The notes: generated by a model not told the origin, from the sequence alone. Counted from the stretch's first letter, positions 1 to 45,241 are shown. The stretch: 45,241 nt of DNA from Flavobacteriaceae bacterium (GCA_024763365.1 JANTFO010000006.1:1-45241); one strand, 5' to 3'. Numbers and translations: made by a program.

Positions 1-2
1 GT

Positions 3-524
3 GTACAAGATGAGATAGACGTTTACTTTGCCACTTTTGCCAAGAGTTTTGCGAGCATAGGTGCTTTTGTAGCTTCTACCAAAGAAGTGATCTTACACTT
101 ACAATACACTATGCGCTCACAGATTTTTGCCAAATCCTTACCCATGCCCATGGTAGAAGGAGCCTTGTACAAATTGAGTTTGATACGGGAATCCTCTGCT
201 CAGAAAGACAAACTTTGGACGATCGTTAGAGCCTTACAAAAAGGTTTGACAGACTTGGGTTATGAGATAGGTTCTACCAACTCAGCCGTTACACCGGTTT
301 ACTTAAAAGGAAGTATTGAGGATGCCCGTAATATTGTAGAAGAAATGCGTGAAAAATACGGCGTATTTACTTCCATGGTAGTTTATCCCGTGATTCCAAA
401 AGGCATGATCATCTTACGTATCATCCCTACAGCTGCCCATACCATGAAAGAAGTGGAAGAGACACTGGAAGTCTTTGATAAAATGAAACCTTTTATAGAG
501 TCGTTGGCCACAAAACACGCTTAA
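3..524 (+). CDS. Pyridoxal-phosphate-dependent aminotransferase class I/II / alpha-oxoamine synthase family (serine palmitoyltransferase/KBL-like), C-terminal part, truncated by window edge
   Basis: Frame open from base 3 (VQDEIDVYFATFAKSFASIGAFVAS...), upstream of the tracked ORF at 87; the AKS[FL] lysine region and C-terminal fold-type I pattern resemble AOS enzymes. Confidence 0.75.
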   Translation, partial: VQDEIDVYFATFAKSFASIGAFVASTKEVILHLQYTMRSQIFAKSLPMPMVEGALYKLSLIRESSAQKDKLWTIVRALQKGLTDLGYEIGSTNSAVTPVYLKGSIEDARNIVEEMREKYGVFTSMVVYPVIPKGMIILRIIPTAAHTMKEVEETLEVFDKMKPFIESLATKHA

Positions 525-525
525 A

Positions 526-969
526 TTGCAATGGCAGTATAAATCATACGACCAACTCACAAAAGACGAATTATATAAGATCCTTCGCCTGCGGGCGGAG
601 GTTTTTGTTGTGGAGCAAGATTGTCCCTATCAGGATGTGGATAATAAAGATCAAAAAGCCTTGCATGTTTTTGCTATGGATGAAGGAGAGGCCATAGCTT
701 ATACACGTATTTTTTATGCCGGAGATTATTTTCAGGAACCGGCTATTGGCCGTGTGGTTATCCAAAAAAAATACAGAGGGAGTGGTTTAGGACAAACTTT
801 AATGCAAAAAACCATCGAAAAAATGCAAGAATTAGGTTTGGCTAAAGAAATCCGTATCAGTGCGCAGCAATATTTAAAGAATTTCTATGAAAGTTTTGGT
901 TTTAAACAAATAGGCGAACCTTATCTGGAAGATGGCATACCCCATATTGGGATGTTGCGAAAAGAATAG
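526..969 (+). CDS. GNAT family N-acetyltransferase (ElaA-like)
   Basis: LRAEVFVVEQDCPYQDVDNKDQ...RVVIQKKYRGSGLGQTLM; TTG start 1 nt after the preceding stop. Confidence 0.85.
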   Translation: MQWQYKSYDQLTKDELYKILRLRAEVFVVEQDCPYQDVDNKDQKALHVFAMDEGEAIAYTRIFYAGDYFQEPAIGRVVIQKKYRGSGLGQTLMQKTIEKMQELGLAKEIRISAQQYLKNFYESFGFKQIGEPYLEDGIPHIGMLRKE

Positions 970-970
970 T

Positions 971-1426
971 ATGAAAAATTACGATTTACATATTGAGAAA
1001 ATTAGAGAATTGGTATCTGGATCGCAGTCAAAGGAGGTTACTCTTCAAAGCATTTGTGATTATCTAAAAAATAACATTCCCCACTACGATTGGGTTGGTT
1101 TTTACTTTGCCGATCACACCAACCAAACTTTACATTTAGGCCCCCATGCTGGAGACCCAACAGACCATACCGTAATTCCATTTGGAAAAGGTATTTGTGG
1201 ACAAGTGGCCCTTAGTAACACTAATTTTTTAGTACCCGATGTCGCAGCTCAGGACAATTATATCGCCTGTAGTATTGACGTAAAATCAGAGTTGGTAGTG
1301 CCACTTTTTGTCAATAGAAAAAACATAGGCCAGATAGATATAGATTCACATATTTTCGACGCTTTTTCGGAGGAAGATGAAAGGTTTTTGGAGGAAGTTA
1401 ATAAAATTGTATCAAAGCTGTTTTAA
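971..1426 (+). CDS. GAF domain-containing protein (free methionine-(R)-sulfoxide reductase-like)
   Basis: HYDWVGFYF...LGPHAGDPTDHTVIPFGKGICGQVA...SELVVPLF pattern; ATG at 971 preferred to the ORF-track start at 932. Confidence 0.8.
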   Translation: MKNYDLHIEKIRELVSGSQSKEVTLQSICDYLKNNIPHYDWVGFYFADHTNQTLHLGPHAGDPTDHTVIPFGKGICGQVALSNTNFLVPDVAAQDNYIACSIDVKSELVVPLFVNRKNIGQIDIDSHIFDAFSEEDERFLEEVNKIVSKLF

Positions 1427-1427
1427 A

Positions 1428-1820
1428 ATGAATGATAAAATTATATATCAAGGTAATTCAACATATTTAGTATTATACTTTTTTATCTCTCTTTTTCCTT
1501 TCGCAATAATTACCTATTTGTTATTTAACTTTGAAGCACCACAAAAAATCACTTTGATAGGCTTTCTTATAACCATCCTTTACTTAATTATAGGTTTTGC
1601 ATTTTTAGTAAATAAATGGATTTCAATTAGTTTTCATGAGGAAAAAATTGAGATATATAAAATCTTGTTAGGGAAAACGATCAAAATACCTTATAGATAT
1701 CTAATAAATTATACTTGTATTGACGGCCATAGGGGTTATCATATCAATATTATTAAATATAAAACCTTCAGACTCAAAATTGTTAATGAAATATGGAAGC
1801 GGATTAAGAAATATTATTGA
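1428..1820 (+). CDS. Hypothetical protein with two N-terminal hydrophobic helices
   Basis: ORF open 1377-1820; ATG at 1428 follows the GAF gene stop; two hydrophobic segments followed by a PH-like polar C-terminus. Confidence 0.5.
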   Translation: MNDKIIYQGNSTYLVLYFFISLFPFAIITYLLFNFEAPQKITLIGFLITILYLIIGFAFLVNKWISISFHEEKIEIYKILLGKTIKIPYRYLINYTCIDGHRGYHINIIKYKTFRLKIVNEIWKRIKKYY

Positions 1821-1823
1821 TAA

Positions 1824-2597
1824 TTAAATATTTTTCACAATCACTTCCAACACCTCTCGCCATTCTTTGACCAACATCAAGTCATGGCCGGCATTTTTGA
1901 TAATAATGGGTTTGGTTTCGTATTTTTTGGCGGTTTTGTTCAATTGTTTTAAAGAAACGCTTCCATCTTTTTCTCCACCGATTAAAACTATTTCTGTATG
2001 GATATTTTTGGTATTTACAAGATTAAAACCCAGCATACCCAGATAAGCCCCAAAAGATTCATTGTCCAATTGCTTATAAAAAGGAGCAATGTCTCCAAAT
2101 GGGTAATCAGTAGTAAACATCAGCTTTTTAAATAGCTTTTTGTTTGAGATAATTCTTTTTAGGTTTAGTGTAAGATTAGCCATTAGAAAACTCAAAGGGT
2201 AATGCTTAATTACCTTAAAAGTAGCATCCCAAATACCATAAGGCGGGACAGGAGCCAGGAGAATAGCTTTTATATATGAGTGTTTTTCCAGAAATTTTTG
2301 CACGACAAATCCTCCCATTGAATGCCCTACTAAAAGAGGTTCTTGGCCAATCTCAACGATCACTCTTTCTACATCTTTGACATATTGTTTGATGCTTAAA
2401 AAGTTAATGTTTTTTAGTTTATCGCTTTTTCCGTGATTGGACAAACTCAAGGCATAAGCTTTGATGTTTTGCTTTTCCAATTCCGGCAAAAAATACTCGT
2501 TATAACACCAAGCTGCATGCCACATACCATGAATAAAAAGCAAAGGTTTTTTATTCTTTTGTTCTTGGGGATGGTTTTCTAATAATTCTAAATACAT
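1824..2597 (-). CDS. Alpha/beta hydrolase
   Basis: LFIHGMWHAAWCY, GHSMGG nucleophile elbow, C-terminal NAGHDLM. Confidence 0.9.
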   Translation of the reverse strand: MYLELLENHPQEQKNKKPLLFIHGMWHAAWCYNEYFLPELEKQNIKAYALSLSNHGKSDKLKNINFLSIKQYVKDVERVIVEIGQEPLLVGHSMGGFVVQKFLEKHSYIKAILLAPVPPYGIWDATFKVIKHYPLSFLMANLTLNLKRIISNKKLFKKLMFTTDYPFGDIAPFYKQLDNESFGAYLGMLGFNLVNTKNIHTEIVLIGGEKDGSVSLKQLNKTAKKYETKPIIIKNAGHDLMLVKEWREVLEVIVKNI

Positions 2598-2689
2598 AAT
2601 GTCTAAATTTTAGAATAGATTTAAAATAATTGACTACAAGATACTAAATTATCTTCGTAACTTTACGCTCCTTTTAAAATTTAAGACCG

Positions 2690-4075
2690 ATGAATATTCA
2701 AAACTATATTTCAGTAAATAAGCAACGCTTTCTCGATGAACTTTTCGATATTTTAAAAATACCTTCCGTCAGTGCTGATCCCAATCATAAAGAGGATATG
2801 ATCAAAATGGCCGAAGCGACCAAAACGGCTCTTGAAAAAGCCGGTTGTGATAAAGTGGAAACCTGTGAAACACCCGGCAACCCCATTGTGTATGGAGAAA
2901 AAATTATCGACCCTTCTTTACCTACCGTTTTAATCTATGGACATTATGATGTACAACCTGCCGATCCAATTGAATTGTGGGACTCTCCCGCTTTTGAACC
3001 GATCATCAAGAAAACGGATATTCACCCTGACGGGGCTATTTATGCCCGCGGTTCTTGTGATGATAAAGGCCAATTCTATATGCACGTAAAAGCATTGGAA
3101 TTTATGACAGAAACCGGTAATTTACCTTGTAATGTTAAGTTTATGATTGAGGGGGAAGAAGAAGTGGGATCATCAAGTTTAGATTGGTTCGTAAGACGTA
3201 ATCAGGAGAAATTAAAAAATGATGTCATCCTGATTTCTGACACAGGCATGATCAGCAATCAGCAACCTTCTATCACTACCGGATTAAGAGGATTGAGTTA
3301 TGTAGAAGTGGAAGTAACCGGCCCTAATCGTGACTTGCATTCCGGTTTGTATGGTGGTGCCGTGGCCAACCCCATCAATATTTTAAATAAGATGATCGCT
3401 TCTTTACATGATGAAAATAACCATATTACTATTCCCGGATTTTATGATAAAGTATTGGAAGCTACCGATGAGGAACGTAAAGAAATGGCCAAAGCGCCCT
3501 TTAGTTTAGACGACTATAAAAAAGCTTTGAATATTGAGGATGTATATGGAGAAAAAGGATTTACTACCTTAGAAAGAGCTTCTATTCGTCCCACGTTAGA
3601 TGTCAATGGTATTTGGGGAGGTTATACCGGAGAAGGAGCCAAAACGGTTATCCCATCCAAGGCATACGCCAAAATATCCATGCGTCTTGTCCCGAATCAG
3701 CACTCAGATGAGATTACAAAACTCTTTACCAATCATTTTGAAAAGATAGCACCTAAATCTGTCAAAGTGAAAGTGATACCTCATCATGGTGGCGAAGCCT
3801 ATGTTACTCCAATTGATAATATAGGATACAAAGCAGCCAACAAAGCTTATACTGAAACATTTGGCGTGCCGGCTATTCCACAGCGAAGTGGTGGTAGTAT
3901 TCCTATTGTAGCTTTATTTGAAAAGGAATTGAAAAGCAAAACGATTTTAATGGGATTTGGTTTAGATAGCGATGCCATTCATTCACCTAATGAGCATTTT
4001 GGTGTATTTAATTATCTAAAAGGTATTGAAACTATACCACTTTTTTTCAAGTATTTTACAGAAATGAGCCAATAG
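2690..4075 (+). CDS. Dipeptidase, M20/M25/M40 metallopeptidase family
   Basis: VLIYGHYDVQPADP...WDSPAFEP, GSCDDKGQ, MIEGEEEVGSSSL, DLHSGLYGG motifs. Confidence 0.93.
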   Translation: MNIQNYISVNKQRFLDELFDILKIPSVSADPNHKEDMIKMAEATKTALEKAGCDKVETCETPGNPIVYGEKIIDPSLPTVLIYGHYDVQPADPIELWDSPAFEPIIKKTDIHPDGAIYARGSCDDKGQFYMHVKALEFMTETGNLPCNVKFMIEGEEEVGSSSLDWFVRRNQEKLKNDVILISDTGMISNQQPSITTGLRGLSYVEVEVTGPNRDLHSGLYGGAVANPINILNKMIASLHDENNHITIPGFYDKVLEATDEERKEMAKAPFSLDDYKKALNIEDVYGEKGFTTLERASIRPTLDVNGIWGGYTGEGAKTVIPSKAYAKISMRLVPNQHSDEITKLFTNHFEKIAPKSVKVKVIPHHGGEAYVTPIDNIGYKAANKAYTETFGVPAIPQRSGGSIPIVALFEKELKSKTILMGFGLDSDAIHSPNEHFGVFNYLKGIETIPLFFKYFTEMSQ

Positions 4076-4081
4076 TTTTTA

Positions 4082-4110
4082 ACCTAACAGGTTTTCAAAA
4101 CCTGTTAGGT
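4082..4110. repeat. Perfect 14-bp-arm palindrome ACCTAACAGGTTTT-C-AAAACCTGTTAGGT (intergenic hairpin/terminator or REP-like)
   Basis: Exact inverted repeat read directly; lies just downstream of the dipeptidase stop. Confidence 0.85.
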
Positions 4111-4295
4111 CTTTCCTTATAATTCATATAACCAGGCAATTATGTCTGGTTTTTTTGTTTTTGAAGTTTGTAGAAATAATTTTTGGCACAATTGATGATT
4201 AAAATAAAATGATTTCAAAACGAAATCGTTTGATGGGCTTTAAACCATTAGATTTTAAAACCATCAAAATAGTACAAACCGTAAATAGAAGCCTT

Positions 4296-5564
4296 ATGAG
4301 ATCTTTAACAAACACAAAAATTACTGCAATGTTTGCAGTAATACTTTTAAGTTTTGGTGCACTTTTCGCACAAGACGTTACAACTGTAAAAGCGACAAAC
4401 CCAGATATAAGTGATAATCTTGATTTGGAAATGGTAGCTTCTATTTTCGGAGATGCCAAGGATTTAGAAGATTTTGAAAGAAATCTCAACGATCCCGATT
4501 TAAAAATATCAAACCTTGATCTTAACAGAGACGGGTATGTAGATTATTTGAGGGTAGTAGAAGTCGCCGAGAATTATACCCATCTTATTGCTATTCAAGC
4601 AGTCATAGGGGAAGATTTATATCAAGACGTTGCTACTATTGAAGTAGAAAAAGATAATAATGGAGATGTCAGTGTACAAGTAGTAGGCGATGTATATATG
4701 TACGGACCTGATTATATCATAGAGCCGGTGTATGTATATCGCCCCGTCATTTATACTACTTTTTGGAGACCTTACTACCGGCCCTATTGTTCGGTATATT
4801 ACTGGGGGTATTATCCAATGTATTATAGATTATGGCATCCTTTCCATGTAAATGTATATCATACACATATCCACAGACATATCAATGTCCATCATACTTA
4901 TCACTATGTCCACCATAGAAGAAGTGCAGTGGCGGTTAACTTACACAAAGTACACAGACGTTATGATTATGCTAAAAAACACCCTCAAAGAACATATAGC
5001 CGTAGAACAGGGTATGATAGAAACCCAAAACTTGTAAAGAGTGCTTCACGCACACATAATACACGAAGAGTAGCATCAAAAACTACAAGCAAAAGAACAA
5101 ACTCATATCCAGTAAGAGCAGAAAGATCATCTGGGTCAAAAGCTTCAACAGGTAGAAGTGTCATTAGTAAAAGGAATACAAGTTCTAGTCAAAGAACAGC
5201 GCCCAAAGCTCGTACACAAAACAGCTCCAGAAGTTCAAAAGCTACAAGTAGGACTGTAATAAACAGAAAAAGTACGGCTACTAAAAATCCTGTAAGAAAA
5301 CAATCGACTAGTTCCAGAAGTGTGAGTGCAAGAAGCTCGCAACCAAAAACAAAATCTGTTTCAAGATCAAGTTCCAGCACTTCCTCTAAACCCAATGTGT
5401 CGAAAAGATCAAGCGGAAATTCATCAAAGAAATCCGTTTCACGAAGCACTTCAAAAAGATCCTCAGGTGCAAGAACCACTAAAACTAGAAACGTTAGCTC
5501 AACAGGAAAATCAACTTCGAGCAGAGGAAGTTCCAAAAGCAATTCAAGAGGAGCACGCAGATAA
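4296..5564 (+). CDS. Secreted hypothetical protein with Tyr/His-rich centre and long Ser/Lys/Arg low-complexity tail
   Basis: ORF 4209-5564; internal ATG at 4296 gives a signal-peptide-like N-terminus (MFAVILLSFGALFAQD); RPYYRPYCSVYYWGYYPMYYR...HTHIHRHINVHHTYHYVHHRR; tail >50% S/R/K/T. Confidence 0.7.
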   Translation: MRSLTNTKITAMFAVILLSFGALFAQDVTTVKATNPDISDNLDLEMVASIFGDAKDLEDFERNLNDPDLKISNLDLNRDGYVDYLRVVEVAENYTHLIAIQAVIGEDLYQDVATIEVEKDNNGDVSVQVVGDVYMYGPDYIIEPVYVYRPVIYTTFWRPYYRPYCSVYYWGYYPMYYRLWHPFHVNVYHTHIHRHINVHHTYHYVHHRRSAVAVNLHKVHRRYDYAKKHPQRTYSRRTGYDRNPKLVKSASRTHNTRRVASKTTSKRTNSYPVRAERSSGSKASTGRSVISKRNTSSSQRTAPKARTQNSSRSSKATSRTVINRKSTATKNPVRKQSTSSRSVSARSSQPKTKSVSRSSSSTSSKPNVSKRSSGNSSKKSVSRSTSKRSSGARTTKTRNVSSTGKSTSSRGSSKSNSRGARR

Positions 5565-5592
5565 TATTCTGGAAAAGAAAATTATATAATGG

Positions 5593-5619
5593 AAACCGCC
5601 CAATTAGGGTGGTTTTTTT
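5593..5619. terminator. Rho-independent terminator between convergent genes
   Basis: AAACCGCCC-AATTA-GGGTGGTTT followed by T-tract. Confidence 0.75.
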
Positions 5620-7450
5620 AGTTTAAGGAATTTAGTTTTTTACCTAAATAAACTAGTTTATACCCCGGTTCGACAGGGACACGTTCACTGGCAGAAGGAA
5701 TGATGTGAATCACACCATCTAAATCTTTAATAAAAATTGGAATAGTCTTAATATCTTGTTTAGTGATACTTAGGATTTCCTGATAATGCTCTTTTGATTT
5801 GATGTTAATTTCATTTATGTAAGGAAAATCTCTAACCACTTCACTTATATTAATATAATCATCGGTGTGTGAAAAGAGGCCTTCTTCGGGATAAGAATTA
5901 GGATCATGCATTTCTTCAGCACTGATTAACCTAAAAGCACCCATTTCACCAAAATATGGTTTTAATTTTGCAATAGCATACTCGTTAATCCGGCTACTTC
6001 CGGTAAGAGCAAGAATATAGCCCATATCACTCAATTCTATATCTTCTACTAAATCTTCTGAATAAATATCACATTCAATAGCTTCCAAATCCATTTTTTT
6101 AGCCATTTCTACAGACTTAGCATTACTATCCATTAACACCACACTTCTACCCTCATCTTGTAAATATTTAGCGATGAGCCTTGAAGGTGGGGAAGCACCT
6201 ACAATTAGTATACCTTCTGATTTCTCCAATAATACTTTAGTTATTTTAGCCATAATTCTGGCTGTTGTGGCATTTAATAAAACCGTTCCTAATACGATCA
6301 TAAAAACCAGTGGCGTGATATAAACTGCACCTTCAACACCCTGCATGGATAACTTTAGTCCAAAAAGAGAAGCAATACCAGCGGCCACAATTCCTCTGGG
6401 GCCAACCCAACTAACAAATATTTTTTCATTGACTTTTAATTTGCTCTTAGCTGTGCTGAGAAATACCCCAAAAGGCCTAACCAATAAGACTACAATACCA
6501 AATAAAAGTAATGATTGCCAGTTGAAAATCAATTCTAAATCTGACATATTCATATTGGCGGAGAGTAAAATAAAAAGTAATGAAATTAATAAAATACTGA
6601 TAGCTTCTTTAAAATATAAAACATCCTTTAAAGCTTCCATATTCATATTACCCAATACCATTCCCATCATCACAACAGCCAACAAACCACTTTCATGAGC
6701 AAAAAGATCAGATACAACAAATACAGCCAATACAGTTGCCAGCGCAACGACATTGATTAAATAATGAGGAATCCATTTTTGTTTTAGTGCTAGAGCAAAA
6801 GCATAAGCAGCCGTAAACCCGATGGAAGTACCTATGATAACTATTTTTCCAAATTCGAGGAGGGCTTCTTTTGTGTATTGCGTACCATGTGCACTACCTA
6901 CGCTGATAAATTCAAAAACCAAAACAGCTATCAAAGCACCTATTGGATCTATTAATATTCCTTCCCATTTAAGTATGGCAGAAATATCTTTTTTAATAGA
7001 CAAATTTCTCAGTATGGGAGAAATAACAGTAGGACCAGTAACAATGATCAATGCCGAGAATAAAAATGACATTTCCCAATTAAGTCCTATGATATAATGA
7101 GCGGCTACACCCGCCACTGCAAAAGTGATAAAGGAACCTAAAGTGATGAGTTTATAAATAACCGGCCCAACATTTTTTATTTCCTCTTTTTTTAAAGTCA
7201 TACCACCTTCAAATAATATCAAAGCAATGGCCAGAGAGATAAAATTAAATAGCCTTTCTCCCGGGAAAATTCCGGTTTCACCATTCCACAAAGGTTCAAT
7301 CCATTTACTACCATCTTCTGTAAAAAAAGTAGAAAAAGGCCCAACGATCAACCCAATCAATATAAGCGGTAAAATAGCCGGTATTTTTAATCGCCACGCA
7401 GACCATTGTGCAAAGATTCCTAAGATGACAATTCCGGCTAGTTCTAACAT
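5618..7450 (-). CDS. Cation:proton antiporter (CPA1 type) with C-terminal TrkA-N/NAD-binding domain
   Basis: Multiple TM helices, LFEGGM, VTGPTVISPIL, FVSWVGPRGIVAAGIASLF; C-terminal ILIVGASPPSRLIAKYLQDEGRSVVLMD. Confidence 0.9.
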   Translation of the reverse strand: MLELAGIVILGIFAQWSAWRLKIPAILPLILIGLIVGPFSTFFTEDGSKWIEPLWNGETGIFPGERLFNFISLAIALILFEGGMTLKKEEIKNVGPVIYKLITLGSFITFAVAGVAAHYIIGLNWEMSFLFSALIIVTGPTVISPILRNLSIKKDISAILKWEGILIDPIGALIAVLVFEFISVGSAHGTQYTKEALLEFGKIVIIGTSIGFTAAYAFALALKQKWIPHYLINVVALATVLAVFVVSDLFAHESGLLAVVMMGMVLGNMNMEALKDVLYFKEAISILLISLLFILLSANMNMSDLELIFNWQSLLLFGIVVLLVRPFGVFLSTAKSKLKVNEKIFVSWVGPRGIVAAGIASLFGLKLSMQGVEGAVYITPLVFMIVLGTVLLNATTARIMAKITKVLLEKSEGILIVGASPPSRLIAKYLQDEGRSVVLMDSNAKSVEMAKKMDLEAIECDIYSEDLVEDIELSDMGYILALTGSSRINEYAIAKLKPYFGEMGAFRLISAEEMHDPNSYPEEGLFSHTDDYINISEVVRDFPYINEINIKSKEHYQEILSITKQDIKTIPIFIKDLDGVIHIIPSASERVPVEPGYKLVYLGKKLNSLN

Positions 7451-7555
7451 ATTTGAATAATTTTTAAAATGTCAAGAGTTGGTACTTATAACATAATTTC
7501 TGCAAATATAATAAGTTTATTACCTTGCCGACGTTAAAAAAAATCACATAAGAGT

Positions 7556-8809
7556 ATGGCATTAAACGTTTTTTCTGAAATAGCTACTTTAAAAAAAGTA
7601 GTTGTCCATAGGCCGGATGAAGGATTATCCAGAATATCACCCAAAAAAGCTGAGGAATTGCTTTTTGATGACATTATTCATTTGCCTTTAATGCAACATG
7701 AACATGAGATTTTTATTGATGTTTTGAAACTTTTTGTAGGTGAAAAAAATGTGATAGATACAGAAATAATGTTGGAAGAATCTTTAGATTATTCACAAAT
7801 AAACCGCGAAAAGCTCATTAATGATATCATTGTTTTTGAAGAACTTCCTTCCAGGGTAAAACCCATGATGATGGAGATGAACACTAAAAGATTAACCGAA
7901 TTACTCATCACCGGTTACTGCGAAAAGGAAGATGCATATCTTTTTGATGCCATCCCCAATTTTATTTTTACAAGGGACATTGCAGTAGTCATCAAGGACT
8001 ATATTTTGATTACCAAGGCAGATAAAGAAGCAAGGCACAGAGAAAATATTTTAGCTCGATACATCATCAATACCCATCCGATGTTTTTAGAGACGAGAAA
8101 ACAAAAGAAAATAATTGACTTGAACAATGTCGACTTATTTCCACCTTCAAGAAAAGGAAAACCAGTTTCCATGGAAGGTGGAGATGTGATGATGATACAC
8201 AATGACTATTTATTAATTGGGCATAGTGAAAGAACTTCTCAACATGCTATTAATTTATTGAAAGATTACCTTTTTGAAAGAGATATCATTGAAAATGTGG
8301 TAGAAATTGAAATACCCAATGAGCGTAATTATATGCATATAGATACGGTTTTCACTCAAATAAATGAGAATGATATGGTAGTATTCAAACCCATTATTTA
8401 CGATGGGGTAGGTTCTATGGTACGTGTATATCGAAAGTCCGGAGAAAAAAAGGATTATTTATCTGTAAAGGAATTGTTTTTACAGGAAATAAACCCTGAC
8501 ATGCAATTTATTTTTGGTGGAAAGGGCATGTATCCTTATCAAGAGCGAGAGCAATGGACAGACGCTTGTAATTTAGTGGCTGTTAAGCCGGGTGTAGCTT
8601 TGATTTATGATAGGAATCCAAAAACCGAAGAAGCCCTACAAGAAGCAGGATATAAAATTTTACCAGCAGCAGTACTTCTTGAAAAAGCCAAAGAAAAATC
8701 ATTTGACATTCAAAAAATCGAAAAAACTATTATCACTTTACCTTCGACAGAACTTTCCAGGGGTAGAGGAGGCTCACATTGTATGACTTGTCCGTTGGTA
8801 AGAGTTTAA
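7556..8809 (+). CDS. arcA: Arginine deiminase
   Basis: VVVHRPDEGLSRISP, FTRDIAVV, EGGDVMMI, HIDTVFTQ, catalytic-Cys region RGRGGSHCMTCPLVR. Confidence 0.9.
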   Translation: MALNVFSEIATLKKVVVHRPDEGLSRISPKKAEELLFDDIIHLPLMQHEHEIFIDVLKLFVGEKNVIDTEIMLEESLDYSQINREKLINDIIVFEELPSRVKPMMMEMNTKRLTELLITGYCEKEDAYLFDAIPNFIFTRDIAVVIKDYILITKADKEARHRENILARYIINTHPMFLETRKQKKIIDLNNVDLFPPSRKGKPVSMEGGDVMMIHNDYLLIGHSERTSQHAINLLKDYLFERDIIENVVEIEIPNERNYMHIDTVFTQINENDMVVFKPIIYDGVGSMVRVYRKSGEKKDYLSVKELFLQEINPDMQFIFGGKGMYPYQEREQWTDACNLVAVKPGVALIYDRNPKTEEALQEAGYKILPAAVLLEKAKEKSFDIQKIEKTIITLPSTELSRGRGGSHCMTCPLVRV

Positions 8810-8855
8810 AAAACAACTCATCAGATGACTCAAAGTCATCTGATGAGTTGTTTTT
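8809..8855. terminator. Perfect 22-bp-arm hairpin filling the intergenic gap of convergent genes (probable bidirectional terminator / REP-like element)
   Basis: AAAAACAACTCATCAGATGACT-CAA-AGTCATCTGATGAGTTGTTTTT, arms exactly complementary; overlaps both flanking stop codons. Confidence 0.88.
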
Positions 8856-10179
8856 ATTTCAATTTGTCATAAATACTCAAGGCCTGGCGATCGGACATAC
8901 CGGCAATATAAGAGCAAATGTTTAGAGTTCTGTTATAAAGACTTTTATCATTAGTTTTCACCTCTTCCGGTACCATATTTAAAATCAAACGGTCGTAAGC
9001 AGTATCTTTTCCCTCATAAGAATTGTTAATAGCTGTCAGATATACATCCAGTAGTTTATGGATAATGTGATAGCCCTGAATTTCTTTTTCTATCACCTCT
9101 GAACTTCGGTACATTTTTTCTATACTGATGGCGATAATATCTTCTAATTGCGCTTTATATTTACTTTTTTCCAGTAAAGCGAAAGGGTAAGCTCCTTTAA
9201 GAATAGCTTCCTCATTTGCTAAAAAAGTTGAAACTGTCTCATTGATTAAAGATTGGATAGCCAAAGCACGAAGATAGCCTAAACGATCTTTTTGTGATTT
9301 GAGTTGGTTGTATTTTTCCGTTTTTAGATTTTCCCGTACTAAATTTAATAAATATTCCAAAGCCTTTTCTTCTGGAATAAGCCCCATATTAATTCCATCC
9401 TCAAAATCTATGATGGAATAGCATATATCATCAGCAGCTTCTACTAAAAAAGCCAAAGGATGACGATAGTATACATCTGGATGATTCTCCACTTTTCGTA
9501 GGTCCAAATTTTTAGCTACATCTTTAAAAACTTCGAGGTCATTTTGAAAAACGCCATACTTTTTAAAAGCTTTATTCTGTTGCTTCACTTTTGGTAAAGA
9601 AGGCTTAGGATATTTGATAAAAGCACCCAGGGTAGCATAAGAAAGTCGTAAGCCTCCGTTAACTCCTTCACGATTTAGAGTTAATAATCTAAATCCATTC
9701 GCATTTCCCTCAAAATTTGTCAAATCTTGCCATTCAGCTGGCTTCATCATTTTTTGATACTGCTGTCCGTTTCCTGTTTCAAAATACTCACTGATGGCTT
9801 TTTCACCGCTATGTCCAAAGGGTGGATTACCTATATCATGTGCCAATGCTGCCGCTGCCACAATAGCCCCAAAATCGTTAAACTTGTAACCGTCTTTTTG
9901 CAAGTCGGGGTGTTTCTCCAAAATAGATTGTCCGGCGATTCTACCCAAAGAGCGGCCGACAACACTTACTTCGAGGCTGTGAGTTAATCGGGTGTGTACA
10001 AAATCCTTGTTAGAAAAAGGTACTACCTGCGTTTTGTTTTGTAATGAGCGGAAGTAGTCTGAAAATATAATGCGGTCATAATCTACCTCAAAGCCAAGCC
10101 TTGTTTCATCTTGCAGCATACGGTAGCGCGTGGTTCTATCCCCATATCTCTTTAAAGAAAGTAATTGTTGCCAGTTCAT
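8854..10179 (-). CDS. dgt: dGTP triphosphohydrolase (dGTPase), HD superfamily
   Basis: DRTTRYRMLQDETRLGFEVDYDRIIFSDYFRSLQNKTQVVP...HTRLTHSLEV, AHDIGNPPFGHSGE. Confidence 0.93.
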   Translation of the reverse strand: MNWQQLLSLKRYGDRTTRYRMLQDETRLGFEVDYDRIIFSDYFRSLQNKTQVVPFSNKDFVHTRLTHSLEVSVVGRSLGRIAGQSILEKHPDLQKDGYKFNDFGAIVAAAALAHDIGNPPFGHSGEKAISEYFETGNGQQYQKMMKPAEWQDLTNFEGNANGFRLLTLNREGVNGGLRLSYATLGAFIKYPKPSLPKVKQQNKAFKKYGVFQNDLEVFKDVAKNLDLRKVENHPDVYYRHPLAFLVEAADDICYSIIDFEDGINMGLIPEEKALEYLLNLVRENLKTEKYNQLKSQKDRLGYLRALAIQSLINETVSTFLANEEAILKGAYPFALLEKSKYKAQLEDIIAISIEKMYRSSEVIEKEIQGYHIIHKLLDVYLTAINNSYEGKDTAYDRLILNMVPEEVKTNDKSLYNRTLNICSYIAGMSDRQALSIYDKLK

Positions 10180-10265
10180 TTTTCAAAGTATAAGTCACAA
10201 AAATAAGTAATATTCAATGAATAGATTTCTATATTTTTCAGTAAAAAAATAATTATAACAGCCTT

Positions 10266-10281
10266 TAAATTTGTAAATTTG
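10266..10281 (+). promoter_or_regulatory. Tandem TAAATTTG TAAATTTG, Bacteroidota -7 (TANNTTTG) candidate for the threonine dehydrogenase gene
   Basis: Two back-to-back exact TANNTTTG matches 19 bp upstream of the ATG at 10300. Confidence 0.45.
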
Positions 10282-10299
10282 TTTACTAAAATTTAAGAT

Positions 10300-11232
10300 A
10301 TGCAAGAAAAGATTTTAGTCATTGGCGCTTGTGGTCAAATAGGTTCGGAACTTACCGTGAAATTGCGTAAAAAATATGGTGCTGACAACGTAATTGCTTC
10401 TGATATACGTGAGGGAAACCCAGAATTAATGAAGGGTGGCCCTTTTGAGTTTTTAGACGCTACTGATAAAGCAGAAATTTTGGTGGTTTTACATAAATAT
10501 AAAATTACGACAGTCTATCTTATGGCGGCCATGCTATCGGGTACTGCGGAAAAACAACCTAAGAAAGCATGGGATATCAACATGAATGCCTTATTATATG
10601 TGTTAGATTTTGCCGAAAAAGGTATTATCAGCAAGATATTTTGGCCTAGTTCCATTGCTGTATTTGGTGAAAGTACGCCACGCATAGACACACCTCAAAA
10701 AACCATATTAGAACCTGCCACAGTTTATGGTATAAGTAAATTGGCCGGAGAGCGTTGGTGTAATTATTATCACGATAAATTTGATGTGGATGTAAGGACT
10801 TTGCGTTATCCGGGTATTATAAGTTGGAAGACTATGCCTGGTGGAGGTACTACCGATTATGCGGTGGAAATTTTCCATGAAGCGATTAAAAAAGGTAGTT
10901 ATACCTGTTTCTTGAAAGAGGATACCATGTTGCCTATGATGTATATGGAAGATGCTTTAAAAGCCACTTTGGATTTAATGCATGGCCCAACCTTTAAAAC
11001 TTACGTAGCCTATAATGTTGCTGCGGTAAGTTTTGATCCTAAGAAATTGACTACTGCTATTCAAAAACGAATACCTGATTTCAAAATAGAATACAAACCT
11101 GATTTTAGACAAAACATTGCTGACACTTGGCCCCAAACTATTGATGATTCACTAGCTCGTGAGGAGTGGAAGTGGCAACATGTTTATGATACAGATGCCA
11201 TTGTTAAAGATATGTTGAAAAATTTGAGTTAG
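10300..11232 (+). CDS. NAD-dependent epimerase/dehydratase family, L-threonine 3-dehydrogenase (SDR type)
   Basis: ILVIGACGQIGSELT Rossmann motif; PSSIAVFG, YGISKLAGE, RYPGIISWKTMPGGGTTDYA typical of SDR threonine dehydrogenases. Confidence 0.88.
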   Translation: MQEKILVIGACGQIGSELTVKLRKKYGADNVIASDIREGNPELMKGGPFEFLDATDKAEILVVLHKYKITTVYLMAAMLSGTAEKQPKKAWDINMNALLYVLDFAEKGIISKIFWPSSIAVFGESTPRIDTPQKTILEPATVYGISKLAGERWCNYYHDKFDVDVRTLRYPGIISWKTMPGGGTTDYAVEIFHEAIKKGSYTCFLKEDTMLPMMYMEDALKATLDLMHGPTFKTYVAYNVAAVSFDPKKLTTAIQKRIPDFKIEYKPDFRQNIADTWPQTIDDSLAREEWKWQHVYDTDAIVKDMLKNLS

Positions 11233-11414
11233 TCTTTACGGTTTTTAAAAAACTTAAACAACATATAAGCCAAACCTATTAAAAGGATCATTGGCAATAA
11301 TGTGCCGATAAAAACGCCTATTTCATAAGCTTTGTCAGGAGCATTTTCAATTTTGTCTTTGATAAAATCCGGGTCTTGCTGTAAGACGATATTTAATAAG
11401 TATAATAACTTCAT
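11229..11414 (-). CDS. Small membrane protein, hypothetical
   Basis: 61 aa with one hydrophobic helix; 4-bp overlaps with both neighbouring genes. Confidence 0.55.
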   Translation of the reverse strand: MKLLYLLNIVLQQDPDFIKDKIENAPDKAYEIGVFIGTLLPMILLIGLAYMLFKFFKNRKD

Positions 11415-12166
11415 TTTCTAAATTTTTCTAAGGCTTTTTTAGTGATTTCAGAAAGGACTAAATTTCCACAGATATGTGCTCTTTGAGGTAATAGTTCATC
11501 CCAATCTTCTGTTCCTTCCCAAAGGACTTTTTTTAAGTTTTGTACAGCAACTGGAGCATAAGAAGCTAATTGTTCAGATAGTATTTCTATTTCTCTGTCT
11601 AAATCCTTTAGGTTGTCAAATACGCGCGCATACAAGCCTTTTTCTTTGGCCCAGTATGCGTTTTGCCACATGGCTGGATTTAAAGCCAGTTCACTAGTAG
11701 CAGCCATACCAATTTTACGACGTATGGCCGGTTCCACCACAAAAGGCCCTATCCCAATACTGATTTCGGATAGTTTAACAGAAGCCTTTTCGGTAGCCAT
11801 GGCATAATCACAAGCAGCAATAATACCTACACCGCCTCCTACAGCTTTACCTTGAATTCTACCAATAATTGGCTTTTTGCAATGTCGCATCGCATTGACG
11901 ACATTTCCAAAACCTGAAAAGAAAGCCACCCCATCTTTCGGATTGTCAATGGCGAGTAATTCTTCTAAGGATGCACCGGCACAAAAGGTTTTTTCTTTTT
12001 CACTTTTAAGGATGATCACTTTTACCTTATCATCATCACTCATTTTCTCAAAAGCATCGACCATTCGCGACAATAAATTACTTGGTAATGAATTACTGGC
12101 AGGATGATAAAATTCGATCGTTCCTATGCCATTAGTGGTGTGTGTATAGAGGCTGCCTTGTTCCAT
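11411..12166 (-). CDS. Enoyl-CoA hydratase/isomerase family protein
   Basis: EKTFCAGASLEEL, IGRIQGKAVGGGVGIIAACDYAMA crotonase motifs. Confidence 0.9.
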   Translation of the reverse strand: MEQGSLYTHTTNGIGTIEFYHPASNSLPSNLLSRMVDAFEKMSDDDKVKVIILKSEKEKTFCAGASLEELLAIDNPKDGVAFFSGFGNVVNAMRHCKKPIIGRIQGKAVGGGVGIIAACDYAMATEKASVKLSEISIGIGPFVVEPAIRRKIGMAATSELALNPAMWQNAYWAKEKGLYARVFDNLKDLDREIEILSEQLASYAPVAVQNLKKVLWEGTEDWDELLPQRAHICGNLVLSEITKKALEKFRK

Positions 12167-12171
12167 TGTTT

Positions 12172-12723
12172 TTAAAATTGTAAAGAATATGTCAAAAAAG
12201 GATAAATTCTATTTTTTTCTAAATTACTTTGTATTCGACCTGCTTTAATACTGTATTTATATCTAATTTTTTCTTGCTTTTTCTTCAATATATACTCTCC
12301 ATGAATAATATCATATAAATAGGTAGCGCTAGCAAGTGCTAGAGCACTGTAAAAAACATTTTGATATACTTTTTTATCCTGAATTTCTACATTTGAAAAA
12401 TTAATTTTTCCGTAAGTAGCATTCATATCAAATAATACAGTTCCCATAGACAAAAATGCTACAGATCTAACTCCTAATAACCAGTATGCTTTTTTGTTCT
12501 CCTGTGCTTTAAAATGCATAAAACCCGGCACAATAGATGCATACATCATGTCTTTCATTCGTACATTTTGAGAGAGTAGTTCAAATTCTTCATATGTCAT
12601 ATCAGGAGCTATATTAGGTAAGCTATAATTATCATTTTTACCTTTTGAATATAGGTCCACATCTTGAGCCATAAAATAAATGGCATGTAAAAGAGTAAGA
12701 ATCAAAAAAGTATATTTCACCAC
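12172..12723 (-). CDS. DUF5683-like hypothetical protein, signal peptide
   Basis: Signal-like N-terminus; ASIVPGFMHFKAQENKKAYWLLGVRSVAF organisation typical of DUF5683 proteins. Confidence 0.5.
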   Translation of the reverse strand: MVKYTFLILTLLHAIYFMAQDVDLYSKGKNDNYSLPNIAPDMTYEEFELLSQNVRMKDMMYASIVPGFMHFKAQENKKAYWLLGVRSVAFLSMGTVLFDMNATYGKINFSNVEIQDKKVYQNVFYSALALASATYLYDIIHGEYILKKKQEKIRYKYSIKAGRIQSNLEKNRIYPFLTYSLQF

Positions 12724-12769
12724 AGAATTAAAAATTAAATTTCAAAAGAGCTAAAATACGATTTCTTAA

Positions 12770-14092
12770 TCAATTAAAAATGGGGAGTCTCTTAAATTTA
12801 AACAACAAAATTCCGGCTCTGATACTCATCCACACTATGAATGCGATCCAAACAGCATAGAGTTTCCACCCAAAATAATCGCCTATTAATAAGCAAGGAA
12901 TAAAACCAATAAATGTGGCAATAAGTAACATGTTTCGCAAAAACTTCATAAACCCCATACCTTTAAAAATTCCATCAAAAATAAACGCCACTCCATTGAT
13001 GGGTTGCATGATTAACACAAACCAAAAAATACTGTAAAAGGTATTTAACACCGCTGAGTCATTGCTAAAAATTTGACCGATTGGTTTATATAGTATTAAA
13101 GAAACAAACGCTAAAAGTGTTCCTAATGCGATTCCGTAATAGGTGAGTTTTTTGCCGAGAAGTAAAAGACTTTTAAAATCTTTGGCACCGTAGAGTTTAC
13201 CTCCTAAAATGTTTCCTGCATTGGAATAACCATCAATAAAAAAAGCAAAAAAGAACCAAATATTAATTGCAATTGTATAGGCAGCGATGCTGTCATTACC
13301 ATATTTTGTGGCATAAGCACTTCCGAAGTACAAAGCTATATTCAGCGCAATAGTTCTGATAAATAAATGAAAAACCATATGGATCAAATTTTTCATTTCG
13401 GGGTGAAAAGGAAAGTTTATTCTTAACCGGATTTCGGTTTTTTTATACAAGTAATAAATAGCGAGTATACTCATAAATATTTGGGCAATTACACTAGCAT
13501 AGGCAGCCCCTTTTAGCCCCAAAGGGAATATCATACCGGGTATTCCAAAAATCAAGAAGTAATCTAATACAATGTTCAAAAATGCACCAGAAGTGGCGAT
13601 AATCATAGGGTAGACAGTATTTTGTAAACCGGTAAATGTGCCAAAAACGGCAAATGTTAACATCGTAAAAGGTAAGCCGAATATTCGAATATGAAAGTAT
13701 TGAACACTGAGTTCTAAAAGTAGTGTATCTGCATTATAGAGCTTAAAAATTTGAGTAGCCAAAGGGTATGTTACGAGTATTATTATAATAGAAAGCATCA
13801 CTACACTAAAAATGGCTTGTGCCGGTAGGTTTTTAATTTTGTCAATGGCTTTAGCACCGTAATATTGAGAAACAATTGTTGAGATAGCGCTACGAGTTTG
13901 CCCTAAGACCCAAACCAGCATAGACAAAAACACACCTACCAAGCCGGCAGCGGCGAGTGATTCCTTTGCATGTACCGGCAAGTGCCCTACAAAGGCAGTA
14001 TCGGCAATAGAAAGTAAAGGTTCTGCAATCCCTGCAATGATTGCCGGAATAGCCAATCGGTTAATTACTTTGTAAGAAATACTATTATTCAA
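12770..14092 (-). CDS. MATE family efflux transporter
   Basis: 440 aa, ~12 TM; IAGIAEPLLSIADTAFVGHL. Confidence 0.9.
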   Translation of the reverse strand: MNNSISYKVINRLAIPAIIAGIAEPLLSIADTAFVGHLPVHAKESLAAAGLVGVFLSMLVWVLGQTRSAISTIVSQYYGAKAIDKIKNLPAQAIFSVVMLSIIIILVTYPLATQIFKLYNADTLLLELSVQYFHIRIFGLPFTMLTFAVFGTFTGLQNTVYPMIIATSGAFLNIVLDYFLIFGIPGMIFPLGLKGAAYASVIAQIFMSILAIYYLYKKTEIRLRINFPFHPEMKNLIHMVFHLFIRTIALNIALYFGSAYATKYGNDSIAAYTIAINIWFFFAFFIDGYSNAGNILGGKLYGAKDFKSLLLLGKKLTYYGIALGTLLAFVSLILYKPIGQIFSNDSAVLNTFYSIFWFVLIMQPINGVAFIFDGIFKGMGFMKFLRNMLLIATFIGFIPCLLIGDYFGWKLYAVWIAFIVWMSIRAGILLFKFKRLPIFN

Positions 14093-14228
14093 GCCTTTGT
14101 ATTATATTTGCACTCTCCAATTAAGTTCTTAAATAGACGACAAATTTAACAAATCAATAGTCAGTGTTTGGAATTTGTTATTTGGAATTTATTTCAACAC
14201 AACTTTGCTAAAGCTTCGTTGTGTAAAA

Positions 14229-14274
14229 GGGGCATTAGCTTCCGCCTAAGGCGGACAGGCAACTTCGCTAATGC
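14229..14274. repeat. Nested palindrome carrying a copy of the 5' 12 nt of the downstream tRNA-Ala
   Basis: GGGGCATTAGCT identical to tRNA 5' end; GCATTAGC...GCTAATGC arms around TCCGCCTAAGGCGGA. Confidence 0.65.
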
Positions 14275-14305
14275 TTGTATATTTAAAGAAGTTGTCATAA
14301 TAAGC

Positions 14306-14379
14306 GGGGCATTAGCTCAGTTGGCTAGAGCGCTACGCTGGCAGCGTAGAGGCCATCGGTTCGAATCCGATATGCTCCA
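14306..14379 (+). tRNA. tRNA-Ala (anticodon GGC)
   Basis: Cloverleaf by eye: acceptor GGGGCAT/ATGCTCC, D arm GCTC..GAGC, anticodon arm CTACG-CTGGCAG-CGTAG, T arm ATCGG-TTCGAAT-CCGAT. Confidence 0.96.
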
Positions 14380-14435
14380 CCTTCGCTCGCCGAAGCTCCG
14401 AACATAGTGAGGAGCGAAGGCGAGCATTCTTTTTT
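14380..14435 (+). terminator. Candidate tRNA terminator: hairpin CCTTCGCTC/GAGCGAAGG followed by T-run
   Basis: 9-bp inverted repeat 14380-14388/14412-14420, T6 at 14430-14435. Confidence 0.5.
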
Positions 14436-14593
14436 CCAACAAAGACTATGGTTTCAATTTTTTATGGCGAGCTTCGGTGGATACATCCACTTTTTAAGGA
14501 TATATTTATAAATTTGAAAAACATTGTAAGCTGTTTTTTGCTTTTTTTTAAATGAACTTCGGCGGACAGATTCAGTTATGAAAAATAAATACT

Positions 14594-14836
14594 ATGGAAC
14601 AATGGACAGTTTATGTGTTAAGATGTAATGATGGTTCTACATATACCGGTTGTACATCAAATTTAACAAAGAGATTAAAAAGACACGAAAAGGGCTATGT
14701 AAAGTATACAAAGAACAGGTTACCCGTAACAATAATTATAACGATCAATTTTACAGACAAATATAAAGCCTATCATTTTGAAAAGTATCTAAAAACAGGA
14801 TCCGGCAGAGCTTTTATGAATAAACGATTTTTATAA
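14594..14836 (+). CDS. GIY-YIG nuclease family protein (UPF0213-like)
   Basis: WTVYVLRCNDGSTYTGCTSNLTKRLKRHEKG...YHFEKYLKTGSGRAFMNK. Confidence 0.85.
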   Translation: MEQWTVYVLRCNDGSTYTGCTSNLTKRLKRHEKGYVKYTKNRLPVTIIITINFTDKYKAYHFEKYLKTGSGRAFMNKRFL

Positions 14837-14941
14837 AACTACAAGCAAAAGCATTGCATTTGCGGGTCTGGATTTTGAGGATCAACATCAGTTAATCCGA
14901 TAAAAAGTTCAACTTAATATTGATAAGTTTTTTCAAAATAA

Positions 14942-15113
14942 TTTACTCATAAGCATCCTCATGCACCATTTTAATGGCTCGGCCGCTGGGCTCGTTTTGG
15001 TTTTTAAAACTTTCATCCCATTCTAATGCACGAGGTGTAGAACAAGCTATGGAAGCTAGTGAAGGTACACATAGTGCGGCAGCATTGGACGGGAAATGTT
15101 TTTCAAAGATGCT
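14942..15113 (-). pseudogene. asnB 3'-end remnant (last ~56 codons), direct repeat of 24811-24982
   Basis: Translates to SIFEKHFPSNAAALCVPSLASIACSTPRALEWDESFKNQNEPSGRAIKMVHEDAYE*, differing by one residue from the AsnB C-terminus; no upstream asnB sequence. Confidence 0.93.
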
Positions 15114-16221
15114 TAGCAATAAAATCACCAATTAGTTTTGATAGATATGTATGAGGATTATTTATTGATTCATTCAAACTAGGTGCTAGTGAAGATAGGC
15201 ATCCAAGATATTTTAAATTTTTCTTATTTAAATTACTATATTCTATTTCTGAATGTCCTGTAAAAACAGCTAGTTTCGTAGTTGTATTTTCAATTGATTT
15301 TAATATCTCTCCAATTACTTTGCCCTGAAAAGATGTTTTATCAAATTTTCCTTCCCCGGTAATTATCCAATCGGCTTTTTGAATTTGTTTGTCCCATTTA
15401 GCTAATTTCATAATGTATTTAGCACCTTTTTCAATTTTTATCTTTTTTAGAACACATAAACCAGCAATTATTCCTCCCGCAGCACCACTCCCTTCGATAT
15501 GTTGTGGATTTATTTTATATTTATCCTCAATAATGTTTGCCCAATTTTTTAAGCCTTTGTCTAATTCGATTATTTCTTCATCTGTAGCCCCTTTTTGTTT
15601 GGCATAGGAAAAAGCAGCTCCATTTGGTCCGTACATCTCATTTTTAACATCACTTAGAATAATAAATTGAATAGAAAAAACTTTAGGATTTACATGTTCT
15701 TGACTTAGGGATACAATTTTAGACAGGTTTTCTCCAATTGGCTCTAATTCATTTTTTTTTTCATCAAAAAATTTGTACCCAAAAGCTTGTAAAATGCCTA
15801 TTCCTCCATCGTTTGTAGCACTTCCTCCAAGTCCTAAGTAAATTGTTTTGGCTCCATTTTCAATAGCGTCCATTATTAGCTGTCCGGTTCCAAGTGAAGT
15901 TGTTTTTTTGCAATTTAATTCATCTTTTTTTATTAATCGCATCCCGGATGCTTCGGCCATTTCAATAAATGCCTTTTCTTTTCCAAGTAAATAAGTTGCT
16001 TTGGTTGGATAAAAAAGAGGTCCAGTGACCTTGACACGTCTCTTTTTAACATTCCAAATTTTTGATAAGATCTGTAATGTGCCGTCTCCTCCATCAGCTA
16101 AGGGAATAGAAATAATTTCAATTTTTTGATCAAAGTCTAGTATTTGTTTTTTAACGATTTTACTAAACTCTTCACCGTTTAGACTTCCCTTAAATTTATC
16201 GGGTGCTATTATTATTTTCAT
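15103..16221 (-). CDS. Glycerate kinase
   Basis: MKIIIAPDKFKGSLNGEEF, PLADGGDGTL, MAEASGMRL, GLGGSATNDGGIG, GAAGGI; glycerate kinase (GarK/GlxK) family. Confidence 0.93.
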   Translation of the reverse strand: MKIIIAPDKFKGSLNGEEFSKIVKKQILDFDQKIEIISIPLADGGDGTLQILSKIWNVKKRRVKVTGPLFYPTKATYLLGKEKAFIEMAEASGMRLIKKDELNCKKTTSLGTGQLIMDAIENGAKTIYLGLGGSATNDGGIGILQAFGYKFFDEKKNELEPIGENLSKIVSLSQEHVNPKVFSIQFIILSDVKNEMYGPNGAAFSYAKQKGATDEEIIELDKGLKNWANIIEDKYKINPQHIEGSGAAGGIIAGLCVLKKIKIEKGAKYIMKLAKWDKQIQKADWIITGEGKFDKTSFQGKVIGEILKSIENTTTKLAVFTGHSEIEYSNLNKKNLKYLGCLSSLAPSLNESINNPHTYLSKLIGDFIAKHL

Positions 16222-16223
16222 TA

Positions 16224-17924
16224 TTAATCGTGTTCATTGTACCATTTAAAAGAATAAGCTGATAATTCCCAAATATTTTCATTTTTAATTGAAACATTTG
16301 AAAGAAGGTTGTTTTTTACTTTTGCTTTTGCTTTACATTTCTGAACGGTGTCACTAAAATTAAAAATTGCCCAAAGAGAAGATTTTTTATATGTTCGATG
16401 TATGATCCATAAATTACCATTATTTTCAATGAAGTATTCGGCTTTGCCAAACGGATGAAATGCTCTATGTTTTATTCTTCCCTCAATTATTTTTTTGTAT
16501 TGTGTAAAGATTAAATATCTGATAGATTTTTCATTAGACAATTCATTTAATAAGGTGTCGAAATTTAATTTTTCTCTATTTATTCTTCTCTTAATACCTG
16601 ATTTTTTCACCCCTTCCAGGTCATTTTCAGACCCCAATAAAGAATGTATATAAATACCGGGGACTCCCGGCATACTTAGCATAACTGCTTGGGTTAGTAA
16701 AAACCGATTGACACGAGTTTGGGTGTCAGTAGTAGATGAACTCAATAAATTAAAATAGTTACAATTAAGCTCATAAGGAGATTGACTTCCGTCAGGATTG
16801 TTTTTATAGGACACAAAGCCATTGTTGTCTTTGCTTTGTTGAACTAATTCATTAATTTCATTTGGCGTAAGTATGTCTTCTAATGGCCGAACGCCTACGC
16901 CATCATGGCTGGCGGTGAAGTTAAAAAAACAAACTTTATTGCTCGGCAAATTCACAGAGGAGGCAAATTCATGAAGGTTGCTTACATCTTGTTTTTTTAC
17001 GCTATATATTAATAATGGTGATAAGCTAAAATTGTAAATCATATCGGCTTCATCAGTACCATTTCCAAAATAAGAAATATTCTCTTGATGAGGTACATTT
17101 GTTTCAGTAATCAACACTAAATCAGGGTCTAACGTGGTAAGAATACTTTTGTATATTCTTATGATTTCATGTGTTTGTGGTAAATGAATACAAGAGGTGC
17201 CTATCTTTTTCCATAAAAAAGCAATGGCATCTAAGCGTATTAATTTGCTTCCTTGCTGCATATAAAAAAGCAATACATCAAGCACAGCTAAAAACACTTT
17301 AGGGCTAGCAAAATTTATATCTATTTGATCTGCGCTAAAGGTGCTCCAAACATGTTTTTTATTGTTATCCTTATCGGTAAAAGGGGTGAGTAAGGGTAAA
17401 GCTCTAGGTCGAACCACATCACTTAGGTCAGCATTCGGGTCTACCTCTATGAAGTAATCTTGAAAATCTGTATCGTTTTGTAAGTATTTTTGAAACCAAT
17501 CTGACTTTTGTGATATATGATTGATTACTGCATCAAACATTAAATTGGCATGTTTGTTTAAATCTTGAATATTGTCCCAAGTTCCTAATTCTGGGTTTAC
17601 TTTTTTATAATCTATTACGGAAAAACCATCATCTGAAGTATAAGGGTAAAAGGGTAATATATGTATAGTATTAATAAATTCACTGAATTTGTGAGTGTAC
17701 AAATTTTTAAGACTCTCCAGTGGTAGTTCATCGGGTTTCTTTATTGAGTCTCCATAGCTTATTAATATAATATCTTTCTCTGAAAGTGAATGCGCTTTTT
17801 TACTAATCTTTGGTTTATAAAAATTTACCAATTTCACGATTTCATCCCATATCTTTTCAATATCAGATGGGTAAACCTTTTTTAGGCTATTTAGAAGGCT
17901 TGATTTTTTTTGCTGTAAAGACAT
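16224..17924 (-). CDS. GH13_18 phosphorylase, probable glucosylglycerate phosphorylase (YcjM-like)
   Basis: IHILPFYPYTSDDGFSVIDY, FDAVINHISQKSDWF, DLSDVVRPRALPLLTPF, IRLDAIAFLWKKIGTSCIHLPQTHEII, NNPDGSQSPYELN; resembles E. coli YcjM more than sucrose phosphorylase as I recall them. Confidence 0.82.
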   Translation of the reverse strand: MSLQQKKSSLLNSLKKVYPSDIEKIWDEIVKLVNFYKPKISKKAHSLSEKDIILISYGDSIKKPDELPLESLKNLYTHKFSEFINTIHILPFYPYTSDDGFSVIDYKKVNPELGTWDNIQDLNKHANLMFDAVINHISQKSDWFQKYLQNDTDFQDYFIEVDPNADLSDVVRPRALPLLTPFTDKDNNKKHVWSTFSADQIDINFASPKVFLAVLDVLLFYMQQGSKLIRLDAIAFLWKKIGTSCIHLPQTHEIIRIYKSILTTLDPDLVLITETNVPHQENISYFGNGTDEADMIYNFSLSPLLIYSVKKQDVSNLHEFASSVNLPSNKVCFFNFTASHDGVGVRPLEDILTPNEINELVQQSKDNNGFVSYKNNPDGSQSPYELNCNYFNLLSSSTTDTQTRVNRFLLTQAVMLSMPGVPGIYIHSLLGSENDLEGVKKSGIKRRINREKLNFDTLLNELSNEKSIRYLIFTQYKKIIEGRIKHRAFHPFGKAEYFIENNGNLWIIHRTYKKSSLWAIFNFSDTVQKCKAKAKVKNNLLSNVSIKNENIWELSAYSFKWYNEHD

Positions 17925-19565
17925 TTAGCTTAAAATTATAGGTATTAAATAACTAAAAACAAGAATAATAACAAAAAATGCTAACAGGATATATACTTCC
18001 TTAATCATAAAATCTGATAACTTTAATTTGTAAGAAACGGGAGCTTTTTTAATAGATATATTTTTTGTGAAATACGAAACTATATAAGCAACAATTAATG
18101 TGATGATTACCCCGGTAAAATTGAGCCATATCCAAAATATATCAATACCTATGTCAAAATGAAAAATATTTTGAATCGTTTTTGAAAACAATAAGTTTAT
18201 AATTACGGCAGTGATTATACCAGTATTCATGCCGATGTGATTTACTTTTTTTGAAAAAATAGCTAATAAAAAAGTAACTAATACAGGTCCGTAAAAAACG
18301 GAACCAATGGCATTGATTATTTCAATCACTGCACTATCACTTCCTCCAAAAAGAAAAGATGCAGAAATACATACGATTCCCCAAAATACAACAGCTATTT
18401 TGGAAATGTTCATATATTTTTTTTGATTTAATTTTTTTCCTCTATTAAAAAAGTCTTCAACCGAAACAGCAGAAAGAGAATTTACCGTTGAGCTTAATGA
18501 AGACATAGCCGCTGAGAGAATACCAATCATTAATATACCAATGAGTCCATGAGGCAGATATTTAACTATAAATACCGGAATCATCAAATCGGCTTTTATA
18601 CCATTGGCCGCGTATTCATCTGGAAAGTAGCGTTGTGTAGTAAGGGCAATATCGTTTAAAAAATCCGGAGACAGCATTACAATTCCTCCAATGATTAGCC
18701 CCATGATACTATAAACTAGAACAACAGGAAAACGCAATAACCCATTTGCCAAGAGTAATTTACGTATGGTAGATTCATTTTTGGCAGAGAGCATTCTTTG
18801 AGCTTGAGTTTGATCGGTTCCATAATAAGAAGCATACAAAAAGAAACCACCAACAATCATAGGAATTAATCCGTACTCTTCTCCTTCTCCTATACCCAAA
18901 TTATAGTCGATAACTTTTAATCTTTCTGCCGGGAAACCTTGTGCAAAACCACCAAGATTGTCAAATAATTGGTAGCCATAATACAAACTGATTATCAAGC
19001 CGGTAAAAAGTATGATCATTTGGATCGTATCTCCCCATACAACTGCTTTCATGCCTCCTTGCCAAGAGTATATAATGGTAATCACACTGATGATAAGTAT
19101 AGTATAAATATATTCTATGTCTAAAACAGCCTGAAGAATTATAGCAATAGTATATACCATTACGCCTGTACCTAAAGCTCTACTAATTTGAAAAACGATG
19201 CTTAGTATAAGCCTAGTAGACGCGCTAAACCGATTTTCAACATATTCGTAGATACTAATAATACCCGATCTAAATAGTGGCGGAATTATGACTAACATTA
19301 TAAAAACCATGGCTAAGGGCACCGCTAATTCAAATGTGAGCCATTTCATACCTCCCCCCAATTTTAACCCGACAAAAGCAGGAGCCGATATAAAACTTAT
19401 GGCAGAAAGTTGTGTAGCCATTGTTGATAAACTCAAAGGAAACCATCCCATATTTTTACCCCCCAGAAAGTAATCTTTAGAATTTTTATTTTTTTTAAAA
19501 AAGTAGCCTAATCCTAAAAAGAGAATAATATATATACCAACAATTATGTAGTCTAATGTATTCAT
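17925..19565 (-). CDS. Sodium:solute symporter (SSS family)
   Basis: DYIIVGIYIILFLGLGYFFKKNKNSKDYFLGGKNMGWFPLSLSTMATQLSAISFISAPAF; ~13 TM segments. Confidence 0.92.
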   Translation of the reverse strand: MNTLDYIIVGIYIILFLGLGYFFKKNKNSKDYFLGGKNMGWFPLSLSTMATQLSAISFISAPAFVGLKLGGGMKWLTFELAVPLAMVFIMLVIIPPLFRSGIISIYEYVENRFSASTRLILSIVFQISRALGTGVMVYTIAIILQAVLDIEYIYTILIISVITIIYSWQGGMKAVVWGDTIQMIILFTGLIISLYYGYQLFDNLGGFAQGFPAERLKVIDYNLGIGEGEEYGLIPMIVGGFFLYASYYGTDQTQAQRMLSAKNESTIRKLLLANGLLRFPVVLVYSIMGLIIGGIVMLSPDFLNDIALTTQRYFPDEYAANGIKADLMIPVFIVKYLPHGLIGILMIGILSAAMSSLSSTVNSLSAVSVEDFFNRGKKLNQKKYMNISKIAVVFWGIVCISASFLFGGSDSAVIEIINAIGSVFYGPVLVTFLLAIFSKKVNHIGMNTGIITAVIINLLFSKTIQNIFHFDIGIDIFWIWLNFTGVIITLIVAYIVSYFTKNISIKKAPVSYKLKLSDFMIKEVYILLAFFVIILVFSYLIPIILS

Positions 19566-19571
19566 TTCCGT

Positions 19572-20888
19572 TTATTTTTGATTTATTAAATCTATGATTA
19601 ATGCAGCAGTCCATGAAAATTTTTTGCCCCCATAACCAGCAGTACATTTTGTGTTGTCATATTTTGACTTTCGGGGGTCAAAATATTCATAAAAACCGGC
19701 TTTTTTAACTATTTCAAGGCTATCTTGTCTTATTATTTCTGCTTCTTGGCGGTATTCGTAAGCTTTTAAACCTTTATAGAGCATCCAATTTAAATTTATC
19801 CAAACAGGACCACGCCAATATCGCTGCGCTTCAAAAGCATCATCTGATGGATCATAGGACGGTAAATTGTAATAATCATTGGGGGTATAATTGACAAATA
19901 AATTTTTCTTAATATTTTCTGCTCTTTCTTTTTCTGGTATTTTAGCAAATAATGGGGCAAAAGAAGAAGAGGTCAACAATTCAATTTGTTTTTGAGATCT
20001 TAGATCGTAATGAACATAAGCCTGGAGTTTTTTGTTGTATAATTTTTTATTCATATTTTGAATAGCTTTTTCATTCCATTTTTCAAGAATTTTAATTTTA
20101 TCAAAACCTCTGTTAAGTTTTTTGTATAAATAAATTAGACTTTGATTAGATTTTATAAGTAGGCTGTTGAATAAGGGGTCTTGAATTAAAAAAGGGCTAT
20201 GTAAGAATATTTTTTCATCATCATAGTTAAATTTTTTGGCAATATCTATGATATGTAAATAGTAGTTATATTCTTCTTTTAAGGGTCTTTGTTCTTGACT
20301 TACATTTTGAGTATCTCTACGTGTAAAATTATAACTCTTTACGTTTTTTATGTTCTTAAAAACAGAGTCCCAAACAGGCGAATTATCTGTGCCTGATTCC
20401 CAATTATGGTATATATAGACCAGCCCTTCATGTAAGGGGTCTCGTTTGGTGTAAAAGTAATGATGATTGAGATAAACCTGATCAATGTATTTATCAATAA
20501 AACTCAACATGTCTTTTTTATCCTCTACAATTTTTAAAAGTTCTTGCATTACAAAACCAATGATCGGTGGTTGTGTGAGTGTAGAGCTTGGGACATCTAG
20601 ATTTGCATCTTTATGCAGACTGGCATTATAAAAATCAGGTCCGGGAAAATAACTTTTTGACAGCTTGTGAAATATTATATGTGGTAAAAACCCATTTTTC
20701 CACTGAGCTTTTAATAAGCTTTTTATCTCTAATTGTGCTCTTTTTGGGTTGAAGTAAGCCCAGCCTATAGCTATAAACCCTGAATCCCATAGCCATTGAT
20801 AAGGATATAAGTTTTCTGAAGGTACTGTATAGAAACCTTTAGAGTTATTTTTCAAAACTTCTAAAGATTGTGAGCTAAGACTTTCCAT
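19572..20888 (-). CDS. GH63 / MGH1-like glycoside hydrolase (glucosyl-/mannosylglycerate hydrolase-like)
   Basis: NLYPYQWLWDSGFIAIGWA, NGFLPHIIFH, YIYHNWESGTDNSPVWD, YWRGPVWINLNWMLYKGLKAY, GGKKFSWTAALIIDL; no signal peptide, so predicted cytoplasmic. Confidence 0.78.
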   Translation of the reverse strand: MESLSSQSLEVLKNNSKGFYTVPSENLYPYQWLWDSGFIAIGWAYFNPKRAQLEIKSLLKAQWKNGFLPHIIFHKLSKSYFPGPDFYNASLHKDANLDVPSSTLTQPPIIGFVMQELLKIVEDKKDMLSFIDKYIDQVYLNHHYFYTKRDPLHEGLVYIYHNWESGTDNSPVWDSVFKNIKNVKSYNFTRRDTQNVSQEQRPLKEEYNYYLHIIDIAKKFNYDDEKIFLHSPFLIQDPLFNSLLIKSNQSLIYLYKKLNRGFDKIKILEKWNEKAIQNMNKKLYNKKLQAYVHYDLRSQKQIELLTSSSFAPLFAKIPEKERAENIKKNLFVNYTPNDYYNLPSYDPSDDAFEAQRYWRGPVWINLNWMLYKGLKAYEYRQEAEIIRQDSLEIVKKAGFYEYFDPRKSKYDNTKCTAGYGGKKFSWTAALIIDLINQK

Positions 20889-20968
20889 ATAATTAATTTA
20901 AAAAAAGCTGTCTAAAAAACAATTGAATCTTTTTAGACAGCCTTAATCAAACAAAAAATTAATTCAAA

Positions 20969-23662
20969 TTAAAAATTAAAAGTAGCTGTTATAAACATTC
21001 TACGAGGTAAAATGGGTCGACCAAAGAAAAAGGCACCTTCAGTTTGACCTACATCTCTTGGATTACCTTCTGTAACACCTTCAGCATCTAATAAGTTAAA
21101 AACTGAAGCACCAATTCTCATCGTGTTATCAGAGTCATTATTAAAACCAAAAGAATAACCCACTCCTAATCTTACAATAGATATAGGATCTAATTCAACA
21201 ATATTATTATCCGCAGCAAATTTCTTTCCGGTATGATTTAATGAAGCATTCGCATCAAATTGGTTATTGTCAAAGTATAAGCCTAAGTTAGTCATAAATT
21301 TAGGTTGTCTTGCCAATTCATTTCCTTCATTAGCAGAAACAACACCTCCGTTTATCAAATCTTCGTCAGTGTTTTTGGTTATTTCATGGTTTTGATAGGT
21401 TGCCCCTCCTGTGAAGTTTAAATTATCTGTAATACTATAATTCCAATTGGCTTCTACACCAATTGTAGCCGTATTTTGTTCTGAACGAGTTTGGTCAACT
21501 AACTGACCATTGGTTATCGCCTGAGTAATTTTAATTCTATCTTTAAGCGTAACATAATAAGCTGCTAAAGAACCAGATAATTTTTCTTTACCTAATTTAG
21601 CTCCTGCTTCAAACTGTAAGATTTTTTCTGAATCGTATTTACTACCTGTTACATCGTTAGCAATAGGAGAAAAACCTCTTAATTGGGGGAAGAAGTAACC
21701 TTTAGAAAAGTTTGCATAAAGATTTAAATCAGTATTTAATTCATAAAGACCAGCAAGAGAAACTGCCCAATCGTTTGCCTCAACATTTGCTCGTACAAAA
21801 CTACCATCGGCAAATTTTACATCTGATAATTCTGGTGTTAGTTCTGCATTACTATATACTGTCTCTGAAGCAATACCTCCATTATTAAATCTTCCTTTTG
21901 TGTTTTCGTACCTAAACCCAACGTCAAAGCGCCATCTATTCAAAACCATTTCGTCCGTGATAAATAAGGCAGATCTATTTTGCTCAAGATATTTATTAGA
22001 AGTCATTCCTATCCTGTTATAAAGCCCCCCTTCAGAATAAATTACATTAGCTCCTAAGCCATCGGTGTAATTTAAATTTATCAATTGAGGATCATTATTA
22101 AATTCAGAGAGAACTCTGTATTGATAATTTATATCTTCTGCTTCTGTTCTTGCAAGAAAAGTACCTAAAGTGATATTATGCGAATTACCACTGGAAGTTT
22201 CTATTCTTTTTGTAAGTGATGCTTCACCCGAATAATCTGTCATAGGTCTTAGTCTGTCAATATGTAAGTTGTTAACGACTAGTGTGTTACCTGACAATTG
22301 TTGGTCTGAACCTAAAAAAGTTGCAGAATAACCTTGGTTATTTTCATCTAAAAAGTTAACATAATCGTCTAATGTTAAAGGATTACTTCCTTCACCATCA
22401 GGTCCTACATTGCCATTTCCACCAATATATAGGGCAAAATTATGTTGATATTTAGCGTATTTAACTTTAGCCTTCATTTTCAAATCCTCAGCAAGGTCAT
22501 ATTTAAAATCGGACATTAAATATCCACCCCCTGTATGAACACCATCTTCAATTGGGCTTATATAACTACCTCCCGGTGTTTTGAACGATGTGTTTGCTAA
22601 TTGCGACGATAAAAGTTGGTAAACTTCTTCACCATCATTTCCTGCTATTCTAGTCCTTGTTCCACCTTCAAGAGGTAAGGGCATGAAAAATTGGGCATTA
22701 TCATTTATTAATTGTCCATGAAGGGTAAAAGAGCCCTTGTCAAATTTTTGTTTAATATTACCTCTAAACTGTATTCCTTTAGTTGGCAATCCTGTAACAA
22801 TAGGTCCTTCATCATATCTGGCAAAGCCGGTAAATGCGTAGTAAGTATTAGAATTCTCTCCACCAAGTTTTCCTCCTGTATAAAAATCAGTTTTTAATCT
22901 ACCTTTTTCTCCCCATTCTAAATTGATAATATTACCGGGGTTTGCATCTCCTGTTTTACTAGTATAGTTTATGATGCCGGCAACAGATCCTGCTCCATAA
23001 AGAACAGATGCGCCACCTCGAACAAATTCAACTCCTTTCATCCCTATATCGGGTCTGGCATAAACATCATGTGCAGAAGAATTTAAGCCAAATGTGCTCA
23101 TTAAAGGCATACCATCATATTGTAATGGGTTAAATACATATTGACCACCAGATGGTAATCCCCTTACAAAGACATTAGAGGCAGTTTCACCTCCACCACC
23201 TTCGGCAGTTATACCGGGAACACTTCTAATAATATCCGCTTGGCTATTAGGACTAATTTTTGTTATAGAAGATTGTTTTACAGAACTAATAGACATAGGC
23301 ACATTTTTTTGAGACCTAAAAGTTGCAGATGAAGTTAAAACCACCTCGTCTAAAGTATTACTACTTTCTGCCAAAACAATATCTAACATTATTTTTTCTC
23401 CACTTAAATCTATACTTTGACTAAAAGTCTTGTAACCAACGTATGAAACTTCTAAGTCTTGTTGACCTGAAAGATTTGTGCTGAAAACAAATTGACCATC
23501 GAAATCGGTAACCGAGCCTTGATCTGAGTTCTTAAGTACAATATTGGCCCCCGGAACAGGCATCCCATTTTGGTTTTTAACTGTACCAGATATTTCAGTT
23601 TGTGACCATAGTACACTAAAGTAAAAGAAACTTAAACTTAATAGTAATGCTTTTTTCATCAT
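20969..23662 (-). CDS. TonB-dependent receptor with CarboxypepD_reg-like N-terminal domain (FecA-like)
   Basis: Signal peptide MMKKALLLSLSFFYFSVLWSQ; GTVKNQNGMPVPGANIVLKNSDQGSVTDFDGQF; plug RSVPGITAEGGGG..FVRGLPSGG; C-terminal ...ITATFNF. Start at 23662 preferred over ORF-track 23749. Confidence 0.92.
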   Translation of the reverse strand: MMKKALLLSLSFFYFSVLWSQTEISGTVKNQNGMPVPGANIVLKNSDQGSVTDFDGQFVFSTNLSGQQDLEVSYVGYKTFSQSIDLSGEKIMLDIVLAESSNTLDEVVLTSSATFRSQKNVPMSISSVKQSSITKISPNSQADIIRSVPGITAEGGGGETASNVFVRGLPSGGQYVFNPLQYDGMPLMSTFGLNSSAHDVYARPDIGMKGVEFVRGGASVLYGAGSVAGIINYTSKTGDANPGNIINLEWGEKGRLKTDFYTGGKLGGENSNTYYAFTGFARYDEGPIVTGLPTKGIQFRGNIKQKFDKGSFTLHGQLINDNAQFFMPLPLEGGTRTRIAGNDGEEVYQLLSSQLANTSFKTPGGSYISPIEDGVHTGGGYLMSDFKYDLAEDLKMKAKVKYAKYQHNFALYIGGNGNVGPDGEGSNPLTLDDYVNFLDENNQGYSATFLGSDQQLSGNTLVVNNLHIDRLRPMTDYSGEASLTKRIETSSGNSHNITLGTFLARTEAEDINYQYRVLSEFNNDPQLINLNYTDGLGANVIYSEGGLYNRIGMTSNKYLEQNRSALFITDEMVLNRWRFDVGFRYENTKGRFNNGGIASETVYSNAELTPELSDVKFADGSFVRANVEANDWAVSLAGLYELNTDLNLYANFSKGYFFPQLRGFSPIANDVTGSKYDSEKILQFEAGAKLGKEKLSGSLAAYYVTLKDRIKITQAITNGQLVDQTRSEQNTATIGVEANWNYSITDNLNFTGGATYQNHEITKNTDEDLINGGVVSANEGNELARQPKFMTNLGLYFDNNQFDANASLNHTGKKFAADNNIVELDPISIVRLGVGYSFGFNNDSDNTMRIGASVFNLLDAEGVTEGNPRDVGQTEGAFFFGRPILPRRMFITATFNF

Positions 23663-23691
23663 AATATTATTTGATTTAAAATTATTTCCAA

Positions 23692-23699
23692 CAAATGTA
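23692..23699 (-). promoter_or_regulatory. Candidate -7 element TACATTTG for the TonB receptor operon
   Basis: CAAATGTA on + strand, i.e. TANNTTTG on -, 30 bp upstream of the predicted start. Confidence 0.35.
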
Positions 23700-23743
23700 T
23701 TTGACAAAAACTTGATTTTGAGAGAAAAAAGGAAAAAAACGCA

Positions 23744-23759
23744 ACGCAAACGTTTGCGT
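23744..23759. promoter_or_regulatory. LacI-family operator candidate ACGCAAACGTTTGCGT
   Basis: Perfect 16-bp palindrome with central CG in the lacI/TonB divergent intergenic region. Confidence 0.85.
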
Positions 23760-23776
23760 AAATCTAAACTTAATGT

Positions 23777-23784
23777 TAACTTTG
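23777..23784 (+). promoter_or_regulatory. -7 element TAACTTTG for the lacI-type gene (paired -33 TTTG at 23753-23756)
   Basis: Exact TANNTTTG with 20 nt spacing to a TTTG lying inside the palindromic operator. Confidence 0.55.
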
Positions 23785-23791
23785 TGAGTTT

Positions 23792-24808
23792 ATGAGTAAA
23801 ATAACAAATTTAAAAGATATAGCTGAATCTCTAAATTTATCCATATCGACGGTTTCAAGAGTAATTAATGATAAACCGGGGATAAGTAAAAAAACTAAAA
23901 AAAGGGTTTTAGAAAAAGCCAAGCAACTCAATTACACCACTAACCTCATGGCGAGGGCTTTTCGTATTTCTAAGTCAAACATCATTGGTGTAATTGTGCC
24001 TACCGTAAGTTTATATTTTACTTCTATAGTTTTAAAAGGAATTTTATCTGAAGCTGAAAAAAGGTCTTATCGTGTAATGATTACAGAATCAAATAACGAT
24101 GTAAAAAAAGAAGAAGAAATGTTTAATGCGCTTTTACAGTTTGGCGTTGATGGGATTTTAATATCATTGTCAAAAAATTCAACAGATACGGATTATTTAT
24201 TTAAGGCAAGCTCTAATATACCTATGGTTATGTTTGACAAAGTGAGCAGTATTATTCCTTGTACACGCATTGTAATTAACGAAGAAGAGGCAGCATATAA
24301 TGCAGTAAAGCATTTGATAAGCATAGGAAAAAGGAAAATTGCTATTCTAAAAGAAAGTAAATATTCGTATACTTCTGAGAAAAGATATAAAGGCTATTTA
24401 AAGGCTTTAGCAGATAATAATATTGAGTTAGAGCATGATTATGTAAAAAGTTGTCTTGATATTAATCTGGAAAGAGGAAAAGAATTAACCAAAGAACTTC
24501 TAAATTTAAAAAATTTACCCGATGCTATATTTGCCATTACTGATAGTGCTGCAGTAGGAGCCATTCAGATTATTAAAAAATCCGGTTTGCGAATTCCTGA
24601 AGATATTGCGGTTGTGGGTTTTAGCAATTCATCATTAGCTGAAGTAATTGAACCTAATTTAACAACGATTGATCAACCCGGCTTACAAATAGGTCGTACC
24701 GCAGTCAATTTTTTAATTGATAAAATAAATAAATCAGACTCAGAAATTGACAATAAAACGGTTGAGATAAAAACAAAGTTAATTATAAGAAACTCTACGG
24801 TAAAATAA
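23792..24808 (+). CDS. LacI family DNA-binding transcriptional regulator
   Basis: NLKDIAESLNLSISTVSRVINDKPGISKKTKKRVLEKAKQLNY; periplasmic-binding-like effector domain. Confidence 0.95.
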   Translation: MSKITNLKDIAESLNLSISTVSRVINDKPGISKKTKKRVLEKAKQLNYTTNLMARAFRISKSNIIGVIVPTVSLYFTSIVLKGILSEAEKRSYRVMITESNNDVKKEEEMFNALLQFGVDGILISLSKNSTDTDYLFKASSNIPMVMFDKVSSIIPCTRIVINEEEAAYNAVKHLISIGKRKIAILKESKYSYTSEKRYKGYLKALADNNIELEHDYVKSCLDINLERGKELTKELLNLKNLPDAIFAITDSAAVGAIQIIKKSGLRIPEDIAVVGFSNSSLAEVIEPNLTTIDQPGLQIGRTAVNFLIDKINKSDSEIDNKTVEIKTKLIIRNSTVK

Positions 24809-24811
24809 CTT

Positions 24812-26479
24812 TTACTCGTAAGCATCCTCATGCACCATTTTAATAGCGCGTCCACTAGGTTCGTTTTGGTTTTTAAAACTTTCATCCCATTCTAATGCAC
24901 GAGGTGTAGAACAAGCTATGGAAGCTAGTGAAGGCACACATAGTGCTGCAGCATTTGAAGGAAAATGCTCTTCAAAGATACTACGGTAGTAATATTCTTC
25001 TTTGGTTTTTGGGGTTTGTAAGGGAAAGCGATAAGCTGCCTGCTCCATCATTTCATCAGTTACTTTTTCCAGGACCAATTCTTTTAAACTGTCGATCCAA
25101 CTATAACCCACTCCGTCAGAGAATTGTTCCTTTTGTCGCCAGGCTACTTCTTTTGGCAGGTAGTCCTCAAAGGTTTCACGGAGAATGTGTTTTTCAATTT
25201 TTCCGTTGCCACACATTTTGTCTTTTGGGTTTAAACGCATAGCTACATCCATAAATTCTTTATCCAAAAATGGGACACGTCCTTCGATACCCCAGGCGGC
25301 AAGCGATTTATTGGCTCGTAGGCAATCGTATAAGTGGAGTTTTTCCAGTTTTTCCACTGTTTCTTCATGAAATTCTTTAGGATTGGGGGCTTTATGAAAG
25401 TATAAATAACCACCAAAAATCTCGTCGGCACCTTCTCCTGACAGCACCATTTTGATGCCCATGGATTTGATTACTCTTGCTAATAAATACATCGGAGTAG
25501 CTGCTCGTACGGTGGTGATGTCATAAGTTTCCAGATAATAGATTACATCACGAACAGCGTCTAAGCCTTGTTGAACAGTGAAATATACTTCATGATGTAC
25601 TGTGCCAATTTCTTCAGCCACTTTTTTAGAAGCAGCCAAATCAGGTGAAGCTTCCAAACCTATAGCGAAAGAATGTAGCTGAGGATACCAGGCTCGCTGG
25701 GTGTCATGTGATTCCACGCGCATTTCGGCATATTTTTTGGCAATGGCAGCGGTGAGTGAGGAATCTAAGCCACCTGAAAGTAAAACACCATAGGGGACAT
25801 CGGACATCAATTGTCTATGAACGGCATCTTCTAAGGCTTTGCGTAAGGCTTTTTTATCTGACTTGTTGTCCTTTACGTTTTTATACTCCATCCAATCTCG
25901 CACATACCATCTTTTAGGTTTAGGATTGTCTGAAGTTAGGTAATGTCCCGGTCGGAAAACTTCAATTTTTTTACAAGTGCCCTCCAGGGCTTTTAGTTCT
26001 GAAGCCACATAGTATTGTCCCATTTCGTCCCAGCCGTGGTAGAGGGGAATAATACCCATATGGTCACGGGCTACCATATATTTTCCGGTATTTTGGTCGA
26101 ATAGAACAAAGGCAAAAATACCATTTAGTTTATCCAAAAAATCAGCACCATACTTTTCATATAAAGGAATAATCACCTCGCAATCTGATTCGGTTTTGAA
26201 GGGGTATTTACCTTCAAATTCTTTTCGTAATTCCAGGTGGTTATATATTTCCCCATTGACGGCAAGCGATACGCTTTTGTCTTCGTTAAACAAAGGTTGT
26301 TGCCCGGATGCAGGATCAATAATTGCCAGACGCTCATGAGCTAAAATGGCTTGCGGAGTGGTGTGAATACCACTCCAGTCCGGGCCGCGATGACGTAATT
26401 TTTTGGACAATTCCAATACTTTGTGCCGTTGCTCCTCTGCCGGTTTTTTAAGGTCAAATACGCCTACAATTCCACACAT
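24812..26479 (-). CDS. asnB: Asparagine synthase B (glutamine-hydrolysing)
   Basis: MCGIVGVFD, LRHRGPDWSG, VNGEIYNH, YGVLLSGGLDSSL, VLSGEGADEIFGGYLYFH. Confidence 0.97.
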   Translation of the reverse strand: MCGIVGVFDLKKPAEEQRHKVLELSKKLRHRGPDWSGIHTTPQAILAHERLAIIDPASGQQPLFNEDKSVSLAVNGEIYNHLELRKEFEGKYPFKTESDCEVIIPLYEKYGADFLDKLNGIFAFVLFDQNTGKYMVARDHMGIIPLYHGWDEMGQYYVASELKALEGTCKKIEVFRPGHYLTSDNPKPKRWYVRDWMEYKNVKDNKSDKKALRKALEDAVHRQLMSDVPYGVLLSGGLDSSLTAAIAKKYAEMRVESHDTQRAWYPQLHSFAIGLEASPDLAASKKVAEEIGTVHHEVYFTVQQGLDAVRDVIYYLETYDITTVRAATPMYLLARVIKSMGIKMVLSGEGADEIFGGYLYFHKAPNPKEFHEETVEKLEKLHLYDCLRANKSLAAWGIEGRVPFLDKEFMDVAMRLNPKDKMCGNGKIEKHILRETFEDYLPKEVAWRQKEQFSDGVGYSWIDSLKELVLEKVTDEMMEQAAYRFPLQTPKTKEEYYYRSIFEEHFPSNAAALCVPSLASIACSTPRALEWDESFKNQNEPSGRAIKMVHEDAYE

Positions 26480-26526
26480 TTTTTAAAATATTTAAGTTAT
26501 TAATTGTCAAAAATATAAAAATTAAA

Positions 26527-26534
26527 TATATTTG
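26527..26534 (+). promoter_or_regulatory. -7 element TATATTTG for the AsnC/Lrp gene (TTG at 26504-26506)
   Basis: TANNTTTG with 20-nt spacing to an upstream TTG; 22 bp before ATG. Confidence 0.5.
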
Positions 26535-26556
26535 CAATAATAAATTAAAAAAATAA

Positions 26557-27003
26557 ATGATTGACTCAATTGATATTCAAATTTTAAATGCTTTATTAAA
26601 AAACAGCCGTGAGAGTATTACGGCCATTTCCAAAGATTTAAACATCTCCAATGTAGCCACCCAGCAACGCATTACCAAATTACAGGAGCAGGGTGTGATA
26701 GAAAGATTTACCGCCAAGCTGAATTACGCCAAGTTAAACTACAAAACCATTTCTTATCTCGGTATTTTCTTGGAAAAAGCAAAAGATTACCAGCGAGTTT
26801 TATCAGCATTGGAGCAGGTACCTCAAGTGGTCGAAGCACACTTCACAACAGGAAATTATTCCATATTTGCCAAGGTATATGCTCGTGATAACCAGCATTT
26901 GATGGAGATAATAAATGGACAAATCCAGGAAATTAAAGGGGTGGCACGTACCGAGACTTTTATCTCTTTACATGAGGGGATTCATAAGGTAATGAGGGTT
27001 TAA
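26557..27003 (+). CDS. Lrp/AsnC family transcriptional regulator
   Basis: DIQILNALLKNSRESITAISKDLNISNVATQQRITKLQEQGVIERFTAKLN; C-terminal RAM domain; divergent from asnB. Confidence 0.94.
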   Translation: MIDSIDIQILNALLKNSRESITAISKDLNISNVATQQRITKLQEQGVIERFTAKLNYAKLNYKTISYLGIFLEKAKDYQRVLSALEQVPQVVEAHFTTGNYSIFAKVYARDNQHLMEIINGQIQEIKGVARTETFISLHEGIHKVMRV

Positions 27004-27089
27004 TTAACGGTCTCGGCTACGAACAGTTGTGAGTTTCATAGCACGATTTTCCTTTTTTTATTATTCATTTCAAATTTAGCTATAATTTT

Positions 27090-27138
27090 CAAACAATCAC
27101 TGCTGTAGCAATTGTTTGTAGCCAATGTTAGCCAATGT
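27090..27138. repeat. Intergenic imperfect hairpin plus tandem 10-mer (TAGCCAATGT x2)
   Basis: CAAACAAT-CAC-TGCTGTAGCA-ATTGTTTG then TAGCCAATGTTAGCCAATGT. Confidence 0.7.
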
Positions 27139-27141
27139 ACA

Positions 27142-28323
27142 TCATCTCTTTATCAATTTTTGTTGTATTATTCCATTTTTAAAAAACATTTTTAGTATAT
27201 ATATTCCATCAACTAATTCTGATACTTGATATTTTTCTTGATTTCCACAAGTTTTAATCAATTCTCCTGTGATAGAATATATTTTTATTTGTTTTACCTG
27301 TTGTTCCTTCTCAATATAGAAAGTTTCAAAAACCGGATTTGGATAAACTATTAAGGTATCTGTTAAACCGTAATCAACGATACCAATAGCATCGCATTCT
27401 GCTTGTGTTTCAACAAATGTACTTCCCGGATCAACATTCAACCAATTATCTGTACTGTATTGCGCATCATCCACAAAAATACATGTTAAGTTTGGGTTCC
27501 CTGTGGAGACAAAGTCAGTTACAATTGTGTTGTTTCCGTTTCTAAAATCAAGGCTTGTTAAATAGTTATTATTACACCTAAAACGCCATATACCAGAATT
27601 ATTTGTCAGGTCTAAAACAGATATTTGGTTCCAAGCACACTCAAACCTTCCTAAAATTGTATTTTGACTTATATCAATATCTTGGATTTCATTATCATTA
27701 ACCTCAAGATGTTCTAATAGTGTATTTTGATTTACATCTATTGCGGGTATATTGTTAGCAGAACATTTTAAAGTTTCCAACAACGGGTTTTGTGTGATAA
27801 TTAGTTCAGAAATACTATTTGATTCACATTTTAAAGTTTCCAACAATGGATTTTGGGACACATCTAGTGCTAATAGACCATTATTTCCACATTCTAGAAA
27901 AACAAGATTTGGATTATTCTGAACCGAAAGAGTCAATAAATCATTACCATAACAATCTAAATATTCTAAACTGGTATTATTGCTTAAATCCAGATCTGTC
28001 AATTCATTCCACCTACAATCCAAATATGTAAGAGCAGTATTCTGACTCAGGTCCATAAAGCTTATGAGACACAAATTTACATCTAAGTATTCTAAACTAC
28101 TAAATCCTTCAATCCCTTCTAAAGTATATATTACATTTGTTAGGTGTAAGTTAGTAATGATATCAATATCAGAGGTTAAAACCTGCCCATCTAGAATTCC
28201 TTCGGAATCTATTCCAAGGTCTATGAGATTTTGTTCAAATCCACTATCCGGAATAGCTGTATATTGGGCTTGTAAAAATCCAATATTTGCTATAAAAAGA
28301 AAAAGAAAAAGAAATTTATTCAT
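27142..28323 (-). CDS. Leucine-rich-repeat secreted protein with T9SS type A sorting domain
   Basis: Signal peptide; ~21-residue repeats (LDVSQNPLLETLKCESNSISEL...); C-terminal VYPNPVFETFYIE...DGIYILKMFFKNGIIQQKLIKR. Confidence 0.88.
   Translation of the reverse strand: MNKFLFLFLFIANIGFLQAQYTAIPDSGFEQNLIDLGIDSEGILDGQVLTSDIDIITNLHLTNVIYTLEGIEGFSSLEYLDVNLCLISFMDLSQNTALTYLDCRWNELTDLDLSNNTSLEYLDCYGNDLLTLSVQNNPNLVFLECGNNGLLALDVSQNPLLETLKCESNSISELIITQNPLLETLKCSANNIPAIDVNQNTLLEHLEVNDNEIQDIDISQNTILGRFECAWNQISVLDLTNNSGIWRFRCNNNYLTSLDFRNGNNTIVTDFVSTGNPNLTCIFVDDAQYSTDNWLNVDPGSTFVETQAECDAIGIVDYGLTDTLIVYPNPVFETFYIEKEQQVKQIKIYSITGELIKTCGNQEKYQVSELVDGIYILKMFFKNGIIQQKLIKR
27763..27846. repeat. 21-bp exact direct repeat at 63-bp spacing inside the LRR gene
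   Basis: ACATTTTAAAGTTTCCAACAA at 27763 and 27826. Confidence 0.85.
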
Positions 28324-29824
28324 TATTTTTTATTATTATATTTTGCTCTTGGCTACCATCGTTATATTGCTTGTCAATTTTATATAAACCATTAATTAAG
28401 TCTGGAATTAAATTTGAATCATTTATTTGTAAGGAATCTTTTGGATAAATAGTGACATTTGTGTTTATAACGCCATCATTGAACTTTGTAATACTTCCAC
28501 TTGATGCACTTTTATTCCAATTATTCCAACATTTATGCGGTATTGAATTGTCTGATTGATTTATTCTAATTGCTGAATGGTTTGGGTGTTTAACTCTACC
28601 TGTTAAGTCTGTTTTTGGCTGTGAGTGTACAATTATAGTAGTATAGGAAAATGTCTGACCATAAGGAGTTGGTGATACATACTGCTCGTTACTGCCATCT
28701 CCACACTCTACAAAATAATAATCAAAACCTGGTTGAAAATGTGGTGGATTTGCAAGATACTCTAGATAATTACCACTAGTAAAATAAACTCCTTCATAGG
28801 GCTCATACAGTGAAGCAATAGTAGTCAATTTTTGTTGCAACACTCCAAAAATATCATTTTCAATGGCTTCTCGCATCCTTACACCTTGGCCATCTGAAAA
28901 ATGGTCTCGTAAACCATCTAGATCTAAATAGTCAAGAAAATTATTAATTTCGTCCACTAGATCTACATACATTTCTCCAACTTCATCCACTATTCTGGGG
29001 TCTGCTACAAAATATTTGACATGGGGATTGCTTGAGTAATCTACGCAGGCATGTTGTTTATAGGACCAGAATGCAGCACTTGTATCAATAACAAAATCAC
29101 CTGCTTCGTCTGCATTATAATATTGATTGTTTGGATCTCTGGTGACGTTTTCGGGGCTTGTTGGATACGTGTCTGGATAAACTGGAGTTGGGTCAAACTT
29201 TGGAATTGCCAATCTGGGTAGAGGATTATCATCACATAGAGGCAAGTTATCATAAATAAAATCTGTTGAAGGAAGGGTTCCGTCGAAAATATGCAAAAGT
29301 GATAACGCATGACCCATTTCATGGATAATAGATGTATTTGTTTCACTCTTGAAATTAGTATATTTACAGAAGACATCTGAGTACTGAAAATAGGCAGCAT
29401 TACCTATTGGCGCAACAAAAAGATTAATACTTTCATCATCATAGTTTCCTGTGTCTATTACTTCGTCTCGAAGTTCGGTCCAAGTTGGACCTACAACCAC
29501 AAATGCATCATCATCAAGACACTTTATTCCGTTATACTTAAAAAAGATATTAAACTGATTAAACTCAATATTCAATCTAGCAACGGCTCTCATAAAGTCG
29601 TCCTCTGTTACTCCAAGTATGTTTTCACCATTACTATTTCTAGTTAGATGAAACAAAAGTCTTAACACATATGGGTCGTCAGCCGAAAAGTCAGATTTGA
29701 CCGTTCTAGAAAAATTGGCCGTATTGTACATTTCAGGATGTGGCACAAAAAAGCATCCATCGGCATCGTTTTGTCCAAACATTGATAAGGATAATACAAA
29801 TAAGATAAATAATAATTTTCTCAC
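28316..29824 (-). CDS. Secreted zinc metalloprotease (metzincin, HExxHxxxxxH), probable T9SS cargo
   Basis: Signal peptide MRKLLFILFVLSLSMFGQ; SIIHEMGHALSLLHIF; C-terminal NGLYKIDKQYNDGSQEQNIIIKNNE resembles a T9SS type A end. Confidence 0.8.
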   Translation of the reverse strand: MRKLLFILFVLSLSMFGQNDADGCFFVPHPEMYNTANFSRTVKSDFSADDPYVLRLLFHLTRNSNGENILGVTEDDFMRAVARLNIEFNQFNIFFKYNGIKCLDDDAFVVVGPTWTELRDEVIDTGNYDDESINLFVAPIGNAAYFQYSDVFCKYTNFKSETNTSIIHEMGHALSLLHIFDGTLPSTDFIYDNLPLCDDNPLPRLAIPKFDPTPVYPDTYPTSPENVTRDPNNQYYNADEAGDFVIDTSAAFWSYKQHACVDYSSNPHVKYFVADPRIVDEVGEMYVDLVDEINNFLDYLDLDGLRDHFSDGQGVRMREAIENDIFGVLQQKLTTIASLYEPYEGVYFTSGNYLEYLANPPHFQPGFDYYFVECGDGSNEQYVSPTPYGQTFSYTTIIVHSQPKTDLTGRVKHPNHSAIRINQSDNSIPHKCWNNWNKSASSGSITKFNDGVINTNVTIYPKDSLQINDSNLIPDLINGLYKIDKQYNDGSQEQNIIIKNNE

Positions 29825-29836
29825 AATTACAAATTT

Positions 29837-32557
29837 TCAATACTCCTTTTCCACAAAACCAATCTTAGGATCCAATATTTCCAGGATCAAAGCCTCTATA
29901 TATTCCATAAACATCCCTAATCTTTCCGAAGTAATGGTATAATCTTTTTGACGCCCTTCCCCAAAATTGACCGGTAATAATCCTGCGTTCAGATTTTTAA
30001 AACTATAAATACCGGCTAGTATGGGTAGGCCTATAACCTCAGGATGCTTTTGCGTGTACATATAGGCGTAGAGCAGTACTTGTAGAGCTTTGGAATATTT
30101 ATAATCTGTGATGAGCTTGTCAAGATCACTCGCTTTTAATTGGCTTCTTTCCACTTTTCCGGATTTGTAATCGATGATACGTAATTGATTGTCATACAAA
30201 TCAATACGGTCAATTATGCCTTTAAAATTGACCGGGATATCTAGTTTTTTAAACGACACTTTTGTTTCTACCTGCTCTTCAAGTGCCAGTATTTTTATTT
30301 GGTGTCCGGCTTTGAGTTCGGCTATTTCTTTTTGGACAAAACGACGTATAAATTGTATGATAATCTCCAAAATGAGTTTGTTCTTTCCGGTATGGATCTG
30401 TTTGCTTTTATAAATTTTGACAAATGTATCCACCACCATGTTTCTTATGTTTGTAAGGATGCCTTCCAGATGATTAACTTCTAAATGTTTTCCAACAAAA
30501 GGGGTATACAATCGCTCTAAGCTTTCATGTAAGATACTACCCAGGGTATTGTCGGCAGCCGACTCCTCAATTTCTTCCCGTTCATCGAGTTTTAACACAT
30601 ATTGTTGGTAAAAAGCAATAGGGTTGTAGATATAAGAGATGAGGGCCGAAGGAGAAATTTTTTCCTGAAGAAGGTCTTTTAGTTCCCGGATCAACTTCGG
30701 GGTTATGGGAATAGAAATGGGTTCTGTTTTTTGATAGTTTACCGGTACGGAAACCTCATGATGTTCCACATTTGGCAAAGCCCAAAGCAATTGTTGTAAG
30801 AACCGGCTCATCTCGCCACCACCCATTACATCTACCTGATTATTGTAAAGTAAGTGTATTTCTTTGCTTTTAGAAAGCAAGTCCAAAAACAATAGATTGG
30901 TCATCTTAGTTTCTTCATGATGTGTTTTTAAAGCATAGGTTTTTCGAATATCAAAGGGGATAAAACTAGCTTTTTTACTCGTATTAGGGAAAATGCCTTC
31001 GTTCATAGATGTAATGATAACGCGCTCAAAATCAATATTCTGTGATTCTAAAAAACCCATAATTTGGAGACCTTTTAGGGGTTCTCCGATAAAGTTAATC
31101 AATTCATTATCAATCAGGTTTGAGTATATCTTAAACAAAGAACTCAGATTTATTTCTTTCAAATTGTCTTCGACAGATTGAATCAATTGGAGGTTGAGTT
31201 GTAGGTGTTTTTGTAGGATTTCGACAGCATTTTTATCTTGAAGAGAATATATAAATTCATTAATCCTTTCTAAGAGTGATAAAGATTTGTTCGCTTCAAC
31301 AAGTAGGAAAAGATCAAGAAAAGCTTTGGGCATATTTTTACCAAAAAGCTTCTTTATGTTATTGATATCAAAATATCTATTGTTGTTTTGTCTAATAGAA
31401 ATCACTGTTTTTTGAATTTCCGGTAGGTTTTTTAAAATGAAAGGATGTTCTAAGACACGTAAAAAATCTTTGTAATAGACTTCTTTTTTTTCTTTATTTT
31501 GATAGGATAGGTGAAGTTTAAACAGATCTTTAATTACTTGAGAAACAGGCTGGTATTTGAGTGATAAACCCATCGTAATATTGATATCATGAATCTCATC
31601 CGGAATGCTGTTCAATGCCACAGGTAAGGTTTTTTGGTCGGCTAAAATCCATGCGGTATTTTCTAATGAATTTTGCGAAGACAATAGTTCAGCTGCATAT
31701 TTCATCATGCTCACTTGTTGGGGCAAAGCATAAAGTTGAATCTTTTTTGGGGTTGGTTTATATTCGGCTTTAATAATAGTATTATGTTCTTTAAATTCAG
31801 CCCATTTATTGAGGTATTGATCAAGGTAAGTGTTGTTAATGATATTATTCAACTTAGATTCGGAATAGCGATACCAATAATTTTCAGCTCGATTTATTTT
31901 CAGCAATTTTTCAATAATCTTTTCTTCGGTTTTTCGCAGGTAATTGAAACCGACAAAAATGAAATGTGTGTTGGTTTTAGAGATATAGGAATCCAGATTT
32001 TCAAGGGCTATTTTAAACATAAGCCCTTGATTGACTCGTCCGTTGTTTATTAAATTTTGGGAAAGGGCTGTATAATAAGCGTCAATGTTTTGGAAGAAAG
32101 TAAGATATTTATTAGAAAGTTCGGTTTGAGGTTCCCAATTTTGAATTTCATTAATTCGTTTTAAATCTCGAAAGATATCTTTTTGTGAGACGAGTTCAAT
32201 ATCTATTTCATTGTAATCATTTAGGAGTGTTGGCGCCCAATTACTTAAACTTTCAAAGCTTTCTCGGTCTTTTTCAGAAGTTACTTTTTGATAGACCTTA
32301 TAAAATTCAAACAAAAGTGCGATTTCTGATATTTTGGTCAGGCCGCTTATTTCTTCAACCAGGTAATCAAAAGTGATGATTTTGGGAAGAAATCCGGTAT
32401 GTTTCATCAATTGTATTAGTTCATTTTTCACGTAAATTCCTCCTCTATGATTGGGAAGTACAAAGCAAACATTTGCCAAACCCTGATGTTTAGCAAGAAC
32501 CTTATTAGCTACTTTTGAAAGAAATGATGGCATGGGTTCGTAAAAGTTTATCAACAA
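29837..32557 (-). CDS. PD-(D/E)XK nuclease family protein (AddB-like)
   Basis: 906 aa; N-terminal helicase-like VCFVLPNHRGG; C-terminal GIIDRIDLYDNQLRIIDYKSGK nuclease motif. Confidence 0.85.
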   Translation of the reverse strand: MLINFYEPMPSFLSKVANKVLAKHQGLANVCFVLPNHRGGIYVKNELIQLMKHTGFLPKIITFDYLVEEISGLTKISEIALLFEFYKVYQKVTSEKDRESFESLSNWAPTLLNDYNEIDIELVSQKDIFRDLKRINEIQNWEPQTELSNKYLTFFQNIDAYYTALSQNLINNGRVNQGLMFKIALENLDSYISKTNTHFIFVGFNYLRKTEEKIIEKLLKINRAENYWYRYSESKLNNIINNTYLDQYLNKWAEFKEHNTIIKAEYKPTPKKIQLYALPQQVSMMKYAAELLSSQNSLENTAWILADQKTLPVALNSIPDEIHDINITMGLSLKYQPVSQVIKDLFKLHLSYQNKEKKEVYYKDFLRVLEHPFILKNLPEIQKTVISIRQNNNRYFDINNIKKLFGKNMPKAFLDLFLLVEANKSLSLLERINEFIYSLQDKNAVEILQKHLQLNLQLIQSVEDNLKEINLSSLFKIYSNLIDNELINFIGEPLKGLQIMGFLESQNIDFERVIITSMNEGIFPNTSKKASFIPFDIRKTYALKTHHEETKMTNLLFLDLLSKSKEIHLLYNNQVDVMGGGEMSRFLQQLLWALPNVEHHEVSVPVNYQKTEPISIPITPKLIRELKDLLQEKISPSALISYIYNPIAFYQQYVLKLDEREEIEESAADNTLGSILHESLERLYTPFVGKHLEVNHLEGILTNIRNMVVDTFVKIYKSKQIHTGKNKLILEIIIQFIRRFVQKEIAELKAGHQIKILALEEQVETKVSFKKLDIPVNFKGIIDRIDLYDNQLRIIDYKSGKVERSQLKASDLDKLITDYKYSKALQVLLYAYMYTQKHPEVIGLPILAGIYSFKNLNAGLLPVNFGEGRQKDYTITSERLGMFMEYIEALILEILDPKIGFVEKEY

Positions 32558-32601
32558 ACAAATTTACTATTAAAGGATTAAAAAAAATTTAAAGCAAAAA
32601 A

Positions 32602-32624
32602 AATCCCGCCGAAAAGGCGGGATT
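32602..32624 (-). terminator. Rho-independent terminator of the OmpA gene
   Basis: AATCCCGCC-GAAAA-GGCGGGATT; T-tract on the - strand side. Confidence 0.88.
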
Positions 32625-32647
32625 CTTTAATGATTTATAAGATGAAA

Positions 32648-34048
32648 TTATTTTTTCAAATTGATTTCAACACGTCTGTTTTCGGCTCTACCCGCAGCAG
32701 TTTTGTTGTCGGCAACAGGATAGTTTTCACCAAATCCTACAGCACTTAGTCTGCTAGCTGCAATACCTTTACCTACCAAATAGTCTCTTACAGCATTGGC
32801 TCTGCTATCAGATAATTTTTGGTTGTAAGCTTCAGCACCTTGGCTATCGGTATGACCTTCGATGATAAAGTTTGCTCTGTCAAACTCTTTCATGATAGCG
32901 GCGATAGCGTCTAATTTTTCAGTTACACCAGATTTGAAAGTAGATTTTGCAGAGTTAAAGTAAATAGTTTTGGCATAGTCTTTTAATTGTGCTTCTGCTT
33001 CAACTGAGATAACTTCTTTAGGAGCTGGACAACCGTCAAGTTCTTTTAATCCTGCTTCTTTAGGACATTTATCATCTTTATCTAAGATTCCGTCACCATC
33101 AGTATCAGGCCAAGGACAACCTTTATTGGCTGAAGGACCAGCTACTTCAGGACAAGCATCTTTTGCATCTACGATTCCGTCACCATCGGTATCAGGACAA
33201 CCTTTAAACTCTTTAAGCCCTTTTACTTCAGGACAAGAGTCATTAATATCACATATACCGTCACCGTCAGTATCAGGGCATCCATTGAATTCTACAGGAC
33301 CTGCTACGTTAGGACATTTGTCGTCACCATCTTTAATTCCATCACCATCAGTATCAGGACAACCTTGGAATGCTTCTAAACCAAAAGTATTTGGACAAGC
33401 ATCTTCGTCGTCATAGATACCATCACCATCAGTATCAACACCACCAAACTTAACTGATAAACCTAAATTGTGTTGGAAGTAAGGTTTGAATGCATCATCA
33501 AATGCATGATTGTATTTTGATTGAATATTCAATGCTACATTATCATGTAACCAGAAATCAAAGCCAAGACCTCCATCTAATTTACCATAACCGTCCCAGT
33601 CTAACCAGTCATATCCACCACCAACTGCTAAGTAAGGAGCAAACCAACCTTCAGAACCGAATAGGTTTCTCAAGTCATACTTGATAGCACCATTCGCGCT
33701 TAAGAAAGCCAAATCACCAGGATTATATTCAGGGGCATTTCCCATGATGGTGATTTTGTTTACATCTGCACCAATTTCTAAAGAGAAACCATCATTTAGA
33801 TATCTACCTACATGAATAGAAGAAATGGTAGGGATCATGTTGTAGTGATCTTGCATATTGAAAAACTCATCAAACATACCGGAATCATTACCGTTAGTGG
33901 TAAGATTTCCTTCATAATTGGTAGGATGATAGTCAATAGCATTGACACCAAAATTAATTGCCCATGGATTGTTCTTATCTTGGGCATTCAAGTTGATAAA
34001 ACCAACTGTTACTAACAAAGCCATAAAGGCAATTTTAAAACTTTTCAT
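32648..34048 (-). CDS. OmpA family protein with thrombospondin type 3 repeats
   Basis: Repeated [13 protein letters not shown] blocks; C-terminal [30 protein letters not shown]. Confidence 0.93.
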
Positions 34049-34183
34049 ATTGAATTTACTTTTAATTAATTAGGATTATTTTCAAAATTACAAAAAATCC
34101 TTTATCCCAAAAGGAAATTTTGGCAAATTTATAACAAATTTCATAAATAATGAGCTTTTTCAATGAATATTGCTGACATATAT

Positions 34184-34825
34184 TTACTTTTTTCGGCTGA
34201 TGCTTATGCCATCTCTAATTGGTAAAATAATGGTTTCAAAATCTTTATGCATGCTGATTTTTTTGTTAAAAACATGTATTTGTTGGGTGTCAAGGTCATT
34301 TACAGCAATCTTATTAGTTACTTTTCCACCCCATAATACGTTGTCACTAAGCAATATACCACCTGAAGTTAATTTGTCATAGATCAAATCTAGATACTGT
34401 GGGTAATTTTTTTTATCAGCGTCTAAAAAGATCAAATCAAACTTCACATCAAGCTTAGGTATTATCTGAAGTGCCTCTCCGGTATATTTGATAATTTTTT
34501 TTGAATATATAGATTTTCGAAAGTATTTTTCCTGAATTTTCAGCAATTCGTCATTTTTGTCTAGGGTGTGAATTAGGCCATTTTTACTTAGTCCTTCTGC
34601 TAAACAAAGTGTTGCATAACCGGTATAAGTGCCTATTTCTAATATATTTTTCGGTTGAATCATTTTTGAAAGTAAGGCTAGTAGACGTCCTTGAGCAGGG
34701 CCACTTAACATGCGAGGAGCAATCACTTTTTGCCAGGTTTCACGTCTTAGTTCTTGTAGAATTTTAGGTTCCGGAGAAGAATATTTTAGGACATAGTCCA
34801 TGATTTTTTCATCGATAAGTTGCAT
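34184..34825 (-). CDS. Class I SAM-dependent O-methyltransferase
   Basis: ILEIGTYTGYATLCLAEGL, FDLIFLDADKKNYPQYLD, GGILLSDNVLWGG. Confidence 0.92.
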   Translation of the reverse strand: MQLIDEKIMDYVLKYSSPEPKILQELRRETWQKVIAPRMLSGPAQGRLLALLSKMIQPKNILEIGTYTGYATLCLAEGLSKNGLIHTLDKNDELLKIQEKYFRKSIYSKKIIKYTGEALQIIPKLDVKFDLIFLDADKKNYPQYLDLIYDKLTSGGILLSDNVLWGGKVTNKIAVNDLDTQQIHVFNKKISMHKDFETIILPIRDGISISRKK

Positions 34826-34929
34826 AGTATTATTTTTAATTTGATCATTAAAAATATTAAATTTATCTTAATTATACCCCTTTAGATTATCGTATATTAG
34901 CCCATTGAAAAACTGATAAAAAATATAAA

Positions 34930-35949
34930 ATGCGAATTATTATCCCTATGGCCGGTATTGGTTCACGCTTAAAACCTCATACTTTGACTGTGCCAAAACC
35001 CCTAACCAAAATAGCCGGGAAGTCAATAGTGGAAAGATTGTTGGAAGAAATTGTTCAAGTGGTAGGACAAAAAGTCACCGATATTGCCTTTATCATAGGG
35101 CCAAAATCTAAAGGTTTCCCCGAAAATATAGAAGCGCAATTAGCCGAAATTGCAAGCAGTTTAAATAGTAAAGCACATGTTTTTGTTCAAGAACAAGCTT
35201 TGGGAACGGCTCATGCCATCTATCAGGCAGCAGCGGTATTAGAAGGTCCCTGTGTAGTGGCTTTTGCCGATACACTTTTTAAAGCGGATTTTACACTAGA
35301 CGATAAAGCCGACGGAGTTATTTGGGTAAAAAAAATTCCTAACCCAGAACAATTTGGTGTGGTAAAATTACAAGATGGGTATATCACTGATTTTGTGGAA
35401 AAACCAGACACATTTGTGTCGGATTTGGCCATTATTGGGATATATTATTTCAAAGAAGGTGAAAAATTAAAACAAGAAATTAATCTTTTAATTGATAATA
35501 ATATTAGAGGAAAGGGTGGAGAGTATCAAATTACAGATGCTTTGGAAAACCTAAAAAGAAATGGCGCTAAACTGGTGCCCGGAACGGTAGATGATTGGAT
35601 GGATTGTGGCAATAAGAACGAAACAGTGATAACCCATCACAAAGTTTTGGATTATGAAGCAGCAGATGGAAAAAATCTTGTTTCCAAAAAAGTAACATTA
35701 AAAAATAGCAAGATTATACCGCCATGTTATATAGGCGAAGATGTCGTGATTAAAGATAGCACCATAGGGCCTCACGTTTCGTTAGGTAAAAACTGTAAAG
35801 TGACAAACAGTACTATTAAAGATTCTTTGATTCAAGATGATACCGTAATTTTGAATGCAGATTTGAAACAAAGTATGATAGGCAGCCATGTAAATTTTGA
35901 TGGTAAATTTAAATCCGTAAGTTTGGGAGATTATTCCAATCTAAAATAA
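34930..35949 (+). CDS. Sugar-phosphate nucleotidyltransferase with C-terminal left-handed beta-helix
   Basis: RIIIPMAGIGSRLKPHTLTVPKPLTKIAGKSIVERLLE; hexapeptide-type C-terminus. Confidence 0.9.
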   Translation: MRIIIPMAGIGSRLKPHTLTVPKPLTKIAGKSIVERLLEEIVQVVGQKVTDIAFIIGPKSKGFPENIEAQLAEIASSLNSKAHVFVQEQALGTAHAIYQAAAVLEGPCVVAFADTLFKADFTLDDKADGVIWVKKIPNPEQFGVVKLQDGYITDFVEKPDTFVSDLAIIGIYYFKEGEKLKQEINLLIDNNIRGKGGEYQITDALENLKRNGAKLVPGTVDDWMDCGNKNETVITHHKVLDYEAADGKNLVSKKVTLKNSKIIPPCYIGEDVVIKDSTIGPHVSLGKNCKVTNSTIKDSLIQDDTVILNADLKQSMIGSHVNFDGKFKSVSLGDYSNLK

Positions 35950-36935
35950 TGATTCGTAATTACTTTTACATATTATTTTTTCTAAGCCTTACCCACATTG
36001 GCTATTCTCAAGACGATACCGAAGAACATGCAGAGGCGATGGTTACTTTTTTACAAGATGAGTTAGAAATTGAAAAAAAATTACTGGAGTTTAAAAGTAA
36101 TTTTATCAATGCTTTGACAGCATATAACACAGAGAATTACTCCAAGGCCCTAGAAAGTTTAGGAAAGTGTGAAAGGATATATCCGGATAATAGATCAGTT
36201 TGGCTTCAAACAGCCAAAAATTATTTTGAATTAAAGAAATATGAGGACGCCCATCATTATTGTGATAAAATTCTCTCACAAGATGCTGAAAATTTTTGGG
36301 CATTATCTTTATCACGGGATATTTATGAAAGGCAATTTAACTTTGAGCAAGCTATTGATATTCAAAGAAGATTATATCAACGAAAAAATACCGAAGCAGA
36401 CCATTTATTAAGGCTTTATTACCGCACCAAAAATATGGAAGCCGGTAAAGCACTCATCGAAGAAATAGACCAAAATTCTATACCCGTCCTGTCCAAAGAT
36501 TTTTATAAGCAGTTTTTTAATAAAGAGCAAAATTTAGCAGATAAAACAAATGAATCCAATAATAGAGATGATGTTTTAACCAGCCATAAACATTCAAGCA
36601 CCAGGTCCAAAGCGCCAAAAAACAATTATCAAGCCCTGCAAAAAGATATAGAAAATGTATTTAAAGCTGGAGAGTTCAAAAAAGTAGTTTCTGATACAGA
36701 CAATGCTTTGGCTTTATACCCTACACAAGCTTATTTATATCTATTAAAAGGTAAAGCCCTTAATGAATTGACTAAATACCAGGAGGCAGCAAGTAATTTA
36801 GAAACTGGTTTGGATTTTGTTTTTGAAAATAATGTTTTGTTAAAAGGTTTTTATGAAGCTTTGATCAAAGCCTACATAGGCTTAAATAAAACCTCAAAAG
36901 CGGCTTATTATAAACAATTGGTACAAAAATTGTAA
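35949..36935 (+). CDS. Tetratricopeptide repeat protein, secreted
   Basis: Signal peptide; TPR-like helices (NYSKALESLGKCERIYPDNRSVWLQTAKNYFELKKYEDAHHYCDKIL); TAATG coupling with the upstream gene. Confidence 0.8.
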   Translation: MIRNYFYILFFLSLTHIGYSQDDTEEHAEAMVTFLQDELEIEKKLLEFKSNFINALTAYNTENYSKALESLGKCERIYPDNRSVWLQTAKNYFELKKYEDAHHYCDKILSQDAENFWALSLSRDIYERQFNFEQAIDIQRRLYQRKNTEADHLLRLYYRTKNMEAGKALIEEIDQNSIPVLSKDFYKQFFNKEQNLADKTNESNNRDDVLTSHKHSSTRSKAPKNNYQALQKDIENVFKAGEFKKVVSDTDNALALYPTQAYLYLLKGKALNELTKYQEAASNLETGLDFVFENNVLLKGFYEALIKAYIGLNKTSKAAYYKQLVQKL

Positions 36936-36971
36936 AAATCTACAAGGTTACTATATTTAATTTTAAGCAAT

Positions 36972-37751
36972 ATGAAATTATTTTTTCAGAAAAAGATTAC
37001 TTTACTTTTTGCATTCGTGATAACGCTATCTTCTTGTAAAACTACTACAACCAAAACCATTCGAATGAAAAATTATAGCACCCAAAAAATTATTCAAAAA
37101 TATCAAGAAGAAGAGTTTAATGCCGAGACCTTGTCTGCTAAACTCAAAGTAAAATATGACGATGGTAAAATAGCCCAAAATGTAAGCGTCAAACTGCGCA
37201 TGGAAAAAGATAAGGTTATTTGGATGAGTGCTTCATTTCTCGGTTTTCCCGTTGGAAAAATTAAAATAACCCCCCATGAAGTTGCCTTTTATGAAAAAAT
37301 TAAAGGCACCTATTTCCAAGGTAATTTTGGTTTGCTTTCAGATTTTTTGGGCACAAAAGTCGACTTTGAACAAGTTCAAAATATTTTGTTAGGACAAAGC
37401 CTTTTTCAATTAGATTCTGAAAATATTGAAAGCAAAATTAATGAGCAATCTTATTTATTATATCCAAAACCACAATCGGAATTATATGACATATATATTT
37501 GGATGAACCCGGTGTATTATAAATTGGATAGCCAGCAAGTGATATCCGGCCCTCAGGACAACCTGAAAATAGATTATGATGCTTATCAAAAAATAGATCA
37601 TGAGTTTTTACCTAAAGATGTTTCCATAAAAGCGCATCACAAACAAAAAAAGACATTAGTAAATATGGAGTATAAGCAAATTGAACTCAATAAAGCATTG
37701 AGCTTTCCGTTTGACATTCCAAGTGGATATAAAAAAATCACCATTAAATAA
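36972..37751 (+). CDS. DUF4292 domain-containing lipoprotein
   Basis: Lipobox-like TLSSCKT; LSAKLKVKYDDGKIAQNVSVKLRMEKDKVIWMSASFLGFPVGKI. Confidence 0.75.
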   Translation: MKLFFQKKITLLFAFVITLSSCKTTTTKTIRMKNYSTQKIIQKYQEEEFNAETLSAKLKVKYDDGKIAQNVSVKLRMEKDKVIWMSASFLGFPVGKIKITPHEVAFYEKIKGTYFQGNFGLLSDFLGTKVDFEQVQNILLGQSLFQLDSENIESKINEQSYLLYPKPQSELYDIYIWMNPVYYKLDSQQVISGPQDNLKIDYDAYQKIDHEFLPKDVSIKAHHKQKKTLVNMEYKQIELNKALSFPFDIPSGYKKITIK

Positions 37752-37799
37752 AAAATTCCGATAAAATGAATATTTTTATATTTCTATAATTTTGTAAAA

Positions 37800-39011
37800 A
37801 TGAACAGGTTAGTAGTTTTTATTTTTTTGTTTTTGATGCTGACGGGGCAATCTAACATCATTTTTGCTCAAGAGAGTCAGCGTAAAAAATTGGAAAGCAA
37901 AAGATTAGCCTTGAAAAATGAAATAAAAAAGATTAAAACTTATCTTGATAACACTAAGAAAAAAGAACGTACTTTGACCCACGAGGTCAATGACTTGAAC
38001 AAAAAAATTGATACCAGAGAAAACCTTATTTCAACTATTAATGAGGAAGTCATCGCCATGTCATCTGATATTGGAAAAAATGAAAAAAAAATTCGACAAT
38101 TAGAAACCTCACTTGATAAATTGAAGCAAGAATATGCCTTGATGATCTTAAAATCCTATCAACATCGTACGGGTAATAACCGTTTGCTTTTTCTCCTCTC
38201 TTCCGATAGTTTTTTTCAAGCATTTCAACGCTTTCAATACATGAAGCAATATACCAGGTATAGAAAAAACCAAGGTGATATTATCCAACAAAAAGCCATG
38301 AAATTAAGGGTGATGAATGATAGCTTGAGTGTATTAAAAAATGCTAAAAGTAACCTGATAGAAGAAAAGAAATACGAACAATCACAACTGGCTACAGAAA
38401 AAGACAAGCAACAAGAATTGGTAGACAAATACAAAAAGAAAAAGCGAAAGTATATCAATCAGCTTAAAAGTAAACGTAAAGAGGAACAAAAGCTGACACA
38501 ACAAATTGAAAACTTAATTAAAGGTGCGATTAAGAGTTCGGGGACAACAAAGAGCGAAAAATTTGCCCTGACCCCTGAAGCCAAAGCCTTAGCTAATGAA
38601 TTCTCATCCAATAAAGGTAAATTACCATGGCCGGTCCAAAAAGGTTTGGTAACCGTTGGTTTTGGACGTCAACCCGACCCAATGAAAACAGGGGTAACGA
38701 TAGAAAGTAGTGGCGTACGTATAGCTACAAACGAAGGTGCTGAAGCCCTGGCGGTTTTTGAAGGAAAAGTGATGGCCATTCAAAAGAACCCTCAAAATGG
38801 GATACTATCTGTTTTGTTACAACATGGAAACTATATTACAGTATATTCCGGCCTGGATAAAGTCAATGTGTCAAAAGGAGAAAAGGTCAATACCAAAGAA
38901 TCTTTAGGAACTATACACACGGACAAAGTGATCGGTAAAACTATTTTAAAATTCCAGATTTGGAAGGATGTGACCAAGCAAAATCCGGCACATTGGGTTT
39001 ATAAAATGTAG
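37800..39011 (+). CDS. Murein hydrolase activator EnvC / M23 family peptidoglycan DD-metallopeptidase
   Basis: Signal peptide, long coiled coil, C-terminal LysM/M23-type PWPVQKGLVTVGFG...GVRIATNEGAEALAVFEGKV. Confidence 0.88.
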   Translation: MNRLVVFIFLFLMLTGQSNIIFAQESQRKKLESKRLALKNEIKKIKTYLDNTKKKERTLTHEVNDLNKKIDTRENLISTINEEVIAMSSDIGKNEKKIRQLETSLDKLKQEYALMILKSYQHRTGNNRLLFLLSSDSFFQAFQRFQYMKQYTRYRKNQGDIIQQKAMKLRVMNDSLSVLKNAKSNLIEEKKYEQSQLATEKDKQQELVDKYKKKKRKYINQLKSKRKEEQKLTQQIENLIKGAIKSSGTTKSEKFALTPEAKALANEFSSNKGKLPWPVQKGLVTVGFGRQPDPMKTGVTIESSGVRIATNEGAEALAVFEGKVMAIQKNPQNGILSVLLQHGNYITVYSGLDKVNVSKGEKVNTKESLGTIHTDKVIGKTILKFQIWKDVTKQNPAHWVYKM

Positions 39012-39117
39012 AAATTAGTGATATATATTCCAGTAGTTCCCCCAAAATAATTGTGTTTAATATTTATAATATTTTTTGTGTAATAGTATTTATACTATAA
39101 TTTTCGGTTAGTTTGTT

Positions 39118-39744
39118 TTAGGGTTTAGGTTTCTTAAGCGGATATTTATACCAAAATGTATAACCTGCCAAAGCAATAGCTATACCTATAATAGAACCTC
39201 CTAATATATCTTCTACAAAATGCTGTGAAAGATACACCCTGCTTATTGCAGCTATCAAAGCCAATCCAAACCAGAGTATTTGCCATACATGCTTTTTGGC
39301 AAAAAAAATCCCCAACGAAAACATCGAAAAAGCACTTAAGGTGTGTCCTGAAGGAAAGGAATTCCAGTGTTTCATTTTAACACCTTCAATCAGGTGTAGA
39401 CTATTTCCGAAAATTTCATAGGGACGGGGATGTCCTGTAAAAACATAGTGTTTAAGTAAATAACTCAATATTAAACTTAAAAGTGCGGCATATATAAAGG
39501 CCATAACCCATTCTCTCTTGATAAAAAAAAGGCAAACAATGATTAGAGGATATAAAATACCATCGCCTAAATATGTTGCGTATTTAAAGAAAAAATCCCA
39601 AAATGGTTGATGGTAGCTGTTGATATTTTGATGAAGTTCATATTGATCGGTGAACAATACTAGCAGCATTCCTGCTATAAAGAATAACAAATATAAAATC
39701 CAGAAAAGTTTTTTTTGCACCAATAAATTTTTTATAAAATTCAT
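39118..39744 (-). CDS. Phosphatase PAP2 family protein
   Basis: KHYVFTGHPRPYE, SFPSGHTLSAFSM, SRVYLSQHFVEDILGG. Confidence 0.93.
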   Translation of the reverse strand: MNFIKNLLVQKKLFWILYLLFFIAGMLLVLFTDQYELHQNINSYHQPFWDFFFKYATYLGDGILYPLIIVCLFFIKREWVMAFIYAALLSLILSYLLKHYVFTGHPRPYEIFGNSLHLIEGVKMKHWNSFPSGHTLSAFSMFSLGIFFAKKHVWQILWFGLALIAAISRVYLSQHFVEDILGGSIIGIAIALAGYTFWYKYPLKKPKP

Positions 39745-39844
39745 ATCACAAATTTAGGTTCATTAAACACAGACAAATGTATTGACTTGTAGTAAAATGT
39801 CAAGGTTTTGCTATGGAACAATTTTTTTATATTCAAATGTTTGG

Positions 39845-40360
39845 TTAGTTGTCATAAAACAACTTTTTAAGTTCGGTAGCTTCTTCAGGTTTCATACGGC
39901 CGGAGAGTACCAAGCTAAGTTGTTTTCTCCGAAGCGCTGCATCATAACGCTGTTTTTCTAATTCGGTTTCCGGTTGTAGTGCTGGAACACGGATGGGATT
40001 ACCTTCTTTATCAACAGCGACAAAAGTATAAATACCTTCATTGACCTTTACGCGTTTTTTCTCCTCCATACATTCACGCCATACGTCTGCATAAATTTCC
40101 ATGGAACTACCAAAAGCCCTGGACACTTTGGCTTCAATGACCAACACACTACCTACAGGCACAGATTTGTTAAAAGCAACATGGTTGACAGAAGCGGTAA
40201 CCACGATATTTTCCGCATGGCGCTGTGCAGCAATACCACAAGCCCTATCCATACGCGCTAAGAGTTCTCCCCCAAAGAGACTGTCCAAAGGATTGGTCTC
40301 GCCGGGCAAAACATAATCGGTTAAAATCGTTAAGGATTCGGAAGGGGTTTTGGCTTTCAT
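39845..40360 (-). CDS. Acyl-CoA thioesterase (hotdog fold)
   Basis: LDSLFGGELLARMDRACGIAAQRHAENIVVTASVNHVAFNKSVPVGSVLVIEAKV. Confidence 0.88.
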   Translation of the reverse strand: MKAKTPSESLTILTDYVLPGETNPLDSLFGGELLARMDRACGIAAQRHAENIVVTASVNHVAFNKSVPVGSVLVIEAKVSRAFGSSMEIYADVWRECMEEKKRVKVNEGIYTFVAVDKEGNPIRVPALQPETELEKQRYDAALRRKQLSLVLSGRMKPEEATELKKLFYDN

Positions 40361-40368
40361 CTACTCAA

Positions 40369-41433
40369 TTATTTTATGAGAATCCAGGCATCATGGGCTT
40401 CTGTTTTGCGAATTTTTACCAAAGCTTTTTTAGCTTCTTCCATTGTAGCATAACTTTCAAAAGCCACTTGTGTCAAATTGAATTTATTTTTTCCTACGGC
40501 ATGAGCAGGAAAACCCTTTTCTGTCAGTTGATTTATTTTTTTACTCGCATTAGCTGGTTCACGAAATGCACCCGCAATGATATGGTATGGTTTTTCAATG
40601 CTTAAATCGGCTTTATTTGATTCATTGATAAGCGGTGTTTCGATTTCTGAATTATAGGCATCTTTTGATGTCTTAGCAGTTTTATCAACAAACTCTTGAG
40701 AATCAGTTTTTCCCTTTTTTAAGTATAAATTGATAGCAGGTAGGGCTTTGTTTATTTCAAAAGTAGCCTCCTGTATTCTTTGGTTTATTATTTTTTCCTG
40801 GGCTTCTTTGCTCAGGGATAATTTTTCTAATGAAGCATTGTTAATGAGAATTTGTTTACCAAGAAAAAAACCGGCTGTAAGTAAAACAGCAAAAATGGCA
40901 GCATAACGAAGTATGGGAATAAGGGGTGATTTTTTAGTTTTTGCTTTTTCGACTTGTTGAGCTTTCACAAGATCTGAAATAGATTCAAAGACAACCTCTT
41001 GTTCCATATAATCTTTTCGGGCAATGTGCGAAGTGCTTACGGTACTTAAACCAAAAGAATCAATTAAGAAGTTAGCATCAGGATTGGGTTCAAATAGTAT
41101 TTTTTGTTCGTTATTAATCGAAAAAGCACCAATCCCTTCTAATTCCACCTTTTCATTTTGTAATTTTTTCTGCCAGTTTTCAACTTCAAAAAGGATGTAA
41201 TTCAACGCACTATCATACGGTATTTTTTCAGATACAGCCATATGGTTAGCTAGCAATCCGTCATTCTCTTTAAGATGGGAATTAAAACTCAATTTTTTAG
41301 TTGGCGGGTAGATGACTTGTGTTTTTTCATCAATACGAGCGGAAATGGTTTTAGTCAAAAAACCACCAAATTCAGGTATAATCACACATTCATAGCGGTA
41401 TAATAAATCACTGATGTATTTGCTTAAAGTCAT
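40369..41433 (-). CDS. HU-CCDC81/SPOR domain-containing protein
   Basis: N-terminal LSKYISDLLYRYECVIIPEFGGFLT; one TM; C-terminal SPOR-like YHIIAGAFREPANASKKINQL. Start MTLSKY at 41433. Confidence 0.85.
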   Translation of the reverse strand: MTLSKYISDLLYRYECVIIPEFGGFLTKTISARIDEKTQVIYPPTKKLSFNSHLKENDGLLANHMAVSEKIPYDSALNYILFEVENWQKKLQNEKVELEGIGAFSINNEQKILFEPNPDANFLIDSFGLSTVSTSHIARKDYMEQEVVFESISDLVKAQQVEKAKTKKSPLIPILRYAAIFAVLLTAGFFLGKQILINNASLEKLSLSKEAQEKIINQRIQEATFEINKALPAINLYLKKGKTDSQEFVDKTAKTSKDAYNSEIETPLINESNKADLSIEKPYHIIAGAFREPANASKKINQLTEKGFPAHAVGKNKFNLTQVAFESYATMEEAKKALVKIRKTEAHDAWILIK

Positions 41434-41516
41434 GACACAAAAATTTGCATATAACAAAAGTAAAAAAAAGAATCAACTTATTAACAATATTTATAAAATT
41501 GTTAATAAGATCGGTA

Positions 41517-41551
41517 AATTCATGGGATGACTCAAAGTCATCCGATGAATT
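41517..41551. repeat. REP-like hairpin sharing the GATGACTCAAAGTCATC core with 8824-8840
   Basis: AATTCATGGGATGACT-CAA-AGTCATCCGATGAATT, one mismatch between arms. Confidence 0.75.
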
Positions 41552-42560
41552 ATTGAATTTTCAAAGAATTCAAAATAGCATCTTGTTCAAAGATAAAATC
41601 TCTCTTCTTGATAATAGGTGCATAGACAATACCTTCTACAACAACTAGACGATTATTATCCGGGTCGGGTACAAAATAACTGACAAAAGGGCCGGCAACA
41701 AACTCATTATATATTTCCCATTTGCCCAAGACTTTGAGGGCTTTTTTACCATCAATTTCAGCAGGGTATATATGGGGATCATAAGCAGCTTCCGTCATCA
41801 TATAACCACCTTCTGTTTCACCTGGAATATATTTTTTACCCACCGCATTTCTAATGTTAATTATGCTGTCTTGTAGTTGATCCAAAGTATAATCAAGCTT
41901 TAGGGTATAAGCAATGATATTCAAACTTCCATTCACCTGATATCCAGAATGTTCTATACGTCTTCTGTACCAAATAAAGTCATTCTCGTCTTTGACTGTC
42001 AGGTATTCCTTGGGTATATTGAGACTAATGCTTTGATTTTTAAAAAAATTAGTTTTTTGAAAGTTATGCGAATTTTTAGATAACCTTTTTTTGACAAGTT
42101 GCAGATCGTGTTGTTTGAATATTTGAATTATTTCGTTTTCATTTTGTTTGATAAAATTAACAATAGCATCTTTAGTAGGCCCTATTAATTCAACGATAAC
42201 TTGTCCCTTTGCATCTTGATCATAAGAGATATTCATAGTAGCTTTTTCTCCTTGATTAATCCTTAAAATGTTCCGGTTGTGTTTTAAAAAACCATTAAAT
42301 CCTCGGGGAGCTATTTGAGTAACCGAAAATTGTGGTTCGGGTTGTGGTAAACCTATCACATCACTTTCCAAAACTTCTTTTAAGGCCAGACCAATCTTAC
42401 CTTCCCAGTCTTTTTCATTGATGACCACCACCAGTTCATTAAAACGCCCAATGGAACCGGGTAGTAATTTTTTAGAAGGTTTGTTTTCACAAGAAAGCAG
42501 CAAGAATAGGCTTAAAAAAACAATGCTTGTTATTAAAAGAGAAAAAGATGATTTTTTCAT
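41550..42560 (-). CDS. DUF4837 family lipoprotein
   Basis: Lipobox LLLSCENK; LPGSIGRFNELVVVINEKDWEGKIG..LKEVLESDVIGLPQPEPQFSV. Confidence 0.8.
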   Translation of the reverse strand: MKKSSFSLLITSIVFLSLFLLLSCENKPSKKLLPGSIGRFNELVVVINEKDWEGKIGLALKEVLESDVIGLPQPEPQFSVTQIAPRGFNGFLKHNRNILRINQGEKATMNISYDQDAKGQVIVELIGPTKDAIVNFIKQNENEIIQIFKQHDLQLVKKRLSKNSHNFQKTNFFKNQSISLNIPKEYLTVKDENDFIWYRRRIEHSGYQVNGSLNIIAYTLKLDYTLDQLQDSIINIRNAVGKKYIPGETEGGYMMTEAAYDPHIYPAEIDGKKALKVLGKWEIYNEFVAGPFVSYFVPDPDNNRLVVVEGIVYAPIIKKRDFIFEQDAILNSLKIQ

Positions 42561-42654
42561 GTGTTTATTATTTTGTTTTTTTATAGGTAACACATGTAAC
42601 CACCATAATCATATCTCTGTGTGTAAAAAAAATTATACATGGTGGTTTCATGGA

Positions 42655-44292
42655 TTAACCTTTATATAATTTGAGTTTTGTTCCTACTTTCAATTTGTTG
42701 TTAGAAAGTTTGTTCCAGGATTTCAACTGTGCCACACTCACCGATGGGTATTTTTGGGCTATGCTCCACAATGAATCTCCGGATTTCACGACATAAGTTT
42801 CGTAAGCACCTTTGGGCTTGTGCAGTGTTGTTTTAGTTTGGGTGGTTTTTTTAGCAGTCCCACCTGGTAATCTTCTGGGATAGATTGTGAGACGCTGTCC
42901 TACCCGAAGCTTAGAAGACCGCATATTGTTCCATCGCATAATTTGCCGAACACCCACACCATAGCGCGCTGCTATTTTACCCAGGTAATCACCACTTCTT
43001 ACGCGGTATCGTACCCGCTGATCCATCTCTGTATATTCCGGGCGTGGTTTTTCTCTTTTAGCTTCTTCGGCAGCAGCATAAGCATAAATAGCAGTCTCAT
43101 TTTGGGTGAACAAACCAATATAGTTTTTTGGTAAAACCAAACTGTAATTTTTGTCCTTAATATAAGGAATGATATTGAGTTTGTATGCCGGATTTAAAAA
43201 TTCAAGCAATTCCGCTTCAATTCCGGTGACTGTTTGAATCTGTTCAAACGAAATGAGTTGTTTTACTTGTATACTATCTACTTCATGCTGTTGCAGGTCA
43301 AAGTTAGCATCAGCATATAGCCCATGCTCTTCTGCATATTCAAAAAGGTAGTAGGTGGCATAAAAAATAGGTAAATACCCGGCGGTTTCTCTTGGTAAAA
43401 AGGGTCGTATATTCCAATAGTTAGTATTTCCTCCAGAACGGCGTATGGCTTTAGTTACATTACCCGGGCCGGAATTATAAGCAGCTAAAGCCAGATCCCA
43501 ATCACTAAAAATATCATATAGATCTGACAAATATTTACAAGCTGCTTCGGTTGCCAGAAAGGGATCTTGACGTTCATCTACATAAGAACTCACATCCAAT
43601 CCGTATTGTTTGCCGGTTTGATACATAAATTGCCATAAGCCTGTGGCACCCACCCTAGAACGTGCCTTTGGCCTTAGTGCCGACTCCACAATAGCCAAAT
43701 ATTTAATCTCAAGGGGGATATCATATTTAGCTAGTTTTTCTTCAAATAGGGGAAAATAATATTTGGACTTAGCCATCAAATTAGACAGCGCTTTCCCCCT
43801 TGTTTTGAGATAGTGATTTATAAGTTTTTCTAAATTGGCATTATAAGTTACATGAAAGGGCGTTTGAGCATCTAACGCTGCCAAGCGTTGTTTTAAAACC
43901 TCTGTACTTAATTCAGTATCAAGCGTATAGTTTTCAGGGATGTCTTGTACTATGTATGAAGCAGTATCATAAAGATCAGCGTGTTTGACAAGTGTCATCC
44001 ATTTTTGATCTATTTCGGCCAATTCAGGGTCGTCATGCAACTGAATTTGTCCTTCTGTATTTGTATGGAGGTGAACAATATCAATTTGCTGCAAGCTATC
44101 CTGATCTATCAAAACCAGGCTCTTATCTTGTATACTATCAATATCAACAGTGTTTACAATATCAGAAGTTTCAACACTTGTAGAAATGGGTATGTCCTCT
44201 GCTTTGATGATACGTACTTCTGGTACTTGTGCCGACATTAGGATACTAAAGTTAAGTATTAAGCCGACAAAAAAATATTTTATGCGCTTCAT
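42655..44292 (-). CDS. Lytic transglycosylase with two LysM domains (MltD-like)
   Basis: ESALRPKARSRVGATGLWQFMYQTGKQYGL, ALAAYNSGPGNVTKAI; LysM YRVRSGDYLGKIAARYGV and YVVKSGDSLWSIAQKYP. Confidence 0.93.
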   Translation of the reverse strand: MKRIKYFFVGLILNFSILMSAQVPEVRIIKAEDIPISTSVETSDIVNTVDIDSIQDKSLVLIDQDSLQQIDIVHLHTNTEGQIQLHDDPELAEIDQKWMTLVKHADLYDTASYIVQDIPENYTLDTELSTEVLKQRLAALDAQTPFHVTYNANLEKLINHYLKTRGKALSNLMAKSKYYFPLFEEKLAKYDIPLEIKYLAIVESALRPKARSRVGATGLWQFMYQTGKQYGLDVSSYVDERQDPFLATEAACKYLSDLYDIFSDWDLALAAYNSGPGNVTKAIRRSGGNTNYWNIRPFLPRETAGYLPIFYATYYLFEYAEEHGLYADANFDLQQHEVDSIQVKQLISFEQIQTVTGIEAELLEFLNPAYKLNIIPYIKDKNYSLVLPKNYIGLFTQNETAIYAYAAAEEAKREKPRPEYTEMDQRVRYRVRSGDYLGKIAARYGVGVRQIMRWNNMRSSKLRVGQRLTIYPRRLPGGTAKKTTQTKTTLHKPKGAYETYVVKSGDSLWSIAQKYPSVSVAQLKSWNKLSNNKLKVGTKLKLYKG

Positions 44293-44317
44293 TTTAAAAA
44301 TCAAAAGTCCAAAGATA

Positions 44318-45241
44318 CTATTCCTTGTTTAATAAGTTATTGATCTCATCCAAATTAGGGGATAGAATGATATCGATTCGGCGGTTTTTGGCCCTACCTT
44401 CTGAAGTTTGATTATCAGCTACGGGAAGGTATTTACTGCGTCCGGCAGCAATAATTTGCAAGGGGTCAACCCCGTTATTTTCTAGAATTCGCACGATAGC
44501 AGTCGCTCTTTTTACGGAAAGGTCCCAGTTATCGAGTAACACACCACCGCTATAAGGTACATTGTCCGTATGCCCTTCTATTAAAACTTCGATATCGCGG
44601 TTGTCTTTTAAAACAGCAGCCAACTTTTGAACGGCTGTTTTTCCGGTTGAACCTACGCCCCAGCTACCACTATCGAATAGTAATTTGTTTTCCATAGACA
44701 CATAGATCTTTCCATTTTTATGGGTGATGCTCAAACCTTTCCCTTCATAGGCAGCTAACGCATTGCTCACGGCATTGCGCAGCTTACTCATTTGTACTTC
44801 TTTTTGGGACAAAAGCGCTTCCAGCTCATTGATCTCAGCCGTGCGTTCGTCTAAAGCATTTTGAAGCTCAGACAAGTGCATTTCTTTAGCATTCAAAGCT
44901 TTTTCTTTGGCTTCCAGTTCTTTGATCAGGTTTTGAATTTCAGTAGCTTTTTCACTTAGCTGTTGACTACTTTCACTTTCAAGAGCCCTATAAGCCCCAA
45001 TCAATTCATCCAATCTACTTTGGGTAGCTGTGTACTCATCTTGTAAAAGTATTTTTTTGGACTCCAGTTCGGTAATGGCTTCATTCAAATTCTTTAATTC
45101 ATTCTTTAATTGGTTTCTTTGTCTGACCAGATCCTCGTTGTTTTTGATCAATTTGGAATTAGAATCCACAAGACGATCGTATTTGAATTCCAATTCTTCA
45201 TAAGCTTTTTTGGTTACGCAAGAAGTTGCCAAGACCAAAAA
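44318..45241 (-). CDS. OmpA/MotB family lipoprotein with long coiled coil, 5' end beyond window edge
   Basis: LVLATSCVTKK lipobox; heptad-rich middle; C-terminal VLIEGHTDNVPYSGG...GRAKNRRIDIIL. Frame open to edge. Confidence 0.88.
   Translation of the reverse strand, partial: FLVLATSCVTKKAYEELEFKYDRLVDSNSKLIKNNEDLVRQRNQLKNELKNLNEAITELESKKILLQDEYTATQSRLDELIGAYRALESESSQQLSEKATEIQNLIKELEAKEKALNAKEMHLSELQNALDERTAEINELEALLSQKEVQMSKLRNAVSNALAAYEGKGLSITHKNGKIYVSMENKLLFDSGSWGVGSTGKTAVQKLAAVLKDNRDIEVLIEGHTDNVPYSGGVLLDNWDLSVKRATAIVRILENNGVDPLQIIAAGRSKYLPVADNQTSEGRAKNRRIDIILSPNLDEINNLLNKE

Follow-up and report, generated by a model that had tools for sequence, protein, structure and literature searches.

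Among marine cyanobacteria of nitrogen-poor waters, glucosylglycerate is a common compatible solute (Klahn 2010, cited in PMC11631117). Strict glucosylglycerate phosphorylases (GGaP) are told from other GH13_18 specificities by a (T/S)ETN motif in the acid/base loop and by Glu, not Gln, in loop A, and the presence of GGaP in many organisms that are not regarded as accumulators of glucosylglycerate has been noted as an open question (PMC7178133). The GH63 enzyme MhGgH, a mycobacterial glucosylglycerate hydrolase, binds both glucosyl- and mannosylglycerate but does not hydrolyse glucosylglycerol (PMC6608630). Genes for digeneaside (mannosylglycerate) have been reported in Zobellia galactanivorans and Maribacter dokdonensis (Barbeyron et al. 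2016, cited in PMC8072126; see also PMC6298971). Here we describe a locus within a 45,241-nucleotide stretch of DNA from a Flavobacteriaceae bacterium (GCA_024763365.1 JANTFO010000006.1:1-45241; the whole stretch is termed here the window). What is new is that a GH13_18 phosphorylase has joined a flavobacterial frame of known type with the hydrolase retained, a rare arrangement present in at least four loci.

Gene content and layout of the locus

The first-pass annotation of the window had described five minus-strand genes, for a TonB-dependent receptor, a GH63 hydrolase, an SSS symporter, a GH13_18 phosphorylase and a glycerate kinase, together with a divergent LacI-family regulator, and open reading frames (ORFs), Pfam and NCBIfam profiles confirmed this layout:

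14306-14381, plus strand: tRNA-Ala(GGC), marking the left boundary of the variable region; its place beside the MATE gene is conserved in congeners
14942-15113, reading on the minus strand: left copy of a 172-nt direct repeat, the remnant of an asnB of which the final 57 codons are left (repeat comparison)
15103-16221, minus strand: glycerate kinase, PF02595/TIGR00045 (ORF, profiles)
16224-17924, minus strand: predicted GH13_18 glucosylglycerate phosphorylase, GGaP (ORF, motifs, tree)
17925-19565, minus strand: SSS-family sodium/solute symporter, predicted inner-membrane import (ORF, profiles)
19572-20888, minus strand: GH63 MGH1-like hydrolase of the mannosyl-/glucosylglycerate hydrolase type, no signal peptide (ORF, profiles, catalytic and contact residues)
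20969-23749, minus strand: SusD-less TonB-dependent receptor, predicted outer-membrane uptake, probable start ATG 23662/23659 (ORF, profiles)
23744-23759, unstranded: candidate LacI operator, perfect 16-bp palindrome ACGCAAACGTTTGCGT (conserved core)
23792-24808, plus strand: divergent LacI-family repressor (profiles; position conserved in relatives)
24811-24982, unstranded: right-hand repeat copy, corresponding to the 3' end of the intact asnB; 91% identity with the left copy
24812-26479, minus strand: intact asparagine synthase B gene (asnB), bordering the operon (profiles)

The five genes are separated by gaps of 2 nt (kinase/GH13_18), 0 nt (GH13_18/SSS), 6 nt (SSS/GH63) and 80 nt (GH63/receptor). 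Pfam and NCBIfam profiles identify the glycerate kinase (Gly_kinase, 382 bits; TIGR00045, 343 bits against a cut-off of 168), the symporter (SSF; TIGR00813, 201.7 bits against a cut-off of 184) and the GH13_18 protein (GH13 alpha-amylase domain, with a sucrose-phosphorylase-like profile), and Pfam identifies the GH63 protein (MGH1-like_GH, 284 bits); the regulator combines LacI and Peripla_BP_3 domains, and the receptor CarbopepD_reg_2, Plug and beta-barrel domains. Because a hydropathy scan detected no signal peptide on the two cleaving enzymes (GH63 and GH13_18) or on the kinase, glycoside cleavage is probably intracellular. For the receptor, ATG 23662 or 23659 is a more probable start than TTG 23749, since the candidate LacI operator overlaps that TTG and the signal peptide MMKKALLLSLSFFYFSVLWSQ begins at the ATG. 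Identity of the receptor as SusC was ruled out (TIGR04056, 97 vs 368 bits), as was a SusCD-type polysaccharide utilization locus (PUL), SusD being absent at the locus.

The palindrome lies between the LacI and receptor genes, and its core, GCAAACGTTTGC, recurs without change in 56 of the 88 homologous regions compared and with at most one mismatch in 75 of 88, versus 1 of 1,760 shuffled regions, a conservation that is partly common ancestry, because these loci are kin and include repeated samples of a single genome. No riboswitch was found in the window, where the tRNA-Ala was the sole RNA match, and a promoter scan did no better than on shuffled sequence.

The phosphorylase carries the marks of GGaP

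Across 513 aa, the GH13_18 protein (566 aa) and E. coli YcjM share 45% identity. It contains TETN at residues 273-276 (window 17097-17108) and SPYE, with the loop A Glu, at residues 382-385 (window 16770-16781); N276 and E385 within these motifs correspond to Asn275 and Glu383 of the M. silvanus enzyme. Both motifs occur in YcjM and in all 22 of the aligned GGaP-like sequences, whereas GH13 outgroups drawn from the relatives have NLDLYQ or SYYQ in loop A. In a phylogenetic tree with few outgroups and YcjM as the sole characterised GGaP, GGaP sequences separate from the outgroups with a support of 1.00, and the window's protein groups with YcjM; it also clusters with the phosphorylases of other hydrolase-plus-phosphorylase operons (support 0.91). 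A grouping with sucrose-type phosphorylases, which the first-pass annotation had named as the result that would speak against glucosylglycerate, thus did not occur, and at the level of sequence we reject a sucrose or glucosylglycerol reading of the enzyme on loop A, TETN and the tree. These results support the prediction of a glucosylglycerate phosphorylase (EC 2.4.1.352).

The hydrolase points to glycerate more clearly than to a sugar

The best structural matches of the GH63 protein are the Thermus mannosylglycerate hydrolase TtMgH (305 bits) and then MhGgH (215 bits). However, scores to solved structures do not separate mannosyl- from glucosylglycerate: against TtMgH, the Zobellia enzyme reaches 306 bits, the window's 305 and that of a sister locus, L082, 298. 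The match to the glucosylglycerate hydrolase equivalog NF047898 (306 bits) falls below its cut-off of 550. With residues assigned from the MhGgH structure (PMC6608630), the catalytic pair D168 and E401 is kept, as are 12 substrate contacts (Y28, W32, W34, D35, Y80, Q106, W163, G166, R201, Y207, Y357 and W358) that include those to glycerate; K423 aligns with Gln434 of MhGgH, a position variable in the family. Because these contacts are conserved and MhGgH binds both glycosides but does not hydrolyse glucosylglycerol, a glycerate aglycone can be predicted fairly firmly for the GH63 substrate, though not likewise the sugar. The enzyme's substrate may be mannosylglycerate, either in place of glucosylglycerate or in addition to it. 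It is also unusually divergent, with 54% identity where 67 +/- 5% is seen at matched symporter identity, and identity of the glycerate kinase is likewise somewhat low; the divergence of the hydrolase may hint at changed or relaxed use.

Hydrolase and phosphorylase interchange on a conserved frame

Among the best 80 of 459 GH63 relatives, scanned in named genomes through searches that sampled part of the known genomes, 66 have the TonB, GH63, SSS, glycerate kinase and divergent LacI genes in the same order, and the arrangement is therefore not due to chance. Frame-bearing genera include Zobellia, Maribacter, Winogradskyella, Algibacter, Aquimarina and Flavobacterium. Lacking the phosphorylase (i.e., LacI, TonB-GH63-SSS-glycerate kinase), this frame is the common form and is widespread in Flavobacteriaceae: in a 400-genome sample of this family, to which the window belongs, about 58 genomes encode such a GH63, whereas the phosphorylase occurs in only 10 and a single operon with both genes in 2. 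Hydrolase and phosphorylase occur together in at least four loci, namely the window, L082, L135 (a Eudoraea MAG) and L204 (a Bacteroidales MAG), a lower bound for the sampled genomes and the best 80 of the 459 relatives. Cassettes of SSS, GGaP and glycerate kinase that lack the hydrolase are found in L128-L130 and L134, one of them with a divergent LacI gene. The window's symporter is 75-80%, and its receptor 65-69%, identical to the counterparts in hydrolase-only operons, and the window shows the gene order (LacI, TonB-GH63-SSS-glycerate kinase) and common operator of flavobacterial glycosylglycerate (digeneaside-type) operons. On a single frame of transporters, kinase and regulator, either cleaving enzyme can thus stand in for the other or accompany it, most simply because both would act on substrates with a shared glycerate aglycone.

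Relatives outside this frame add to the picture. In L028, a GGaP of the same clade lies beside a GpgS-type glucosyl-3-phosphoglycerate synthase, together with an MPGP-type phosphatase and a glycerate kinase of the MOFRL type, by its predicted functions a gene set for synthesis and turnover, and L131-L133 match it in the sizes and order of their genes. The adjoining glycerate kinase had earlier been taken as a pointer to a glycerate aglycone; across the family, glycerate kinase, GpgS and SSS recur as partners of this one phosphorylase clade. In both L135 and L204, a transferase resembling mannosylglucosylglycerate synthase directly precedes GH63 (420 and 407 bits; cut-off 640).

All genome-wide absences are bounded by the completeness of the window's genome (84%). 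Within it, GpgS had no match, and mannosylglucosylglycerate synthase none above the cut-off, with only a 29-bit partial match. Phosphoglucomutase, whose family includes the near-universal GlmM, and a ROK kinase were also not found, an absence that is not interpretable because of this incompleteness.

The operon occupies a variable region

The operon lies within a variable region after tRNA-Ala and is bracketed by diverged copies of the asnB 3' end, for which reason we consider it probably acquired horizontally. The scar consists of 172-nt direct repeats, 91% identical, formed by the asnB 3' end (24811-24982) and the 57-codon asnB relic (14942-15113). All but one of the 14 codons that differ between them do so synonymously, so that both copies were probably functional genes while they diverged and came together later, as expected if two alleles of asnB had recombined. 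Congener G005 has the homologue of the window gene at 39845 immediately after its MATE gene and tRNA-Ala(GGC) and thus lacks the intervening stretch of about 25 kb; the phosphorylase is present in none of six congeners. The G+C content of the operon is 32.3%, against about 35%, and asnB adjoins the operon in no other species among the loci compared. Loss in the congeners would be a less simple alternative to acquisition.

Discussion

With a probability of roughly 0.7, we read this locus as an acquired operon, under the control of LacI, for scavenging 2-O-alpha-glycosyl-D-glycerates that other organisms release, most likely osmoprotectants from cyanobacteria and algae. As predicted from the gene families, the solute would cross the outer membrane via the SusD-less TonB receptor and be imported with Na+ by the SSS symporter; GGaP would phosphorolyse glucosylglycerate to glucose-1-phosphate and glycerate, GH63 would split mannosylglycerate, and possibly glucosylglycerate as well, into the free sugar and glycerate, the glycerate kinase that serves both enzymes would deliver glycerate to lower glycolysis, and LacI would be released from the palindrome at 23744-23759 by the solute or a breakdown product. 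Against this reading count the GH63 score below the equivalog cut-off and, in a genome that is 84% complete, the missing matches to phosphoglucomutase and a ROK kinase. The initial proposal of glucosylglycerate scavenging is supported (motifs, tree and family context), with the refinement that the hydrolase may take mannosylglycerate, because the phosphorylase-free frame is commoner and probably serves that solute.

This raises the alternative that the operon serves primarily mannosylglycerate (digeneaside), as proposed for Zobellia and Maribacter, with the phosphorylase an accessory and glucosylglycerate not the main substrate. The phosphorylase-free frame is the common form, the window's receptor and symporter are of the hydrolase-only type, its GH63 is nearest to the Thermus mannosylglycerate hydrolase, and use of digeneaside is reported for both genera (PMC8072126). 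In addition, 12 distinct hydrolase-only loci, but 0 of 4 phosphorylase-bearing loci, have a mannose-6-phosphate isomerase gene after the kinase, a contrast that is weak at n=4; in the window's genome, the isomerase is encoded on another contig. Given the isomerase in hydrolase-only loci and the digeneaside reports, the common frame, without phosphorylase, is probably mainly for mannosylglycerate. However, the phosphorylase retains all glucosylglycerate marks and joins the frame in four diverse loci, none with an adjoining isomerase, SSS-GGaP-glycerate kinase cassettes exist without any hydrolase, and an alpha-glucosyl phosphorylase cannot release mannose, so that a primarily digeneaside-directed operon seems doubtful; in our reading, the phosphorylase form would have been extended to, or aimed at, glucosylglycerate.

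Another view of the swappable enzymes (hydrolase, phosphorylase or both) is that the two-enzyme form would be a dedicated route for a glucosylglycerate-containing osmolyte, e.g., mannosylglucosylglycerate, GH63 trimming mannose and GGaP phosphorolysing the rest, which we consider unlikely. Sequential breakdown of mannosylglucosylglycerate itself, in which GH63 removes mannose, GGaP phosphorolyses the glucosylglycerate and glycerate kinase follows, would account for the retention of both enzymes and for the synthase-like transferase before GH63 in L135 and L204, and the solute itself has been found in a nitrogen-limited marine planctomycete (PMC3694870). It is very unlikely here: the GH63 residues that bind glycerate beside the cleaved sugar are conserved, which fits glycerate, not glucose, in that subsite, and the window and L082 lack the transferase, the 29-bit match being all that the window's genome offers. 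Turnover of an internally made osmolyte is evidently what the GGaP of L028 serves and, to judge from the matching sizes and order of the genes, those of L131-L133 too. It is highly improbable for the window's locus, where a TonB receptor, a symporter and a divergent LacI speak for uptake, in a genome (84% complete) with no mannosylglucosylglycerate synthase above cut-off; scavenging is favoured over recycling of the cell's own solute because GpgS has no match there.

The window, its three sister loci and the SSS-GGaP-glycerate kinase cassettes offer a testable answer to why GGaP occurs in organisms not thought to accumulate its substrate, namely that such organisms would eat glucosylglycerate, and the module swap may serve as a genomic marker that distinguishes glucosylglycerate from mannosylglycerate consumers.

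Compared with known systems, the locus shares with the E. coli ycjM-ycjW cluster a GGaP of orthologous type (45% identical) and a LacI-type regulator; that cluster differs in its ABC importer, kojibiose phosphorylase and dehydrogenases and lacks a glycerate kinase and a hydrolase. Synthesis and turnover operons such as L028 resemble it in the clade of their phosphorylase, which has both motifs, but they encode their own synthesis genes and a MOFRL-type glycerate kinase and, unlike the window, neither a TonB receptor nor an SSS symporter. MhGgH and TtMgH resemble the window's GH63 in fold family, catalytic residues and glycerate contacts, yet MhGgH recycles the organism's own solute after nitrogen starvation, whereas the window's GH63 gene is part of a predicted uptake operon. 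The Zobellia loci (L160, L167, L169, L185 and L198), which we infer to be the published digeneaside operon, have LacI and TonB-GH63-SSS-glycerate kinase in the same order as the window, which differs from them in carrying the phosphorylase as well.

Variable region around the operon

The predicted glycosylglycerate operon lies in a variable region that congener G005 lacks; in congener G001, the region following tRNA-Ala(GGC) differs in part from that of the window, and an AddB-like gene comes after the tRNA.

Window 14306-39845: variable region, ~25 kb, from tRNA-Ala(GGC) to the gene at 39845

The asnB bordering the operon (24812-26479) may have arrived together with it, as the gene is only ~50% identical to the asnB of the congeners, which occupies another location. 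Within the variable region, asnB is adjoined by a T9SS-sorted protein with leucine-rich repeats, together with a weak M43-like peptidase (27142-29824 for the two). Elsewhere in the window, an arginine deiminase-family gene (PF02274; 7556-8809) is kept with the same neighbours in congener G004.

Gene order in related loci

Many operons with hydrolase (GH63), symporter (SSS) and glycerate kinase (GK) but no phosphorylase (GGaP) carry a GNAT acetyltransferase gene between GH63 and SSS:

L138, 9316-9933: GNAT acetyltransferase
L144, 9425-10051: GNAT acetyltransferase

Loci L128-L130 and L134, from other Flavobacteriaceae, are SSS-GGaP-GK cassettes without the hydrolase. In two of these loci, a TonB receptor/DUF4249 pair and a gene of the size expected for monomeric isocitrate dehydrogenase lie close by. 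Two loci that hold both hydrolase and phosphorylase, like the window, have a mannosylglucosylglycerate-synthase-like glycosyltransferase (scoring below cut-off) immediately ahead of GH63:

L135 (Eudoraea MAG), 6661-8004
L204 (Bacteroidales MAG), 2276-3628

Genes resembling this glycosyltransferase stand immediately ahead of GGaP in L101, L106, L110 and L118.
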